Source of the DNA: an uncultured Burkholderiales bacterium
GTDB lineage: Bacteria > Pseudomonadota > Gammaproteobacteria > Burkholderiales > Thiobacillaceae
Direction: 5' to 3'
DNA length: 64,000 nucleotides
Assembly: GCA_937949525.1 (NCBI GenBank)
Contig: CALEDT010000003.1
Location: 1 to 64,000, forward strand
In this document: one piece after another, positions 1 to 64,000 of the stretch
Numbering within the stretch: position 1 is the first letter of the stretch
How the letters are laid out: each line of letters starts with the position of its first letter
Position numbers and translations under genes: made by a program
Notes under the pieces: model-generated
What the model saw: the letters and a program-made list of their open reading frames with translations, nothing else
Told to the model about the DNA's origin: nothing
Databases searched by the model: none

Positions 1-112
1 TTCCCTGCAAGGAGGAGCAACGCCGCCAGGCGGCCCGGCAGGCGCGCAATCGGGTGCGTAGCGGGCTCACCCAGCGGGTGACCTCGAACGAAGGCGAAAA
101 CCCCTCGTCCAT
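1..112 (-). CDS. N-terminal fragment of an unidentified protein, cut by the window edge
   Basis: A reading frame opens at an ATG (112-110) and stays open through the left edge, giving about 37 residues that are rich in Arg and Trp. A GAGG Shine-Dalgarno-like motif sits about five bases before the ATG, which is the main reason for calling it. It lies about 50 bases downstream of the gmhA-like gene on the same strand, so the two could be co-transcribed. No family is recognisable from so few residues. It could also be non-coding, since short open frames are common at this GC content. Confidence 0.4.
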   Translation of the reverse strand, partial: MDEGFSPSFEVTRWVSPLRTRLRACRAAWRRCSSLQG

Positions 113-166
113 AGCGGCCTCACAAGGGCTATGCAGCGGTCAACTGCGGTTTTCGGGTTGAAGCCT

Positions 167-757
167 TCAGCGCGCGAACAGTTCCCGTTCGATCAGCAGA
201 CACACGATATGGCCCAGCGCGATGTGGCCCTCCTGAATGTGCGCCGTCGAGGACGACGGCACGCGCAGGCAGTGGTCGCACCATGCCGCCATGTCCCCGC
301 CGTCCGCGCCGGTCAGACCGACCGTGGTGAGGCCGCGTTCGCGCGCGGTGCGCAGTGCCGTCAGCACGTTGGCGGAACGACCGGATGTGGAGATGCCGAA
401 GAACACGTCGCCGGCGACGCCCACTGCCTCGATCTGGCGGGCGAAGATGCGTTCGAAGCCGTAATCGTTGCCGATGCCGGTGAGCACCGAACTGTCCGTG
501 GTCAGCGCGAAGGCCGGCAGGCCCGGCCGATCGAAGCTGAAGCGGCTGACGATCTCGGCGGCGAGGTGCTGCGAGTCCGCGGCACTGCCGCCGTTGCCGG
601 CGAACAACAGCTTGCCACCGTTGCGCAGGGCGGTGACACAGGCCGAGGTGACCCGCGCCAGATCGGCGTGCAGGCCGGCGTTCTCGCTCATGATGGTCAG
701 CGTGCGCGCGGTTTCGCGCAGTTGGTCGGCGATCGTTCGTGAAACGGAATCTTGCAT
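167..757 (-). CDS. gmhA: SIS-domain phosphoheptose isomerase (GmhA-like)
   Basis: This 196-residue cytoplasmic protein has the length and motifs of D-sedoheptulose-7-phosphate isomerase, which starts the ADP-/GDP-heptose pathway. Visible are the phosphosugar-binding loop GNGGSAADSQH (about residues 54-64), GISTSGRSANV (about 121-131) and the C-terminal HIQEGHIALGH segment. H64, E68, Q175 and H183 match the spacing of the metal ligands known in GmhA. An in-frame GTG-type extension exists up to 808, but the ATG at 757 has a CTGGAG motif upstream and gives the family length. Its place beside an exopolysaccharide cluster suggests heptose may be made for that glycan as well as for LPS. A generic SIS isomerase is the alternative. 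Confidence 0.85.
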   Translation of the reverse strand: MQDSVSRTIADQLRETARTLTIMSENAGLHADLARVTSACVTALRNGGKLLFAGNGGSAADSQHLAAEIVSRFSFDRPGLPAFALTTDSSVLTGIGNDYGFERIFARQIEAVGVAGDVFFGISTSGRSANVLTALRTARERGLTTVGLTGADGGDMAAWCDHCLRVPSSSTAHIQEGHIALGHIVCLLIERELFAR

Positions 758-1048
758 GGTGAACTCCAGGCCCGTCCTCGGACGGTATCGTGCATACGCT
801 GCAATCATCGCATGGCATGGATGTTTTGGCTGCGGCCGTTGCGCACCGGTCCTGCGCGCCGCGATACTTGCGGCTCACGACACCAGCGGCCGGTCCGCTG
901 CCGGCGCATGCCTCTGCCGCGCGCGACTTTGCCTCGTTACCGATGCCATGACCATCGACCCTACGACCCCGGCGCACAGCCCGACATCCCCGCCGTCGGT
1001 GCGACCGCAAACAGGCCGCGCGTCGCGCGGCAACGAGCCTGTTCGGTC
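758..1048. other. Divergent intergenic region upstream of gmhA and the methyltransferase
   Basis: About 290 bases separate the leftward gmhA-like gene from the rightward methyltransferase, so it probably carries promoters for both directions. I see no strong -35/-10 pair. A small perfect hairpin (five-base arms at 773-777 and 782-786) lies in the gmhA leader. Rightward frames run through the region but lack a good ribosome-binding site and look like GC-driven open frames. Confidence 0.4.
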
Positions 1049-1987
1049 ATGAAATCGCCCTGGCGGGAGCTTCCCCGGATCGCCCACGCCATGGCCAGCA
1101 ATCTGCTGGCCGGGCTGGTGCCATCGCTCTACGTGCGTCTGACCCGCCAGACCGGGCGCGGTGCGGGAGAGGAGGTGCCGGACGACATCGCCGGTTATTG
1201 CATGGATTCGTTTACGGACTACTTCGATCGCCTGGGGGTGCCGCGCGATGATGTGGAGGGTTGGCTGCGCGGCAAGACCGCCTTGGAGTACGGTCCGGGC
1301 GACGTGCCGGGCGTGGCCTTGCTGATGCTGGCGCATGGCGCGGAAAAGGTCTGGTGCGTCGATCGTTTTTCGCTGGTCCGTCTGTCGGACAAGAACGTGG
1401 ACGTGCTGCGGCAACTGTTGGCACGTCTCACGCCCGAGCAGGCCGCGCGCGCCGAAGCCTGCTTCGCCCGACCTGGCGACCCGGCCTCCGGCTTGCGCGC
1501 CGACAAGCTGGAATATCTGGTGCGCCCGAGCGGCATGTCGGGGCTGGTCGGGAACGTGGACCTGGTTTATTCACGCGCGGTGCTGGAACACGTCAACGAT
1601 CTCGATGCAACCTATGCGGACATGCGGCGAGCGTTGCGTCCGGGCGGCGTTGCCATTCACTTGGTCGATCTGCGCAGTCACGGTCTGCATCGTAGTCATC
1701 CGCTGGATTTCCTGTGCTGGCCGTCTTGGTTGTGGAGCCTGATGTACGCCTACAAAGGGGTGCCGAATCGCTGGCGCCTGCCCCATCATCTGGTTGCCGC
1801 GCGGTCGGCGGCGTTGCAGGTGGACACACCGGTGGTTACCGCCCAACTGGATGCGGCGTCGGTACAGGCGGTCCGGCCGTGTCTGGATCGGCCGTTCCGT
1901 GGCCTGAGCGACGACGATCTGGCGGTACAGGGGTTCTGGCTGATCTGCCGGCCGATGGAAGGCCGAATGGCCGGAGCGGCACCATGA
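1049..1987 (+). CDS. Class I SAM-dependent methyltransferase
   Basis: A 312-residue protein with a Rossmann methyltransferase core. The SAM-binding motif I appears as LEYGPGD followed by an acidic CVDRF strand end, and VYSRAVLEHVND plus LRPGGVAIHLVD match the later motifs of the Methyltransf_11/25 type. It probably methylates a sugar or lipid-linked glycan intermediate, because it opens a rightward run of polysaccharide genes. The frame is open much further upstream, but the ATG at 1049 begins a plausible MKSPWRELPRIAH start and keeps the upstream divergent region free. Acceptor unknown. Confidence 0.8.
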   Translation: MKSPWRELPRIAHAMASNLLAGLVPSLYVRLTRQTGRGAGEEVPDDIAGYCMDSFTDYFDRLGVPRDDVEGWLRGKTALEYGPGDVPGVALLMLAHGAEKVWCVDRFSLVRLSDKNVDVLRQLLARLTPEQAARAEACFARPGDPASGLRADKLEYLVRPSGMSGLVGNVDLVYSRAVLEHVNDLDATYADMRRALRPGGVAIHLVDLRSHGLHRSHPLDFLCWPSWLWSLMYAYKGVPNRWRLPHHLVAARSAALQVDTPVVTAQLDAASVQAVRPCLDRPFRGLSDDDLAVQGFWLICRPMEGRMAGAAP

Positions 1988-2053
1988 GGCCGGCGGGCGG
2001 CGTCAGAGCGACACCGGATATCCGTGCGACAGTCCGCCCATCGGGTTGCCGAC

Positions 2054-3337
2054 ATGCGTGACATCGCCATCGCGCTGATCGTGTTCGGCGCCATCCCCTG
2101 GGCGCTCACCCGGCCCTACATCGGCGTATATCTGTGGTCGTGGATCAGCTACATGAATCCGCACAAGCTGGCCTACGGCTTCGCCGTGACGTTTCCATGG
2201 GCCTACGTCATCGCCCTCGTCACCTTCGTCAGCCTGATTCTGTCCAAGGAGCGCAAACGGCTGCCGATCACCGCGGAGACGGTGATTCTGGTGTGGTTTC
2301 TGATCTGGATGACGGTGACCACTTCCTTCGCGTTTCACCAGGAAGAGGCATGGGCGCAGTGGGACAAGGTCATGAAGATCCAGTTGTTCACGCTGTTGAC
2401 GCTCGTCGCGGTGAACACGCGCGAACGCGTGATCTGGCTGGTCTGGGTGATCGTCGGCTCGCTCGGCTTCTACGGTCTCAAAGGCGGCCTGTTCACGCTG
2501 ACCGGCGGCGGCGACTCGCGCGTCTGGGGACCGGTGGGGTCGTTCATCGCAGGCAACAATGAGCTGGGCCTGGCGATGATCGTGACCATGCCGCTGATGT
2601 GGTATTTGCGCAGCCACACGGAGAACAAGTGGGTGCGTCACGGCCTGATGGTCCTGATGGTGGCGACGCTGCTGGCGACGTTGGGTACCCATTCGCGTGG
2701 CGCCCTGGTCGGCTTGGCGGCGATGGGCAGCGTACTGTGGTGGAAGAGCCGGCAGAAGATCGCCATGTTGATGCTGATCGTCATGGCCGTGCTGGTCGCC
2801 GTTCCGTTCATGCCCGATGAGTGGCACGAGCGCATGAGCACCATCCAGACCTACGAGGAGGACGCCTCGGCGATGGGCCGCATCAATGCCTGGCAGATGG
2901 CCATCAACATGGCTTCCGATCGCCTGACCGGCGGCGGCTTCGAGCCAATCTCCCGTGCGGTCTACATGCGTTACGCACCCGACCCCAACTACGTGGTCGA
3001 TTTCCACAGCATCTATTTCGAGGTGTTGGGCGAGCACGGATTCATCGGCCTGATCCTGTTCCTGTCGTTGTTCACCGTGACCTGGTTCCGCTGTGGCAGC
3101 ATCATTCGTGCGGCCAGGCGCGATGATTCGCTCAAATGGGCCGGCGATCTGGCCGCCATGCTGCAGGTCAGCGTGGTCGGCTACGCCACTGCCGGGGCGT
3201 TCCTGGGCATGGCCTATTTCGATCTGCCGTACCACATCATGGCGATCGCGGTCATCATGTCGACGCTGATCCAGCAGCCCACCCCGGTGATCAGCGCGCG
3301 CAGGAAGCGCACGGCGCCGGATGCCGGCCAACCCTGA
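2054..3337 (+). CDS. Exosortase-A-associated O-antigen-ligase-like protein (putative O-glycosylation ligase)
   Basis: A 427-residue polytopic membrane protein with roughly ten or more hydrophobic segments and a Wzy/O-antigen ligase layout. The N-terminal stretch (TRPYIGVYLWSWISYMNPH), NNELGLAMIVTMPL, the THSRGALVG motif and the large loop with DFHSIYFEVLGEHGFIGL are what I recognise from the PEP-CTERM/exosortase-A-associated O-glycosylation ligase family. Members are thought to polymerise or transfer glycan at the periplasmic face of the inner membrane. The ATG at 2054 was preferred over a start ten codons upstream because it leads straight into the first membrane segment. The 3' end overlaps the sulfotransferase by 17 bases, indicating an operon. 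Confidence 0.85.
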   Translation: MRDIAIALIVFGAIPWALTRPYIGVYLWSWISYMNPHKLAYGFAVTFPWAYVIALVTFVSLILSKERKRLPITAETVILVWFLIWMTVTTSFAFHQEEAWAQWDKVMKIQLFTLLTLVAVNTRERVIWLVWVIVGSLGFYGLKGGLFTLTGGGDSRVWGPVGSFIAGNNELGLAMIVTMPLMWYLRSHTENKWVRHGLMVLMVATLLATLGTHSRGALVGLAAMGSVLWWKSRQKIAMLMLIVMAVLVAVPFMPDEWHERMSTIQTYEEDASAMGRINAWQMAINMASDRLTGGGFEPISRAVYMRYAPDPNYVVDFHSIYFEVLGEHGFIGLILFLSLFTVTWFRCGSIIRAARRDDSLKWAGDLAAMLQVSVVGYATAGAFLGMAYFDLPYHIMAIAVIMSTLIQQPTPVISARRKRTAPDAGQP

Positions 3338-4316
3338 CACGGCGACAAGCCGCTCGGTGCTGGTGGTGCTGGGCATGCATCGCAGTGGCACCTCGGCCAC
3401 CGCCGGCGCGTTGCGCTGCCTTGGGGTGCCTCTGGGCAGACGGTTGTATCGTGGTCATGCCGAGGTCAATGCCAAGGGCTACTTCGAACATGCGGACATG
3501 GCCGACCTCCATGACGAGGCGCTGCTCGCGCTCGGCTCGACCTGGGACGACATTCTGCTGCCGGCGGACGGCTGGTGGCAGGCCGATGCACTGCGTCCTT
3601 ACGCCCGACGGCTGCGCGAACGGATGCGGCGCGATTTCGGCCGCGAGCCGTTGTGGGCGGTGAAGGATCCCAGACTGTGCCGACTGCTGCCGTGGTGGCT
3701 GACACTGTTGCACGAGGAAGGTCTGACGGCCCGCTGCCTGCTCGTCCTGCGCTCGCCCGAGGCGGTATTCCGGTCGCTGCACCGGCGTGACGGTTTCTCG
3801 CGCGAAAAGGCTCATTGGCTGTGGTGCCTGCACTACCTTGAAGCGGAACGGTGGAGCCGGGACCAGGCTCGCGCGGTCATCGACTACGACGATTTTCTGG
3901 AGGCGCCCGGCGCCTGTCTGGCCGCGGCCGGTGCCCGGCTGGGCGTGACTTTCCCGGTCGCGCCGGAAAGGGCGTCCGATTGCCTCGCGGCCTTCCTGTC
4001 GCGCGACCTGCGTCATCACCACCGGCATACCGTGCCCGACGCAGCCGGGCCGATCGTCGAACTCGCCTGGACGATCTATGCCCGCCTGCGCGAGCAGGCC
4101 GCACCCGCGCATGCAGCCACGGAACTGCAATCCGCCCGCCAGCGCATGCTGCAGATGCAGCAGGCCGCCGGGGCGTTGTGGCTGGAACAGCTCGCGGCCT
4201 TGGGCATGGCGCACGGCGGGCTGGCGTTGACCTTGCGCCGGCTGGTGCGTTCGTGGTCCTGGTATACCGGCAAGCCGGTGCGCTTCCTGGAGCGCCTGCT
4301 GGGCCGTGACGTTTAA
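3321..4316 (+). CDS. Sulfotransferase family protein
   Basis: A 331-residue protein whose N-terminus has the phosphate-binding loop GMHRSGTSATAGAL (about residues 18-31), the 5'-phosphosulfate-binding signature of PAPS-dependent sulfotransferases. WAVKDPRLCRLLPWW further on fits the 3'-phosphate-binding region. It would transfer sulfate from PAPS to a sugar hydroxyl of the glycan. The start overlaps the upstream ligase-like gene by 17 bases, and its TAA overlaps the next gene's ATG by one base (TAATG), so translation is probably coupled. Acidic exopolysaccharides carrying sulfate are known, but the acceptor here is inferred from context only. Confidence 0.8.
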   Translation: MPANPDTATSRSVLVVLGMHRSGTSATAGALRCLGVPLGRRLYRGHAEVNAKGYFEHADMADLHDEALLALGSTWDDILLPADGWWQADALRPYARRLRERMRRDFGREPLWAVKDPRLCRLLPWWLTLLHEEGLTARCLLVLRSPEAVFRSLHRRDGFSREKAHWLWCLHYLEAERWSRDQARAVIDYDDFLEAPGACLAAAGARLGVTFPVAPERASDCLAAFLSRDLRHHHRHTVPDAAGPIVELAWTIYARLREQAAPAHAATELQSARQRMLQMQQAAGALWLEQLAALGMAHGGLALTLRRLVRSWSWYTGKPVRFLERLLGRDV

Positions 4317-5305
4317 TGTCTGCGGCTGACGTCACCCCTTCGCGTGTCGGTGGAAACGCCGCGCCGCGGGTGTCCGTCATCATTCCGACCCATGACGGCG
4401 CGCGCCACATCGGTGAGACGCTGGACAGCGTGCTGGCGCAGACCTATCGCGATTTCGAAGTCGTGGTGGTGGACGACGGCTCGCATGACCGGACGCGCGA
4501 CATCGTCGCCGGTTATGGTGCGCCGGTGCGTCTGATCACCCAGCCCAATTCCGGTGTGTGCGCGGCGCGCAACCGCGGCCTGAGCGAGGCGCGGGGCACG
4601 CTGATCTGCCTGCTCGACCATGACGATTACTGGTTTCCGGACAAGCTGGCGACCCAGGTGGCGTGCATGGACCGGCATGTCGACGTCGGCGTGGTGTTCG
4701 CGGCGTTCCTGCCCTGGCATGCGGGCGCGGACGGTCGCTTTCCCGAACCGGGCGCGTTCGTGCGCACAGAGCCGCCGGATGCGGTCGATGCACGTTTCTC
4801 CGGCTGGATTTACCACGAGTTCCTGCTCGACTGCTGGATGCTGACCAGCACCGCCATGTTCCGCGCCGAGGTGTTCGAACGTTGCGGCGGTTTCGACGAG
4901 AACCTGCCGTTCAGTGAGGATTGGGATCTGTGGCTGCGCATCGCGCGGGCCTATCCTTTCATCATGCTCAGGCGCGCGAACACGCTCTACCGCCAGCACG
5001 TCGGCCAGGGCAACCGCGTGCTGCGCATGCGCGACTACCGCAGCGAGCTGCTGGAACGTGCCGCGCGCGAATGGGGTTTGTGCAGTGCCGACGGCCGTTG
5101 CGTCGCTGCGCGTCGGTTCCGGCGCACGCTGGCGCGCTATCGCACGGAGTTCGCGCTGCAACACGTCGGCGCCGGAGACGCCGCACTGGCCAGACACGCG
5201 CTGATGCAGGCCTGGCGCACCTACCCGCGCGACCTCAGGCCACTCGCCTACCTGCTGGCCAGTCTGGCGGGCTGGCGCCCGCGCTGGTCGGTGCCGGCGT
5301 CATGA
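4316..5305 (+). CDS. Family 2 glycosyltransferase (GT-A fold)
   Basis: A 329-residue cytoplasmic glycosyltransferase. The N-terminus VSVIIPTHDGARHIGETL starts the nucleotide-sugar domain, VVVDDGSHDRT is the first acidic motif, and LLDHDDYW is the DXD-like metal site. FSEDWDLWLRI later carries the ED of the likely catalytic base region. Its start codon shares a base with the preceding stop, so it is the third member of a tightly packed set with the ligase-like and sulfotransferase genes. Donor and acceptor cannot be read from sequence. Confidence 0.88.
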   Translation: MSAADVTPSRVGGNAAPRVSVIIPTHDGARHIGETLDSVLAQTYRDFEVVVVDDGSHDRTRDIVAGYGAPVRLITQPNSGVCAARNRGLSEARGTLICLLDHDDYWFPDKLATQVACMDRHVDVGVVFAAFLPWHAGADGRFPEPGAFVRTEPPDAVDARFSGWIYHEFLLDCWMLTSTAMFRAEVFERCGGFDENLPFSEDWDLWLRIARAYPFIMLRRANTLYRQHVGQGNRVLRMRDYRSELLERAAREWGLCSADGRCVAARRFRRTLARYRTEFALQHVGAGDAALARHALMQAWRTYPRDLRPLAYLLASLAGWRPRWSVPAS

Positions 5306-5336
5306 GTGGGCGACACGTGCATCGGGGTTGACCGGC

Positions 5337-6785
5337 ATGTCGGGTCTGCGCCGAGCCATCGCCCTGTCCGGTGGCGAGAAGTATGTGACGCTGGTCATCC
5401 ACTTCGTGTCCACCGTCATCGTCGCGCGTCTGCTCACGCCGGAGGAAATCGGCATCTACTCGGTGGGCGCGGCCGCCGTCGCCATCGCCAACGTGCTGCG
5501 CGACTTCGGCGTGACCACTTACCTGATCCAGGAGCCGGACATCGATCGAGTACGGGTGCGCACCGCGTTCACCCTCACGTTGGCCATCGGCTGGTCACTC
5601 GGCGGTGTGGTGTATCTGGCTGCGCCGGCGATTGCCGGATTCTATGGCGAGGGCGGCGTGGAGGCCGTGCTGCACGTCATCGCGCTGAATTTCTTCCTGA
5701 TCCCGTTCGGCAGCGTCGCGCTCGCGCTGTTGCGGCGGGACATGCGTTTCAAGCCCATGTTCCGGGTGGGTGTGGCGAGCGCGCTGGCGCATGCCGCCGT
5801 CGTCGTTTCCCTGGCCCATGCCGGCTTTGGCTACATGAGTCTCGCCTGGGCGGCGGTCGCAGGCGTGCTGGTGCAGGTCGCCGGCGCGCTGTCCGCGACT
5901 CCGCAGCGCTTCGTCGGCATGCCCACGCTGCGCGAGGCGCGACGGGTGCTGTCCTTCGGCGGACGCATCGGTCTGGCCAATGTGACCAACGAAATCGCCA
6001 TCGCAGCGCCCGACCTGATACTCGGCCGCGCGCTCGGCTTCACCACCCTCGGTTACTTCAACCGCGCGCTGGGTTTCGTTCAGTTGTTCGAGTATGCCGT
6101 GATCGATGCGCTCAGACCGGTATGGTTGCCCTATTTCTCCAGGCAGCAGCGCGAAGGCGTCGACGTGCGCGCCGCCTATCTTCGCGCCCTCGGCTACATG
6201 TTGATCGTCGCCTGGCCCGCGCTCGCCGCCATGGCCATGCTGGCGCCGGTGCTGATCGGTCTGCTGTACGGCAGCCAGTGGGGGCCGGCGGTGCCGATCG
6301 CCTACGTGCTGGTGCTGGCGGTCGCCGTGCGTGTGCCTGCCGTGCTCACCGGTGCCGTACTGACTGCCCGGGGGCTGGCGCCGCTGGTACTGCGCATCGC
6401 CGTGATCGCCACCACGCTCAAAGTGCTGGCCTTGCTGCTCGGCGCGCCGCATGGGGTGATGGCGGCCGCGATCGGCTATGTCCTGGCGGAGACCGCGACC
6501 AGCCTGCTGACGCTGCGCTATGCCGCACACCGGCTGAATTTCGCTGCCGGCGCACTGTGGCGTCCGATGCTGCACGCGGTCGGCGTCGCCGGTGGCGTCG
6601 TCGGCGTGCTGGCGCTTTACGTGTACAGCGGCCTGGTCGTGCTCGAGCCGGGCGCCGGGCTGCTTCATCTGCTGTTATGTCTGGTGAGCGCGCTCGTCAT
6701 CTGGTGCGCCGCACTGTATGTCCTCAGACATCCTCTGCTGCAGGAGGGTGTGGACATGCTGCGCGGTAGGCTCGGCCACTCCTGA
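5337..6785 (+). CDS. Wzx-type oligosaccharide flippase
   Basis: About 482 residues with 12-14 predicted membrane segments, of the polysaccharide transporter/MATE-like (MOP) superfamily. The N-terminal part reads LLTPEEIGIYSVGAAAVAIA then LRDFGVTTYLIQEPD, typical of the lipopolysaccharide biosynthesis flippases. It should move undecaprenyl-linked repeat units across the inner membrane. The ATG at 5337 starts MSGLRRAIALSGGEKY; a TTG nine bases upstream is also possible. A second flippase at 17623-19068 shares these same two motifs in similar form, so the locus has two paralogous exporters. Confidence 0.88.
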   Translation: MSGLRRAIALSGGEKYVTLVIHFVSTVIVARLLTPEEIGIYSVGAAAVAIANVLRDFGVTTYLIQEPDIDRVRVRTAFTLTLAIGWSLGGVVYLAAPAIAGFYGEGGVEAVLHVIALNFFLIPFGSVALALLRRDMRFKPMFRVGVASALAHAAVVVSLAHAGFGYMSLAWAAVAGVLVQVAGALSATPQRFVGMPTLREARRVLSFGGRIGLANVTNEIAIAAPDLILGRALGFTTLGYFNRALGFVQLFEYAVIDALRPVWLPYFSRQQREGVDVRAAYLRALGYMLIVAWPALAAMAMLAPVLIGLLYGSQWGPAVPIAYVLVLAVAVRVPAVLTGAVLTARGLAPLVLRIAVIATTLKVLALLLGAPHGVMAAAIGYVLAETATSLLTLRYAAHRLNFAAGALWRPMLHAVGVAGGVVGVLALYVYSGLVVLEPGAGLLHLLLCLVSALVIWCAALYVLRHPLLQEGVDMLRGRLGHS

Positions 6786-6873
6786 AAGCCGGCTGCGGTG
6801 ATGCGTCGATCAGGAAGCGCCGCGCAGCGATGTCCGTTAGCATTGCGCCCCGACCGTATCCGTTCTTGCGCGC

Positions 6874-7698
6874 ATGCATATCAAGACTTGGCTCAAGCAG
6901 CATTACATTCGTGTCTTCCGCACCTACGGTAGCGCGCAACTGGGGCAGGCCCTGGTCGCCCTTGGCGTCCGCGCGGGTGACGTGCTGATGGTGCATTCCT
7001 CCTGGCTTGCGACCAACGGCTTCGTCGGGCGGCCGCTGGATTTCATCGACACGCTGAAGTCCGTGCTCGGTGCGGATGGTCTGCTCGCCATGACCTCGCT
7101 CACTTATCAGAACGAGAGCTCGGCTCAGTTCCTCGCCCGGGGCGAGGCGATGAACGTGCGGCGCAGCCCGTCGCGTATGGGCTTGTTGACCGAGGTGTTC
7201 CGGCGCGGCCGCGATACCCGTCGCAGCCTCAGTCCGACCCACCCGATCCTCGCCGCCGGGCCGCGTGCCGCGGAGTTCCTGCAAGGCCACGAGCACTGTC
7301 TGGTGCCGTTCGGCATCGGCTCGCCGTTCGATCGCCTGCGCGCCTGGGGAGGCAAGATCCTCACCGTGGACGCGCCGTTTTCCACCATCACCTATACGCA
7401 CTATCTGGAGGACCGCATCGCCGATACGCTGCCCTTTCCACTTTACGAGGCCGAACCCCTGCACGGCGTGGTGATCGACTACGACGGCCGCCACCTGAAA
7501 GTGCCGGTCAAGGTATTGAGTGATCAGGCCAACCGCTTGCGCCGTGAACATCGTCTGGTGGAGCGGTTGCAGCACGCCGGACTGATGCGGGCGCGGCGCG
7601 TCGGCAACACCCGTCTGATGTTGCTCGATGCACGGGCGATGGCGCAGGAACTGCACGCCTGGACGGCATCCGGGGGCAGCCTGTTCGATGCGCCCTGA
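6874..7698 (+). CDS. AAC(3)-fold N-acetyltransferase, probable glycan-modifying enzyme
   Basis: A 274-residue protein with the hallmarks of the aminoglycoside 3-N-acetyltransferase fold: VLMVHSSWLATNGF near residue 38, SPTHPILAAGP near 118, FGIGSPFDRLRAWGGKIL near 143, and THYLEDRIA. Characterised members use acetyl-CoA to acetylate amino sugars. In this polysaccharide cluster the natural substrate is more likely an amino sugar of the EPS than an antibiotic. It is separated from both neighbours by 90-180 bases, so it may have its own promoter. Resistance activity is neither shown nor expected from sequence. Confidence 0.75.
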   Translation: MHIKTWLKQHYIRVFRTYGSAQLGQALVALGVRAGDVLMVHSSWLATNGFVGRPLDFIDTLKSVLGADGLLAMTSLTYQNESSAQFLARGEAMNVRRSPSRMGLLTEVFRRGRDTRRSLSPTHPILAAGPRAAEFLQGHEHCLVPFGIGSPFDRLRAWGGKILTVDAPFSTITYTHYLEDRIADTLPFPLYEAEPLHGVVIDYDGRHLKVPVKVLSDQANRLRREHRLVERLQHAGLMRARRVGNTRLMLLDARAMAQELHAWTASGGSLFDAP

Positions 7699-7879
7699 AA
7701 CCCGGTCCGAACATGCCAGTTGGCGCGTCAGGCGCGTCGACATCCTGCGCAGTGGCGCGGCATCGTAAACTTACGCGCCGTGACCGGCGCGCTCGGTGGA
7801 TTGCCTCGTCGTGGTGCGCCATGGCTCGAGTCCGCGCGGTCGCACGCCCGATCCCATCAGTCAGCCAACGGCGAAACGC

Positions 7880-9064
7880 ATGAAGACACTGATCCAAACC
7901 GTGAAACAGAAAGGGCGGGTCCTAGCCGAGCAAAGTGGCTTGCTCGATCAGGCACCGCAGGACGCGCGGCGCCATCTGGATGCCGCCATCGACTGGTTGT
8001 GCCGCGCCCAGGATGCCACCGCCGATGGCGGGGTCGCCCAGACCTACCTGGTGCGCAGCGGGCGTTGGGCGAACTCGTATCCGGAAACCACGGGCTACAT
8101 CATCCCCACCTTCTACAGCTACGCGGCGCTCACCGGTGAAGAGGCACCGCGCGCGCGGGCACGCCGCATGCTCGACTGGGAATGCGACATCCAGCTCGCC
8201 GACGGCGGCGTGCTGGCCGGCGCGCTGGGCGATTCCGATCAACCCACCATCTTCAATACCGGCCAGGTGCTGTTCGGCTGGGTGCGCGGTTTCGAGGAGG
8301 AGGGGGAGGAACGGTATCGAGAGGCGGCGTTGCGCGCGGCCAACTGGTTGTGCGACGTGCAGGACGAGGACGGCTGCTGGCGGCGCTATGGTTCGCCCAT
8401 GACCGGTAAAGCGGTCAATACCTACAACACGCGCAGCGCCTTCGGTCTGCTGCGCGTGCATGCCATCACCGGCGAGCAACGGTTGTTGCGCGCCGCCGTG
8501 CGCAATGCCGAGTGGGCGCTGACCATGCGGCGCGACAATGGTTGGCTGGCAGAGAACTGCCTGCAGGACAACAGCCAGCCGTTCACACATACCATCGCCT
8601 ACGCGATGCGCGGGTTGCTGGAGATTGGCGTCTACGCGCAGCGCGAGGACATCCTCGCGGCAGCGCGGCGCATGGCGGACGCCCTGGTCGAGCGCCTGCC
8701 GGCCGATGGCCGTCTGCCCGGCCGCTTCGACCAGGACTGGCGCCCGACGGTGAAATGGTCCTGCCTGACGGGCGACTGCCAGCTCGCCATCAATTGGGCG
8801 CGTCTATACCAGATTACCGGCGAGGCGCGTTACCGCGAGGCCGTGCAGCGCATCCTCGGCTTCGTCAAGCGCACGCACAAACTGGACGGCAAGCCCGCCG
8901 AACGGGGCGGTATCAAGGGCTCGCATCCGATCAACGGCGGTTACCATCCCTGGCAGTACCCCAACTGGGCCGCCAAGTTCTTCGCCGACGCACTGATGCT
9001 GGAACTGACCGTGGCGCAGCCGGCGGGCGCGGCCACCACCTGGAGATTCACCAATGACGGCTGA
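7880..9064 (+). CDS. Alpha/alpha-toroid (six-hairpin-like) protein of the EPS cluster
   Basis: 394 residues built of repeated helical hairpins. Recurrent patterns such as DAAIDWLCRAQD, RARRMLDWECDIQ, ALRAANWLCDVQDEDG and AVRNAEWAL recur about every 50-60 residues, each followed by a Gly/aromatic turn (GRWANSYPETTGYI, GSPMTGKAVNTYNTRSAF). This layout occurs in six-hairpin glycosidases, polysaccharide lyases, epimerases and terpenoid-cyclase-like proteins. No signal peptide is visible, so it may act in the cytoplasm. Its 3' end overlaps the following methyltransferase by 11 bases. The start at 7880 (MKTLIQTVKQKG) is preferred over a GTG 84 bases upstream. Its activity is unknown to me. Confidence 0.65.
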   Translation: MKTLIQTVKQKGRVLAEQSGLLDQAPQDARRHLDAAIDWLCRAQDATADGGVAQTYLVRSGRWANSYPETTGYIIPTFYSYAALTGEEAPRARARRMLDWECDIQLADGGVLAGALGDSDQPTIFNTGQVLFGWVRGFEEEGEERYREAALRAANWLCDVQDEDGCWRRYGSPMTGKAVNTYNTRSAFGLLRVHAITGEQRLLRAAVRNAEWALTMRRDNGWLAENCLQDNSQPFTHTIAYAMRGLLEIGVYAQREDILAAARRMADALVERLPADGRLPGRFDQDWRPTVKWSCLTGDCQLAINWARLYQITGEARYREAVQRILGFVKRTHKLDGKPAERGGIKGSHPINGGYHPWQYPNWAAKFFADALMLELTVAQPAGAATTWRFTNDG

Positions 9065-10049
9065 TGTCCTTGCCCTGCTGCGTTGCCCGCGCGATGGCAG
9101 CCGCCTGCAGCCGCGCGCGGATGGTGCTCTGGTTTCCGAATGCTCCGGGCATGTCTATCCGGTGATCGCAGGCATTTACGATTTCCGCCTGTTCGATCCG
9201 CCCTACATGACGCGCGAGGCGGAGAACCACCTTGCCCTGGCCATCGACGAGGCCGCCAAGCGCATGGACCATACCGCGCTGGTGCGCCATTTCGAGAGCG
9301 AGCTGGCGCCCGACGCGCATGACAACCAGACGATCGAAAAGCACATTCGCCATCGCATGGCGTTACGCGAGCGTGCGCCCCGGCGCCTGCTCGACATGCT
9401 GGCCATGGCCGGATGTGCAGTGCCGCGCGATGGCATTGCACTGGACCTCGGCTGCGGATCGGGCGAAGCCATGGCCACCCTGTTGGCACAGGGTGCCCGG
9501 CGCGTGGTCGGGGTCGATATCTCCCTGATCGAACTGGTGCTGGCCAAGAAACTGTTGCAGGAGACCGGTCTGGACGCGCTGCTCATCGCCGGGTGTGCGG
9601 AGGCCTTGCCGTTCGCTGCCGACAGTTTCGATTTCGTGTACTCGCCGGATGTCATCGAACACGTATCGAATCAGCCGGACTACCTGGGCGAGGCCCATCG
9701 CGTGCTGCGCGACCAAGGCGTGTTCCTGCTCAACTCGCCCAACCGCTATTCGGTGGTGTGTCCGGAGCCGCATGTCGGCATCTGGTTTCTCACGTTCCTG
9801 CCGCGCCCGTTGATCGATCCCGTCTGCCGTCTGGCCGGCAAAGGTCGCTATGTCGGCAAGCGCCTGGTGTCCCTGCCCGAATTGCGCGCACTGGTGCGCG
9901 ACCGGTTTCGCGAGGTGCGCATCCGCAGCCGTGAGGCGAATCCGCAAGCCACGTCATTGCCCGGCCGGCTGTTTTATGCCATGAGACCCTACTCCGAGCA
10001 GGCTTTCGCGTATATTGCCGACCAGCATGTCGTGCTGGCGCGCAAATAG
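9054..10049 (+). CDS. SAM-dependent methyltransferase with Trm112-like N-terminal segment
   Basis: 331 residues. The N-terminus (LLRCPRDGSRLQ, then SECSGHVYPVIAGIYDF) resembles the small zinc-ribbon/Trm112-like module often placed before polysaccharide methyltransferases. The core follows, with ALDLGCGSGEAMATLL as motif I and GVDISLIELVLAKKLL as motif II; DFVYSPDVIEHV and LRDQGVFLLNSPN fit later motifs. It overlaps the toroid protein gene by 11 bases, so the two are probably translated together and may act on the same intermediate. The acceptor is unknown. Confidence 0.8.
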   Translation: MTADVLALLRCPRDGSRLQPRADGALVSECSGHVYPVIAGIYDFRLFDPPYMTREAENHLALAIDEAAKRMDHTALVRHFESELAPDAHDNQTIEKHIRHRMALRERAPRRLLDMLAMAGCAVPRDGIALDLGCGSGEAMATLLAQGARRVVGVDISLIELVLAKKLLQETGLDALLIAGCAEALPFAADSFDFVYSPDVIEHVSNQPDYLGEAHRVLRDQGVFLLNSPNRYSVVCPEPHVGIWFLTFLPRPLIDPVCRLAGKGRYVGKRLVSLPELRALVRDRFREVRIRSREANPQATSLPGRLFYAMRPYSEQAFAYIADQHVVLARK

Positions 10050-10106
10050 CCCGCGCGCGCCGCGTCACCATCGATCAACCGACATCTGCGCACAGGCCCA
10101 CGCCGC

Positions 10107-11357
10107 ATGAAACAGCACGAACAGGTCAGGTGCTTGCTGGTGGCGAATATCTTTGCCCCGATCAACGGCGGCTCCGCCATCGTCTATGAGAGTCTGGCGC
10201 GCTTCGCCGAGCCCGGCAGTATCCGCATCCTCGCGCCCTGGAAGCACTACCTGACCAGGCAGGAGATCGGCGGCTGGCGTGAGCACGACGCCAGCGTCGC
10301 CTACGCGGTCGACCGTATCGAACTGCTCCGCCCACCAGTGATGCCAAAGCCGCCCAGGCATCCGCTGGAGTCCGCATGGCGCGTGCTGACCATCGATTTG
10401 CCCATCTACCTCAAGGTGCTGATTCGGGTCGCTTCCATCATCCGCCGGGAGCGCATCAACCTGCTGTGCATCGGCGAGTTGGCCTCGAGTACCTGGATCG
10501 GCGGCCTGTGCAAGCGCGTGTTCGGCATCCCCTACATCAATTACATCCATGGCGAGGAAATCACCGTCGACATGCCCTACCGCCGCTTCGGCCGCAAGCG
10601 GCGCAAGTATCTGCACGAGGCGGACGGCGTGGTGGCGGTGAGCGAGTTCACCGCGCGTGCCCTGGAGGATCTGATGGGCGTTGCCCGCGACAAGATCCGG
10701 TTGATCCACAATGGCGTCGATGTCGAACGTTTCACCCCCTGCGCCGCGCATGAAGACATCCTCGCGCGCCACGGACTAACGGGCCGGCGCGTCATCCTGT
10801 CGGTTGGCCGGCTGGTGGCGCGCAAGGGCTTCGATCGCATGATCGAAGCGATGCCGTCCGTGCTGGCACAGTGTCCGGACGCCCACTATGTGCTGGTGGG
10901 AGACGGCGAATACCGCGACACCCTGGAGATGCTGGTCGACCGTTTCGGCGTGCGCGAGCGGGTCACTTTCGCCGGCAGTGTGTCCGTGGCCGATCTGCCG
11001 CGCTATTACCAGAGCTGCGACCTGTTCGTCATGCCCAACCGGCGCATGCCGGATGGCGATACCGAGGGCTTCGGCCTGGTGTTCCTGGAGGCCAACGCCT
11101 GCCACAAGGCCGTGGTCGGCGGACGTGCCGGCGGTGCGGTCGAGGCGGTCCGTGATGGCGAGAACGGTCTGCTGGTGGAAGGTGACGATCCGGTGCAGAT
11201 CGCCCAGGCTGTGGTGCGCATCCTCACCGACGACGCGTTGCGACGGTCGCTGGAGGACCGTGGCCTGGAACGTGCGCGGGCGTCGAGCTGGCAGGTCCAG
11301 GCGCAACGCTTCCACGCCTTTTGCCAGGAAATCGTCGACGCGCGGGAGGCCGGGTGA
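10107..11357 (+). CDS. Family 4 glycosyltransferase (GT-B fold)
   Basis: 416 residues with both Rossmann halves of a retaining GT4 enzyme. The N-half begins VANIFAPINGGSAIVYESL; the C-half has NGVDVERF, ILSVGRLVARKGFDRMIEA and the EGFGLVFLEANACHKAVVG segment with the conserved E-x7-E pair that binds the donor nucleotide sugar. It should add a sugar to a lipid-linked EPS precursor on the cytoplasmic face. Its stop overlaps the next gene's GTG in a GTGA arrangement. Confidence 0.9.
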   Translation: MKQHEQVRCLLVANIFAPINGGSAIVYESLARFAEPGSIRILAPWKHYLTRQEIGGWREHDASVAYAVDRIELLRPPVMPKPPRHPLESAWRVLTIDLPIYLKVLIRVASIIRRERINLLCIGELASSTWIGGLCKRVFGIPYINYIHGEEITVDMPYRRFGRKRRKYLHEADGVVAVSEFTARALEDLMGVARDKIRLIHNGVDVERFTPCAAHEDILARHGLTGRRVILSVGRLVARKGFDRMIEAMPSVLAQCPDAHYVLVGDGEYRDTLEMLVDRFGVRERVTFAGSVSVADLPRYYQSCDLFVMPNRRMPDGDTEGFGLVFLEANACHKAVVGGRAGGAVEAVRDGENGLLVEGDDPVQIAQAVVRILTDDALRRSLEDRGLERARASSWQVQAQRFHAFCQEIVDAREAG

Positions 11358-12757
11358 AGGCGCCGGACAAAACCCTGCTGGTGGTGGCGGGCGAGTTCCC
11401 GCCGCTCAAGACCATAGGCCGCATCCGCACCGTCAAGTTCGTCGAGCACCTGCGTCAGCATGGATGGCACAGCATCGTGCTGACCCTGGAGCCGTCCGGC
11501 AGCGAGCCGAACTACGACCCGTCGCTGTTGGGAGAGATCGCCACAGGCACCGAGGTGGTGCGCCTGCCCATGGTCGATCTGGAAGAGCGTATCGCGTTGA
11601 CGGTCAAGCGTCTGCTTGGGCGGCCGGCGCAGCCGGGGGCCGTGGCGAGCGGCGCGGCTTCGTCCGCCGCCGTTCCCCGTGCGCCTGCGGCGTCCGGCGC
11701 CACCAGCAAGGGCTGGCTGGACCGTGCGCACGACCTCACGCGCCACCTGCTGAAGCACTACGTCTACCTGCCGGACAACTACCGCGCCTGGGCGCACGCG
11801 GCGTTGCGCGAGGCGCAGCGTATCGTCGCCAGTCGCCGCATCGACGCCGTATACACCACGCTGCCGCCGTTCAGCTCCGCCTGGGTGGGTTATCACCTGC
11901 GCGGCGAACGGCGCATCCCCTGGCTGGTCGACTACCGCGATCTATGGTACGGCGACGTGCTGCGCGAATGGCTGCCGCAGTGGCGGCAGAAGCTGGAACT
12001 GCGTATGGAACGACGCCTGTTGCGGCGCGCGGACGTCATCGTCACCGTGTCGGAACCCAAGACCGCCTACATGCGCAAGTTGCATCCCACGCTCGGCGCG
12101 CGCTGGGAAACACTGACCAACGGCTACGACACCGACCTCTACGCCGGCCGCCAGCGCACTCGCCCGGCGGACGACGGCCGCATCGAATTCGTGTTCACGG
12201 GCCGTCTGTTCAAGAATCGCCGTGGCTATCCGTTCGCGGAGGCGCTCGGACGCATCGCCCGCCGCGTCCCGGATCTGGTCGCGCCGGTACGGGTTCGCAT
12301 CCTCGGCGACGTGGCACCCGAGATTCGCGCGCGCTACGACGAGATCCTGCGGCAATACGGTATTGCCCACCACTTCGAATTCCCCGGCGACGTCAGCTAC
12401 CACGCAGCCATGGACGCCCAGGTCAATTGCGACTACCTGCTGCTGATCGTCGATACCGGCGAGACCTCCGACGGTGTGATCCCCGGCAAGCTGTTCGAGT
12501 ACGTCGCCGCGCAGCGGCCGATCTTCGCGCTGTGCGATCGCGGCGTCACCCAGGACATCATCGAGCGCGCTCGGATAGGCGTGGTGGTGCCGGCAGAGGA
12601 TGTGGACGCGTGCGAGCGGGCGCTGGAGGATGTCTTGAGGCGAGCGGCTGCGCCGGCGATGGAACCCGATCGCCAGTATCTCGAACAGTTCGATCGCCGT
12701 GTGATTTCGGCCCGCTTCGCCGGGCTGCTGAACGAACTGGTTGGAAAGGCCGGTTGA
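11354..12757 (+). CDS. Family 4-like glycosyltransferase with an Ala/Pro-rich insert
   Basis: 467 residues. The N-half reads VVAGEFPPLKTIGRIRTVKF and the C-half has LTNGYDTDLY, FTGRLFKNRRGYPF and a VIPGKLFEYVAAQRPIFAL segment typical of GT-B donors. Between about residues 92 and 116 lies a low-complexity Ala/Ser/Pro linker that many homologues probably lack. The GTG at 11354 overlaps the upstream stop by four bases and is preferred over an ATG 33 bases upstream that would overlap more. The following hairpin at 12760 may end this transcript. The donor is unknown. Confidence 0.82.
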   Translation: MKAPDKTLLVVAGEFPPLKTIGRIRTVKFVEHLRQHGWHSIVLTLEPSGSEPNYDPSLLGEIATGTEVVRLPMVDLEERIALTVKRLLGRPAQPGAVASGAASSAAVPRAPAASGATSKGWLDRAHDLTRHLLKHYVYLPDNYRAWAHAALREAQRIVASRRIDAVYTTLPPFSSAWVGYHLRGERRIPWLVDYRDLWYGDVLREWLPQWRQKLELRMERRLLRRADVIVTVSEPKTAYMRKLHPTLGARWETLTNGYDTDLYAGRQRTRPADDGRIEFVFTGRLFKNRRGYPFAEALGRIARRVPDLVAPVRVRILGDVAPEIRARYDEILRQYGIAHHFEFPGDVSYHAAMDAQVNCDYLLLIVDTGETSDGVIPGKLFEYVAAQRPIFALCDRGVTQDIIERARIGVVVPAEDVDACERALEDVLRRAAAPAMEPDRQYLEQFDRRVISARFAGLLNELVGKAG

Positions 12758-12759
12758 AT

Positions 12760-12779
12760 CCGGTACCTCGGTGTACCGG
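12760..12779 (+). other. Perfect hairpin directly after the GT4-like gene
   Basis: Seven-base arms (12760-12766 and 12773-12779) flank a six-base loop, starting three bases after the TGA of the upstream glycosyltransferase. No T-run follows, so it is not a classical intrinsic terminator. It could stabilise the 3' end or mark a transcription boundary, which would agree with the change in base composition that starts about here. Confidence 0.35.
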
Positions 12780-12849
12780 CGTTGTAAACCTGAACCGCCT
12801 GGCCTTGCTTCCTGGGGGTGCTCCGGCTGGCGCTATGAGGAGTTGTCGA

Positions 12850-13665
12850 ATGGATGAATCGGTGACGGACGTTTCTTCAACGCGATGCCGGAAGACTCTG
12901 ACGCTCCTGACGGTCGCGCTCAATTGCCGGGATCTGTTCGTCAAAACGGCGGACAGTCTGCCGTCCACGCTTCCCGCGTGGATCCGCTGGATCGTGGTCG
13001 ATGGTGGGTCGACCGACGGAACGGCGGAGCAAATACGTCTGGATGCCAGGGTGACACGCAGCATCAGCGAACCGGATAATGGTGTTTACGATGCTTACAA
13101 CAAGGCGTTAGGTATGGCGGACACGGATTACGTGTCTTACCTCAATTGCGGCGATACGTTGGCCAGCGAGGCGATCCAGGCGCTCGATCATGCGCTGGAT
13201 GCCGCGGACGTTTCATTTATGCCCGTGCATTGCTTCGCGGTGCGGATGTGCAGTAACCAAGGCTTTGTCTGGCGACCGGCGCCGGATGAACTCCCCGACC
13301 GCATGAGTGTGCCGACACCCGGTGTGCTTTTTCCCCGCGCCGCGCTGACGGCGGTCGGCGGCTTCGATCCGGGTTTGCGTATTGCCGCCGATTACGAGGC
13401 CTTGCTAAAACTGCGGGTGGGGGGGCACCCGTTCGCGGTCCATGATGCGGTGTTGGTCGATTACCTTGGCGGAGGATTGTCGACCCATCATGACACCTTG
13501 GGATTCTTCGAAGAGTGTGTGGTGCAGTTGAGGAACAAGGTAGCCGACCGGGATCAGGTGCTGTTACGCGCGGCCCGCCATGCCGTGAGCGATATCCATC
13601 TGGGCGCCATCCCGTTCGCCCGGTGGAAGTGGGCAATGACCCTGGCGAAAAGAGTGCTGTATTGA
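12850..13665 (+). CDS. Family 2 glycosyltransferase, WcaE/colanic-type
   Basis: 271 residues. LTLLTVALNCRDLF, WIVVDGGSTDGTAEQI and ISEPDNGVYDAYNKAL followed by YLNCGDTL are the signature of the GT2 subgroup that includes colanic-acid and O-antigen transferases. A strong AGGAG motif lies about eight bases upstream of the ATG at 12850, which fixes the start; the frame itself is open for almost 2 kb further upstream, but that stretch is antisense-like noise over two other genes. The gene is less GC-rich than its neighbours: one sampled 60-base line is near 48 percent. It was possibly acquired separately. Confidence 0.87.
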   Translation: MDESVTDVSSTRCRKTLTLLTVALNCRDLFVKTADSLPSTLPAWIRWIVVDGGSTDGTAEQIRLDARVTRSISEPDNGVYDAYNKALGMADTDYVSYLNCGDTLASEAIQALDHALDAADVSFMPVHCFAVRMCSNQGFVWRPAPDELPDRMSVPTPGVLFPRAALTAVGGFDPGLRIAADYEALLKLRVGGHPFAVHDAVLVDYLGGGLSTHHDTLGFFEECVVQLRNKVADRDQVLLRAARHAVSDIHLGAIPFARWKWAMTLAKRVLY

Positions 13666-13838
13666 TGGACGGGATCCGTAAGCCCAACTGCCGTGCCGGC
13701 TGGCGCTCCAGGGCGAATCCGGCCGTCGTCGGACGCCGATCAGGGGCTCGAAGGCTGGTCGCACTTTGCTGCCGCAGAGGAGGATCGGCATTCAGGGACT
13801 TGCTTACCTTGTAATGACAAGAAGGAAACCTATTGCGT

Positions 13839-14471
13839 ATGGCCATTGTCCAGAAACTTTTGAAACGGGTACGACGCTACGCAAACGCCTTGAAGTGGAA
13901 GGGATCGAATGCAAGACTGCCTCGGGCGGATGATGGTAGTCGGCTGCTCCACCTGGGATGTGGAACGATCGATGCCGAGGGGTTCGTCAACATCGATGCC
14001 CGCCCATTGCCCCATGTGCACTTCGTCGTGAAAGAGCTGGCCGAGGTCAAGTTCATTCCGCCCGGATCGTTCGATCTGGTGTACATGTCGCATGTGCTGG
14101 AACACGTGCCGCATCAGGCGGCGGGTTCCGTCCTCGAGGTCATTCACGGGATACTGCGGCCGGGTGGCATTTGCCGGGTGGCCGTGCCGGATTTCGATGC
14201 CTTGGTGCGGATTTATGAAGCCGATGGCCGCAGCCTTGAACGCATCATCTTCCCGCTCTTCGGGGGGCAGGATTACCCGTACAACTTTCACTATGCCGCC
14301 TTCAATGAGGCCTGGCTGACGGAGCTGTTCAGGAAGGCCGGCTTCCGTGAAGTGAGAGGATGGAACCCCGACACCTGCGATCACCATGACTTCACGGATG
14401 CCTCTTCGCTCCGGGTCACGGTGGGCGACACATCCTACCCGATCAGCCTGAATCTCGAAGCGGTGAAGTAA
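13839..14471 (+). CDS. SAM-dependent methyltransferase, small
   Basis: 210 residues with motif I as LLHLGCGTIDAEGFVNIDA, DLVYMSHVLEHVP as the acidic/adenine region and LRPGGICRVAVPDFDALVRIY. This pattern is common in methyltransferases encoded within O-antigen and EPS clusters. A GAAGGA motif lies 12 bases before the ATG at 13839 but only six before an in-frame TTG at 13833, so the start may be two codons earlier. It converges on the large secreted-protein gene with only 34 bases between the stops. Confidence 0.78.
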   Translation: MAIVQKLLKRVRRYANALKWKGSNARLPRADDGSRLLHLGCGTIDAEGFVNIDARPLPHVHFVVKELAEVKFIPPGSFDLVYMSHVLEHVPHQAAGSVLEVIHGILRPGGICRVAVPDFDALVRIYEADGRSLERIIFPLFGGQDYPYNFHYAAFNEAWLTELFRKAGFREVRGWNPDTCDHHDFTDASSLRVTVGDTSYPISLNLEAVK

Positions 14472-14505
14472 CGGTCGTCGATCGCCATGAAGGCGCCGAC
14501 CACGG

Positions 14506-17286
14506 TCACCAGACCCTGATGTTGTCGGTGTCGAACGTGTAGCCGCCGTTGACGTTGATCTGGGTGACCGTGGCATGGGTGCCGTCACTGAACTGCACGT
14601 CGTGCAGCGGCGCGGTCGTCAGATCATCGGTGCGGCCGGCATAGACCCGGGCGCGCAGATGGTCGCCATGGCGTGTGAGGCGTAGCGTATACCAGGAGCC
14701 CAGCGTCATGCCCGTGATACCGGAAGTACTGCGCGCCAATTCGTTCGCGACCCATGCGTCGCGACGCTCCAGGATCAAGCGACCGGACGGGTAGCCAAGG
14801 TTGACGCCGTAACCGTTACCGTTTGCGTCGGTCAGCGAGTACCGCAATGCCGATCCGCCCGTGGTGTCGACCTTGCGTGTATGCAGGACCAGATCGAAAT
14901 CCTGTGCAGGCATGGCCAGCGATTCCGTGCCGCCGTGGGGGTCGTTGAAACCCGACTTGCGCAGCACCCAGCCGACACTCGGATCGTGCACCACGGCGAC
15001 CTCACCTTTGCGCAAGGCTTTCCATGGACCGAGCGAGCCTCGCTCGAAGTCGTCGTCGAACAAGAGCGGGGCGTTTGCGGGCGGTGAGGGCAGTTGTTTG
15101 ACGTACAGGTTGTCCGTGTCGTAGTCGTAGCCACCGTTGACGCTGACGCGGCTGGCCGCGCGGTGCGTGGCGTCATGGGCGAACACCGTCACATGGGGCG
15201 CGCTGACATCGACGTCGGGCCGATCGAGGAAGAGGTCGGCTCGCAGCAATTCAGCTTGGCGCGTCAGGCGCAGCGTGTACCAACGCCCGATTTCCGTCCC
15301 GCCGGCGATGCCTTTGCTGCTGCGGGCGAGTTCAGTCGTTTTCCAGCCATCCCGGCGCTCGATGATGATGCGGCCGTTACTGGAACTCAGGTAGATACCG
15401 TAGCCATTGCCGAACGCATCCGTCACGCTGTAACGCAGCGCGCCGCCGCCGGCATCGCTGGCTTTGCGTGCATGCAGCACCATCTCGTAGTCGTCGACCG
15501 GGAAGGACAACTCGGCCCAGCCGCCATGAGGGTCGTTGTTGGTGGTCTTGCGCAGCGCGCGGTTGCCGTCGCTGTCCTCGATCAGCGTGACCTGACCATT
15601 GCGCAACTGGATCCAGGGCGATAGCGTGCCATCCTGAAAGTCGTCTGCGAACACGATGTCGTTGGCGGCAGTGGTTATCGTTGATTCCAGCGACACTCGT
15701 CCCTGCGCGGCGTCGACTGCATCTACGGTGAAGCTTTGTGTATCCGCGATGGTCGGCATGCCACGAATCTCGCCGCTGGTGGCATCCAGTATCAGACCCT
15801 CCGGCAGACGCCCTTGGCCGAGTTGCCAGCTATAGGGCGGCACACCGCCCTGTGCCTGTAACTGCGCCCTGTAAGGTCGTCCAACTTCGCCGGCGGGCAA
15901 GGCATGATCGGACAATGCCGGTTTGTAAACCCAGATGTCACCTCTGATCGGGTGATATAGGCCGATGAACACATCCCATTCGGCGATGTATTTCCATTTT
16001 CCAGCTGTGCCAGTCCAGGTGTAGTAACCGCCCCCCGAGAGGACGCTGTCGGCGATGCGGTCCGGGTACGGGTTGTTCGTGATCGGTGGCATCAGGCGCT
16101 TGAGGATCCAATGTCCAGCGGCCAGATCGTCCGGTGCCTTCAGTTCCCATAGCTCGTTCGTGCCCTCCCACAGCAGGAAGCGGTCGCGCGGCGGGTCGTA
16201 TTCCAATCCGAAGCGGTCACCGAGGGTCGGCCAAGTCCAGGAGCCGAGCGTGAACGCACCCTGGTCCGCGGCATCCGCGTAAACGATGCGGTCATTGAAT
16301 ATTCTGCCGAGCGCAATCCCCGGTGAACCGAGGTCGTAATAGACGAAATCGGAACCGCGCAACTCCACCCAGAGCCTTCTTTCCGGGTTGAAAGATCCTG
16401 CCCCATGCGGGTGCAGACCCCCATTGAACCTGCCCACCAGTTCATAGGTATCTTGGCTGGGGTCGTCCAGCGAACGGATCGTGTAGCGCCACAGTCCACC
16501 CGTTCCGGCGAGGTACAGGACGTCTTGGCCGTTTTCATCTGCGTAGGCCGCGAAATTGGTCGCGAACATGCGATCGCTCCCCGCCGGTATGCCCTGAGGC
16601 CAGCTATCGCGGTTCTGCCACATGCTGCCGCCCTCGATGGCATTGGCTGGATACTCGGCTGAAACGATGTGGCTGCCGTCCAGCCCCCCGGTCTTCCACG
16701 GGTCGGCCTTGGCCGGATCCCACAGATACGGTCCGGTCCAGCGGCGTGTGCCGTTCGCGTCATAGCGATCCGCGCCATGCCCTCCCTGGTTGTATTGCGG
16801 GCCACCGAAGACCACGAAGCGGTCCAGTCGCGGCAGAAACATGTTGCCGTCGTAGGTGTGCATGGATATCGGCGAATGCATCGGACCGTCGACGGTCTCG
16901 AAGCGGGCATGCACGTTGGGATCGGCGACGACGGAACTCGACAACGAGCCGCGGCTCCACAGTCCGGTTTCCGAGTTCCACAGGTAAACCTCGTTGCCAT
17001 GGTAATTGGCGTGACCCCCACCCCAGAGAATGAGATTGCCGCGATTGCTGTCCCAGGCGAACGAACTCCACGCTTCAATGACTGCCTTGGTGTGGTAGGG
17101 CGTCAGTCCACTGGGCGCCCAGGCATCGACGAAGTGGTTCACGTTGAGCTTTACCCAACGATTGGGGGGCGCATCGATGACGGCCTGCGGCACGGGCGCA
17201 GATGCGAATGTCGTCTGCGACTGAAGAAAAACGGCGGCTGCAAATGCCCACGAAAGGCAGCGGCGGATGGCGATCATTGTGGGCAT
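14506..17286 (-). CDS. Large secreted protein: kelch-like propeller, Ig-like domain, duplicated C-terminal domain
   Basis: 926 residues. A Sec signal peptide is clear (MPTMIAIRRCLSWAF, then a hydrophobic run ending TFASA). Residues about 30-470 have kelch/galactose-oxidase-like repeats (GNLILWGGGHANYHGNEVYL, RFVVFGGPQYNQGGHG, DVLYLAGTGGLWRY). Residues about 480-555 resemble a He_PIG putative Ig domain (LPAGEVGRPYRAQL, PPYSWQLGQGRLPEGL). Two copies of a concanavalin-like domain of about 190 residues follow. The ATG at 17286 has AAGGAA nine bases upstream and starts the signal peptide; an upstream ATG at 17451 would bury it. It has no PEP-CTERM tail. It is probably extracellular or envelope-associated and may bind or process the EPS; no catalytic residues are identified. 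Confidence 0.82.
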   Translation of the reverse strand: MPTMIAIRRCLSWAFAAAVFLQSQTTFASAPVPQAVIDAPPNRWVKLNVNHFVDAWAPSGLTPYHTKAVIEAWSSFAWDSNRGNLILWGGGHANYHGNEVYLWNSETGLWSRGSLSSSVVADPNVHARFETVDGPMHSPISMHTYDGNMFLPRLDRFVVFGGPQYNQGGHGADRYDANGTRRWTGPYLWDPAKADPWKTGGLDGSHIVSAEYPANAIEGGSMWQNRDSWPQGIPAGSDRMFATNFAAYADENGQDVLYLAGTGGLWRYTIRSLDDPSQDTYELVGRFNGGLHPHGAGSFNPERRLWVELRGSDFVYYDLGSPGIALGRIFNDRIVYADAADQGAFTLGSWTWPTLGDRFGLEYDPPRDRFLLWEGTNELWELKAPDDLAAGHWILKRLMPPITNNPYPDRIADSVLSGGGYYTWTGTAGKWKYIAEWDVFIGLYHPIRGDIWVYKPALSDHALPAGEVGRPYRAQLQAQGGVPPYSWQLGQGRLPEGLILDATSGEIRGMPTIADTQSFTVDAVDAAQGRVSLESTITTAANDIVFADDFQDGTLSPWIQLRNGQVTLIEDSDGNRALRKTTNNDPHGGWAELSFPVDDYEMVLHARKASDAGGGALRYSVTDAFGNGYGIYLSSSNGRIIIERRDGWKTTELARSSKGIAGGTEIGRWYTLRLTRQAELLRADLFLDRPDVDVSAPHVTVFAHDATHRAASRVSVNGGYDYDTDNLYVKQLPSPPANAPLLFDDDFERGSLGPWKALRKGEVAVVHDPSVGWVLRKSGFNDPHGGTESLAMPAQDFDLVLHTRKVDTTGGSALRYSLTDANGNGYGVNLGYPSGRLILERRDAWVANELARSTSGITGMTLGSWYTLRLTRHGDHLRARVYAGRTDDLTTAPLHDVQFSDGTHATVTQINVNGGYTFDTDNIRVW
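14509..15663 (-). repeat. Tandem duplication of a domain of about 190 residues within the secreted protein
   Basis: The last ~385 residues are two diverged copies, encoded roughly at 15093-15663 and 14509-15075. Shared landmarks in order are DDF-x-G-L-PW, LRK followed by NDPHGG, (M/L)VLH-RK, ALRYS-TDA-GNGYG, ERRD-W-ELARS, a WYTLRLTR block, and a closing V-NGGY-DTDN. The copies are clearly paralogous but far from identical, so the duplication is old. The fold looks like a beta-sandwich carbohydrate-binding or laminin-G-like domain, which is an inference. Confidence 0.8.
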
Positions 17287-17622
17287 CGAGAAAAATTCCT
17301 TTGTGAGAACTTGGCCGTGCTTGGTGTGACGCTTCAAGGCAGCGCAGATGACGCGGACGTCTACAGGCGATCCAGGCATACGCAGCGGGTGTCTTGGCGC
17401 TGTGAACAGCAAGTCAAATGCCTGTTGGGCAAACCGATCGCTGTTCAACAAAGCGTGTGGCTCCGCCCTGCGGCGCGTGCGTTGCCATGAGCGGGATGGT
17501 GAGCCCGCTGCGCATGCACGCCCGGCGGTGATGACGATTCCGCAGCTACGACGAAAGATCGACAGCGCCTTTTCGCCGGCCGCACGCAGGCAAGGGAACG
17601 GTTTTCCTTGCTCAGCCTGGGT
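17287..17622. other. 336-base intergenic region upstream of the secreted protein gene
   Basis: This gap lies between the start of the secreted-protein gene and the stop of the second flippase, both leftward. It holds the candidate sigma-54 site listed separately. A weak hairpin (GCAAGG/CCTTGC arms, ten-base loop) lies around 17590-17613, downstream of the flippase, without a T-run. Short open frames across it have no ribosome-binding site and no recognisable product. Confidence 0.5.
17408..17424 (-). promoter_or_regulatory. Candidate sigma-54 (-24/-12) promoter for the secreted protein gene
   Basis: Read on the minus strand, an AGGCAT -24-like element and a perfect TTGCT -12 element are spaced with the exact GG-N10-GC geometry sigma-54 requires. 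The -24 half deviates from TGGCAC at two positions. Transcription would start about 110 bases before the ATG at 17286. RpoN is encoded in this window, and exosortase-A loci are known to use RpoN with the PrsR activator, which supports the idea. One such match can arise by chance. Confidence 0.35.
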
Positions 17623-19068
17623 TCACCTCAGTTTCGCATGAGCCAGGCGAAAGGCGGATCGGACCTCGCCGGCAATCGGATGTGCGGTTATGAAGATCAG
17701 AAGAAGCCACAGGATGGAAGCCGTGATGCCGTAGAGACACGCGATCAGCCATGCCGACGGTTCGCTGCCGTCCCAGAAAGACATGAACAAACGGGCTACG
17801 GGCAGGAAAGCCAGCGCGATGACACCCGACTTCCACGTGGCCTTGAGCAGGCCGGCAAAACCGATCCTGAGCGTGTCGTAGGCGAGACGGTAACTGATCA
17901 GGCCGTAACCGGCCATGATGGCGATGGTGGCGCCGGCGATGGCTTCCAGTCCGTACGGCGCAAACAACACGAATGCGCCGTAGGTGGGCAGCAGAAGCGA
18001 CAGACGCACGGCAATCAGCCGTCCCAGCTTGCCGGTGGCGATGAACGTGTGCTCGATCCCGAACGTACAAATCTGCAGCGACGCCGTGACCGCCAGCAGT
18101 GAGACCACCATAGCCGCTGAGGTCCACTGCGGACCGAACAGCGCCATCAGGAACGGTTCGGCGAGAAACCAAAGCGTGGCGTACACGGGCCAGGCGATGA
18201 CCGTGACATAGCTGATGGCTTTCAGGAAGAAGACGCCGACCTCATTCCCGGCGCGCACTTCTTTGGCGATGGCCGGGGTGAGCACCGAGCCCAGCCCGTC
18301 CAATATGGTGGAGGTGAACAATGTGACGGTGGACACGGCCTTGCCGTACAGCCCAACGGCATCGAAGCTGATGGTGCGCGCCAGCGTGAAGTCCGGCGCG
18401 CGGACCGTCACTTCCCCGATCAGCGCGGCGGTGGTGGCGGCGCCGCCAAAGCGGACGATGTGGCCTGCGGAGCGCAGGGAAGGGCGGTAATAGTGTCGGT
18501 TGCCGGCCATGCGGATGACGCCGAGCACCGACGTCGCCGTTCCGGCCACGGCGCCGTAGGCCAGGCTGATGAAGCCAAGGCCCGACCAGGCCAGTGCGAT
18601 GGAGGTGATCGCGGAGGCCAAGGCGCTCAACAGGCCGATCTTGGCGATGGCGCCGAACCACATGTCGCGCTTCATGATTGCCATCAGCGTCGAACTGATC
18701 GGCACCAGCAGGAAATTGATGGCCAGCACGTAGATGACCAGACGCACCCCGGGCTCACCATAGAACTCTGCCAACAGCGGCGCGGACAGCACCAGCACGG
18801 CACCCAGCGAGAGCGAGATGAGTGCGGAGATGGTGAGCGCGCTGCGGATCGTGTCGACGGGAATCTCCCGCGCCTGGATCAGGTAATTGCTGACACCGAA
18901 GTCGCGAAACGTCTGGAACAGCCCGGCCGCGGCGATGCCGACGGAAAAGATGCCGATCTCGCCCGGGGTCAGGATGCGCGCTAGGATCATGGACGAGACG
19001 ATGGTGATGACCATGGCGCCATAGCGCTCGCCGATGGCGAACAAGGCAGATCGTCTCGCGTTACCCAT
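17623..19068 (-). CDS. Second Wzx-type oligosaccharide flippase
   Basis: 481 residues, 12-14 predicted membrane segments, MOP-superfamily exporter. ILARILTPGEIGIFSVGIAA and TFRDFGVSNYLIQAREI closely parallel the flippase at 5337-6785, indicating paralogy. It likely flips an undecaprenyl-linked repeat unit, either the same glycan or a second one. It is oriented with the GT4 gene at 19154-20320, about 85 bases downstream of it. The start codon ATG at 19068 leads into MGNARRSALFAIGERYG, the usual amphipathic N-terminus. Confidence 0.88.
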   Translation of the reverse strand: MGNARRSALFAIGERYGAMVITIVSSMILARILTPGEIGIFSVGIAAAGLFQTFRDFGVSNYLIQAREIPVDTIRSALTISALISLSLGAVLVLSAPLLAEFYGEPGVRLVIYVLAINFLLVPISSTLMAIMKRDMWFGAIAKIGLLSALASAITSIALAWSGLGFISLAYGAVAGTATSVLGVIRMAGNRHYYRPSLRSAGHIVRFGGAATTAALIGEVTVRAPDFTLARTISFDAVGLYGKAVSTVTLFTSTILDGLGSVLTPAIAKEVRAGNEVGVFFLKAISYVTVIAWPVYATLWFLAEPFLMALFGPQWTSAAMVVSLLAVTASLQICTFGIEHTFIATGKLGRLIAVRLSLLLPTYGAFVLFAPYGLEAIAGATIAIMAGYGLISYRLAYDTLRIGFAGLLKATWKSGVIALAFLPVARLFMSFWDGSEPSAWLIACLYGITASILWLLLIFITAHPIAGEVRSAFRLAHAKLR

Positions 19069-19153
19069 CAGCCCCTCCCGGCTTCATGACTTGCCTGCCG
19101 GACGCAGGGCAGGCGCTCCGTGCACCGGGAACGGCGCGCGTCGTTTGGCGCGA

Positions 19154-20320
19154 TCAAGTCAAGCACCCGGCGTAGATGCGTGCGTAGTCGCGTGCCATGA
19201 TTTCCGCGGTGTAACCAGTGCGGACGCGCTCGTGAAGGCTCTTGCCCAATCGTTGCCTGAGTTCGGCGTCGCCCGCCAACATGCAAACGGCACGCGCCAG
19301 ATCGTGGCGATTGCCGGTATCGCACAACATGCCGTTGTCCATGTCGATGATCAGTTCGCGGAACGACGGTATGGTGTTGCAGATGACCGGTGCCCGTGCC
19401 GCGCCAGCCTCGAGCAGCGCGTAGGAAAAGCCTTCGCGGTGGGAGGGAAGGATCATCAGAGTCGCCGCGCGCATGAGCGAGAACGTTGCCGCCCGCGACA
19501 ACTGTCCAGGCAGATGCACGCGCCCGGACAGACCGTAGGCGCGGATGAGTTCCTCGTAACGCGGCAGCAGTTCTCCTTCGCCGACGATCACCAGATGCAG
19601 TTCGGGGTCATGGGCAAGAACCTCCGGCCAAGCATGCAACACCGACTCGTGACCTTTGTACGGATCGAAGGAGCCGACCATGATCGCATAGCGTTGGGGG
19701 AGGCCGTTTTTGCTCAGGGCCGTAACGGACGGGGTATCGAACGCGATGTCATCGAATTCGAGGCCGTTATGGACGCACTCGATGTCGTGCAGGTCGGGAA
19801 TCTGCTGTCGTGCCACGTCGATCAACCAGCGCGATACCGTCGTGATGCGGCTGGCTCCGCGCAGGGCGAAGCGCGCCAGCGTGCGCGACAGCCGGTTCAA
19901 CTGCCCGAGAGTGACGATGTCGCTGCCGTGCAACGTGACGATGTACCGGGGGCCGCCCAGCCAGCGAAGCAGCCTGAAGTAGTACAGGTAGTCTTTGGCC
20001 AGATGTGCGTGGATGAGGTCGATCCGCTCCCGGCGCAGCATGCTGCGCAACCGCGCCAGGGTCAGCGGCATCTCGGCCAGCCATCCCAGTAGCGCTGCGA
20101 CTGGCCGGTCCGGATCCTGGGGCAAGCGCAGGCGCAGGGAATACACGGCAACGCCCGACTCGTCGCGGTGTCCGAGCGTTGCCTGCGGCCAATCCCCTGG
20201 AATGAACACGCAGACCTCGTGGCCGGCCAGACGCAACCGGCCGGTGAGGTTGACTACCATGGTGTCCACGCCGCCCTTGATCTCGGGGTAGCGCAACGGC
20301 GTGATTTGCAGAATCCGCAT
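19154..20320 (-). CDS. Family 4 glycosyltransferase (GT-B fold)
   Basis: 388 residues. MRILQITPLRYPEIKGGVDT is a classic GT4 opening with the GG acceptor loop. Later come HAHLAKDYLYY, a VTLHGSDIV strand, VHNGLEFDDI, VGSFDPYKGHESVLHA and SHREGFSYALLEAGAARAPV with the E-x7-E donor-binding pair. The ATG at 20320 is chosen because upstream sequence in this frame lacks homology-like features and overlaps the TPR gene. Only 16 bases separate it from the TPR gene, so it likely belongs to the same leftward transcript. The sugar donor is unknown. Confidence 0.9.
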   Translation of the reverse strand: MRILQITPLRYPEIKGGVDTMVVNLTGRLRLAGHEVCVFIPGDWPQATLGHRDESGVAVYSLRLRLPQDPDRPVAALLGWLAEMPLTLARLRSMLRRERIDLIHAHLAKDYLYYFRLLRWLGGPRYIVTLHGSDIVTLGQLNRLSRTLARFALRGASRITTVSRWLIDVARQQIPDLHDIECVHNGLEFDDIAFDTPSVTALSKNGLPQRYAIMVGSFDPYKGHESVLHAWPEVLAHDPELHLVIVGEGELLPRYEELIRAYGLSGRVHLPGQLSRAATFSLMRAATLMILPSHREGFSYALLEAGAARAPVICNTIPSFRELIIDMDNGMLCDTGNRHDLARAVCMLAGDAELRQRLGKSLHERVRTGYTAEIMARDYARIYAGCLT

Positions 20321-20336
20321 GATCGCCCGCGGTCTG

Positions 20337-21182
20337 TCAGGGACAGAACCGGCAATAGGGGTTGGCCGCGGGGGGCTTGCCGTCCTGCTCGCCGCTCGGT
20401 GGCGCGCTTTCCGGCCCACGTGGCCGGGACGGCTCCCGCACCGGTTCGCGTTCGGGCCGTTCCACCGCATCGCCGGTGACCGGCGGCGTCGCCGGAGCCG
20501 GGCTGGGTACCGGAGCGGTTGGCGATGTTGGGGGCTGCGCTGCCGGTGCAATCGGTTCCGGAAATGGCGGCTTGCCGCCAAGTTCCAGATAGCGTTGCCG
20601 CAGGCCGCGCGAATTGGGGTTGTGACGCAGCCCCGCCGTGGCGTACTCCAAGGCCTTGGCCTTGTCGCCGAGGTCGCCGAACAGGCGTGACAGTTCAAGA
20701 AACGGGGATGCTACGTTCGGCGTCAGCGATAGGGCCTGTAGGTAATCCTTCACCGCCTCGGCACGCTGTTTGCGATCCGCGTATGCCCTCGCCCGCTCCA
20801 GATAGACCTGGCCCAACATCGGGGCATCCGGCTGCGAGTTTCGGATCACGTAGTTGGCCTCGTCGATGATTTCGGCCAGCAGGAAGGCCTTCTTCGCCTG
20901 GTCACGCTCGGCAAAGTAGCGGCTGCGCAGCACGGGAATCCGGCAGTAGTGGTGCAAGCCGCCGATGCCACGTGTGAGCGCACGTTCCTGGGGTGACCAA
21001 TGCGAGCCATGGGTCAGATCGGGCGACCGATGGGTGGCGAATTTCTGGCAGTAGGAAGGCAGCATCGCGTATTCCGACGGGCTCACCTTGCCGACGTGGT
21101 AGAGCTCCGTTGCGACCGCGGGCAGGGATGCCGGGGTCAAAGCCACAACCAAAGCGATCAGGGCGGTATCAGGAGTCTTCAT
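20337..21182 (-). CDS. Secreted tetratricopeptide protein with Pro-rich tail and terminal CxxC
   Basis: 281 residues. The N-terminus (MKTPDTALIALVVALTPASLPAVA) is a signal peptide. An aromatic/Cys segment around residues 40-85 (MLPSYCQKF, GLHHYCRI) precedes TPR-like helices (AMLGQVYLERARAYADRKQRAEA-type patterns, residues about 125-205). A long Pro/Ala/Glu-rich linker then leads to the closing NPYCRFCP, which contains a CxxC pair. It likely acts as a periplasmic scaffold of the EPS assembly machinery. The 14-base overlap with the hydrolase 1 gene ties it to the exosortase-associated set. The function is unproven. Confidence 0.72.
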   Translation of the reverse strand: MKTPDTALIALVVALTPASLPAVATELYHVGKVSPSEYAMLPSYCQKFATHRSPDLTHGSHWSPQERALTRGIGGLHHYCRIPVLRSRYFAERDQAKKAFLLAEIIDEANYVIRNSQPDAPMLGQVYLERARAYADRKQRAEAVKDYLQALSLTPNVASPFLELSRLFGDLGDKAKALEYATAGLRHNPNSRGLRQRYLELGGKPPFPEPIAPAAQPPTSPTAPVPSPAPATPPVTGDAVERPEREPVREPSRPRGPESAPPSGEQDGKPPAANPYCRFCP

Positions 21183-22125
21183 GGTGGGAATGTCTATCGG
21201 TACGCCGTGCGTTCATGGCCGGCAGTCGCAGTATCCAGGCGGCCGTTTCCTGCGCAACCCGTTCGCGCCAGGCGGCACGGGAAAACGTGTGATCGGCATC
21301 CGGAATGTCGACATGATGCAGGAAAAGACGCCCCATGGTGTCCCGCCAGGTGCGTCCGCCATGCCAGAGGTTCTTGAATTCCTGAGCAGTCAGGTCATTG
21401 CCGCTCAGGACCAGCAGGGTTTCACCGGCGTAGCGATCGAGCGCCCTGCGCAAGCGCTCGGAGAGTTGCGCATCCGACGAAGGGGCGGCGTGCACGATGC
21501 CCTCGGGTGACGGCACCGTGCGGCCGAGCTGCTGCGCCGGCGAAGTGCGCCGCGTGCACGCATCGACGACCGTGTGCGCAAGCGATGCAACGGATTGCAG
21601 CACGTTGACCCTGCCTGTCATCAGCGAGCGCCAGAACCTTGGATCGGTCAGTCGGCCGACATAGTAATGCTGCAAAAGTGCATGAGCGTGCGCCTGGGTA
21701 TCCTGCACCCAGGGATTCAGCAGGGCGATGCCCGCCACCCTGTTGTCCTGCCAGGCATACAGTGCGGCCGCCGATGCGCCGTCGCACAACCCCCAGAGGA
21801 CGACCCGGCGCAGGTGCGGAACGGCTCCGGTCAGCGCGTCCACCGCGCTGCGCACGTCGTCCGCAATGTCGTCGAAACCGCGCGTGTCGCCCTCGCTGTC
21901 GCCCATGCCGCGGTAGTCGAAACGCAGCGAGGCAATGCCGCGGTCCGCCAGATGGCGCGCCAGAAGGGTGAACTGGCGATGGCTGCCGGCACGGTACTGC
22001 GGGCCGCCGACGATGATCACCACGCCGATGTCGCAGCCCGTGGTTGCAGCGGTCGGCAGGCAGACGATGCCCACCATGCGCTCGCCGTGGCACGGGATCA
22101 CGAGTGGCCGGTCGAGGTAGGGCAT
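21169..22125 (-). CDS. Exosortase A system-associated hydrolase 1 (alpha/beta fold, Cys elbow)
   Basis: 318 residues of the alpha/beta-hydrolase fold. Oxyanion-strand and early motifs are VVIIVGGPQYRAGSHRQF and LRFDYRGMGDSEGD. The nucleophile elbow reads WGLCDGASAA, with Cys114 where Ser is usual; an acid (SGNDLTAQ) and a His (DADHTF) are present near the C-terminus, so a Cys-His-Asp triad is plausible. I recognise it as the family named hydrolase 1, exosortase A system-associated. The ATG at 22125 overlaps the hydrolase 2 gene by 28 bases. It may act as a thioesterase or acyltransferase with the nearby carrier protein; that is inference. Confidence 0.85.
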   Translation of the reverse strand: MPYLDRPLVIPCHGERMVGIVCLPTAATTGCDIGVVIIVGGPQYRAGSHRQFTLLARHLADRGIASLRFDYRGMGDSEGDTRGFDDIADDVRSAVDALTGAVPHLRRVVLWGLCDGASAAALYAWQDNRVAGIALLNPWVQDTQAHAHALLQHYYVGRLTDPRFWRSLMTGRVNVLQSVASLAHTVVDACTRRTSPAQQLGRTVPSPEGIVHAAPSSDAQLSERLRRALDRYAGETLLVLSGNDLTAQEFKNLWHGGRTWRDTMGRLFLHHVDIPDADHTFSRAAWRERVAQETAAWILRLPAMNARRTDRHSHHEDS

Positions 22126-22958
22126 GGGTTCGCCAGCGTCCCGGCGCAGGCCACGGTCGCGTCCAGCAGCCGGGGGCAGACCTCGATCTCCTGCGTCTGC
22201 CAAAACTCGGCGCAGTCGACCACCTTGCCGGTCGTCGCGGTCCGTTCCCCCCAGGACTGCAACAACTGTTGCACGGACGGAGAAAGTTCATCTTCCGTTT
22301 GCCTGCGGATTTCCAGCACCACCGTGGGGGCGCGCGGGCGTATGGAGAGCAGGCGGATCTGGTCGATGGCCTGGGCCAGCCGGGGATCGAGGCGGTTGCC
22401 GGCGATCTCCACGGCCTCGCCACTTGCCAGGCGCTCGCGCAGGGTCTGCGTGGTCTCGCCGGCCGGATTGCGCAGCAGCATCTCCGCGGCCAGTTTCAGG
22501 CGCAGCAGGTGGTTGAGATAGCGTTCGCCGTTGATGACCGGCTGCCACAACAGCAGGCCATGGATGTCATCGCGGCGGGCGCTCAATTCCGCCGCCATGC
22601 TGGCGCCCAGCCGCAGCCCCCAAAGTAGGATCGGACCCCGAGCGTGTGAGCGCAGGGCGTCGAGCATCCGCTCTGCATCTTCGATCCAGATGTCCCAGCG
22701 CGCGTCGCCCGCGTCGCCGGCACTGTCGCCGCTGCCGAAGTGGTCGTACTGCAAGACCATCCAGCCTGCGGATGCGAAGCGGCGGGCCTGCAACGCCGCC
22801 ATGCGGCGCGACTTGTGCATCTCCTCACCGTAGGCGTGCAGGTAGAGGATGCCGCCGACCGGAACGCGCTGTGCCGGCCCGTAATGCAGGGTGAACAGGT
22901 CGCCCGCGCTACCGGGCAGGTAGGCCGGCTCAAGTTCGATGGCCGGCTTGGCAGACAT
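22098..22958 (-). CDS. Exosortase A system-associated hydrolase 2 (alpha/beta fold, no Ser nucleophile)
   Basis: 286 residues. Strand and loop motifs (GGILYLHAYGEEMHKSRRM, VLQYDHFGSGDSAGD, LLLWQPVINGERYL) identify the hydrolase 2 family of exosortase-A loci. The elbow reads WGLRLGAS, with Arg116 in the nucleophile position, and I find no convincing catalytic His near the C-terminus. It may therefore be a non-catalytic partner of hydrolase 1, which it overlaps by 28 bases. The ATG at 22958 is used; a GTG at 22976 is also possible. Confidence 0.83.
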   Translation of the reverse strand: MSAKPAIELEPAYLPGSAGDLFTLHYGPAQRVPVGGILYLHAYGEEMHKSRRMAALQARRFASAGWMVLQYDHFGSGDSAGDAGDARWDIWIEDAERMLDALRSHARGPILLWGLRLGASMAAELSARRDDIHGLLLWQPVINGERYLNHLLRLKLAAEMLLRNPAGETTQTLRERLASGEAVEIAGNRLDPRLAQAIDQIRLLSIRPRAPTVVLEIRRQTEDELSPSVQQLLQSWGERTATTGKVVDCAEFWQTQEIEVCPRLLDATVACAGTLANPCPTSTGHS

Positions 22959-22988
22959 GGGATCGTGGCGCGCCACCCAAGCCTGGCG

Positions 22989-23240
22989 TCAGCCTGCCCG
23001 AGTCTTCTCCTCGACGAAGCGCGTCAGGCTGCCGAGCGTCTCGAAGGTCTCGGCGCTGATCTCGTCGTCCATCACGGTGATGTCGAAGCGTTCCTCGAGC
23101 TGGGTGATCAGGCCGACCACCGCCATGGAGTCCAGTTCGGGCAGCGCGCCCAGCAGGGGCGTCGCGGCGGTCATGCCGTCGGCGCGGGCGCCGAGGTTCA
23201 GGGTGGTGGCGATCAGGTTCCTGATGTCGTTCTCGAGCAT
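22989..23240 (-). CDS. Acyl carrier protein, exosortase-A cluster type
   Basis: 83 residues, highly acidic, with the helix-loop-helix pattern of acyl or peptidyl carrier proteins. The phosphopantetheine site is LPELDSMAVVGL with Ser38 as the attachment residue; TPLLGALPELDS matches the loop before helix 2. It is the first gene of the leftward hydrolase 2-hydrolase 1-TPR set and is divergent from the GNAT-ligase-decarboxylase set only 56 bases away. It probably carries an acyl or aminoacyl group activated by the AMP-forming ligase. It is not the housekeeping fatty-acid AcpP, whose genome context differs. Confidence 0.9.
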   Translation of the reverse strand: MLENDIRNLIATTLNLGARADGMTAATPLLGALPELDSMAVVGLITQLEERFDITVMDDEISAETFETLGSLTRFVEEKTRAG

Positions 23241-23296
23241 GGGGGGTCTCGCGCGAGGCGGGTTGGGCAGACGGGCGTGGCGGCGATGTTATCCTA
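23241..23296. promoter_or_regulatory. Short divergent control region of the exosortase-associated module
   Basis: Only 56 bases separate the carrier-protein ATG from the first possible start of the GNAT-like gene, so both promoters must overlap here or extend into the genes. A TATCCT -10-like hexamer lies at 23290-23295, directly before the TTG at 23297. Neither direction has a convincing -35. The shared region suggests that the two halves of the module are controlled together. Confidence 0.35.
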
Positions 23297-24496
23297 TTGG
23301 CCATTCCATGTCCCCTTACCGCCTTGGCCGCCGATCCGTCCGTTCGGGAACCGTCGCAGATCGCCCGCACACCGGCGGCAGAGCCGGCACTGTCCGTCTC
23401 GGGACGGACGGCGTGCCACGACGATTTCGCGGCTCTGGACGAAGCTTGGTTGCGCACGCCGCCGCAACCCTGCGATGGCTTCGATCGCTGTCTGCCCTGG
23501 TTTGTGCACCTGGCACGAACCGCGCTGCCGGCAGATACCCGATTGCGGCTCTGGCGGTATCGCGACGGCGCCAGGGAAGTGCTGTTGCCCATGGTCGAGC
23601 CGCGACTGGGTTGGCGTTCGGGACGGCGCATGCAGGCCCTGGTTAACTATTACACCGCGCTGTATGCGCCACTGTGGCGTGGCGCGGTATCCGCCTCGGC
23701 ACTCCATGCGCTGTGCGCCGAGTGGGCGCGCGCCCGGCCGCGTTGGGACGTGGTGGATATGCACCCGCTGGACCCGCTGAGTGCGGATTTCGCCCTGCTT
23801 ACCCAGGCGTTGCGCGCAGCCGGCTTTCTCACCTACCGCTATTTCCGTTTCGGCAACTGGTACCTGCCCAGCCCGGGTCTGTCGTTCGCCGCGTACTGGG
23901 CGGCGCGGCCGTCGACGCTGCGCAACACCCATCGGCGCAAGGCCAGGGCCTACGCGCGGGATGGAAGGGGCCGTCTGCAGATCGTGTCCGGCGGCGATGC
24001 GCTGGAATCCGCCTTGGACGCCTACACGCGCGTCTATGCGGCGAGCTGGAAAGTGCCCGAACCCTATCCGCAATTCATGCCCGGCCTGATCCGGCTGGCG
24101 GCGCGACTGGGTTGGCTGCGCCTGGGCGTGGCCTGGTACGACGACCAGCCCGTGGCCGCACAGGTCTGGCTGGTGACAGCACGGCGCGCGGCCATCTATA
24201 AGCTGGCTTACGATGAACGTCACGCCGGTTTGTCGGCCGGCACGCTGCTCACTGCGCATCTGATGCAGCACGTGCTGGACGTAGACCGGGTCGACGAGGT
24301 GGATTACCTCATCGGCGACGAGCCGTACAAGCGCGACTGGATGAGCCATAGGCGTGAGCGCTGGGGCATCGTTGCCTACAATGCGCGTACCTGGCGCGGT
24401 TGCCTCGGCGCGCTTCGGCAAGGTCTCGGCGAATGGCGTCGCCGCGTCGCGCCGCGGCGCGACGACGAGCCGAGTCGCCCCGACCCTGGAGACTAG
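23297..24496 (+). CDS. GNAT/FemAB-like acyl or aminoacyl transferase
   Basis: About 399 residues. The C-terminal half has the GNAT-like core used by FemAB-type proteins: WYDDQPVAAQVWLV, RAAIYKLAYDERHAGLSAGTLL, then DEVDYLIGDEPYKRDWM. It likely transfers an acyl or aminoacyl group, plausibly the one loaded on the adjacent carrier protein. The start is uncertain: in this frame only TTG codons (23297 or 23324) precede the conserved part, while an ATG at 23308 is in another frame. Its stop is three bases before the ligase start codon, implying an operon. Confidence 0.75.
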   Translation: MAIPCPLTALAADPSVREPSQIARTPAAEPALSVSGRTACHDDFAALDEAWLRTPPQPCDGFDRCLPWFVHLARTALPADTRLRLWRYRDGAREVLLPMVEPRLGWRSGRRMQALVNYYTALYAPLWRGAVSASALHALCAEWARARPRWDVVDMHPLDPLSADFALLTQALRAAGFLTYRYFRFGNWYLPSPGLSFAAYWAARPSTLRNTHRRKARAYARDGRGRLQIVSGGDALESALDAYTRVYAASWKVPEPYPQFMPGLIRLAARLGWLRLGVAWYDDQPVAAQVWLVTARRAAIYKLAYDERHAGLSAGTLLTAHLMQHVLDVDRVDEVDYLIGDEPYKRDWMSHRRERWGIVAYNARTWRGCLGALRQGLGEWRRRVAPRRDDEPSRPDPGD

Positions 24497-24499
24497 ACT

Positions 24500-26086
24500 T
24501 TGACATCGCTGATACATGAACTGATCGAGGCAAGTGCGGCATCGACCCCAACGGCGCAGGCTCTGTGCGACGGCGCGCACACGTTCGACTATGGGCAACT
24601 CGCTGGCGAGACGCGCCGCGTTGCCCGGCTGTACCGGCAGATCGGCCTGGAGCGCTGGGAACGTGTGGCGGTCTACCTGGACAAGCGCCTGGAGACCGTG
24701 GTCGCTCTGTTCGGCGCGGCGGCTGCGGGTGGCGTGTTCGTGCCGGTCAACCCGTTGCTCAAGCCGGAGCAGGTGGCGCACGTGCTCATCGACTGCAATG
24801 CACGCATCCTGGTCACGTCTGCGGATCGGCTCGCCTCCCTTGCGGATGTGTTGCCGCATTGCCGCGATCTACGTGCCGTGGTGCTGGTGGGCGAGGCGAG
24901 CACCGCCGACATCGCCGGCCTGCGTCTGGTCGGCTGGGCCGAGCGCGAGCAAGCCCCCGAGGTCGCCATGCACCGCGTCATCGACCAGGACATGGCCGCC
25001 ATACTCTATACCTCGGGCAGCACCGGCCGACCCAAGGGCGTGGTGCTGTCGCACCGCAACCTGGTGGCTGGCGCGGAGAGCGTCTCCTCCTATCTCGGCA
25101 ACGACGCCCACGATCGCATCCTGTGCGTGCTGCCGTTGTCGTTCGATTACGGCCTGTCGCAGCTCACCACCGCGTTCCGCGTCGGTGCCTGCGCCGTGCT
25201 GATGAACTACCTGTTGCCGCGCGACGTGATCCGCGCAGTGGAGCGCGAACGCATCACCGGGCTGGCCGCGGTGCCGCCCTTGTGGGTGCAACTGGCGCAA
25301 CTGGAATGGCCCGCGACCGTGCGCGGGCATCTGCGCTACATCACCAACTCCGGCGGACACATGCCGAGGACGACGTTGGCTGCGCTGCGCGCGAAGCTGC
25401 CCGACACGCGACCGTTCCTGATGTATGGTCTGACCGAAGCGTTCCGTTCCACCTACCTGCCGCCGGAAGAAGTGGACCGCCGGCCGGACTCCATGGGCAA
25501 GGCCATACCCAATGCCGAAATCCTGGTGGTACGCGAGGATGGCACGGCCTGTGCGCCGGGCGAGCCCGGGGAACTGGTGCATCGCGGTATCCACGTCGCG
25601 CTGGGCTATTGGAACGATCCCGAGAAGACTGCCCAGCGCTACCGGCCCGTCCCCGGACAGTTGCCCGGCCTGGTCATCCCCGAACTGGCGGTCTGGTCCG
25701 GCGATACCGTGCGCATGGACGACGATGGCTATCTCTATTTCATCGGTCGCCGGGACGAAATGATCAAGACCTCCGGCTACCGCGTCAGCCCGTCGGAAGT
25801 CGAGGAAGTGGTCTATGGCAGCGGACTGGTTCACGAGGTGGCGGCCATCGGTGTCGCGCACCCGGTGCTCGGCCAGGCCATCGTGCTGGTGGTCCACGGC
25901 GGGTCCGGTGAGGACGCGTCCCGGACCGAGCCGCTGTTGCTGGCGTGCAAGCAGAAGCTGCCTGCTTTCATGGTGCCGGCGCGGGTGATCCGGCGTGACG
26001 TGCCGCTGCCCCGCAACCCCAACGGCAAGATCGACCGCAAGCGCCTGGCCGAGGAACTGGGTAGTCTGTTCGAGGAGCAGACATGA
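24500..26086 (+). CDS. AMP-forming acyl-CoA/acyl-ACP ligase, exosortase A-associated
   Basis: 528 residues of the ANL superfamily. The ATP-binding P-loop is LYTSGSTGRPKGVVLSHRN, the adenylate motif is YGLTEAFRSTYLP, the hinge region contains GYRVSPSEVEEVVY, and the catalytic Lys motif is NPNGKIDRKRL near the C-terminus. It should adenylate a carboxylic or amino acid and pass it to a thiol, probably the carrier protein at 22989-23240. The start is a TTG at 24500 with GGAG eight bases upstream. Its ATGA overlap with the decarboxylase gene indicates coupling. It matches the family called acyl-CoA ligase (AMP-forming), exosortase A-associated. Confidence 0.9.
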   Translation: MTSLIHELIEASAASTPTAQALCDGAHTFDYGQLAGETRRVARLYRQIGLERWERVAVYLDKRLETVVALFGAAAAGGVFVPVNPLLKPEQVAHVLIDCNARILVTSADRLASLADVLPHCRDLRAVVLVGEASTADIAGLRLVGWAEREQAPEVAMHRVIDQDMAAILYTSGSTGRPKGVVLSHRNLVAGAESVSSYLGNDAHDRILCVLPLSFDYGLSQLTTAFRVGACAVLMNYLLPRDVIRAVERERITGLAAVPPLWVQLAQLEWPATVRGHLRYITNSGGHMPRTTLAALRAKLPDTRPFLMYGLTEAFRSTYLPPEEVDRRPDSMGKAIPNAEILVVREDGTACAPGEPGELVHRGIHVALGYWNDPEKTAQRYRPVPGQLPGLVIPELAVWSGDTVRMDDDGYLYFIGRRDEMIKTSGYRVSPSEVEEVVYGSGLVHEVAAIGVAHPVLGQAIVLVVHGGSGEDASRTEPLLLACKQKLPAFMVPARVIRRDVPLPRNPNGKIDRKRLAEELGSLFEEQT

Positions 26087-27309
26087 GCGCGCCCAGGCAT
26101 GCCCCGCATCCATTCGCCGTGACCGGTGACGAGCTGGTGATCGGTGGCGTGCCGATCACCCGCTTGGCCGAGCGGGTCGGACGCACGCCGTTCTATGCGT
26201 ACGACCGTGCCCTGATCAGCCGCCGGGTCGCCGAGTTGCGCGCCGCGCTGCCGCACGACATGCATCTACACTACGCCATCAAGGCCAATCCCATGCCCGC
26301 GCTGGTGCAGCACATGGCCGGCCTGGTCGATGGCTTCGACCTGGCCTCGGCGGGCGAGATGAAGATCGCGTTGGATACGGCCATGCCACCTGACAAGATC
26401 AGTTTCGCCGGTCCTGGCAAGACCGAGGCCGAACTGCGGCGTGCAGCGGCGGCGGGCATCGTCGTCAATCTCGAATCCGAGCTGGAGATGGAACGGCTTG
26501 CCGCCATCGGCGCGCAACTGGGCCTGCGCCCCAGGGCGGCGGTGCGCGTCAATCCCGATTTCGAGTTGAAATCCTCCGGCATGAAGATGGGTGGTGGCCC
26601 CAAGCAGTTCGGCGTCGATGCCGAACGCGTACCGGCCATGCTGGCGCGCATGCGCGATCTGCCCCTGACATTCCACGGCTTTCACATCTTTTCCGGGTCG
26701 CAGAACCTCAAGGCCGAAGCGATCATGGAGGCGCAGCGCAACACCTTCGAGCTGGCACGCCGGCTTGCTGCACACGCGCCCGCACCGGTTCGGCTGCTGA
26801 ATCTGGGCGGTGGTTTCGGCATCCCCTACTTCCCGGGTGAGGAAAGGCTGGAACTCGGTCGTATCGGCGAACATCTGGCCGAACTGCTACCGGCGGCGCG
26901 CAAGGATTTCCCTGATGCGGAGTTCGTGATCGAACTCGGCCGTTTTCTGGTCGGCGAGGCCGGCGTGTACGTCAGCCGGGTCATCGACCGCAAGGAGTCG
27001 CGCGGCCAAGTGTTCCTGATTACCGATGGCGGTCTGCATCATCATTTGTCCGCGTCCGGCAATTTCGGCCAGGTGATACGCAAGAACTACCCCGTGCTGG
27101 TCGGCAACCGCCTGCACGCGTCGGGCGAGGCCATCGCCTCCGTCGTCGGGCCGCTATGCACGCCGCTGGACGTGCTCGGCGACCGGATGGCGCTGGGACA
27201 TGCCCAGGTGGGCGATCTGATCGTCGTGCTGCAATCCGGCGCCTATGGCCTGAGTGCCAGTCCGACGGCTTTCCTCGGCCATCCGGCGCCGGAGGAAGTG
27301 CTCGTGTAG
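26083..27309 (+). CDS. PLP-dependent decarboxylase, exosortase A-associated
   Basis: 408 residues of the fold-type III (alanine racemase-like) ornithine/diaminopimelate decarboxylase family. The PLP lysine is K67 in HYAIKANP; LLNLGGGFGIPYF binds PLP phosphate, IELGRFLVGEAGVYV and GPLCTPLDVL supply substrate residues, and LQSGAYGLSAS closes the site. It probably decarboxylates an amino acid to an amine that becomes part of a modification or a lipid/protein anchor. It overlaps the ligase gene by four bases and shares its transcript. The substrate is not readable. Confidence 0.9.
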   Translation: MSAPRHAPHPFAVTGDELVIGGVPITRLAERVGRTPFYAYDRALISRRVAELRAALPHDMHLHYAIKANPMPALVQHMAGLVDGFDLASAGEMKIALDTAMPPDKISFAGPGKTEAELRRAAAAGIVVNLESELEMERLAAIGAQLGLRPRAAVRVNPDFELKSSGMKMGGGPKQFGVDAERVPAMLARMRDLPLTFHGFHIFSGSQNLKAEAIMEAQRNTFELARRLAAHAPAPVRLLNLGGGFGIPYFPGEERLELGRIGEHLAELLPAARKDFPDAEFVIELGRFLVGEAGVYVSRVIDRKESRGQVFLITDGGLHHHLSASGNFGQVIRKNYPVLVGNRLHASGEAIASVVGPLCTPLDVLGDRMALGHAQVGDLIVVLQSGAYGLSASPTAFLGHPAPEEVLV

Positions 27310-27351
27310 CGGGGTGGGGGATGGGTGTTGCGACGGTCCCTTCCGCCGCGA

Positions 27352-28314
27352 TCAGACCGCCTTGCGCAGATTGTTCAGCAACATCGGCACGAATCGTGGC
27401 GGCGGGCTCCAGGCCAGTGAACAGCGCGCCAGTTGGTAGGGATCGGTGTGGCGGGTGGACACGCCGCATTGTGTCGATACCGCACCCTCCAGGCCGAGTG
27501 CTTCGACCACGCGGGCCTGTTCGCGCCGATAGTCCTTGTCCGGTCGGCCGTTGGGGTAGGCGAACACGCGCACGCGGGTGCCCAGTGCCTGTTCCAGCCA
27601 GCGGTTGCCGGCGACGATCTCCGCGCGCACCGCATCGTCGTCGAGGCCGGTGAGGATGGGGTGATGGTGGGTATGGCCGCCGATCTCCATGCCGGCCGTG
27701 TGCAGTGCCCGGATCTGCTCGGTCGTCATCATCAGGTCGTCGGGTAGCGGCGCGTCGCTGACCCGAGCGGCCAGTTCGGCGACGATCTGTTCCCGCCGCG
27801 GTGTCGGCAGGTTCTTGACCCGTGGCAGGATGTGACCGATGGCGGCCGCCTTGGCGGCGGGACTGGACACGTCGTGTTCGCCCAGGTCGAGCGGGCGCAG
27901 ATCGATGCGTCCGCTGCGCGCGTGGCGGATCGCCTCGATCACCGTGTCGTTGAACATGCGGCCGCCGTCGAGGTAGGCCGTGGCGATGAAAAAGGTGGCG
28001 TGCAACCCGTGTTTTCGCAGAATGGGCAGGGCCAGACGGTGGTTGTCGGCATAGCCGTCATCGAACGTGACGCAGGCGGCGCGCGCGGGAAGGGTGCCCT
28101 GCTTCAGGCGGGCGATGGCCTCCGGCAGCGGCAGGACGTTGAACACCGATGCCAGAGCCGCCATCTGCGTGTCGAACATCTGTGCCGTGGCCTCGAACGG
28201 GAAGATCGGGTCGACTTCGTCGAGGATGCGGTGGTAGATGAGGATGGTCAGACGCGCGCGCGGGCCGGCCGGCGACAGGGTGCTGCCGATCGATCTGTAG
28301 ATTGCGTCCAGCAT
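27352..28314 (-). CDS. Polysaccharide deacetylase family protein (NodB homology)
   Basis: 320 residues with the carbohydrate esterase 4 core. The metal/catalytic motif is VTFDDGYADN (about residues 80-89), and EIGGHTHHHPIL carries the His ligands. LTILIYHRILDEVDPIFPFE at the N-terminus is usual for single-domain members. No signal peptide is obvious. It would remove N- or O-acetyl groups from the polysaccharide, complementing the AAC(3)-like acetyltransferase. It converges on the decarboxylase gene and is divergent from aroB, making it the right border of the EPS locus. Confidence 0.85.
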   Translation of the reverse strand: MLDAIYRSIGSTLSPAGPRARLTILIYHRILDEVDPIFPFEATAQMFDTQMAALASVFNVLPLPEAIARLKQGTLPARAACVTFDDGYADNHRLALPILRKHGLHATFFIATAYLDGGRMFNDTVIEAIRHARSGRIDLRPLDLGEHDVSSPAAKAAAIGHILPRVKNLPTPRREQIVAELAARVSDAPLPDDLMMTTEQIRALHTAGMEIGGHTHHHPILTGLDDDAVRAEIVAGNRWLEQALGTRVRVFAYPNGRPDKDYRREQARVVEALGLEGAVSTQCGVSTRHTDPYQLARCSLAWSPPPRFVPMLLNNLRKAV

Positions 28315-28415
28315 GATGCCCGCGTTCCGTCCGTGTCCCGAGTCTCGTTCGGCGCATTTTGGGGGATGCGCGCCGCGGACGGTATCATTACGCCCTCGTT
28401 TCGAATACCCCCGTC

Positions 28416-29507
28416 ATGCAGACCCTCTCCGTCGACCTGGGCGATCGCGCCTATCCCATCCACATCGGTCCCGGCCTGCTCGACCGGGCCGAGTTGGTGC
28501 TGCCGCATCTGGCACGCAACCGCGTGTTCATCGTCACCAACACCACGGTCGGCCCGCTGTATCTGAACCGTTTCAGCGAGTGTCTGGTCCGCGCCGGCGT
28601 GCAGGTCGAGGCGGTGGTGCTGCCCGATGGCGAGGCGTACAAGAACTGGCAGACACTGAACGACATCTTCGATGCGTTGCTGACGCATCGCGCCGAGCGC
28701 AAGACCACGCTGATCGCGCTCGGCGGCGGGGTGATCGGCGATCTGGCCGGTTTCGCCGCGGCCTGTTACCTGCGTGGTGTGCCGTTCGTACAGGTACCGA
28801 CCACGCTGCTGGCGCAGGTGGATTCGTCGGTGGGCGGCAAGACCGGCATCAACCATCCGCTGGGCAAGAACATGATCGGCGCGTTCTACCAACCGCGCCT
28901 GGTGCTGGCCGATACCGCCACGCTGGACACGCTGCCGGATCGCGAGCTGTCGGCCGGGCTGGCCGAGGTGATCAAGTACGGCCTGATCCGCGACCTGCCG
29001 TTCCTGGAATGGCTGGAGGCGAACATGGATCGGCTGCTGGCGCGCGATGCCGAGGCGCTGACCCATGCCATCCACCGTTCCTGCCTGAACAAGGCCGAGG
29101 TGGTGGCTGCGGACGAACGCGAGGCCGGTCAGCGGGCGCTGCTCAATCTGGGCCATACCTTCGGCCATGCCATCGAGGCCGGCATGGGCTATGGCGCCTG
29201 GCTGCATGGCGAGGGCGTGGCTGCCGGCACCGTGCTGGCGGCCCAGTTGTCACGCCGTCTGGGGCTCTTGTCGGCGGGCGACGTCGCGCGCGTGATCGCC
29301 TTGTTCCGGTGCGCGCGCCTGCCGGTGCGCGCGCCTGCGCTCGGCCATGACGCCTACATGGCGCACATGGGCATCGACAAGAAGGTGGAGGACGGCCGCA
29401 TCCGCTTCGTGCTGCTGCGCCGCCTGGGTGAGGCGTTCGTCAGCGCCGATTACGACGCCGCGGCGTTGCGTGCGACGCTGACCGAAGACGTCGGCGCGGC
29501 CGACTGA
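28416..29507 (+). CDS. aroB: 3-dehydroquinate synthase
   Basis: 363 residues, the normal length for AroB, which converts DAHP to 3-dehydroquinate in the shikimate pathway. The NAD-binding signature [19 protein letters not shown] and the following [18 protein letters not shown] are unmistakable; [11 protein letters not shown] provides zinc-binding His residues. The ATG at 28416 is preferred over an upstream GTG-type start at 28359. It is followed after 22 bases by the dgt-like gene. The usual partner aroK is not in front of it here, as the EPS locus abuts it. Confidence 0.96.
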
Positions 29508-29529
29508 GCGACCGCCCGAGGCATCGACC

Positions 29530-30654
29530 GTGACCGAGCGCGCGCCCTACGCCGCGCATCCGGCACGTTCGCGCGGCCGCCGTCATGCCGAGCCGCCGGC
29601 CGCGCCGCGTTCCGAGTATCAGCGCGACCGCGACCGCATCGTGCATTCCACTGCGTTCCGCCGGCTGGAATACAAGACCCAGGTGTTCGTCAATCACGAG
29701 GGCGACCTGTTCCGCACGCGCCTGACGCATAGTCTGGAGGTGGCGCAGATCGGCCGCACGCTGGCACGCATGCTGGGTCTGGACGAGGATCTGACGGAGA
29801 CGCTGGCGCTGGCGCACGACCTCGGCCACACGCCGTTCGGCCATGTCGGCCAGGACGTGCTCAATGCCTGCATGCGAGACCACGGTGGCTTCGAGCACAA
29901 CCTGCAGTCGCTGCGCGTGGTCGACACGCTGGAGCAGAAATACGCCGAGTTCGACGGCCTCAATCTGACCTTCGAGGCGCGCGAGGGCATCCTCAAGCAC
30001 TGCTCGGCGCGCAACGCACGCGAACTGGGCGAGGTGGCGCGCCGTTTCCTGGACGGCGGACAGCCGTCGCTGGAAGCGCAGATCACCAATCTGGCCGACG
30101 AGATCGCCTACAACAACCACGATGTCGACGACGGCCTGCGCTCCGGTCTGATCACGCTGGAACAACTGGCCGAAGTGGACATCTTCGCGCGTCATCTGAA
30201 CGAGGTGCGCGCCCAGTACCCGCGGCTTACCGACCGGCGTCTGATCCACGAGACCGTGCGACGCATGATCAACACCCTGGTGGTCGATCTGCTCGAGCAG
30301 ACCCGGCGCAACCTGGCGCAGCACCGGCCGGTCGATCTCGACGCGGTGCGCGCCTGCCCGCCGCTGGCCGCGTTCAGTGATGAGGTGCTGGCGCGCCATC
30401 GCGAGCTGAAGCGTTTCCTGTTCCACAACCTGTATCGCCATTACCGCGTGGTGCGCATGAGCGAGAAGGCCAAGCGGCTGCTGCGCGAGTTGTTCGACGC
30501 ATTCATCGCCGAGCCGCGCCTGTTGCCACCCGAGCACCGCGCGCGCGCCGACGCCGACCCGTACCGCGCGGTGTGCGACTACATCGCCGGCATGACCGAC
30601 CGTTACGCCATCCGCGAGCATCGCCGCATCTACGACATCGACGAACTGGCCTGA
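29530..30654 (+). CDS. dgt: dGTP triphosphohydrolase-like HD-domain protein
   Basis: 374 residues with the HD phosphohydrolase signature: [17 protein letters not shown] supplies the first His, and [16 protein letters not shown] the HD pair. [19 protein letters not shown] near the N-terminus is typical of the dNTPase subfamily. It hydrolyses dNTPs to nucleoside and tripolyphosphate and so balances pools. The start is a GTG 22 bases after aroB, an arrangement common in betaproteobacteria. The exact nucleotide preference is uncertain in this shorter subfamily. Confidence 0.9.
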
Positions 30655-30891
30655 CGGTGGCCCGTGCCCGGCGTTCGCAGGGTGGACGAGCCGGCCTGAG
30701 CGTTTACCCTCGGGCGCCGCGCGTGCGGCATGGCAAAATAGGACACGCCGAGCGTTTGGCTTACCGCTCGTGCCTGGGTGTGATGAAATCACCGTTCCTG
30801 CCGTCGTTTGCACTGGGTATCGCCGCATATCGGGTACCTTCGTAGGCATGGTGTTCGCGCGGGAAATGGAACGCGTCATGGACAATCGCAA
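30655..30891. other. Intergenic region between dgt and the SRPBCC gene
   Basis: 237 bases hold no gene that I can support. A six-base-arm hairpin with a ten-base loop lies near 30750-30771. A TTGCAC hexamer near 30808 could be a -35 for the downstream gene, but no good -10 follows at 17 bases. A promoter for the 30892-33767 series is likely here on position alone. Confidence 0.35.
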
Positions 30892-31470
30892 ATGAAAAGG
30901 CTGTGTTGGGCATTGATCCTGTTGCTCTGCGCCGGTGTTGCGGCAGCTTCCACGCGCGCCAAGGTCAAGGCGAACTCTGGCCTGTCCGGCGTGCGTGTGG
31001 AAGCCACCCAAGTGTTGCAGGTGGATGCGCGCACGTTGTGGGAGACCCTGACCGATTACAACCGGCTGGCATCCTTCGTTCCGGACATGATCTCCAGTCG
31101 CGTGGTGTCGCCGCCGGGAGCGCCGAAACGTGTCGAACAAATCGCCGACGCCGGCCTGTTCGCCTTCATCATGCCCGATCAGGTGGTGCTGGCCATGGAG
31201 GAGGCGCCGCCGAACCTGATCCGTTTTCGCGCGGTATCGGGCAAGCTGGTATCGATGAATGGTGAATGGCGCATCATCGGTGACCGTGCGCCGGTGACAC
31301 TGGTGTACCGCGCCCATATCGTGCCGCTCAGTCCGATACCGCCGCTGGGCTCGGGCTTCTTCGTCGAGGACGAGGTGCGCTCGCGTTTCGAAGCGGTCGG
31401 CCGCGAGGCGGAGCGGCGCATGCGCGAACAGGCGGCGCGCTCGCCGCTGTTCCGGCTGTATCAGCCATGA
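30892..31470 (+). CDS. Periplasmic SRPBCC (START/cyclase-like) family protein
   Basis: 192 residues. A clear signal peptide (MKRLCWALILLLCAGVAAAS) is followed by an SRPBCC lipid-/ligand-binding domain: VEATQVLQVDARTLWETLTDY, LASFVPDMISSRV and the long C-terminal helix VRSRFEAVGREAERRMREQ. Such domains bind hydrophobic ligands or assist cyclisation; the secreted form suggests an envelope role. Its ATGA overlap with the lipoprotein gene and its place before ClsB suggest a membrane-lipid context, which is inferred only. Confidence 0.72.
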   Translation: MKRLCWALILLLCAGVAAASTRAKVKANSGLSGVRVEATQVLQVDARTLWETLTDYNRLASFVPDMISSRVVSPPGAPKRVEQIADAGLFAFIMPDQVVLAMEEAPPNLIRFRAVSGKLVSMNGEWRIIGDRAPVTLVYRAHIVPLSPIPPLGSGFFVEDEVRSRFEAVGREAERRMREQAARSPLFRLYQP

Positions 31471-31823
31471 ACGCGCCACGGTCGCGCGCGCGCTTGTCGC
31501 CGGTGCTGGCAGGGTTCTGCCTGGCGCTGCTCGCGCCGCTCGCCGGTTGCGATCAGCTCAAGGAGCGCGCCGGCATTCCCGACCAGGCGCGCATCGAGGC
31601 CGAAGGCAAGGCCATCGGTGCCGCCTGCCGTCATGCCGGACGCGGGCTGGAGGATTGCTACGCGCTCAACGACAAGGCCTCGAAGGCTGCGGTGTTCGCC
31701 GGCTGGAAGGAGATGAACGAATACATGATCAAGAACAACATGGATGCCGTGCCTTCCAGCGTCGGCCAGCCGGCCGCGAGCCCGGCGGAAGACACGGCGG
31801 GCGCACCGGGCAAGGGTACGTGA
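31467..31823 (+). CDS. Small lipoprotein of unknown function
   Basis: 118 residues. The N-terminus has Arg-rich, hydrophobic and lipobox segments (LLAPLAGC, Cys28 as the lipidated residue), so signal peptidase II should process it. Asp at position +2 would favour inner-membrane retention under the E. coli Lol rule. The mature part has two further Cys (ACRHAGRGLEDCYALND) that could pair, and an Ala/Pro-rich end. It overlaps the SRPBCC gene by four bases. I recognise no family. Confidence 0.68.
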   Translation: MNAPRSRARLSPVLAGFCLALLAPLAGCDQLKERAGIPDQARIEAEGKAIGAACRHAGRGLEDCYALNDKASKAAVFAGWKEMNEYMIKNNMDAVPSSVGQPAASPAEDTAGAPGKGT

Positions 31824-31832
31824 GGAGGCGTC

Positions 31833-32588
31833 ATGTCCAACACGCTGCGCATCGCGTCCTACAACATCCACAAGGGACTGTCCTTCTTCAATCGCCGCGT
31901 GGTCCTGCACGACGTGCGCGAGCGTCTGATGGGCATCAACGCGGACGTGGTGTTCCTGCAGGAGGTACAGGGGCATCACGCGCATCGTTCCGGCCGCTTC
32001 GATGCCTGGCCTGCGATGCCGCAGCACGAATTCCTGGCCAGCGATTACTGGCACGCGGCGGCCTACGGACGCAATGCGGTGTACGAGCATGGCCACCACG
32101 GCAACGCCATCCTGTCGCGCTTTCCGATATTGAACTGGGAGAACGTCGACATCTCCGCGCATGCGTTCGAGAGCCGCGGCATTCTGCATTGCGAGATCAA
32201 GGTGCCCGGCCTGGCGCAGCCATTGCATGCGTTATGCCTGCATCTGGCGCTGAACGAATCCGGCCGGCGCAAGCAGATCGACCAGTTGTCGCGGCGCATC
32301 CGCACCATGGTGCCGGATGACGCACCATTGATCATCGCCGGTGACTTCAATGACTGGCGCCAACGGACCCGTCACTATCTGGCCGCGGAGCTGGGACTCA
32401 AGGAAGTGTTCGAAACGGCGCACGGCCGCCCGGCGCGCAGTTTTCCCGCCGCGTTGCCGCTGCTGACGCTGGATCGCATCTATGTGCGCGGCTTCGGCGT
32501 CGCCGCCGCCCAGGTGCTGCATGGCGCGCATTGGCGGCGGTTGTCCGATCATGCGGCGTTGACCGCGCACTTGCGTCCGACCGGCTAA
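31833..32588 (+). CDS. Endonuclease/exonuclease/phosphatase family protein (YbhP-like)
   Basis: 251 residues with the metal-dependent EEP fold: RIASYNIHKGLS, VVFLQEVQGHH (catalytic Glu), HGNAILSRFPI, AGDFNDW and DRIYVRGF, closing with SDHAALTA. It probably hydrolyses a phosphodiester or phospholipid headgroup rather than acting as a repair nuclease, because it directly precedes the ClsB-type cardiolipin synthase, as ybhP precedes clsB in E. coli. Stop and the next GTG are adjacent. Confidence 0.83.
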   Translation: MSNTLRIASYNIHKGLSFFNRRVVLHDVRERLMGINADVVFLQEVQGHHAHRSGRFDAWPAMPQHEFLASDYWHAAAYGRNAVYEHGHHGNAILSRFPILNWENVDISAHAFESRGILHCEIKVPGLAQPLHALCLHLALNESGRRKQIDQLSRRIRTMVPDDAPLIIAGDFNDWRQRTRHYLAAELGLKEVFETAHGRPARSFPAALPLLTLDRIYVRGFGVAAAQVLHGAHWRRLSDHAALTAHLRPTG

Positions 32589-33767
32589 GTGGTCGTTCCG
32601 GGCAACCGGTTGACGCTGCTGCACAACGGCGGCGGCTATTTTCCGGCCCTGATCGCGGCCATGGATGGCGCGCGCCATGAGATCCATCTGGAGAGCTACA
32701 TCTACGCGCTCGACGATGCCGGCCTGGCGGTGGGCGCGGCGCTGATGCGCGCGGCACGGCGTGGTGTGGTGACCCGGGTGCTGCTGGACGGTTTCGGCGC
32801 GCGCACGCTGGCGCCGGCGTTTCTGGCCGAGCTGCGCACCGCTGGCGTGGAACTGCTGTTCTACCGCCCGGAGCGCGCGCGCCTGCGCCTGCGCCGTACC
32901 CGCTTGCGCCGCATGCACCGCAAGCTGGCGGTGGTGGACGCGTGTGTCGCCTTCGTCGGCGGCATCAACATCATCGATGACCTCAACGGCCGTGGGCTCA
33001 CCGCGCCGCGCCTGGATTACGCGGTGCGCGTGGAAGGCCCGCTGGTGGCCGACATCCACGCCGGCGTGCATCGGCTGTGGCGCCTGGTGAGCTGGAGCCG
33101 GATCGGTCTGCGCCGCCATGAAGGCGCCTTGCTGCGGGCGCCGACACGGCCCGCCGGACGGCAGCATGCACAGTTCCTCACGCGCGACAGCCTGCGCCAT
33201 CGTCGCGCCATCGAGGTCGCCTATCTGCGCGCGATCAGGCGCGCGCGCCGGGAGATCATCCTGGCCAACGCGTATTTTCTGCCGGGCCTGCGCTTCCGCC
33301 ACGCGCTGGTGCGCGCGGCGCGCCGTGGCGCCCGGGTGGTGCTGCTGATGCAGGGCCACACCGATCATCCGCTGTATCGCGCCGCGACGCGCGCGTTGTA
33401 CGGCTACTTCCTGGAGAACGGCATCGAGATCCACGAGTATCACGCCAGCGAACTGCATGCCAAGGTGGCGGTGATCGACGGCCGCTGGTCGACCGTGGGC
33501 TCCAGCAACATCGATCCGTTCAGCCTGATGCTGGCGCGCGAGGCCAACATCGTCGTGCTCGATCGCGGTTTCGCCCAGGAGTTGCGCTCCGCGCTGCAAC
33601 GCGCCATCGGCGACGGCGCCCGCCAGATTCACCGCATGGTGTGGCGGCGCACGCCCTGGCATACCCGTTTCGCCTCCTGGCTGGCTTACGGCGTGGTGCG
33701 CGGACTACTGGGTCTGGCCGGTTTCGCGCAGCGGTGGGATGGCGTGCGCCAGGGGCGTGGCGGATGA
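32589..33767 (+). CDS. clsB: Cardiolipin synthase, ClsB type (phospholipase D family)
   Basis: 392 residues, with two HKD motifs of the phospholipase D superfamily: HRKLAVVDACVAFVGGINI (about residues 112-130) and HAKVAVIDGRWSTVGSSNID (about 292-311). ClsB makes cardiolipin from phosphatidylglycerol plus another phospholipid at the inner membrane. The N-terminus NRLTLLHNGGGYFPALIAAM is characteristic. The start is a GTG directly after the upstream TAA. The absence of N-terminal membrane segments separates it from ClsA. Confidence 0.88.
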   Translation: MVVPGNRLTLLHNGGGYFPALIAAMDGARHEIHLESYIYALDDAGLAVGAALMRAARRGVVTRVLLDGFGARTLAPAFLAELRTAGVELLFYRPERARLRLRRTRLRRMHRKLAVVDACVAFVGGINIIDDLNGRGLTAPRLDYAVRVEGPLVADIHAGVHRLWRLVSWSRIGLRRHEGALLRAPTRPAGRQHAQFLTRDSLRHRRAIEVAYLRAIRRARREIILANAYFLPGLRFRHALVRAARRGARVVLLMQGHTDHPLYRAATRALYGYFLENGIEIHEYHASELHAKVAVIDGRWSTVGSSNIDPFSLMLAREANIVVLDRGFAQELRSALQRAIGDGARQIHRMVWRRTPWHTRFASWLAYGVVRGLLGLAGFAQRWDGVRQGRGG

Positions 33768-33798
33768 CGCCCGGGGCGGCGCGGAGCCGCGAGCGCGC

Positions 33799-34407
33799 CT
33801 ACTCGGCGTTGTCGCCCCAGCGTGGCATCAGGGTTTGCGCCACGCCGAGCTGATCGAGCACGCGTGCGACGATGAAGTCCACCACGCCGTCCACCGTCTG
33901 CGGGCGGTGGTAGAAGCCGGGATTGGCCGGCAGGATGGTGGCGCCGGCCTCGGCCAGCGCGGTCATGTTGCGCAGGTGGATGAGCGAGAACGGCGTCTCG
34001 CGGGGCACCAGGATCAACGGGCGTCGTTCCTTCAGCATCACGTCGGCGGCACGTTCCATCAGATTGTCGGCATGACCGTGGGCGATGGCAGCCAGCGTAC
34101 CCATGGTGCAGGGGCACACCACCATGGCATCCGCCGGGTTGGAGCCGGAAGCCGCCGGCGCGAACCATTCCTCATGGCCGTAGATGGCGAGTCGGCCGGT
34201 GTGTCCGGGAACACGCACGGCCAGCAAAGCCGCCAACGCATCGACGTCCGCCGGCAGGGCGAGATCCAGTTCCTGGCGCGCGACGATGCGCGCGGCGCGC
34301 GAGATCAGCAGATCGACGCTGCAGCCGGCGAGCAACAGGCAGTCCAGCAGGCGCAGACCGTAGGCCATGCCGGAGGCGCCGGTGAGGGCTAGGGTGATGC
34401 GTTGCAT
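33799..34407 (-). CDS. ubiX: Flavin prenyltransferase UbiX
   Basis: 202 residues, standard for UbiX, which makes prenylated FMN for UbiD-type decarboxylases in ubiquinone synthesis. The N-terminus RITLALTGASGMAYGLRLLD, VVCPCTMGTLAAIAHGHADN, ERRPLILVPRETPFS and the ANPGFYHRPQTVDGVVDF end are diagnostic. The ATG at 34407 gives the canonical N-terminus. It converges on clsB with 31 bases between stops. No ubiD is in the window. Confidence 0.95.
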   Translation of the reverse strand: MQRITLALTGASGMAYGLRLLDCLLLAGCSVDLLISRAARIVARQELDLALPADVDALAALLAVRVPGHTGRLAIYGHEEWFAPAASGSNPADAMVVCPCTMGTLAAIAHGHADNLMERAADVMLKERRPLILVPRETPFSLIHLRNMTALAEAGATILPANPGFYHRPQTVDGVVDFIVARVLDQLGVAQTLMPRWGDNAE

Positions 34408-34445
34408 GTGGGCAAGGGACAAAGGGAGGGTGGAGTGTAGGGTGG

Positions 34446-34958
34446 TCAGCGGCGCGTGAGTAGATGGTGGCTGATCAGACCGTTGGCCAGACCGGTGACC
34501 AGGGCCGCACCAAGGAACAGCGGCAGCACGGCGGTGAGGCGGATATCGGGCAACAGCCACAGGTCGACCACCAGCAGTTGGGCGACGATGTGCGCGCCGG
34601 CCGCCAGCACGGACAGGCCCACCGGGCCGAACCAGCGTTGCGGCAGGTGGATGGCCCAGGCCAATACCAGCAGGCTGGCCAGGCCGCCGGACAGGCTGAG
34701 CACGAACGCAGGCGTGAGGAACTGGCCGAGCGCGAGCGCGCCGGCGACGACGCGCAGGCCGGCGACCCAGGCCGCCATGCGCCAGCCATAGCGGTACAGC
34801 ACCAGCAGCGTGACGATGTTGGCCAGGCCCGGTTTCACGCCGGGGATCGGCAGCGGGATCGCCGCTTCCGCCAGCGTCAGGCCGATGGCCGCAGCGGCCA
34901 GCCCGGCCACGCGGCGGTCCTCGGCGCTGGCGGTGAGCTCAATAACTGAGCGTGTCAT
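34446..34958 (-). CDS. Gx transporter family membrane protein (HepSI-like)
   Basis: 170 residues and about five membrane segments. GLAAAAIGLTLAEAAIPLPI, then VKPGLANIVTLLVLYRYGW, matches the Gx transporter / heptaprenyl diphosphate synthase component I family, which resembles small substrate-binding subunits of vitamin or ion transporters. It overlaps the NusG-II gene by 20 bases, a pairing common in proteobacteria and Firmicutes, often near FMN-binding electron-transfer genes. No such partner is seen here. Confidence 0.78.
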   Translation of the reverse strand: MTRSVIELTASAEDRRVAGLAAAAIGLTLAEAAIPLPIPGVKPGLANIVTLLVLYRYGWRMAAWVAGLRVVAGALALGQFLTPAFVLSLSGGLASLLVLAWAIHLPQRWFGPVGLSVLAAGAHIVAQLLVVDLWLLPDIRLTAVLPLFLGAALVTGLANGLISHHLLTRR

Positions 34959-35322
34959 AGCCGGCCGCGGCGTTTTCCACGCTGATGCGGTTGGGCAGAC
35001 AGATGGCCTGACCGCCCGGCGGGATCCAGCCTTGGCGCACGCACCGTTGGCGCGGTCCGGGGTCGTCGGCGATGCGCACGCGCCCGCCATGGATCTCCAC
35101 ATGACTGACGCCGAGCGGGCCGGGTACCTCGATGATGCGGTTCAGGCGCAGGCCGGCCTCCTGATACACCCGACCGTCGACGCGGATGATGACGCGCCCC
35201 TCCAGGCTGTCGGCCTGATGCCAGGCCAGCATGGCCACCATGGCACAGCCGCACAGCAGCACGATCCAGTCGCCGGGGCGCAGCGGCAGGCGCGAAGGGC
35301 TGGCGGGCGATGGCTCCGACAC
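34939..35322 (-). CDS. NusG domain II-containing protein
   Basis: 127 residues: a single N-terminal membrane anchor (WIVLLCGCAMVAMLAWH), then a small beta domain with GVSHVEIHGGRVRI and CVRQGWIPPGGQAICLPNRI, the NusG_II signature with its paired cysteines. The domain probably faces the periplasm. It overlaps the Gx transporter gene by 20 bases and presumably works with it. Its molecular function is not established. Confidence 0.83.
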   Translation of the reverse strand: MSEPSPASPSRLPLRPGDWIVLLCGCAMVAMLAWHQADSLEGRVIIRVDGRVYQEAGLRLNRIIEVPGPLGVSHVEIHGGRVRIADDPGPRQRCVRQGWIPPGGQAICLPNRISVENAAAGYDTLSY

Positions 35323-35361
35323 GTGCGGCTCAGCACGCGCCGCGCGCCGGTGCGGCGGCGC

Positions 35362-36195
35362 TCATGTCAGTTCGCGGTGGCGTACCAGCACCCGCTGGCC
35401 GTCACGAAAGTGATCGGCCAGGACCTCGGCGAAATAGACCGAGCGATGCTGCCCGCCGGTGCATCCCAGGCCCACCGTGAAGTAATTGCGATTGTCCTGA
35501 ATGTAAGCCGGCAACCACTTCTCGACATAGGCGCGGATGTCGCCCAGCATCTCGCCGACCTGCGGCTGCGCCTGCAGGAAGGCGATCACCGGCGCGTCGC
35601 GCCCGGTGAGCGGCTTGAGCGTGGCGTCGTAGTGGGGGTTGGGCAGGCAGCGCACGTCGAACACCAGGTCGGCGTCCATCGGGATGCCGTGCTTGAAACC
35701 GAACGATTCGAACACCAGTGTGAAGCTGGCGCTGCCCAGCGCGAGGAAATCCTTGATCCAGGCGCGCAGGTTGTTGGCCGACAGATCGCTGGTGTCCATC
35801 CGATGCGCGTTGGCGGCGATGCGCGCCAGCAGCTCGCGCTCCTCGCGGATGCACTCCTCGATCGAACGTTCGCCGCCGGCCAGCGGGTGCCGGCGCCGCG
35901 TTTCCGAGAAGCGCCGGATCAGCGTGTCGTCCTTGGCGGTGAGGAAGATGACGCGCAGGTCCACGCGCTGACGCAGCCGCTCCAGTTCGCCGGGCAGGCC
36001 GGGCAGACCGGCGCCGCTACGCGCGTCGATGCTGACCGCCGCCTCGCGCACGCCGGACATGCGCAGGTAATCGACGGTTTCCGCCAGCAGCGCCGCGGGC
36101 AGGTTGTCGACGCAGTAGTGGCCGGCGTCCTCCAGCGCCTTCAACGCCACGCTCTTGCCGGAGCCGGACAGGCCGCTGATCAATACCAGACGCAT
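35362..36195 (-). CDS. rapZ: RNase adapter protein RapZ
   Basis: 277 residues. The Walker A motif [16 protein letters not shown] lies at residues 8-23, DNLPAALL follows, and the C-terminal [16 protein letters not shown] is the diagnostic RapZ (YvcJ/YhbJ) motif. In E. coli RapZ guides RNase E to the sRNA GlmZ and so controls glmS and amino-sugar synthesis; in other bacteria the role is less clear. The gene follows ptsN-hprK with a 12-base gap, the usual betaproteobacterial order. Confidence 0.95.
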
Positions 36196-36207
36196 GGGAT
36201 CGACGCC

Positions 36208-37203
36208 CTATTCGCCATCCGCCTCGATGGCCGCGCGCTGCCGCTCGGTGAATTCCAGCGAAGAGTTGAATCCTCGCAGCTTGAGGATGTGATTGCGCAC
36301 CGCCACTTCCACCAAGACCGCCAGGTTGCGGCCCACGGCCACGGGGATGCGCACCTCCGGAATGGTGACGCCGAGCACGTCGCGATCACTGGCGCGCATG
36401 TCCAGACGGTCGATTTCCTGCCACTGGCCGGCCGGAGTCAGATGCACGATCAGTTTCAGATTCTTTTTCTGCTTGACCGCGGTCTCACCGAACAGACGGC
36501 GGATGTTGAGCACGCCGAGGCCGCGTACCTCCATGAAATCCTGCAGCAGCGTGGGGCAACGCCCCTCCAGCGTGTCCGGGGATACCGCGAACACTTCCAG
36601 GATGTCGTCGGCGACCAGGCGATGGCCGCGCGTGATCAGTTCCAGCGCCAGTTCGCTCTTGCCCACCGACGGATCGCCGGTGATCAGCACACCCAGGCCG
36701 GATACTTCGAGGAACACGCCATGCAACAGTGTGGACGGCGCCAGCGCCTGGGTCATCATGTGGGAGAGCAGGCGCATCAGCAGAGGGCTTTGTTCCGGTG
36801 AGGTGAACAGGGGGGTCGAACTGCGTTCGGCGGCGTCCATCAATTGCATGGGCACCGCCTCGTCATTGGCGACGATGACCGCGGCGATCTCGTTGGCGAA
36901 CAGGTTGTCCACCGCCTGGTCCAGCGCCTCCGGTGTGAGCCGGCGCAGGTAGTCCATCTCCGCGCAGCCGAGTACCTGCACCCGGTTGGGGTGGACGAAG
37001 TTGAGGTGGCCGATCAGCGCCAGTGTGGGTTTCTGGATGGTGTCGGAGGTCAGCAGGCGATCGCCGCCGGCACGCCCGGCGATCCAGGACAGGCGCAGCC
37101 GTTCGCCGGCCCGGCGGAACAGTTCGGCGACCGTGATGTGATGCGGCGTCGCGGCTTCGACTTCGAGCGCGTCGGTGGCGGGATCGACCTTCAGGGTGTC
37201 CAC
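36208..37203 (-). CDS. hprK: HPr kinase/phosphorylase
   Basis: 331 residues. GDPSVGKSELALELI (about residues 177-191) is the Walker A of HprK, preceded by LHGVFLEVSGLGVLI with the catalytic His, and followed by EVRGLGVLNIRRLFGE, the HprK/P signature. It phosphorylates and dephosphorylates a Ser on HPr. The GTG at 37203 overlaps ptsN by 13 bases; no better start lies before the ITVAELF homology begin, so the protein carries about 20 extra N-terminal residues. Confidence 0.93.
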   Translation of the reverse strand: MDTLKVDPATDALEVEAATPHHITVAELFRRAGERLRLSWIAGRAGGDRLLTSDTIQKPTLALIGHLNFVHPNRVQVLGCAEMDYLRRLTPEALDQAVDNLFANEIAAVIVANDEAVPMQLMDAAERSSTPLFTSPEQSPLLMRLLSHMMTQALAPSTLLHGVFLEVSGLGVLITGDPSVGKSELALELITRGHRLVADDILEVFAVSPDTLEGRCPTLLQDFMEVRGLGVLNIRRLFGETAVKQKKNLKLIVHLTPAGQWQEIDRLDMRASDRDVLGVTIPEVRIPVAVGRNLAVLVEVAVRNHILKLRGFNSSLEFTERQRAAIEADGE

Positions 37204-37646
37204 TGCGTGATCAGGTCGTGCAGTCGGGCGGCGTCCGGCGCATCGCGCAGGCGGGCGCGAAAATTCTCGTCGGAAAACATCGCCGCCAGTTCGCCCAGGA
37301 TCTGCAGATGCATGTCGGTCGCCGCCGCCGGCGCGAGCAGGATGAAGACGAGATCGACCGGTTGCCGGTCGGGTGCGTCGAAATCGATGGGGGTCTTCAG
37401 GCGGATGAAGGCGCAGGCGGTATCGGCCAGGTGCTTGATGCGGCCATGCGGGATGGCGATGCCGTAACCGAGCGCGGTGGAGCCCAGTTTTTCGCGCGAG
37501 AACAGGCTGTCGAACACTTCCGTCGGCGACACGCCATGGCTGCCATGAAACAGCTCGCCGGCCTGCTCGAACAGCCGCTTCTTGCTGGTGGTATCGAGAT
37601 CCGCGAGTACGTTGCCGGGCCGCAGCAGGGGGGTGATCAGGTTCAT
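37191..37646 (-). CDS. ptsN: PTS IIA-type nitrogen regulatory protein PtsN
   Basis: 151 residues of the IIA-Ntr/fructose type. The phosphorylated His is H67 in YGIAIPHGRIKH. PtsN is part of the regulatory PTS-Ntr (PtsP-NPr-PtsN) that tunes potassium transport and sigma-54-linked functions rather than sugar uptake. It sits between hpf-rpoN and hprK-rapZ, as in many proteobacteria. The ATG at 37646 opens the typical MNLITPLLRPGNVL start. Confidence 0.94.
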   Translation of the reverse strand: MNLITPLLRPGNVLADLDTTSKKRLFEQAGELFHGSHGVSPTEVFDSLFSREKLGSTALGYGIAIPHGRIKHLADTACAFIRLKTPIDFDAPDRQPVDLVFILLAPAAATDMHLQILGELAAMFSDENFRARLRDAPDAARLHDLITQWTP

Positions 37647-37695
37647 TGAGTGCCTTTCGGCCGGTCGCGCGGCAGCACGACCGGCTGGGCGAGGG

Positions 37696-38028
37696 TCAGT
37701 CGAGTTCGACGCTCTGTCGTTTGAGGCCGCCGGACTCGCGATGCACGTCGCCGGCCTTTTCCTTGTGTTTGACCACCTGGCGATCGAGCTTGTCGGTCAG
37801 CGCGTCGATCGCTGCGTACATGTCGGCATCGATGGCTTCGACGTAGATGTCCTTGCCGCGCAGGTGCAGGTTCACCTCGGCCTTGTGCTTGAGCTTCTCC
37901 ACCGCGAGGATGACGCTGACGTCGATGACCTGGTCGAAATGCCGGTTGATGCGCGCCATTTTGTCTTCCACGTAACCGCGGATCGCGGGGGTCACTTCCA
38001 GATGATGACCGGTGATGGTGAGGTTCAT
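37696..38028 (-). CDS. hpf: Ribosome hibernation-promoting factor, short form
   Basis: 110 residues: the S30AE domain alone ([57 protein letters not shown]), so the short HPF type that pairs ribosomes into 100S dimers in stationary phase. It lies directly downstream of rpoN. An AAGGAG motif six bases before the ATG at 38028 fixes the start; the same frame is open far upstream over rpoN but that part is noise. Confidence 0.94.
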
Positions 38029-38051
38029 GGTTGCTCCTTGTGATGCGCCCG

Positions 38052-39476
38052 TCAGATCGACTTGCGCTGGTTGGCGGGAGGAATGTTCATCTGCTCCCGG
38101 TATTTGGCAACGGTGCGCCGGGCGACGACGAAACCCTGCTTGCCGAGGAGCCCCGAGATGGCGCTGTCGGACAGGGGACGGCTGGCGGGTTCGGCGTCGA
38201 TGAACTGCTTGATCAGGGCGCGGATGGCGGTGCTGGAGGTGGCGCCGCCCTCGTCCGTGGCCAGGGAACTGCCGAAGAAATACTTGAATTCGTACAGGCC
38301 GCGCGGCGTCATCATGAACTTCTGCGTGGTGACGCGCGAGATGGTGGATTCGTGCAGATCCACGGTTTCCGCGATTTCCTTGAGCGTGAGCGGCCGCATC
38401 GCCACTTCGCCATGTTCGAAGAACATGCGCTGGCGATCGACGATCGCCTGCGCCACGCGCAATATGGTGTCGAAGCGCTGCTGCACGTTCTTGATCAGCC
38501 AGCGCGCCTCCTGCAACTGCGCGCCGAGCGAGCTGCCGCCATCCTTGTTGCCACGCAGGATGCCCGCGTACATTTCGTTGATGCGCAGTTTGGGCACCGC
38601 GTCCGGATTCAGGCTGGCGATCCACAGCCCCTTGACCTTGCGCACGAACACGTCCGGAGCGACATAGCGCGTGTCGCAGGGGGCATAGGCCGATCCCGGA
38701 CGGGGATTGAGCGAGGTGATGAGCTGGCGCACGCGCTGGAAGCCCAAGTCGTCGATGTCCAGCAGTTTCTTCAGCTTGCCGTATTCGCGATCCGCCAGCA
38801 GGCTCAGATGGTGGCGCACCAGCGTCTTGGCGACCTCGCGCCAGGGCGTGGTCTCGGGCAGCGCCTGCAGTTGCAGCCACAGGCACTCGGCGATGTCGCG
38901 CGCGCCGACGCCGGCGGGTTCGAAGCTTTGCAGCAGCTTGAGCGCGGTGCCCAGTTCCTCCGGTTCGACCTGCATTTCCTCGGGCAACAACTGCGCCAGC
39001 TCGTCCAGCGGCGCCGACAGGTAGCCATCGTCGTCGAGCGCCTCGATCAGCAGCGTCATCAGTTGGCGATCACGTTCGCCCACCGGGGTCAGCGACAGTT
39101 GCTGCGTGAGATGACTGTGCAAGTTGCCTTGGCTGGTGTCGGCCTGCTGGAAATCGCGTTCGTCATCGTCGCCGTCGCCGTGCGCCGGCGCCACCGAGCG
39201 GTCCCCCCAGGCCATTTCCGTGTAGATCTCGTCGTGGTCGTGACGCGGCTCCTCCGTGCCGCCTTCGGCCGGCGCATGCTCTCCCGGCAGGTCGCCGACC
39301 GGGCCGTCGAAGCGATCCTCGCCGTCGAGACGTTCCAGCATCGGGTTGTCCTGCAGCATCTGCGAGATTTCCTGGCTCAGCTCCAAGGTGGAGAGCTGCA
39401 ACAGGCGGATCGATTGCTGGAGCTGCGGCGTCAGGGTGAGCTGCTGATGCAGCTTGAGCTGGAGGCTCTGCTTCAT
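38052..39476 (-). CDS. rpoN: RNA polymerase sigma-54 factor
   Basis: 474 residues, full length. The N-terminal activator-interacting region is Gln/Leu-rich ([19 protein letters not shown]), the core-binding and acidic linker segments follow, then [20 protein letters not shown] (helix-turn-helix) and the RpoN box [10 protein letters not shown] near the C-terminus, which reads the -24 element. It needs AAA+ activators; exosortase-A systems are known to depend on RpoN with PrsR. Its position between lptB and hpf is conserved. Confidence 0.97.
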
Positions 39477-39515
39477 GCTGGCAGCGGAGTGTGGGGAGCG
39501 GTGCGCATGGAAAGG

Positions 39516-40238
39516 TCAGAGCCGGAAATGCTCTCCAAGATATACCTTTCGGACGGTTTCATTATAAATGATTTCGTCCGGCGTCCCGGCCGCCATGACC
39601 CGGCCTTCGTTGAGGATGTAGGCGCGGTCGCAGATGCCCAGTGTCTCGCGCACGTTGTGGTCGGTGATCAGCACGCCGATGTCGCGTTCCGTCAGGAAAC
39701 CGACGATCTTCTGGATGTCCAGCACCGAGATGGGATCGATGCCGGCGAACGGCTCGTCGAGCAGCACGAAGCGTGGCGAGGTGGCCAGCGCGCGCGCGAT
39801 CTCCACGCGCCGGCGCTCGCCGCCGGACAGCGACGCGGCGGCGGCATCGCGCAGATGGGTGATGTGCAGATCCTCCAGCAGGCCCTCCAGGCGGGTCTCC
39901 ACTTCCGCCTCGTCCAGGCCGCGCAGTTCCAGCATGGCGGCGATGTTGTCGGCAACGCTCAGACGCCGGAAGATGGAGGCTTCCTGCGGCAGGTAGGACA
40001 GGCCCAGACGCGCGCGCCGAAACACCGGCAGATGGGCGATGTCGACGTCGTCCAGGCGGATGCGGCCGGCATCGGCGCGGATCAGCCCGACCATCATGTA
40101 AAAGCAGGTGGTCTTGCCGGCGCCGTTGGGACCCAACAGGCCCACCACCTCGCCGGAGGCGACCCGGATGGAGGCATCCGTGACCACCTGGCGGGACTTG
40201 TAACGCTTGGCCAGTTGTTCGGCGACGAGTTCGCTCAC
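39516..40238 (-). CDS. lptB: LPS export ABC transporter ATP-binding protein LptB
   Basis: 240 residues. Walker A is [17 protein letters not shown], the signature is [16 protein letters not shown] and Walker B is [15 protein letters not shown]. LptB powers extraction of LPS from the inner membrane with LptF and LptG, whose genes are at 60955-63092 in this window. The start overlaps lptA by four bases; translation is probably coupled. Confidence 0.97.
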
Positions 40239-40747
40239 GGCTGTGCGGCGGCGTCGCGCTTGGGCAGGATCACCGCGCGCACGCGACCCGGCGCGCCGGC
40301 GGCGCCGCCCTCGGCACGATAGAACTCGCTGGCGCGGTCGTACACGATCAGATGCCCGCGCAGTTCCTCTTCGCCGCGTTTCAGGCGCGCCTTGCCGGTC
40401 AGGCGTATGACGTTGGCGCGGCCGTCGTATTCCACCCGCTCGGCCCAGCCTTCGGCGTAATCGCTGCGCCCTTCCATACGCTGGCGGAAGTGAACCGGGT
40501 TGCCGCGGGCGTCGCCATGCGCGAAGCCGGCGTCATCCTGGCGTACCTCGACGCGCTGCGCAGCGATGCGCAGCGTGCCCTGGGTCAACACGACGTTGCC
40601 TTCGTAGGTCGCCAGCCGGCGGGCATCCTCGATGACCACGCGGTCGGCTTCGATGTGCACCGGCTGGTCACGGTCCGCACGCTCCGCCAGCGCGGCCATG
40701 GGCAGCGTCAGCAGGCAGCAGAGCAGTGCTTCAGCGCGCCGTTTCAT
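40235..40747 (-). CDS. lptA: LPS transport periplasmic bridge protein LptA
   Basis: 170 residues with a signal peptide ([21 protein letters not shown]) and the OstA/LptA beta-jellyroll: [33 protein letters not shown] and VRLTGKA-type strands ([19 protein letters not shown]). It forms the periplasmic bridge for LPS. The ATG at 40747 overlaps lptC by 17 bases and starts the signal peptide; an earlier Met five codons upstream is less likely. Confidence 0.93.
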
Positions 40748-41306
40748 AGACCCCCCGGACACCGCCGCCCAGGGTCAGCGTTTGTGCGTTGCCATCGAGA
40801 TAAAGCGAGTGGGCGTCGATGCGCGATGGACCCTGGGTCAGGGTGACGGGCCGGTTGGTGCGCAGCATGCGGGCTTCCGGCGTGACGTGCAGGAACTCGG
40901 TCCGCATCGACAGCGGTGCACGCGCGCCGGCCGATGTCCGGCGCGCGTGCACGTCGTCGAGGAAGTACACATGACGGTTGTCGGCCGACAACAGCGCGCG
41001 TCGTGCCTGCACTTCCAGGTCGCCATCAGGCAGCCCGGCACTGTAGATGGGGGCTTCGAGCACGGTGGTGTCGTCGTCCATGTAATGGATCATGTGCGCG
41101 GCGCGCAGCCGGTGGCGTGGCTGGCCGTGCGGGTCGAACACCAGTACGTCGAAATCGACCACGTAGTAATCCGGGTCATGCGTGAAGCCGGCGGTATCGA
41201 CCATGGTCGGCAGCTTGCCGCCCAGCTGGTTCAGCCACCAGGTCAGCGCGGCCAGGGTGACGACGATGGCCAGCGGTGGCCAGTGGATGGGATGGGCGGC
41301 GGACAT
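40731..41306 (-). CDS. lptC: LPS export system protein LptC
   Basis: 191 residues. A single N-terminal membrane anchor (WPPLAIVVTLAALTWWLN) is followed by the LptC periplasmic domain (PDYYVVDFDVLVFDPHG, LRAAHMIHYMDDDTTVLEAP). It bridges the inner-membrane LptBFG complex to LptA. It is flanked by kdsC nine bases upstream and lptA overlapping downstream, the conserved order. Confidence 0.92.
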   Translation of the reverse strand: MSAAHPIHWPPLAIVVTLAALTWWLNQLGGKLPTMVDTAGFTHDPDYYVVDFDVLVFDPHGQPRHRLRAAHMIHYMDDDTTVLEAPIYSAGLPDGDLEVQARRALLSADNRHVYFLDDVHARRTSAGARAPLSMRTEFLHVTPEARMLRTNRPVTLTQGPSRIDAHSLYLDGNAQTLTLGGGVRGVYETAR

Positions 41307-41315
41307 GCGGGTGCG

Positions 41316-41849
41316 CTAGCGGTCGTAGCGGTCCAACTGCGCCTGCCACTGCCCTTGGGCGCGCAGGATCAGTTCGCACAGTTCGCGTGCGGCCCCGCGT
41401 CCGGCGCCCGCCTGCGTGACCAGGTGGCAACGCGCCTTCACCTCGGCCGGCGCATCGGGCACGGTGACGGCGAGACCGCAGCGACGCAGTACCGGCAGGT
41501 CGACCACGTCGTCGCCCATATAGGCAATCCGGTCGGCGGTGAGCCCGCAGGTCGACAGCAGCGCGTCGAAGGCTTCCAGCTTGTCGTCCGCGCCCTGGTG
41601 GATATGGGTGATGCCGAGATTGCGCGCGCGGTGCAGGACCACCTGCGAGGTGCGGCCGGTGATGATGGCGGATTCGATACCGCCGGCACGCAGCATCTTG
41701 ATGCCGTGGCCGTCGCGCGAATGGAAGGCCTTGTACTCCTGGCCGTCGTCGCCGTAGAACAGGCTGCCGTCGGTGAGCACGCCATCGACGTCGAACACCA
41801 GCATGCGCACCGCGCGCGCGCGGCGTTCGATATCGGCCATGTCGCTCAT
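41316..41849 (-). CDS. kdsC: 3-deoxy-D-manno-octulosonate-8-phosphate phosphatase KdsC
   Basis: 177 residues of the C0-type HAD family. The nucleophile motif is FDVDGVLTDGSLFY, AIITGRTSQVV is motif II and YMGDDVVDLPVLRRCGL motif IV. It dephosphorylates Kdo-8-phosphate to Kdo for lipid A-core synthesis. It overlaps kdsD by four bases. The length is normal for this cap-less tetrameric phosphatase. Confidence 0.96.
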   Translation of the reverse strand: MSDMADIERRARAVRMLVFDVDGVLTDGSLFYGDDGQEYKAFHSRDGHGIKMLRAGGIESAIITGRTSQVVLHRARNLGITHIHQGADDKLEAFDALLSTCGLTADRIAYMGDDVVDLPVLRRCGLAVTVPDAPAEVKARCHLVTQAGAGRGAARELCELILRAQGQWQAQLDRYDR

Positions 41850-42832
41850 ACCACCCCCGCGCGCAGCAGGTCATGCATGTTGAAGGCGCCGACCACGCGG
41901 CCGTCGTCGTCCACCGCCAGCAGGCCGTTGATCTTGTGCTCCTGCATCCGCCGCGCCGCTTCGGCGGCCAACGCATCCTGGGAGATGGTACGCGCGCCGC
42001 GCGTCATCACGTCGGCGATCATCGCCCCGCGCACGTCGACGTCGTGATCCAGCAGCCGGCGCAGGTCGCCGTCGGTGAACACGCCAGCGAGCCTGCCGTC
42101 GGCCTCGAGGATGGCGGTCATGCCCAGGCCCTTACGCGTCATTTCCAGCAGCGCCTGCTTCAGGCTGGCGTCGCGCGGCACTACCGGCAGCGCGTCATCC
42201 TTGTGCATCACGTCGCGTACGTGCACCAGCAGGCGTCGGCCGAGCGCGCCGCCCGGATGGGTGCGCGCGAAGTCCTCGGCGGTGAATCCACGCGCCAGCA
42301 GGGTCGCCACTGCCAGTGCGTCACCCAGCGCCAGCGCCGCGGTGGTGCTGGCGGTGGGCGCCAGATTGTGTGGGCAGGCTTCCTGCGCAACGCTGGCGTC
42401 GAGATGGATGTCCGCCTCGCGCGCCAGCGTCGAGGCGGCGTTGCCGGTCATGCTGACGAGGCGCGCACCGCGGCGTTTCAGCGCCGGCACGATGGCGACG
42501 ATCTCGCCGCTCTCACCGGAGTTGGACAACGCCAGCACCACGTCGTCGGCGGTGATCATGCCCAGGTCGCCGTGGCTGGCTTCGGCCGGATGCATGAAGA
42601 ACGCCGGCGTGCCGGTGCTGGCCAGGGTCGCCGCGATCTTGCCGCCGATGTGGCCGGACTTGCCCATGCCGGTGACCACCACCCGCCCCTTGCACGCCAG
42701 CAGCGTGCGCACGGCAGCCAGGAACGCGTCGTCGATGCGCGCCACCAGCGCGCGCACCGCGTCGGCCTCGATCTCGAGGGTGCGGCGCGCGCTGTGCGTG
42801 ATGGCGTCGGGCGTGGGCGGGGTGAATGTCAT
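41846..42832 (-). CDS. kdsD: D-arabinose-5-phosphate isomerase KdsD
   Basis: 328 residues: an N-terminal SIS domain (GRVVVTGMGKSGHIGGKIAAT, SNSGESGEIVAIVPALKRRG) and two C-terminal CBS modules (residues about 205-328). It converts ribulose-5-phosphate to arabinose-5-phosphate, the first committed step to Kdo. The ATG at 42832 gives the usual family N-terminus; upstream sequence in the frame overlaps the divergent antiporter gene. Confidence 0.95.
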   Translation of the reverse strand: MTFTPPTPDAITHSARRTLEIEADAVRALVARIDDAFLAAVRTLLACKGRVVVTGMGKSGHIGGKIAATLASTGTPAFFMHPAEASHGDLGMITADDVVLALSNSGESGEIVAIVPALKRRGARLVSMTGNAASTLAREADIHLDASVAQEACPHNLAPTASTTAALALGDALAVATLLARGFTAEDFARTHPGGALGRRLLVHVRDVMHKDDALPVVPRDASLKQALLEMTRKGLGMTAILEADGRLAGVFTDGDLRRLLDHDVDVRGAMIADVMTRGARTISQDALAAEAARRMQEHKINGLLAVDDDGRVVGAFNMHDLLRAGVV

Positions 42833-42875
42833 AATGGGCGTCAAGTATAGCCATTCGCGCCCCCCCGCTCTAGCG
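42833..42875. promoter_or_regulatory. Divergent region between kdsD and the CPA2 antiporter
   Basis: The 43 bases contain overlapping -10-like hexamers on opposite strands: TATACT on the minus strand (42849-42844) and TATAGC on the plus strand (42846-42851). No convincing -35 is seen for either. If used, the kdsD leader would be only about five bases, close to leaderless. The antiporter ATG lacks a Shine-Dalgarno motif. Confidence 0.3.
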
Positions 42876-44834
42876 ATGCCGTCCACGCTCGAACTGACCC
42901 TGATCCTGCTGGCCGGCGGTGTCGTCGCCGTCGGCCTGCTCAAGGCCGCGGGCCTGCCGGCGTTGCTCGGTTACGTGCTGATCGGCATCGGCCTGTCGCC
43001 GTTCCTGCCGGCGGTGGACACGCATTCGCCCACCGCCCATCTGGCCGAGCTGGGCGTGGTGTTCCTGATGTTCTCCATTGGGCTGGAATTCTCGCTGACG
43101 CGCCTGAAGACCATGCGCATGGCGGTGTTCGGGCTGGGCGGCTTGCAGGTCGCGCTGACCATGTTCCTGGTCATGGCGCTGGCGCTGGGCATCGGCCTGT
43201 CGTGGGAAACCGGCCTGGCCCTGGGCGGGGTGCTGGCGATGTCGTCCACGGCCATCGTCAGCAAGCTGCTGTCCGAGCGCGACGAACTCGACAGCGAGCA
43301 CGGACGCCTGATCCTGGGCGTGTTGCTGTTTCAGGATCTGGCGGTGGCGCCGTTGATCATCTTCGTGCCGGCGCTGGCGCAGAGCGACGGGCTGGGCCCG
43401 GCGCTGGCGCTGGCGACGCTGAAAGCCGGGCTGGCGCTGATCCTCATCCTGACGCTCGGCCAGAAGCTGATGCGCCCGTGGTTTCACGTGGTGGCGCGGC
43501 GCAAGTCGAGCGAACTGTTCATGCTCAACGTGCTGCTGGTCACGCTCGGTCTGGCCTATGTGACCGACCGCGCCGGTCTGTCCATGGCCCTGGGTGCGTT
43601 CCTCGCCGGTGTGCTGATCGCCGAGACCGAGTACCGTTACCAGGTCGAGGCCGATATCCGGCCGTTCCGCGACGTGCTGATGGGGCTGTTCTTCGTCACC
43701 GTCGGACTGATGCTCGACCTCGACGCGGTCATGCGCTTCTGGCGCGAGATTCTGGCGGTGCTGGCGGCACTGCTCGTGCTCAAGCTGGTGGTCGTCGTGC
43801 TGCTCGCCACGCTGTTCACGTTGTCGCCGGCGGTGCTGGCGCGGGTCGGTCTGGGGCTGGCGCAGGCGGGCGAATTCGGCCTGGTGTTGCTGGCGCTGGC
43901 CCTGGGTCATGGCCTGCTCGCGGCCGACCAGCATCAGGTGGTGTTGGCGGCGATGATCCTATCGATGTTGCTGGCGCCGCTGCTGCTGCTCGCCGGCGAC
44001 CGCCTCGCCCGCCAGTTGGAAGGCGGCGCCTGGATGGCCCGCGCGCGCGGCGTGCACGAGATCGCCACGCGCGCGTTCGGCGTGCAGGGTCATGTCATCG
44101 TCTGCGGCTATGGCCGCAGCGGCCAGAGTCTGGCGCGCCTGCTGGAGGCGGAGCGCGTGCCCTTCATCGCGCTCGACCATGACCCGCGCCGGGTGCGCGC
44201 CGCGGCCTCGGCCGGCGATCCGGTGGTGTTCGGTGATGCCACGCGGGTCGAGGTGTTGACCGCCGCCGGCGTGCAGCGCGCACGCGCGGTGGTGATCAGC
44301 TTCGCGCACAGTGCCTCGGCGCTGAAGATACTGGCCGCGGTGCAACGTGTGCGCCCCGATGCGCCGGTGATCGTGCGCACGCTCGATGACAGCGACCTCG
44401 ACCGCCTGCGCGAGGCGGGTGCGACCGAAGTGGTGCCGGAGGTGTTGGAGGGCGCACTGATGCTGGGCACGCAGACCATGCTGATGGCCGGAGTGCCGCT
44501 GGCGCGCGTGCTCCGCCGCGTCCGGCAGACGCGCGAGGCGCGTTATGGCGCGATGCGCGGGTACTTCCGTGGGCTGACCGACGAGCACGAGGACGACGCC
44601 CGCGGCGAACGTCTCAATTCGCTGATGATCCGGCCCGGTATGCATGCGCTCGGCCGCTCGCTGGCCGAGCTCGAACTCGCGCGCCTCGGTGTCGCCGTGG
44701 TGGGCTTGCGCCGTCCGGGTGCGGCGCAGCCGGTATCGGACCCCGACGAGCCGCTGCGTGCCGGCGACATTCTGCTGTTGCGCGGTGAGCCCGAGGCGCT
44801 GGCATCGGTGGAACTGGCGTTGACGCAGGGTTGA
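42876..44834 (+). CDS. CPA2-family cation:proton antiporter with TrkA-type regulatory domains (KefB-like)
   Basis: 652 residues. The N-terminal ~380 residues form 12-13 membrane segments with LAELGVVFLMFSIGLEFSL and LAMSSTAIVSKLLSERDEL, the Na+/H+-exchanger signature of KefB/KefC-like proteins. A RCK/TrkA-N domain follows (HVIVCGYGRSGQSLARLL, nucleotide-binding), then a TrkA-C domain (LAELELARLGVAVVGLRR). It exchanges K+ or Na+ for H+ at the inner membrane. The gene stands alone, so the ion cannot be assigned. Confidence 0.9.
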   Translation: MPSTLELTLILLAGGVVAVGLLKAAGLPALLGYVLIGIGLSPFLPAVDTHSPTAHLAELGVVFLMFSIGLEFSLTRLKTMRMAVFGLGGLQVALTMFLVMALALGIGLSWETGLALGGVLAMSSTAIVSKLLSERDELDSEHGRLILGVLLFQDLAVAPLIIFVPALAQSDGLGPALALATLKAGLALILILTLGQKLMRPWFHVVARRKSSELFMLNVLLVTLGLAYVTDRAGLSMALGAFLAGVLIAETEYRYQVEADIRPFRDVLMGLFFVTVGLMLDLDAVMRFWREILAVLAALLVLKLVVVVLLATLFTLSPAVLARVGLGLAQAGEFGLVLLALALGHGLLAADQHQVVLAAMILSMLLAPLLLLAGDRLARQLEGGAWMARARGVHEIATRAFGVQGHVIVCGYGRSGQSLARLLEAERVPFIALDHDPRRVRAAASAGDPVVFGDATRVEVLTAAGVQRARAVVISFAHSASALKILAAVQRVRPDAPVIVRTLDDSDLDRLREAGATEVVPEVLEGALMLGTQTMLMAGVPLARVLRRVRQTREARYGAMRGYFRGLTDEHEDDARGERLNSLMIRPGMHALGRSLAELELARLGVAVVGLRRPGAAQPVSDPDEPLRAGDILLLRGEPEALASVELALTQG

Positions 44835-44874
44835 GGCCTGGCCGAGCGGCCCGGCGCCGAGTTTGGGAGCGGGT

Positions 44875-45567
44875 TCAGAACAAGGCGGCGGCGCCGCAGT
44901 TCGCCTCGTTTTGTGCGGCCTTCCACAGCCCGGTCTGGGCATCGTAGCAGCGGCTGTCCACCGGCGCGCCGCCTCCGCCGTCGAAATCGCTGAAGCGGAA
45001 TTGACCCGAGTTGGCGCGGCCGTCGTCGATTTTGCGGTCAATTTCGGCGAGTACGCGCGCCGGGATCTGATTGCCGGTCTTGAGGTTCAGCTGCGCCTGT
45101 CCCTGAGATGCCGAGAACCTGGCGTCATGCTGGAGTTGCAGCATGGCACCGTACGGATTGCGCGGCCATTCGCCGCGAAGGTCCGGCAGGGCGTTCGCGG
45201 CTTGGTAGTGCCCGGCGATCAGATTGGCGTGCGACAGGTGCACCCACACCAGTAGGCTTTCGCGCGCAGCCGGCGTGTCGCGTACCAGTCCGTCCCCATT
45301 GCCGCCCACCTGCGGGCCGGCGATGCCACCGAGATTGGCGTAAGCCAGTTCGCCGGGGTAATCACCGGGCAGGGCGCGGTATTTGTCCTGAAAGGTGTAG
45401 ACCGCGGCGCGCACGCTGTCGATCTGCGAGATCAGGTTGCGCGCGCGCGCGCTTTCGATCAGTTCCTGGCCCTTGAGCACGCCGCCCAGCAGCAGGCCGA
45501 TCACCACCAGCACGATGGCCAGCTCGATCAGCGTGAAGCCGCTTGGACGGGGTTGCGCGCGGGGCAT
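44875..45567 (-). CDS. Type IV prepilin-like protein (pseudopilin)
   Basis: 230 residues. The class III signal and first helix read RPSGFTLIELAIVLVVIGLL, so prepilin peptidase would cleave after the Gly with Phe as +1 and Glu at +5. LLGGVLKGQELIESARARNL continues the N-terminal helix. The C-terminal globular part has a CYDAQTGLWKAAQNEANC stretch with a likely disulfide. No other pilus or type II secretion gene is nearby, so it is an orphan; start at ATG 45567, with 45588 also possible. Confidence 0.83.
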   Translation of the reverse strand: MPRAQPRPSGFTLIELAIVLVVIGLLLGGVLKGQELIESARARNLISQIDSVRAAVYTFQDKYRALPGDYPGELAYANLGGIAGPQVGGNGDGLVRDTPAARESLLVWVHLSHANLIAGHYQAANALPDLRGEWPRNPYGAMLQLQHDARFSASQGQAQLNLKTGNQIPARVLAEIDRKIDDGRANSGQFRFSDFDGGGGAPVDSRCYDAQTGLWKAAQNEANCGAAALF

Positions 45568-45676
45568 GGAAAGCGATAAAAGCGCCATCGAAGGGGGCGA
45601 AGCCGCCAGGGTTGGGCAAGTGTACTGGTGATTCGTCCGCCGCCTCAATTTCCCGTCCGCCAACGCCGACAGCGCC

Positions 45677-47407
45677 ATGCCCGATCACCCCACACCGCCC
45701 CAGGCCGCGCTGACGCGTGGTCTGGGCACGCAGGATCTGCAACGCCATGGCAACCTGATCCTCGCCTGCCTGCTGGTGCTGCTGCACGCGGCGTTCGTCT
45801 GGGGTCTGGGCGACGCCTGGGGCCAGGGCATGGTCATCGCCCACTACGGCCTGTTCCTGCTCTGGCAGCCTTTCTTCAGCGGTCAGCAGCATCTGCCCTG
45901 GCCGCGCGCGATCGGCGTGCTGGCGGTGGGCGCGGCGCTGGCCATCCTCGACAACGTCTGGGCCGCGGTGTTGTGGTGCATGCTGCTGGCGGCCCTGCTG
46001 GGCGGTGTCACCGTCAGCCTGAAACCCCTGCGGGAGCGCGTGGGTCTGTGGCTGGCGGTGGCTTATCTGCTGCTGCTGATGTTCGTCTGGCTGATCCCCA
46101 CCGGCATCGGCCTGTCCATCCGCTACGATGACGATGTCCCCTGGCTGCGTGATGGTTTGTTGCTGCTGCCCCTGCTGCTGCCGTTGTTCCCGACGCCGCG
46201 CATGGAACGCCACACCGGCGTGATCGACCTGCTGTACACGCTGCTGTTCGTGCTGGTCATCGGTGTGGTGGCCCTGGGCAGCTACGCTGCCATGCATCTG
46301 ACCCGGGTGACGTATGCCATGGCGGTGTTGATCAGCGTCGGCACGCTGCTGGTCTCCCTGTTGATGATCGCCTGGCTGTGGCAGCCACGCGGCGAGACGC
46401 CGGGTCTGCGCAACCTGTTCTCGCGCTATCTGCTGTCGCTGGGGCTGCCACTGGAGGAATGGCTGACCCAGCTGTCCGAAGCCGCGGAACGCGAGCCGGA
46501 TCCGGAGCTGTTCCTGCGCGCGGCCATGGCCGGTTTCACGCATCTGCCTTGGTCCACCGGCGTGACCTGGTCGACCGCACATGCCTTGGGCGAACTGGGC
46601 GAGCACAGCGCCCACTCCATCGCCTTCGCGCATCAGGGCGTGGAGGTGCGCTTCTACACGGATGCACCGGTGAACCCGGCGTTCGCCCTGCACCTGCGTC
46701 TGCTGACCGAGATCATCGGCTATTTTCACGCCGCCAAGACGCGCGAACGCGAGATGCAGGCCAACGCGTATACGCAGGCGATCTACGAGACCGGTTCGCG
46801 CCTGACCCATGATGTCAAGAACCTGCTGCAATCCTTGAAGACGCTATGTTCGGCGGCCGAACACAGTCAGCCGGACCAGGCGGTATCGCTACAGAACCTG
46901 ATGCAGCGGCAACTGCCGCAGATCGCCAAACGCCTGGAGATCACGCTGGACAAGCTGCGCTCGCCGGAGAAAGCGGTCGATCGCCGCGAGATCCTGGCGC
47001 GCGAGTGGTGGCGCAACCTGAAGAACCGTTACGCGCGCGACAATCTGGCATTCACCATCGACGACGCCGAGACCATGCTGTGGATTCCGCAGGAACTGTT
47101 CGACAGCGTTGCCGACAACCTGATTCAGAACGCGTTGCGCAAGCGCGTGGGCCAACCCGATGTAGCCATCCGCGTGGAGCTGCGCACGCAGCCGCTGCCC
47201 AGCCTGATCGTGTGCGACAGCGGCGCGGCGGCCGCGGACGAAGTGGTGGAAAAGCTGTTCCATGCGCCGGTGTCGACGCACGACGGCCTCGGCATCGGTC
47301 TGTACCAGGCCGCCAAGCAGGCGCGCGGACTGGGTTACGGCCTGGAGCTGTCGCGCAACCTGGAGGGCGAGGTGTGCTTCACCTTGTGGCAGGAGGTGCT
47401 GGAGTAG
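45677..47407 (+). CDS. Membrane sensor histidine kinase, orphan
   Basis: 576 residues. Six or seven hydrophobic segments fill residues 25-235. A soluble region resembling a GAF sensor (about 265-350) follows, then a coiled linker and the kinase core: H-box GSRLTHDVKNLLQSL with H378 as the phospho-acceptor, N-box DNLIQNALRKR, and G-box DGLGIGLYQAAKQARG. It lacks an adjacent response regulator: it is divergent from the pseudopilin and its stop lies two bases from the convergent pdxJ stop. It resembles but does not match the exosortase-system kinase PrsK well enough for me to call it that. Confidence 0.8.
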   Translation: MPDHPTPPQAALTRGLGTQDLQRHGNLILACLLVLLHAAFVWGLGDAWGQGMVIAHYGLFLLWQPFFSGQQHLPWPRAIGVLAVGAALAILDNVWAAVLWCMLLAALLGGVTVSLKPLRERVGLWLAVAYLLLLMFVWLIPTGIGLSIRYDDDVPWLRDGLLLLPLLLPLFPTPRMERHTGVIDLLYTLLFVLVIGVVALGSYAAMHLTRVTYAMAVLISVGTLLVSLLMIAWLWQPRGETPGLRNLFSRYLLSLGLPLEEWLTQLSEAAEREPDPELFLRAAMAGFTHLPWSTGVTWSTAHALGELGEHSAHSIAFAHQGVEVRFYTDAPVNPAFALHLRLLTEIIGYFHAAKTREREMQANAYTQAIYETGSRLTHDVKNLLQSLKTLCSAAEHSQPDQAVSLQNLMQRQLPQIAKRLEITLDKLRSPEKAVDRREILAREWWRNLKNRYARDNLAFTIDDAETMLWIPQELFDSVADNLIQNALRKRVGQPDVAIRVELRTQPLPSLIVCDSGAAAADEVVEKLFHAPVSTHDGLGIGLYQAAKQARGLGYGLELSRNLEGEVCFTLWQEVLE

Positions 47408-47409
47408 CC

Positions 47410-48138
47410 TCAGCGCGGCGCACGGGCCGCCAGCATCAGGCGTTTCATCTCGCGCACGGCCTCCTGCCAGCCGCTGAACAGCGCGCGTGCGACGATGGCG
47501 TGGCCGATGTTGAGTTCTTCGACGCCCGCCATCGCCGCCACGGCCTGCACGTTGTGATAGTGCAGGCCATGCCCGGCATTGACCGCCAGGCCGAGCGTGC
47601 GTCCATGTTCGACGCCGGCGCGGATGCGCGCCAGTTCGGCGGCCGCGGCGGCACCCTGGGCCTCGGCGTAGCGGCCGGTATGGATCTCCACCACCGGCGC
47701 GCCGGCGGCGCGCGCGGCATCGAGTTGGTGCGGTTCGGCGTCGATGAACAGTGATACCCGGATGCCCGCCTCGCCCAGCGCCTGACAGGCATCGCGCACC
47801 TTGGCAAGCTGCCCGGCGACGTCCAGACCACCCTCGGTGGTCAGCTCCTGACGGCGCTCCGGCACCAGGCACACGTCCTGCGGGCGCAGTTCGCAGGCGA
47901 TCGCCAGCATTTCGTCGGTGATCGCCATCTCCAGGTTCATGCGGGTCGCCAGCAGGCCGCGCAGCACGCGCACGTCCTGGTCCTGGATGTGGCGCCGGTC
48001 CTCGCGCAGGTGCAGCGTGATGGCGTCCGCCCCGGCTTCCTCGGCCAGCAGTGCGGCCTGCACCGGGCTGGGGTAGGGGGTGCCGCGCGCCTGGCGCAGC
48101 GTGGCGACGTGATCGATGTTGACGCCGAGTCGGATCAT
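47410..48138 (-). CDS. pdxJ: Pyridoxine 5'-phosphate synthase PdxJ
   Basis: 242 residues, standard length. [52 protein letters not shown] and [12 protein letters not shown] identify PdxJ, which condenses 1-deoxyxylulose-5-phosphate with 3-amino-1-hydroxyacetone phosphate to PNP in vitamin B6 synthesis. It overlaps recO by four bases, the classic recO-pdxJ pair. The usual downstream acpS is absent, displaced by the convergent kinase gene. Confidence 0.97.
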
Positions 48139-48839
48139 AGTTTGTGCAGATCGAGCAACAGTTGACGGGTGGCCAGCGGCTTGTCGCCCAGATAGTGCGA
48201 CAGCAGCGCGCGCATCAGAAGTTTACCCTCGGCCCGCGTGGTGGCGTCGTCGAGGTTGCCGGCGGCGAGATCGAGCAGGGTCTTGCCCAGATAAGCCGGG
48301 TCGGGCGGCGAGTGCACCAGCACGCCGACGCCCGGCTGAAAGGTATAACGTCGTGCGGGGTCGATGTCGCCGCCATCGGCCCGGTGGGCGAGCGGCTGGG
48401 CGTAGCCCAGCTCGGACAGCAGGTCGAGTTCGAAGCGGCGCAGGACCGGTTCGACGTCGGTCGTGGCCTGCAGGTCCACCAGCGCGCCGGCGTAACGGTC
48501 GAACAACAGCTCGTGGGCGTCGCCTTCCGCCAGCAGGCGCAACAGCAGCTCGTTCAGGTAGAAGCCGCACATCAGCGCATGGCCACGCAGCAACAGTCCG
48601 CCGCCCTGCCATTCGGCATCATGCAGGGTGCGCAGCGCGCCCTTGCCGAACCAGGACAGCGTCAGCGGCTGGAACGGGATCAGGCGTGCCTTCAGGCCCG
48701 AGTGGGGCCGCCGCGCGCCACGCGCCACCAGGCCGACACGACCGTGATGGCGCGACAGGACATCGACGATCAGGCTGGTTTCGCGCCAGGGGCGGCTGTG
48801 CAGGACGTAGGCGGCTTCGAGGTCGGTCCGCTCACTCAT
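48135..48839 (-). CDS. recO: DNA repair protein RecO
   Basis: 234 residues. The N-terminal OB fold shows [20 protein letters not shown] and [12 protein letters not shown]; then [17 protein letters not shown] and [16 protein letters not shown] mark the RecO core. It promotes RecA loading onto SSB-coated DNA with RecR. It overlaps era by eight bases and pdxJ by four. No zinc-ribbon cysteines are visible, as expected for the proteobacterial form. Confidence 0.95.
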
Positions 48840-49713
48840 GGCCGAGCTGGCGCAGCATGCGCACATCGTCGGCCCAGCCGCCGCGGACCTTGACCCACAA
48901 CGACAGGAACACCTTGCGTCCGAACAGTTGTTCCATGTCCTGGCGCGCCTCGCTGCCGATGCGTTTGAGACGCTCACCGCCCGTGCCCAGCACGATGGGT
49001 TTGTGCGCCGCACGGTCCACCCAGATCACCGCGTCGATGCGGATCAGCGTGTCCGTCTCTTCGAAACCCTCGACGGTGACGGCGACGGCATAGGGAATCT
49101 CGTCGCCGGTGAGTCTGAACACCTTTTCGCGCACCAGTTCGCCGGCCAGAAAGCGGGCGGAGCGGTCGGTGATGTCGTCCTCGGCGAACCAGGGCTCGCC
49201 TTCCGGCAGGTACGGTTTCAGGATGGCCGGCAGGCGCTCGACGTCCTTGGCGTGTTCCGCGCACAGCGGCACGATCTCGGCGAAGGCATGGCGTGCCGAC
49301 ATGTCGCGCAGGAAAGGCAGCAGGCTGGCCTTGTCGGCGATCCTGTCGGTCTTGTTGACCACCAGCACCACCGGCTTGCCGGGCGGTAGCAGCGGCAGGA
49401 TGCGCGCGTCGCCGGCGCTGTAGCGCCCGGCCTCCACCAGCCACAGCACCAGGTCGACCTCGCCCAGCGCCTGCGTGACGGTGCGGTTCATGGCCTGATT
49501 CAGCGCGTTGCGGTGGCGCGTTTGGAAGCCAGGCGTGTCGGCGAAGATGAACTGTGCGTCGGCTTCGGTGCGCACGCCCAGGATGCGGTGGCGCGTGGTC
49601 TGCGGCTTGGACGAGACGATGCTGACCTTGGCGCCGACCAGCGCATTGACCAATGTGGACTTGCCGACGTTGGGGCGGCCGATGACGGCGATGACCCCGA
49701 CCCGGTGGCTCAT
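48832..49713 (-). CDS. era: GTPase Era
   Basis: 293 residues. G1 is GRPNVGKSTLVNAL, G3 is FADTPGFQ, G4 is VNKTDRI, and a C-terminal KH domain contains LGTGGERLKRIGSEARQDME. Era helps mature the 16S rRNA 3' end and assemble the 30S subunit. It overlaps rnc by four bases; the rnc-era-recO order is conserved. The start is the ATG at 49713. Confidence 0.97.
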   Translation of the reverse strand: MSHRVGVIAVIGRPNVGKSTLVNALVGAKVSIVSSKPQTTRHRILGVRTEADAQFIFADTPGFQTRHRNALNQAMNRTVTQALGEVDLVLWLVEAGRYSAGDARILPLLPPGKPVVLVVNKTDRIADKASLLPFLRDMSARHAFAEIVPLCAEHAKDVERLPAILKPYLPEGEPWFAEDDITDRSARFLAGELVREKVFRLTGDEIPYAVAVTVEGFEETDTLIRIDAVIWVDRAAHKPIVLGTGGERLKRIGSEARQDMEQLFGRKVFLSLWVKVRGGWADDVRMLRQLGHE

Positions 49714-50429
49714 GCCGCCTGCCTGCGCCGGCCGGCCGCCGCGAGCTTGGGCGCCGACGTTTCGCGCGTCTCCAGTTCCTGCAATGCCGCCAGCGCGGCC
49801 TGTTGTTCCGCCGCCTTGCGGCTGGCGCCGTGGCCCTGGGTGGTCAGGTCGAGCGCGGCGACGCGACACTCGACGTGAAAGACTTGCGCATGCGCCTGGC
49901 CGGCGGCTTCGATCAGGCGGTAATCGGGCAATCCCAGGCGGCGGGGTTGCAGCCATTCCTGCAGGCGCGTCTTGGCGTCCTTGCCCTGCTGTGCGGGATC
50001 GATGTCGGCGAGCTTGTCGGCGAACAAGCGCTCGACCATGCCGCGGGCGGCGTCGAAGCCGGCGTCCAGCAGCGCGGCGCCGAGCAGCGCCTCCAGCGCA
50101 TCGGCGAGGATCGACGGCCGCTGCGCGCCGCCGCTGCGCAATTCGCCCTCGCCCAGCAGCAGATGGCGGCCGAGTTGCAGTTCCACGGCCACGGCATGCA
50201 GCGAATCCTGATTCACCAGGTTGGCGCGCAGGCGCGACAGTCGCCCTTCGGGAAGGTCCGGAAAGCGCTGATACAACATCAGGCCGATGACGCAGTTGAG
50301 CACGCCGTCGCCGAGAAACTCCAGACGCTCGTAGTTGTGCGCGCCGTGGCTGCGGTGGGTCAGCGCCTGGGTCAGCAGATCGCGCCGCTGCCAGGTGTGG
50401 CCGAGGCGCTGTTCGAGCACGCGGGTCAC
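49710..50429 (-). CDS. rnc: Ribonuclease III
   Basis: 239 residues. The catalytic signature ERLEFLGDGVLNCVI has the acidic residues in place, ADALEALLGAALLDAG gives the second acidic pair, and a dsRNA-binding domain (KTRLQEWLQPRRLGLPDY onward) ends the protein. The GTG at 50429 overlaps the DUF4845 stop as GTGA and gives the usual short N-terminus; a GTG at 50468 would add 13 residues. It processes rRNA and double-stranded mRNA. Confidence 0.95.
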   Translation of the reverse strand: MTRVLEQRLGHTWQRRDLLTQALTHRSHGAHNYERLEFLGDGVLNCVIGLMLYQRFPDLPEGRLSRLRANLVNQDSLHAVAVELQLGRHLLLGEGELRSGGAQRPSILADALEALLGAALLDAGFDAARGMVERLFADKLADIDPAQQGKDAKTRLQEWLQPRRLGLPDYRLIEAAGQAHAQVFHVECRVAALDLTTQGHGASRKAAEQQAALAALQELETRETSAPKLAAAGRRRQAA

Positions 50430-50791
50430 GGCCTGGTCGAGTCGATCCGCACGGTGAAGTCCATGCACAGGTTGACCGCGCCGATGAACGGCTTCTTCGC
50501 GGAAAACTCGGTGGACAGCAACACGCCGTTGGCCACCCGCTCGATCACCAGGTCGCTGGCATCGACCACGCTGACGTTGTTGAGCCGCAGTTCGCGCGCG
50601 AAGCGTTCGCGCAGCTCGCGTTCCTTGACCTTGTCCAGCTCCGGCTGGGTGGCGATGCCGCGCAGGATGGAACGCACCGTCCAGTAGTCGATGTAGGCTG
50701 GCAGCACGCGGAACGCCGAATAGGCGGCGAAGCCCAACAGCAGTAACAGGAACATCAGTCCACCCAGGGTCATGCCGCGCTGACGTTTCAT
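50426..50791 (-). CDS. DUF4845 family membrane-anchored protein
   Basis: 121 residues. A Gly/Leu-rich N-terminal anchor (RGMTLGGLMFLLLLLGFAA) resembles the pilin-like start typical of DUF4845, followed by YIDYWTVRSILRGIA and a small domain ending in NLCMDFTVRIDS. The family is regularly found between lepB and rnc in beta- and gammaproteobacteria and its function is unknown. The ATG at 50791 has GAGGTGA just upstream. Confidence 0.9.
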   Translation of the reverse strand: MKRQRGMTLGGLMFLLLLLGFAAYSAFRVLPAYIDYWTVRSILRGIATQPELDKVKERELRERFARELRLNNVSVVDASDLVIERVANGVLLSTEFSAKKPFIGAVNLCMDFTVRIDSTRP

Positions 50792-50798
50792 GCTCACC

Positions 50799-51635
50799 TC
50801 ACTCGATCGATAGCCCGATGCGGGCCGGTTTGCTGAAATGCTTCAGCATGTTGAGGAAATCATCGAAATTCCACCAGATCATGAACGCGCGTCCGACGAT
50901 GTTCTCGTCCGGCACGAAGCCCCAGTACCGCGAGTCGTTGGAGGCGTCACGGTTGTCGCCCAGCGTGAAATAGTGCGCCGGCGGCACGACGCAACGGAAG
51001 CCGCTGTCGTCGTAGTCGCACTGGTCGCGGAAGGCGAAATCGTGCTCCACCTGATGGACGATCACCGGCGGCATGTCGCGCTGCGTCATGGCTAGGTGCT
51101 CGCGTGTGCCCAAACGCTCGCGCCAGGTGTCGGCACGCACGAAGTTGAGGCCGCTGGCGGTGTACTCGTAACTGCCCTCGGCACGCATCGGTACCGCCTC
51201 GCCGTTGATGATCAGACGTTTGTCGCGGTACTCGACGACATCGCCGGGCACGCCGACCACGCGCTTGATGTAGTCGAGCGACGGGTCGCTGGGGAAACGG
51301 AACACCATGACGTCGCCGCGCTGTGGGCTGCCCAGCTCGATGACCTTCTTGTTGATCACCGGCAGGCGGATGCCGTATTCGTATTTGTTGACCAAGATGA
51401 AATCGCCGATCAGCAGCGTCGGCAGCATGGAGCCGGACGGAATCTTGAACGGCTCGACCAGAAAGGAGCGCAGCACGAACACGATCAGGATGACCGGGAA
51501 GAAGCTCTTGGAATAGTCGACCAGCAACGGCAGTTTGGCGTCCGGCGCCCGTTGCTTGGCGAACAGCAGGTGGTCGAGCAGCCAGATCAGGCCGGTGACG
51601 ACCAGGGCGAGGAACAGGATGAGGGCGAAGTTCAT
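50799..51635 (-). CDS. lepB: Signal peptidase I
   Basis: 278 residues. Two N-terminal membrane segments precede the periplasmic catalytic domain. The nucleophile is S69 in KIPSGSMLPTLLIGD and the general base is K124 in LDYIKRVVGVPGD; the C-terminal GDNRDASNDSRYWGFVP is box E. It removes Sec and Tat signal peptides. It lies 26 bases downstream of lepA and is probably co-transcribed with it. Confidence 0.97.
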   Translation of the reverse strand: MNFALILFLALVVTGLIWLLDHLLFAKQRAPDAKLPLLVDYSKSFFPVILIVFVLRSFLVEPFKIPSGSMLPTLLIGDFILVNKYEYGIRLPVINKKVIELGSPQRGDVMVFRFPSDPSLDYIKRVVGVPGDVVEYRDKRLIINGEAVPMRAEGSYEYTASGLNFVRADTWRERLGTREHLAMTQRDMPPVIVHQVEHDFAFRDQCDYDDSGFRCVVPPAHYFTLGDNRDASNDSRYWGFVPDENIVGRAFMIWWNFDDFLNMLKHFSKPARIGLSIE

Positions 51636-51661
51636 GACGGGGTTGCCGGAGACGGAAGGAT

Positions 51662-53455
51662 TTACTTTTCGCTGACCTGCAGGATGGCGAGGAAGGCCTC
51701 CTGCGGAATTTCGACGTTGCCGACCTGCTTCATGCGCTTCTTGCCTTCCTTCTGCTTTTCCAGCAGTTTCTTCTTGCGCGTGATGTCGCCGCCGTAACAC
51801 TTGGCCAGCACGTTCTTGCGCAGCGCCTTGACCGTCTCGCGCGCGATGATGTGTGAGCCGATGGCCGCTTGCACCGCCACGTCGAACATCTGGCGCGGGA
51901 TCAGCTCGCGCATCTTGGACACCAGTTCGCGCCCGCGGAACTGCGCGGTGGAGCGGTGTACGATCAGCGACAGCGCATCGACGCGCTCGCCGTTGACCAG
52001 CACGTCCAGCTTGATCAGATCGTCGGCGCGGAATTCCTTGAATTCGTAATCCAGCGAAGCGTAGCCGCGCGAGGTGGACTTCAGCCGGTCGAAGAAGTCC
52101 AGCACCACTTCGTTGAGCGGCAGATCGTATTTCAGCAACACCTGCCGCCCCATGTATTTCATGTCCACCTGTGCGCCGCGCTTCTGGTTGCACAGTGTCA
52201 TCACGTTGCCCAGGTAGGCCTCCGGCACCAGGATGGTGGCGGTGATGATGGGCTCGCGGATTTCCTCGATCCTGGAGAGGTCCGGCAGGCGCGAGGGATT
52301 CTCCACCTCCACCATGCTGCCGTCCTTCATCAGCACCTGATACTCCACGCTGGGCGCGGTGGTGATCAGGTTCTGGCCGAACTCGCGTTCCAGCCTTTCC
52401 TGCACGATGTCCATGTGCAGCAGACCGAGGAAGCCGCACCGGAAGCCGAAGCCCAGCGCCTGCGAGGTCTCCGGTTCAAAGCGCAGCGCCGCGTCGTTCA
52501 GTTGCAGCTTGGTCAGCGCGTCGCGCAGGCTGTCGTACTCGTGCGATTCCACCGGGTACAGGCCGGCGAATACCTGTGGCTGGATTTCCTTGAATCCGGG
52601 TAGCGGTGTGTCGGCGGGCCGGGCCGCCAGCGTCAGCGTGTCGCCCACCTTGGCGTGTTTCAGTTCCTTGATGCCGGCGACGACGAAACCGACCTGGCCG
52701 GCGCGCAGTTCCGTGCGCGCCAGTGACTTGGGTGTGAACACGCCCAGGCTCTCGACCAGGTAATCGGCCCCGGCCGCCATCAGGCGGATGCGCTCCTTCT
52801 GGCGCAGCACGCCGTCGACCACGCGCACCAGCATGACCACGCCGACGTAGTTGTCGAACCAGGAGTCGATCACCAGCGCCTTGAGCGGCGCATCCTCGTC
52901 GCCACGCGGGGGCGGGATGCGCGCCACCACCGCTTCCAGCACGTCCTCGATGCCGATGCCGTTCTTGGCCGAACAGCGCACCGCGTCGTCGGCCGGGATG
53001 CCGACGATCTCTTCGATCTCGTGGATCACGCGTTCCGGATCGGCCGCCGGCAGGTCGATCTTGTTCAGCACCGGGAACACCTCGACGCCCAGTTCGATCG
53101 CGGTGTAGCAGTTGGCCACGGTCTGCGCCTCGACGCCCTGCGAGGCATCCACCACCAGCAGCGCGCCCTCGCATGCCGACAGCGAACGCGACACCTCGTA
53201 GGAGAAATCGACGTGGCCGGGGGTGTCGATCAGGTTGAGCTGGTATTCGCGCCCGTCCCGCGCCCGGTACAGCAATGCCGCGGTCTGCGCCTTGATGGTG
53301 ATGCCGCGCTCGCGCTCCAGGTCCATGGAATCGAGCACCTGCGCTTCCATCTCGCGCTCGGCCAGACCGCCGCACGCCTGGATCAGGCGGTCCGCCAGCG
53401 TGGACTTGCCATGGTCGATGTGGGCGATGATGGAAAAGTTGCGGATGTCGCGCAT
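51662..53455 (-). CDS. lepA: Elongation factor 4 (LepA)
   Basis: 597 residues, full length. The N-terminus [19 protein letters not shown] has the GTPase P-loop, [12 protein letters not shown] is G3, NKIDLP is G4, and the LepA-specific C-terminal domain ends near [19 protein letters not shown]. It is a ribosome-associated GTPase linked to translation initiation and back-translocation. Unusually, the ATG is preceded by the T-tract of an intrinsic terminator hairpin and has no Shine-Dalgarno motif outside the stem. Confidence 0.97.
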
Positions 53456-53456
53456 G

Positions 53457-53485
53457 AAAAAAAGCGAGGCACGCAGACGTGCCTC
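53457..53485 (-). terminator. Intrinsic terminator or attenuator abutting the lepA start codon
   Basis: On the minus strand an eight-base perfect stem (arms 53485-53478 and 53473-53466, four-base loop) is followed by GC and seven T residues (53463-53457), one base before the lepA ATG at 53455. This is a textbook rho-independent terminator for transcription coming from degP. Because it sits inside the lepA leader, lepA expression must depend on read-through, an internal promoter or a near-leaderless start. Confidence 0.8.
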
Positions 53486-53632
53486 TCGGGACGGAGTGTG
53501 GGCGCGGATTTTACCTGAAACGACAGGGGCTTATGCGGCGCGCGCGGCAGCGCGCCGGAACTGCCGCCGCCCGCGGCCGCGACAGGGGCGCAGCGGTCAG
53601 TCGGGCGGCGGCGTGCGCGCCACGAACCCGGC

Positions 53633-55027
53633 TCAGCGTTCCAGTCGCAGCGACACGTAATGCGCGCTGTCACCCCGCTTGACCAGCAGCGCGACACTGC
53701 GGCGCGACGGATCGTCGAGCAGGCGCGCCAGTTCTTCGGCGGTGTTCACTTCCTGGTTGTTGACCGCGACGATGACGTCACCGGACTGGATGCCGGCGCG
53801 TGCCGCCGGGCCGCTGACTTCCTCGACCAGCACGCCGTTGTTGATCTTGAGGATACCCTTCTGTTCGCGCGTCAGTTCGCTGACCACCAGACCACCGCGG
53901 TTGGCCACGCGCGGCGCGCTCTCCGCCTTGGCCTGCACCGTGTCGTCCGGCATTTCACCCACCGTGACGCTGAGATCGCGCTGCGCGCCCTTGCGCCAGA
54001 CGGTGAGCGTGGTACGGGTGCCGGGGCGGGTGGCGCCAACCAGGCGTGGCAGGTCGATCGAGTTCTTCACCGGCTTGCCGTCGAACTTGAGCACGATGTC
54101 GGATACCTGAACGCCCGCCTTGTCCGCCGGGCTGCCGGCCTCCACGTCGGCGACCAGCGCGCCTTCGGCCTTCTTCAGCCCGAACGACTCGGCCAGATCG
54201 GCGGTGACTTCCTGGATGACGATGCCGATGCGGCCGCGGCTGACCTTGCCGCGCGTCTTCAACTGCTCGGCCACGTCCATCGCCACGTCGATGGGGATGG
54301 CGAACGACAGCCCCATGTAGCCGCCGGAGCGGGAGATGATCTGCGAGTTGACACCGACCACCTCGCCCTTCATGTTGAACAGCGGGCCGCCGGAGTTGCC
54401 GGGGTTGACGGCGACGTCGGTCTGGATGAACGGCACGTAGTTTTCCTGCGGCAGGCTGCGCCCCTTGGCCGAGACGATGCCGGCGGTGACCGAGTTCTCG
54501 AAGCCGAACGGCGCACCGATGGCCAACACCCACTCGCCCACGCGCAGGCGGTTGGGATCGCCGATGGTCACGACGGGCAGGTTGCTGGCGTTGATCTTGA
54601 TCAGCGCGACGTCGGTGCGGCTGTCCTTGCCCACCACCTTGGCGCGGAACTCGCGCCGGTCATGCAGCTTCACCACCACCTCGTCGACTTCGTCGACCAC
54701 GTGCGCGTTGGTCAGGATGTAGCCGTCGGCGGAAATGATGAAGCCCGAGCCCTGGCCGCGTCGCGGCGGCAGCATGCCGCGTTCCTCGCGCGGTAGCATG
54801 CCGCGCCCTTCCGGCGGCAGGAAGCGGCGGAAAAAATCGAACATCTCGTCCGCTTCCGGCATGCGCTGGCGCTGGCGCGCGCCCGGCCGGGACTCCTGCA
54901 ACGTGGTGATGTTGACCACGGTGGGCGACTGTTTTTCCGCCAGATCGACGAAGTCCGGCAGTTGCGCGCCGGCACCGCCGGCCATGAAACCGAGAGACAG
55001 GCCCAGCAGGGCGAGCCATTTCTTCAT
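53633..55027 (-). CDS. mucD: DegP/MucD-type periplasmic serine protease
   Basis: 464 residues. A signal peptide (MKKWLALLGLSLGFMAGGAGA) is followed by a trypsin-like domain with H109 (LTNAHVV), D139 (SRTDVALI) and S212 (NPGNSGGPLF), then two PDZ domains. A charged insert before the protease core repeats RGMLP twice. It degrades or refolds misfolded envelope proteins in the sigma-E response; its gene follows rpoE-rseA-rseB-rseC, as mucD follows algU-mucABC in Pseudomonas. A 177-base gap with GC-rich inverted repeats separates it from lepA. Confidence 0.94.
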   Translation of the reverse strand: MKKWLALLGLSLGFMAGGAGAQLPDFVDLAEKQSPTVVNITTLQESRPGARQRQRMPEADEMFDFFRRFLPPEGRGMLPREERGMLPPRRGQGSGFIISADGYILTNAHVVDEVDEVVVKLHDRREFRAKVVGKDSRTDVALIKINASNLPVVTIGDPNRLRVGEWVLAIGAPFGFENSVTAGIVSAKGRSLPQENYVPFIQTDVAVNPGNSGGPLFNMKGEVVGVNSQIISRSGGYMGLSFAIPIDVAMDVAEQLKTRGKVSRGRIGIVIQEVTADLAESFGLKKAEGALVADVEAGSPADKAGVQVSDIVLKFDGKPVKNSIDLPRLVGATRPGTRTTLTVWRKGAQRDLSVTVGEMPDDTVQAKAESAPRVANRGGLVVSELTREQKGILKINNGVLVEEVSGPAARAGIQSGDVIVAVNNQEVNTAEELARLLDDPSRRSVALLVKRGDSAHYVSLRLER

Positions 55028-55078
55028 GTCACACCTCGCGAAATACTTGGCTTGGGATGGAAGGGATGGTTTAGACGT

Positions 55079-55510
55079 TCAGCCGCGCTGGCAGCCGCCG
55101 CCCGTGTCACGGCGCAGGATCACCGGTCCACGGGCGGGCGCGGCGCGGCGACGCAACCACGCGGCCGCCAGCACGAGACCGCACAGACCGCCGAGGATGG
55201 AAGCGGGTTCCCCGTACAGCGCATGCACGCCACCGGCGCCGAGCAGCAGCAGCAGCAGCGGCATGACGTAACTGGCGGAGGCGGCACGCAGCAGCACGCC
55301 CTCCGGCAGGCCGACCACCACTGCGTCGCCGGGGCGCGCGCCGATGGGATTGGCGACCGGGAACTCGGCTTGGTCGGCGTGCCAGAAGCGCGCGAACACC
55401 GACGAACCGCAGCCCTTGCCGCCACAGGCGCCGCACGACGCGGGGGCTTCGCTGACCACCCAGGCGACCTCGCCGTCCTCGCGGCGCACGCGCGCGGGGG
55501 TCTCGATCAC
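55079..55510 (-). CDS. rseC: RseC/SoxR-reducing family protein
   Basis: 143 residues. The N-terminal cysteine cluster CGACGGKGCGSS may bind an Fe-S centre or other metal; two membrane segments follow (SYVMPLLLLLLGAGGVHAL and ILGGLCGLVLAAAWL). The family (RseC/MucC) is part of the sigma-E operon and of the Rsx/SoxR-reducing system. It overlaps rseB by four bases. The precise role is unclear even in E. coli. Confidence 0.9.
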   Translation of the reverse strand: MIETPARVRREDGEVAWVVSEAPASCGACGGKGCGSSVFARFWHADQAEFPVANPIGARPGDAVVVGLPEGVLLRAASASYVMPLLLLLLGAGGVHALYGEPASILGGLCGLVLAAAWLRRRAAPARGPVILRRDTGGGCQRG

Positions 55511-56493
55511 CGCTCGCCTCCGCGCGCTTCCAGGTTCATGGCGATGGCCTCGACGGTCGCCCAGGGTGCGTCACCCAGAATGGTGGCGCGCAGCGGACCG
55601 ACCTGACGCGTGAGCAGATGGATCATGCCCTGCTTGCTCTGGCCGCGCACCGTTTCCACCGGCCGCGGGCTGTTTTCCAGGAACAGCGAGACATGGGTGA
55701 GTCCGTCGCTGAACACCCAGTGCTCGACCTCGCCCGGGCGGTTGGGCAACGTGCGACGTACCGCGGTCACCCGGCTGAATCCCGGGGGCAGTTGCTTGAC
55801 CAGCACGCTGTCGCCGACCACGGGCCGGGCCGAGTCCGGCACCTCCGGCAGCGTAGGCGCGGTGTTCATGCGCGGCGCACTGCCCAGGCGGATTTCCGCG
55901 AACGCGTACTGCATCAGTGGCTTGCCCCGCTCGTTGACCATCACCGCCTTGAGCGGCAGCGCACTGTCCTTCTCCGCGCACAGTACGTGTCCCCAGCGGA
56001 AGCCGTCGCGCGGCGTCAGTTCGACCTGGCGGCAGTCGAGGCCGGCCACGCGCGCGAATTCGCCCAAGCGCACGCCGTACCAGTTGGCCAGGGGAGTCGC
56101 GTCCTGCGGCAGCAGGTCGGGGAAATGGCGGCTGTTCAGGCGCCGCTCCATGCGCAACTGCCCGCCCTCGGAGACCAGGCTCAACGAGCCGGTCTGGGTG
56201 CAACGCACCTCGCGCTGCACACCGTCCATGGCCGCCAGACGGCTCTCCTTGGCGCCGCCGATGGGGCGGTTGGAAATGGCCAGGGTCTGCATCTCGCCGC
56301 CGCTTTGCACCACGAACACGCCTTCGTAGGCGAGCCGGCGCGAGGCGTCGGCCATGCGTTGCAACAGCGCGGCGGCTTCGTGTCGCGGCAGATAGTCGGC
56401 TGCCGCCGGCAGCGGCAACAGCGCGAGCACGACCAGGCAGGTGAATCGACGTGGCGCGGTGCGCGCCGACAGCACGAAACGCCGTGGCGTCAT
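55507..56493 (-). CDS. rseB: Sigma-E regulatory protein RseB (MucB)
   Basis: 328 residues, with an N-terminal signal sequence after an Arg-rich start (RRFTCLVVLALLPLPAAA). RMADASRRLAYEGVFVVQSG and LLPQDATPLANWYGVRLGEF match the MucB/RseB LolA-like domain, and the C-terminal domain reads VEHWVFSDGLTHVSLF. It binds RseA in the periplasm and senses mislocalised LPS or porins. The ATG at 56493 overlaps the rseA stop as ATGA. Confidence 0.92.
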   Translation of the reverse strand: MTPRRFVLSARTAPRRFTCLVVLALLPLPAAADYLPRHEAAALLQRMADASRRLAYEGVFVVQSGGEMQTLAISNRPIGGAKESRLAAMDGVQREVRCTQTGSLSLVSEGGQLRMERRLNSRHFPDLLPQDATPLANWYGVRLGEFARVAGLDCRQVELTPRDGFRWGHVLCAEKDSALPLKAVMVNERGKPLMQYAFAEIRLGSAPRMNTAPTLPEVPDSARPVVGDSVLVKQLPPGFSRVTAVRRTLPNRPGEVEHWVFSDGLTHVSLFLENSPRPVETVRGQSKQGMIHLLTRQVGPLRATILGDAPWATVEAIAMNLEARGGER

Positions 56494-56984
56494 CGTCCAT
56501 CCCCGTTCAGCGATACGCGCGTGAACTGCATCTCCGGCATGGCCATCACCGCCTGGGCGAAGTCCTGGTGGGCGGCGACATACGCCGTGGCGTCGACGGC
56601 CGGCACAAGCATCGGCGCGGATGCCAGCGGCGGGGACGGCAACGGCTGGCGCGGATCGCTGTGCCATAGGCCCCAACTGATCGCCGCCACCGTCGCCGCC
56701 GCCAGCCACAGCGCCGGGCGACGGTCGCGCTGCCGGCGCAGCGGCGCCAGCACGGTCGCTTCGTGTTCCAGTGCGGCCATGACGCGGGCGGTGAAGCCGG
56801 GATCGCCATCGGGCAGGCCGCGCAACGCATCGCCGATCGCACAATACTGTGCGAAGCGGTCGCGCTCGTGCGCATCGGTGCCCAGGCGCCGCAGCAGCCT
56901 CTGTGCGGTGTCGTCGTCCAGTTCACCGTCGATCAGGGCGGACAGGCTGTCATCGCCCTGCAATTGAGATGCGGGAAGCGTCAT
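56490..56984 (-). CDS. rseA: Anti-sigma-E factor RseA (MucA)
   Basis: 164 residues. The N-terminal domain (DDSLSALIDGELDDDTAQRL, RFAQYCAIGDALRG) binds RpoE in the cytoplasm; one membrane segment (ALWLAAATVAAISWGLW) leads to a short periplasmic tail for RseB binding and proteolysis. The ATG at 56984 is three codons inside a GTG start and has a strong AGAGGTGG motif formed by the last codons of rpoE. It is translationally coupled to rpoE. Confidence 0.92.
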   Translation of the reverse strand: MTLPASQLQGDDSLSALIDGELDDDTAQRLLRRLGTDAHERDRFAQYCAIGDALRGLPDGDPGFTARVMAALEHEATVLAPLRRQRDRRPALWLAAATVAAISWGLWHSDPRQPLPSPPLASAPMLVPAVDATAYVAAHQDFAQAVMAMPEMQFTRVSLNGDGR

Positions 56985-56986
56985 CG

Positions 56987-57586
56987 TTACCACCTCTTGT
57001 CCTCGGGAGTGCCCAACAACGGGCGCAGCTTGACGGCGATGGCCTCGCGCGCCCGGAAGATGCGGGAGCGCACGGTGCCGATCGGGCAGGCCATGTATTC
57101 GGCGATTTCCTCGTAACTCATGCCTTCGATCTCTCGCAGCGTGATGGCCTGGCGCAATTCCTCGGGCAGGGCATCGACCGCCTGATTGACTGCTATGGCC
57201 ACCTGTTTCGACAAGAGTTCCGTTTCCGGCGTGCTGATGTCCTGCGCCATCAGACGCTCGTCCGGCTCGTCGTCGTCGTTGATCGCCTGGTCCGAGACGG
57301 TGCGCATGCTGCGCCCGCGCGCTGCCAGATAGTTCTTGGCGGTGTTGACCGCGATGCGATAAAGCCAGGTGTAGAACGCCGCGTCGCCGCGAAACTGCGG
57401 CAGCGCGCGGTAGGCTTTGATGAAGGTCTCCTGGGCGATGTCCTCGATCTCGTCGGCGTCGCGCACCATGCGCGACAGCAGCCGCGTCAGCTTGCGGCGA
57501 TATTTCTCCACGAGCAAGCCGAAGGCCCGCTGGTCGCCCGCTCTTACCCGTTCGACCAGTTGCAGGTCGATTTCCCGGTCACTCAT
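56987..57586 (-). CDS. rpoE: RNA polymerase sigma factor RpoE (AlgU)
   Basis: 199 residues, an ECF sigma factor. Region 2 contains [20 protein letters not shown] and region 4 contains [15 protein letters not shown], then [17 protein letters not shown]. It drives the envelope-stress regulon. The ATG at 57586 ([14 protein letters not shown]) gives the standard length, although the frame is open far upstream. The following rseA-rseB-rseC-degP genes are its usual regulatory operon. Confidence 0.97.
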
Positions 57587-57719
57587 GTCGTTCCCTGCGT
57601 GTTGGGGTGCGCGCCCGTCTCGCGCGCGAGGATGGTGCGCGACCCATCGGCGCGCCCTGGCGAAGTATACCGGCCACCGTGTACCGCCGCGGCGCGCGCG
57701 GATGGCGGATAATCCGCGC
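57587..57719. promoter_or_regulatory. Divergent rpoE/nadB control region
   Basis: A TATACT hexamer on the minus strand (57669-57664) could be the -10 of rpoE, giving a leader of about 70 bases, but no good -35 lies 17 bases upstream. I do not see the sigma-E consensus expected for autoregulation. A 13-base perfect dyad (GCGGAT-A-ATCCGC, 57705-57717) lies between the two possible nadB starts and could be a repressor site or chance. Confidence 0.3.
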
Positions 57720-59288
57720 ATGCCCCGCTGCGACGTCCTCATCATCGGTTCCGGCCTCGCCGCCGCCACGCTGGCGCTGGCCTTGCCCGTGCGCCTGCGC
57801 ATCGTCATGGTCACCAAGAAGACGCCGCAGGACAGTTCCAGCTATTGGGCGCAGGGCGGCATCGCCGCGGTGATGGGCGCGGATGACAGTTTCGACGAAC
57901 ACGTGCGCGATACCCTGGTGGCGGGTGCCGGCCTGTGTCGCGAGGACGTGGTGCGCCGCGTGGTCAGCGCCGCGCCGGAGGCAGTGCGCTGGCTGATCGA
58001 CCAGGGTGTGCCGTTCGACCAGCAGGGCGCCGCCTATCATCTGACGCGCGAGGGCGGGCACTCGCGCCGCCGTGTGCTGCACGCCGCGGACGCCACCGGC
58101 CGCGCGGTTCAGGATGCGTTGCTGGCGCGACTGCGCGCGCGTGCCAACGTGACGCTGTTGGGCCGGCACATCGCCGTCGACTTGATCACCGACCGGCGGC
58201 TGGGACATGACGGCAGCGCGGTGTATGGCGCCTATGTGCTGGATACCGGTGCGGGGCGCGTCGATACCTACGCCGCCGGCCACACGGTGCTGGCCACCGG
58301 TGGCACCGGCAAGGTGTTCCTGTACACGACCAATCCGGACACCGCCACCGGCGACGGCATCGCCATGGCCTGGCGCGCCGGCTGCCGCGTGGCCAATCTG
58401 GAGTTCATCCAGTTCCACCCCACCTGCCTGTATCACCCGCACGCCAAGTCGTTCCTGATCACCGAGGCCATGCGCGGCGAGGGTGCGATCCTGCGCCTGC
58501 CGGACGGCACGCGCTTCATGCCGGAGCACGACGAGCGCGCCGAACTGGCGCCGCGCGACGTGGTGGCGCGCGCCATCGATTTCGAGATGAAGAAACGCGG
58601 CCTCGACTGCGTCTATCTGGACATCACGCATCAACCCGCCAAGTTCATCGTCAGCCATTTTCCCACCATCCACGCGCGCTGCCTGGAACTGGGCATCGAC
58701 ATCACGCGCGAGTGGATCCCGGTGGCGCCGGCCGCGCACTACAGTTGCGGCGGTGTGGTGGTGGATGCCCAGGGGCGCACCGACGCGGCGCATCTGTATG
58801 CCATCGGCGAGACCAGTTGCACCGGCCTGCATGGCGCCAACCGGCTGGCCAGCAATTCCCTGCTCGAATGCCTGGTGTACGGTCGCGCCGCCGCCGCCGA
58901 CATCGCCGAGCGCGCGTCGGCGCCGGCGCGCGCGTTGCCGGATTGGGACGAGAGCCGGGTGACCGATGCCGACGAGGAGATCGTCATCGCCCACAACTGG
59001 CATGAGCTGCGCCGGTTCATGTGGGATTACGTCGGCATCGTGCGCACCAGCAAGCGGCTGGAACGGGCCAGCCACCGCATCCGTCTGCTCACCGACGAGA
59101 TTCACGAGTATTACAGCAACTTCCGCATCGGCAACGACCTGATCGAGCTGCGCAATCTGGTGCTGAGCGCCGATCTGATCGTGCGCTGCGCACGCCAGCG
59201 GCACGAAAGCCGCGGCCTGCACGCATCACGCGACTACCCCGGCCTGCTGCCGGAGGCGCGTGATACCGTGTTGACGCCGGAGCGCTGA
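57720..59288 (+). CDS. nadB: L-aspartate oxidase
   Basis: About 522 residues. The FAD-binding motif [17 protein letters not shown] opens the protein; [46 protein letters not shown] and [15 protein letters not shown] are diagnostic. It oxidises L-aspartate to iminoaspartate for NAD synthesis. An in-frame ATG at 57702 could add six residues. Its position divergent from rpoE is conserved in many proteobacteria. nadA and nadC are not in the window. Confidence 0.96.
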
Positions 59289-59299
59289 CGCCTCCGCAC

Positions 59300-60793
59300 T
59301 CAGGCGCGCTGTGCGCGTTTTGCCAGAAAGTGCGCCAGCAGGGGCACCGGCCGGCCGGTGGCGCCCTTGTCCTTGCCGCTCTTCCAGGCGGTGCCGGCGA
59401 TGTCCAGGTGAGCCCAGCGGTACTTGCCGGCGAACCTGGACAGGAAACAGGCGGCGGTGATGGTGCCGGCTGGGCGGCCGCCGATGTTGCCCATGTCGGC
59501 GAAGTTGCTCTTCAACTGCTCCTGATAGTCGTCCCACAGGGGCAGTTGCCAGCAGCGGTCCCATGCGGCGTCGCCGGCATGCAGCAGCTCGCGCGCCAGG
59601 CCGTCATCGTTGGCCAGCAGACCGCTGGTGACATGGCCCAAGGCGATGACGCAGGCGCCGGTGAGCGTGGCGACATCGACCACGCAGGCGGGTTCCAGGC
59701 GTTCGGCATAGGTCAGCGCGTCGCACAGGATCAGACGACCCTCGGCATCGGTATTCAGCACCTCGATGGTCTGGCCGGACAGCGAGGTGACGATGTCGCC
59801 CGGCTTGTTGGCGCGTCCGGACGGCAGGTTCTCGCAGGTCGGGATCAAGGCGACGACGTTGAGCGGCAGCGCCAGGCGCGCGACCACCTGCATGGCGCCG
59901 AGCACCGACGCGGCGCCACACATGTCGTACTTCATCTCGTCCATGTCCGCGGCCGGCTTCAGCGAGATGCCGCCAGAGTCGAAAGTGATGCCCTTGCCGA
60001 CCAATACCACCGGCTTGTCCCCGGCGGCGCCGCCGGAGTGGCGCAGCACGATGAAACGCGGCGGTTCATCGCTGCCCTTGGCCACGGACAGGAAAGCGCC
60101 CATGCCCAGTCGCTCGATGTCGGCACGTTCCAGTATTTCCACGCCGAGCCCGTTCGATTCCGCCATGGCCCGCGCCTGATCGGCGAGATAGGTCGGCGTG
60201 CACACGTTGCCCGGCAGATTGCCCAGATCCCGGGCCAGTTTCATGCCCGCGGCGATCGCCGCGCCACGGCGCATCGCCGCATCACCCAGGGCGAGTTCGC
60301 CGCGCCGCGCCACGGCCAGGGTGATCTTGCGCGGACCTCTGGGCGCTTCTTCCGGTTTGCTTTTCAGGCGTTCGAAGCGGTAGAGGGTGTCCTCGGCCAC
60401 GATCACGGCCTGCTCGATGTTCCAGGCGAGATCACGCTTGCGCACCGGCAGTTCGCTCAGGTAGACGTGCGCGTCGGTCACGCCCAGACCGGACAGCACG
60501 CGCGTCGCGTGCGCGATGCAGTCACGATAGGCCTTCTCGCGGAATTCGCGTTCCTTGCCCAGTCCCACCAGCAGCACGCGTTCCGCCGGCACTCCCGGCA
60601 CGCGGTGCAGCAGCAGATGGGTGCTTGGCTTGCCGTCCATGTCGCCACGCCGGACAATGTCGGCCAGGAACCCGTCGGCGGCCTGATCGAGCATCTGCGC
60701 GGCAAGGCTCAACCGGCGGTGCTCAAAGACGCCGACCACCACGCAGGCCCCGCGCTGCTTCTCCGGGCTGCCGCTCTTTACGCCGAATTCCAT
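59300..60793 (-). CDS. pepA: Leucyl aminopeptidase (M17 family, PepA)
   Basis: 497 residues. The metal site is GKGITFDSGGISLKPAADMD with DEMKYDMCGAA, and the NTDAEGRLILCDAL signature completes the dizinc centre. It removes N-terminal residues from peptides and in E. coli also binds DNA at the carAB promoter and in Xer recombination. Its start at 60793 faces lptF across an intergenic repeat, an arrangement seen in gammaproteobacteria too. Confidence 0.96.
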   Translation of the reverse strand: MEFGVKSGSPEKQRGACVVVGVFEHRRLSLAAQMLDQAADGFLADIVRRGDMDGKPSTHLLLHRVPGVPAERVLLVGLGKEREFREKAYRDCIAHATRVLSGLGVTDAHVYLSELPVRKRDLAWNIEQAVIVAEDTLYRFERLKSKPEEAPRGPRKITLAVARRGELALGDAAMRRGAAIAAGMKLARDLGNLPGNVCTPTYLADQARAMAESNGLGVEILERADIERLGMGAFLSVAKGSDEPPRFIVLRHSGGAAGDKPVVLVGKGITFDSGGISLKPAADMDEMKYDMCGAASVLGAMQVVARLALPLNVVALIPTCENLPSGRANKPGDIVTSLSGQTIEVLNTDAEGRLILCDALTYAERLEPACVVDVATLTGACVIALGHVTSGLLANDDGLARELLHAGDAAWDRCWQLPLWDDYQEQLKSNFADMGNIGGRPAGTITAACFLSRFAGKYRWAHLDIAGTAWKSGKDKGATGRPVPLLAHFLAKRAQRA

Positions 60794-60827
60794 GCGATTC
60801 TCCTGATGTCGATGATTCCCGATCCAG

Positions 60828-60899
60828 CCGTCCGCGACCGTCGTGCCGTCCGCGACCGTCGTGCCGTCCGCGACCGTCGTGCCGTCCGCGACCGTCGTG
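60828..60899. repeat. Four perfect tandem copies of an 18-bp unit between pepA and lptF
   Basis: Units begin at 60828, 60846, 60864 and 60882; all four copies of CCGTCCGCGACCGTCGTG are identical. The unit is itself two related halves beginning CCGTC. The array occupies nearly half of the 161-base divergent gap and sits about 35 bases before the pepA ATG and 55 before the lptF ATG. Because 18 is a multiple of three, all frames stay open through it, but I see no gene. It may affect promoter spacing. Confidence 0.93.
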
Positions 60900-60954
60900 C
60901 CGCCGCGCAGCGGCGCGTCGATTATCGATAGTCGGCGCGCGCCTCGTCAAAGTC

Positions 60955-62025
60955 ATGTCCCGGTTCGAACGCGCCATGGGGCGGGAGATGGTCGTCAATG
61001 CCAGCGTGGCGCTGGTGGCGCTGACCGCGATATTCGCGGTGGTCATGCTGGTGCGTGTGCTCGGACGCGCGGCCATCGGCGATTTCGGGCTCGACGCGGT
61101 GTTGCCGCTGCTCGGCTTCCGCGTCATGGTGTTGTTGCCGGTGCTGTCGTCGCTGGCGCTGTTCGTCGGCGTGTACATGACGCTGACGCGCTGGTGGCGC
61201 GACAGCGAGGCGGTGATCTGGATGAACGGTGGCATCGGTCCGTGGGGCTGGGCGCGCGCGGTGCTGATGTTCGCGGTGCCGGTGGTGCTGCTGATCGCTT
61301 TGATCAGCTTGGAACTGGCGCCGCGCGCGGCGGCGCGCGAGTCGCTGTACCGCCAAACCCTGGATCTGCGCGATCAGGTCTCCAGTCTGGCCGCGGGGGT
61401 GTTTTCCGAGGATGCCCAGGGCAGGCGCGTGTTGTTCGTGGAGAGTCTGTCCGAAGACGAGCAGCGCGTCGGCAACGTGTTCGTGCACACCCAGGATCGC
61501 GGCCGCATCGGCGTCACCCTGGCGCGGCAGGGGCACATCGAACTGGCGGACAACGGCGATACCTTTCTGGTACTGCACCAGGGGCGGCGTTACGAGGGGC
61601 TGCCGGGCGACGCCGACCTGTGGGCGGCGACCTTCACCCGTTATGGCGTGCGCATCCCGCCGCAGGTGGTCGCCGAACGGGCACCCGAACCCCGTGCGCT
61701 TGGCGTCAAACGCCTGCTCGCCGAGCCGGATCCCAGGCACCTGGCGGAGTGGGGTAAACGCATCAGCGTGCCGATCTCGGCGCTGCTGCTGTGCCTGCTG
61801 GCGGTGCCGCTCAGTTATGTCAATCCGCGCGCGGGGCGCTCGCTCAACGTGGTGTTCGCCATCCTGCTGTTCATGACCTACAACAACGTCATCGGCCTGA
61901 CCGAGGGTTGGGTGGCGCGCGGCGAATTGAGCCTGACGCAGGGGCTGCTGGCGACGCACGGCGCAGTGCTGGGCCTGCTCGCGTGGATGTTCTGGCGGCG
62001 CTTCCACACGTTGCCGGCGCGATGA
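60955..62025 (+). CDS. lptF: LPS export permease LptF
   Basis: 356 residues: membrane segments at both ends flanking a periplasmic beta-jellyroll domain (residues about 125-255). FERAMGREMVVNASVALVAL and WWRDSEAVIWMNGGIGPWGW are typical; KRISVPISALLLCLLAVPLS and YNNVIGLTEGWV mark the C-terminal transmembrane part. With LptG and LptB it extracts LPS. The ATG at 60955 is used; the frame is open upstream through the repeat array. It overlaps lptG by four bases (ATGA). Confidence 0.95.
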   Translation: MSRFERAMGREMVVNASVALVALTAIFAVVMLVRVLGRAAIGDFGLDAVLPLLGFRVMVLLPVLSSLALFVGVYMTLTRWWRDSEAVIWMNGGIGPWGWARAVLMFAVPVVLLIALISLELAPRAAARESLYRQTLDLRDQVSSLAAGVFSEDAQGRRVLFVESLSEDEQRVGNVFVHTQDRGRIGVTLARQGHIELADNGDTFLVLHQGRRYEGLPGDADLWAATFTRYGVRIPPQVVAERAPEPRALGVKRLLAEPDPRHLAEWGKRISVPISALLLCLLAVPLSYVNPRAGRSLNVVFAILLFMTYNNVIGLTEGWVARGELSLTQGLLATHGAVLGLLAWMFWRRFHTLPAR

Positions 62026-63092
62026 GCATCCTGTTCCGTTACCTCGCGCGCGAGATCGTGGGCGCGGCCCTGCTGGCGCTGCTGGCCCTGGTCGCACTGT
62101 TCGCGTTTTTCGACTTCGTCGCCCAGTTGCGCGACACCTATCGGGAAACCTACACGCCCTGGATGGCCGCGTTGTTCGTGCTGCTCAACGTCCCCGCGCG
62201 TCTGTACGAACTGGTGCCGGTCGCGCTGCTGGTCGGCGGGCTGTTCGCCTGGAACCGACTGGCGCTCGCCTCGGAGTTCAACGTGTTGCGTGCCGGCGGG
62301 CTGTCCACCTGGCGTCTGTCGGCCTGGATGGCCGCGCTTGGTCTGGCGTTCGGCGTGGGCGCCATGTTGTGCGCCGAGTACGTGGTGCCCGCCGCCGAGC
62401 GTCTGGCGCAACAGTTGAAGGTCCGGGCCACCAGTGGCGTGGTGGCGCAATCGTTCCGCACCGGACTGTGGGCCAAGGACGGCGGCGTGTTCATCAACAT
62501 TCGCGAGATGACCCCCGACGCGGCCTTGCATGATCTGCGCCTGTACGAGTTCGACGACGCATTCCGCCTGCTGGTCATGCGCCGCGCACAGCGGGCCGAA
62601 TGGGGGCAGGACGGCTGGGTGTTGCACGACGTGGCCGAAACCCGGCTCGATGACGACGCCACGCGTACCGCGCACCTGGATCGGCAGATCTGGCGTTCGG
62701 CGGTGACACCGGACCTGCTGGCGGTGCTCATGGTGGCGCCGGAACGCATGTCCATTCCGACCCTGCGTGCCTATATCCGTCACCTCGACGAAAACCGCCA
62801 GGATGCGCAACGTTACCGTATCGCGCTATGGGCCAAGCTGGCCTATCCGGTGGCGGCGCCGGTCATGCTGCTGCTGGCGCTGGCATTCGCCTATCGACCG
62901 CCGCGTGCCGGCGGTACCGGCGGCCGTCTGCTCGCCGGCATCCTGCTCGGTCTGGCCTATCACCTGTTGACCCGGGTTGCCGCGCAGGTGGCGTTGTTGC
63001 AGGGGATGCCCGCCGCGGTCGCGGCGCTGACGCCGATCGTCACGTTCAGCGTGATGGCCGTGGCGGCGCTGTGGTGGCTGGAGCGGCGCTGA
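62022..63092 (+). CDS. lptG: LPS export permease LptG
   Basis: 356 residues, same architecture as LptF. LFRYLAREIVGAALLALLAL opens it; YELVPVALLVGGLFAWNRLA and EFNVLRAGGLSTWRL fit the LptG family, and the C-terminal membrane segments include LLAGILLGLAYHLLTRV. Its stop codon lies in the left arm of the hairpin at 63085-63110. Confidence 0.95.
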   Translation: MSILFRYLAREIVGAALLALLALVALFAFFDFVAQLRDTYRETYTPWMAALFVLLNVPARLYELVPVALLVGGLFAWNRLALASEFNVLRAGGLSTWRLSAWMAALGLAFGVGAMLCAEYVVPAAERLAQQLKVRATSGVVAQSFRTGLWAKDGGVFINIREMTPDAALHDLRLYEFDDAFRLLVMRRAQRAEWGQDGWVLHDVAETRLDDDATRTAHLDRQIWRSAVTPDLLAVLMVAPERMSIPTLRAYIRHLDENRQDAQRYRIALWAKLAYPVAAPVMLLLALAFAYRPPRAGGTGGRLLAGILLGLAYHLLTRVAAQVALLQGMPAAVAALTPIVTFSVMAVAALWWLERR

Positions 63093-63110
63093 CGCCGCCG
63101 CGTCAGCGCC
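63085..63110. terminator. Bidirectional-type hairpin between lptG and the RDD gene
   Basis: Ten-base perfect arms (63085-63094 and 63101-63110) flank a six-base CCGCCG loop. The lptG TGA is inside the left arm, and the convergent RDD gene ends at 63113. There is no T-run on either side, so it may act as a barrier to convergent transcription or an RNA 3'-end stabiliser rather than a simple intrinsic terminator. Confidence 0.6.
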
Positions 63111-63112
63111 GA

Positions 63113-63544
63113 CTATGCGCGCCAATCGCTGCGTACCAGGCGCGTCCCCGCCAGGTGATCGTGCAGGAACTGGCGATCATCGCGCCACAGCGCGACCCAC
63201 CAGCCCAGGCCGAGCGGCGCCAGAGTCAGGCAGGCGAACAGGAAACGCAACCAAACCTGTCGCTGCGAGGGCATGCCACCATCGGCCGATTGCAGCCGTA
63301 TGCGCCAGGTCTTCATCGCCAGTGTCTGGCCCTTGCGCCAGAACAACGTGAAATAGCCGGCGGCGACCAGCAACAGGTAGATGCGCAGCACCGCCACGGC
63401 CAGTTCGTGTGGCAGCACGAGAGTCAACGCCGCGGCCGGCAGGCCGGCGACCAGCAAAACCGCCAGCAGCAGCAGCGCATCGTAGGCTGCGCTGAACAGG
63501 CGGCGCGGCAGTCCGGGGACCGGGCCGACGGATGGCGGCGTCAA
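63113..63544 (-). CDS. RDD family membrane protein
   Basis: 143 residues. The RDD-type Arg/Asp pattern appears in RRLFSAAYDALLLLAVLL, two or three membrane segments follow (LRIYLLLVAAGYFTLFW, FLFACLTLAPLGLGWWV), then LWRDDRQFLHDHLAGTRLV. A TTG at 63544 overlaps the DUF3106 stop as TTGA and gives a compact N-terminus, so it is chosen over a much longer frame. Function unknown. Confidence 0.85.
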   Translation of the reverse strand: MTPPSVGPVPGLPRRLFSAAYDALLLLAVLLVAGLPAAALTLVLPHELAVAVLRIYLLLVAAGYFTLFWRKGQTLAMKTWRIRLQSADGGMPSQRQVWLRFLFACLTLAPLGLGWWVALWRDDRQFLHDHLAGTRLVRSDWRA

Positions 63545-63918
63545 CGCTTGGGCGCCGGTTCGTCGGTCACCGTCCACAGGCGCTTGACCTCCTGCTGTTG
63601 ATGCGTCGGCAGCTCGCGCAGCTTGCGATAGTTCTCGCGCGCGATCTCGCGCTGCTCGCGCGTCAACTGCGTCCACGGGCGCAGGCGTGAGTAGAACACT
63701 TCCTGCTGCTGCGGGGTCAGACGCGCGAACTCCTTGGCGATGCGGCGCAGTTTGAGGCGCTGGTCGGCGGGAAGATGGTCCCAATCATAGGCGATGGGCG
63801 CCAGCGCGGTACGTTCCGCCACCGTCAGTTGCTGCCAGGACGGCGCGTCTTCCGCACGCGCCGGACCGAGGCAGCAAACCACCAGCATCAGGATCAGCGC
63901 CGATAGCCTTTGAGCCAT
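63541..63918 (-). CDS. DUF3106 domain-containing exported protein
   Basis: 125 residues with a signal peptide (RLSALILMLVVCCLGPARA) and the repeated LT-x-(E/Q)-(R/Q)-(T/Q) helical pattern: WQQLTVAERTALAPIAYDW, EFARLTPQQQEVFYSRLRPW, TQLTREQREIARENYRKL. The helical repeats recall the periplasmic Spy/CpxP style. It overlaps the upstream DUF3619 fragment by 25 bases. The DUF3619-DUF3106-RDD order is characteristic of betaproteobacteria, usually behind an ECF sigma factor. Confidence 0.88.
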   Translation of the reverse strand: MAQRLSALILMLVVCCLGPARAEDAPSWQQLTVAERTALAPIAYDWDHLPADQRLKLRRIAKEFARLTPQQQEVFYSRLRPWTQLTREQREIARENYRKLRELPTHQQQEVKRLWTVTDEPAPKR

Positions 63919-64000
63919 AAACCGAAGATGCGATCGGCGTAGATGGCTGGCGGCAGTTCCCCGGTCAACAGCGACAGGTCGGTTTCCACAACGCGCGCCA
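63894..64000 (-). CDS. C-terminal fragment of a DUF3619-like protein, cut by the window edge
   Basis: The last 34-35 residues are visible, including ETDLSLLTGELPPAIYADR and a closing FGLWLKGYRR, which match the conserved C-terminus of DUF3619 as I know it (acidic residue, LL-T/S, (D/E)LP, A-Y, (F/W)-x-x-WL). The stop (63896-63894) overlaps the DUF3106 start by 25 bases. The family usually has a single membrane segment and follows a sigma factor gene; most of the protein lies beyond the edge. Confidence 0.72.
   Translation of the reverse strand, partial: ARVVETDLSLLTGELPPAIYADRIFGLWLKGYRR

Follow-up and report, generated by a model that had tools for sequence, protein, structure and literature searches.

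A carrier-protein gene module linked to exosortase A and a proposed omega-aminoacyl route towards surface glycans

Four protein families, namely TIGR03098, TIGR03099, TIGR03100 and TIGR03101, are catalogued in NCBIfam as "exosortase A system-associated", i.e., under names that convey no mechanism and with the kind hypoth_equivalog, and a locus encoding all four together with a stand-alone carrier protein (ACP) raises the question of what such a set could make and where its product would go. The association with exosortase A (XrtA) is thus already known from these names; what is new here is the proposed mechanism. The locus lies in a window of 64,000 nucleotides, the whole stretch of DNA analysed, where an earlier interpretation of the letters alone, hereafter the sequence-only reading, had placed a module of seven genes in two divergent transcripts.

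Profile matches locate all seven genes between positions 20337 and 27309. On the reverse strand, the ACP operon comprises (i) the ACP, of 83 aa (22989-23240; PF00550), (ii) hydrolase 2 (22098-22976; TIGR03101, 251.7 bits), (iii) hydrolase 1 (21169-22125; TIGR03100, 310.7 bits), and (iv) as its last gene, a TPR protein (20337-21182; PF07719, 33.0 bits). On the forward strand, the other operon comprises an Acetyltransf_6 protein (23297-24496; PF13480, 97.7 bits), an AMP-forming ligase (24500-26086; TIGR03098, 786.2 bits for a cut-off of 592.35), and a fold-III PLP decarboxylase (26083-27309; TIGR03099, 628.4 bits for a cut-off of 478.45), the latter adjoining a polysaccharide deacetylase gene on the reverse strand (27352-28314; PF01522, 87.9 bits). 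The curated cut-offs were passed by all four TIGR family members in the profile search. The operons diverge from a gap of 56 bases (23241-23296), as had been described, a length that holds if translation of the Acetyltransf_6 gene does begin at the assigned TTG.

The decarboxylase carries Lys67 (codon 26281-26283) and the motif CTPLD at residues 359-363 (27157-27171). Its closest solved relatives are the BtrK structures 7ru7 and 2j66 (275 and 273 bits), with the C-T-P-x-D motif in common, against 162 bits for 2p3e, a diaminopimelate (DAP) decarboxylase, i.e., the LysA of the lysine pathway. The CTxxD motif is found in BtrK and in all relatives of the module enzyme, whether close (19/19), distant (15/15) or from named loci (80/80), whereas LysA-type rows have CExxD (8/8 readable rows, nine having been tried). 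In the tree, nine LysA rows separate from the relatives of the decarboxylase at 100/100, BtrK sitting on a long branch whose exact placement is unsure. The LysA-type gene of the same genome, on contig C7, reaches 201 bits against TIGR03099 and has the motif CESGD. Lacking both the C-E-[ST]-x-D motif and a place in the LysA clade, the module enzyme is not a diaminopimelate decarboxylase; motif, scores and tree together likewise lead us to reject a LysA-type decarboxylase or a role in polyamine supply. The substrate of BtrK, from the butirosin pathway, is an amino acid, a glutamyl group, held on a carrier protein, according to the relevant passages of PMC7857480. Judged from its sequence, the module enzyme most likely acts in the manner of BtrK and VinO on an amino acid after its attachment to the carrier; of the two roles formerly considered, supplying an amine or trimming one, only the second is retained, and on the carrier.

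Regarding the loading step, the best single-domain solved relative of the ligase is VinN (238 bits), the multi-domain LgrA reaching 261 bits when summed over several domains, with about 141 for its best domain. The VinN residues that serve the amino-acid substrate, Asp230, Ser299 and Arg331, are present in the ligase, where they align with Asp216 (25145-25147), Ser284 (25349-25351) and Arg316 (25445-25447), respectively. Among 78 homologues from named loci, Asp216 is kept in 74, the other 4 being gapped there, and Arg316 in 76, with 2 gapped; the position of Ser284 holds Thr in 33 of the 76 named-locus relatives aligned there, and Ala in one of 32 other relatives. As a control, four further AMP ligases of the same genome were found to lack the VinN-type Asp and Arg. 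Unlike in VinN, where Lys330 stands, the module ligase has Phe, so its substrate may differ from 3-methyl-Asp. These VinN-type residues suggest that the ligase loads an amino acid, probably via the side-chain carboxyl; the amino or carboxylic acid allowed for by the sequence-only reading is thereby narrowed in favour of the former, and a probable mode of attachment is added. Closer to that reading, the ligase could, as an acyl-CoA ligase, activate a fatty acid or some other carboxylic acid, a separate LysA-like decarboxylase making a free amine and the two products being joined later. Both the NCBIfam name of TIGR03098, "acyl-CoA ligase", and the generic long-chain acyl-CoA ligase models, which match at up to 300.6 bits compared with 262.5 bits for the amino-acid adenylation model (all under their own cut-offs), speak for such a scheme, but the pocket control disfavours a plain fatty acyl-CoA ligase, and the replacement of CExxD by CTxxD in an enzyme whose nearest solved relative is BtrK goes against its second half. 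We consider it unlikely.

The phosphopantetheine site of the ACP is Ser38, in LDSM (codon 23127-23129), which the alignment shows to be kept in 37/37 homologues from named loci. The best NCBIfam match is the cispentacin ACP AmcB, under its cut-off, and the best PDB match is 2lki (E 4.3e-24). Of 80 named loci, 37 show an ACP in the flanking sequence retrieved and the other 43 do not, many flanks being truncated. In the window, a stand-alone ACP with a DS motif is encoded alongside a ligase-decarboxylase pair, as in two known triads: VinN/VinL/VinO of vicenistatin, whose published description, in the relevant part, gives a stand-alone ACP, an Asp/Ser/Arg ligase and a decarboxylase shown to act on the loaded ACP, and BolO/BolC/BolN of bolagladin, a triad of the same kind for which decarboxylation on the loaded ACP is proposed in the corresponding account. 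The likeness to VinO and BolN is one of description. Unlike the module, which sits with EPS and exosortase A functions and with hydrolases 1 and 2, these triads feed polyketide or lipopeptide assembly. In butirosin formation (BtrI/BtrK), loading is not known to rely on a ligase of this type, and the acceptor is also different.

On these comparisons, the module would be the form of the ligase-carrier-decarboxylase triad that is tied to exosortase A, in which an omega-aminoacyl group is made on the ACP and transferred by hydrolase 1 to a glycan, a reading to which we assign a probability of about 0.6. Going by its residues, the ligase would adenylate the side-chain carboxyl of an Asp- or Glu-like amino acid and load it onto Ser38 of the ACP. 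The PLP enzyme, to judge from family and motif, would then strip the free alpha-carboxyl on the carrier, giving beta-alanyl- or 4-aminobutyryl (GABA)-ACP. More tentatively, hydrolase 1, perhaps while held by hydrolase 2, might accept the acyl group of the thioester and pass it to a glycan belonging to the exosortase A/EPS pathway; the site of attachment could be a sugar amine exposed by the deacetylase encoded next door. The Acetyltransf_6 protein may take part in this transfer in loci that have it.

Hydrolase 1 has an alpha/beta-hydrolase fold with a Cys nucleophile, in GLCDG (codon 21784-21786), plus Asp and His partners; in the alignment the Cys is found in 29/29 rows, the Asp in 28/29 and the His in 28/29, and the Cys aligns onto the Ser of GLSMGG in 9pjb. 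We propose that it is a thioester-dependent acyltransferase, though it could be an editing thioesterase. Hydrolase 2 has the same fold with Arg at the place of the nucleophile (GLRLG here; 29/29 rows), and is proposed to be a pseudo-enzyme, i.e., a non-catalytic partner.

The link to exosortase A was surveyed in 398 genomes of the phylum, the XrtA model (TIGR03109) being applied to those 79 that gave an exosortase match. XrtA and the decarboxylase occur together in 27 genomes, XrtA only in 8, the decarboxylase only in 3, and neither in 360. As such, TIGR03109 accompanies the decarboxylase over cut-off in 27 of 30 genomes, which bears out the co-occurrence put forward earlier; since 16 of the 27 belong to one family, these counts are not independent. 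XrtA is at most 12 kb from the decarboxylase in 17/27 genomes. Hydrolase 1, searched in 80 genomes, was present in 27/27 with both, 0/8 with XrtA only and 0/3 with the decarboxylase only, and is the part that strictly tracks the combination of module and exosortase A; hydrolase 2 could be clearly recognised in no more than 12 of these 27. In the source genome, the single PF09721 (exosortase) match is on contig C7, outside the window. In genome G318, the deacetylase, a weak Acetyltransf_6 match, the ACP and hydrolases 2 and 1 are near XrtA (within about 26 kb), with the ligase-decarboxylase set apart, at 4.10 Mb of a 4.39-Mb contig, the arrangement one would predict were the ACP to connect the two parts.

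These distributions also bear on whether the triad instead makes a small diffusible metabolite containing beta-alanine or GABA, its tie to exosortase A being regulatory or historical. Ligase, decarboxylase and ACP are retained in three genomes, G155 and G396 among them, that have neither XrtA nor hydrolase 1, and 15 genomes have a decarboxylase below cut-off, 12 of these 15 regions showing a ligase relative within the fetched flank and some, on visual inspection, also a small ACP-like gene. Set against this are the proximity of XrtA, the way in which hydrolase 1 coincides exactly with the combination of module and XrtA in the genomes tried, and G107, where a glycosyltransferase and a deacetylase still neighbour the module despite the lack of any exosortase match. 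The diffusible product thus seems unlikely to us. Distant relatives do occur elsewhere, but the over-cut-off TIGR families were not often found without exosortase A and among unrelated partners.

The omega-aminoacyl group might also supply the amine that exosortase A uses as acceptor when it links PEP-CTERM proteins through their newly formed C-terminus. The over-cut-off module is nearly confined to exosortase A, occurring in 1 of the 44 genomes with an exosortase that does not pass the XrtA cut-off, and PMC7468200 describes, in its relevant part, a seryl or glycyl amine on the linking sugar of the type IX system, together with its authors' own speculation on exosortases, said there to join their proteins to an unidentified compound. 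That pathway (Vim/Wbp; VimA, VimE, WbpS) resembles the present locus in having a deacetylase, an amine-acylating enzyme related to the FemAB family TIGR03019 and an amidotransferase near a sortase-like system; it differs in attaching Ser or Gly, and the relevant part of PMC7468200 mentions no carrier-protein module. However, 8 of 35 XrtA genomes have neither the ligase (E<=1e-130) nor a decarboxylase scoring above LysA level, nor hydrolase 1, which rules out a need of every exosortase A for the module, while TIGR03019 is present in 35/35, which makes FemAB the stronger candidate where a universal acceptor is concerned; besides, five of the 44 other-exosortase genomes (G010, G014, G081, G115 and G185) hold decarboxylase relatives under cut-off. 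An acceptor role seems unlikely to us, and equally so its more specific form, in which, in most exosortase A systems, PEP-CTERM proteins would be joined to EPS via a beta-alanyl or GABA amide on the surface glycan, the free amine attacking the exosortase-protein intermediate, with an ordinary amino acid added by FemAB taking its place in those XrtA genomes that lack the module.

Limited literature word searches found no description of the module pathway. The main text of PMC1569441 (Haft 2006) mentions neither ligase, decarboxylase, hydrolase, carrier protein, TIGR03098 nor acyl, and PMC11340318 lists, in its relevant part, an exosortase-associated amidotransferase and neither a decarboxylase nor a carrier protein. 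The mechanism proposed here would give four families otherwise listed only as "exosortase-associated" a concrete order of reactions and named residues, and points to beta-Ala or GABA as the chemical group to seek on EPS and on PEP-CTERM C-termini, both PEP-CTERM proteins and EPS being reported as necessary for Zoogloea floc formation (PMC9012009, in the part concerned).

The remaining neighbours are less constant. A polysaccharide deacetylase homologue is near the module in 16/80 named loci and is possibly the maker of the acceptor amine. The Acetyltransf_6 protein, earlier labelled GNAT/FemAB-like, does have the GNAT/FemAB-type fold, but it does not match the XrtA FemAB model TIGR03019 at E<=0.01 and is not a member of that family, represented elsewhere in the genome on contig C7, beside exosortase A. 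One search for its solved relatives gave none at E<=1 and another gave six matches, the best at E 0.03, none convincing. With homologues in 12/80 named loci (E<=1e-5), it is an optional member and a possible amine acyltransferase, so that of the GNAT and hydrolase 1, both formerly counted in the transfer step, the latter is the constant part. The TPR protein, whose homologues occur in just 3/80 named loci, is ruled out as a core member; its export is predicted solely on the strength of a hydrophobic N-terminus.

The gene cluster at 20337-27309 is arranged as two operons, and the positions that the sequence-only reading had claimed for all seven genes agree with the gene calls in the window. 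The minus-strand operon runs in the order ACP, hydrolase 2 (TIGR03101), hydrolase 1 (TIGR03100) and a TPR gene, with a small gap and overlaps between genes; from coordinates, the plus-strand operon comprises an Acetyltransf_6 protein, the ligase (TIGR03098) and the decarboxylase (TIGR03099), the last two overlapping by 4 bases. Exosortase A (XrtA; TIGR03109, 333.8 bits) lies outside the window on contig C7 of the same genome, together with the FemAB protein TIGR03019, the glycosyltransferases TIGR03087 and TIGR04063, the amidotransferase TIGR03108 and a PEP-CTERM protein, and the exosortase-A-associated O-ligase family, TIGR03097, is represented in the window at 2024-3337. Amid glycan genes, an AAC(3)-like N-acetyltransferase match (6874-7698; 90.4 bits) falls below its cut-off.

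Considering residues and family membership, we judge it probable (about 0.75) that the ligase loads an Asp/Glu-like residue on Ser38 of the ACP and that the decarboxylase then acts on the carrier-bound residue. The decarboxylase matches 49 solved sequences at E<=1e-5; BtrK takes the first two places (8.8e-81 and 3.6e-80), and the highest-ranking DAP decarboxylase stands at 2.8e-46. The alignment shows GPLCTP to be common to BtrK and the window decarboxylase, and CTPLD is present in 19/19 close relatives (20 regions fetched, one of which, L042, holds the ligase only) as well as in 80/80 relatives from the best 80 of 594 confirmed candidate loci, with CTxxD in all 15 relatives scoring below the family cut-off. 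Eight LysA-type rows display CExxD (nine tried, one not readable), a motif whose Glu would touch the distal amine of DAP. In a maximum-likelihood tree of 46 rows, the nine LysA rows split from all others at 100/100 on a long stem, BtrK and 6knh forming long branches of unsure placement. According to PMC7857480, BtrK turns BtrI-S-glutamate into a 4-aminobutyryl thioester by decarboxylation.

As for the ligase, its best single-domain solved relative is VinN (1.8e-69, 238 bits); multi-domain LgrA entries rank higher because the scores of several domains add up, the best LgrA domain reaching about 141 bits. With the pocket fragment as sole query, VinN came first (2.4e-15), followed by 4CL (1.2e-8). 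Asp230, Ser299 and Arg331 of VinN (chain positions 246, 315 and 347, i.e., an offset of 16) align with Asp216, Ser284 and Arg316 of the ligase. Asp216 and Arg316 are invariant in the 32 ligase relatives of the second relative set, where position 284 is Ser or Thr, with one Ala. In the 78 ligase homologues from the best 80 of 594 loci, the respective columns hold Asp in 74 (gap in 4), Arg in 76 (gap in 2) and Ser or Thr in 43 and 33 (gap in 2), the position of VinN Lys330 being Phe in 76 (gap in 2). Neither the pocket Asp nor the Arg is present in four other AMP ligases of the same genome or in 4CL; three ligase paralogues from the fetched regions, namely those passing the motif filter out of a wider group of weak matches, have the Asp and lack the Arg. 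As summarised in a review (PMC11284099), VinO decarboxylates 3-MeAsp carried on VinL and requires prior thioester formation.

In the homologues from the best 80 of 594 loci (29 rows for each hydrolase, i.e., 30 minus one, that of hydrolase 1 having been dropped on score), the nucleophile position is Cys in 29/29 for hydrolase 1, with partner Asp and His each in 28/29, and Arg in 29/29 for hydrolase 2. The second relative set (15 hydrolase 1 and 8 hydrolase 2 sequences) exhibits the same residues with no exception. Starting from the ATG at 22125, the nucleophile of hydrolase 1 is Cys114; its profile matches esterase-type alpha/beta-hydrolases, e.g., 9pjb, the Cys being aligned to the Ser of GLSMGG. 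A Cys-nucleophile hydrolase 1 with a conserved dead partner would be consistent with a thioester-dependent acyltransferase, and transfer of the acyl group to a glycan by hydrolase 1 is a tentative proposal.

A survey of 398 genomes sampled from the phylum gave 30 with TIGR03099 over cut-off (45 with a match at E<=1e-100) and 29 with TIGR03098 over cut-off, all within these 30; the thirtieth, G126, has a TIGR03098 match of 548.7 bits. Any exosortase (PF09721, E<=1e-8) occurs in 79 genomes, and TIGR03109, tried only on these, is over cut-off in 35. XrtA and decarboxylase are both present in 27 genomes, XrtA only in 8, decarboxylase only in 3 and neither in 360 (Fisher p 1.5e-31, relatedness ignored), the 27 covering nine families with 16 in a single one, f45. 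Of the other 44 exosortase genomes, where TIGR03109 does not pass its cut-off, TIGR03099 passes its own in one (G155), and five (G010, G014, G081, G115, G185) have sub-cut-off decarboxylase relatives. Physically, decarboxylase and XrtA lie within 12 kb in 17 of the 27 genomes, 30 kb in 19 and 50 kb in 21.

Hydrolase 1, tried on 80 genomes, follows the pair, being present in 27/27 genomes with XrtA and decarboxylase, 0/8 with XrtA only and 0/3 with decarboxylase only; 26 of the 27 are over cut-off, G126 standing at 166.0 versus 168.45 bits, and matches of 61.6-79.6 bits in five further genomes are regarded as other hydrolases. Out of 38 genomes tried, hydrolase 2 exceeds 125 bits in 12 of the 27 (8 over cut-off) and is near 50 bits in two more, and was not found in the remaining 13, the eight XrtA-only or the three decarboxylase-only genomes; it is therefore less constant or faster-diverging. 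FemAB TIGR03019 is found in 35/35 XrtA genomes (two slightly under cut-off) and 9/45 others of the 80 tried.

That the module product, an omega-aminoacyl amine joined to PEP-CTERM proteins, is the exosortase A acceptor seems unlikely. What speaks most strongly against a general role as acceptor is that eight genomes have XrtA and lack the module: their decarboxylase matches reach only 175-213 bits, the level of the LysA-type gene of the present genome (201 bits), and no ligase was found in them at E<=1e-130. In family f13, XrtA is accompanied by hydrolase 1, ligase and decarboxylase in three genomes and by none of them in six. A FemAB-related protein building an amino-acid-modified sugar as exosortase acceptor was already speculated upon in PMC7468200; the carrier-protein route is what the present analysis adds.

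Two f45 genomes, G396 (L039) and G155 (L045), keep ACP, ligase and decarboxylase without over-cut-off exosortase A, hydrolase 1 or FemAB, G155 having another exosortase; the trio may be a remnant or be put to another use.

Near the module in the best 80 of 594 loci, which are thus biased towards close relatives, are found ligase (78), ACP (37), hydrolase 1 (30) and hydrolase 2 (30), along with the deacetylase (16), Acetyltransf_6 (12) and TPR (3), in flanks of up to 10 kb often shortened by contig ends. An asparagine-synthase-type amidotransferase relative (E<=1e-20) lies nearby in 31/80. The module is split in G318 (C1; L165 3233-8272, L048), where deacetylase, a weak Acetyltransf_6 match, ACP and hydrolases 2 and 1 stand within about 26 kb of XrtA and the ligase-decarboxylase pair elsewhere on the same contig; in G102, the ligase is separate from decarboxylase, ACP and hydrolases. 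G107, with no exosortase match (PF09721, E<=1e-8), has the order glycosyltransferase, 295-aa gene, ligase, decarboxylase, ACP and polysaccharide deacetylase. The 295-aa gene before the ligase at L038 6886-7770, in a genome without exosortase match, looks GNAT-like by eye; neither NCBIfam (at 1e-6) nor Pfam (at 1e-5) gave a match. At L077 3880-5916, hydrolase 1 sits within a 679-aa open frame, possibly a fusion or a displaced stop. BtrK-like decarboxylases also occur in open frames of ~830 aa, at L065 8147-10639 (G197, no exosortase match) and L066 9359-11845 (G115, exosortase outside the XrtA cut-off), both adjoining small genes judged carrier-like by eye.
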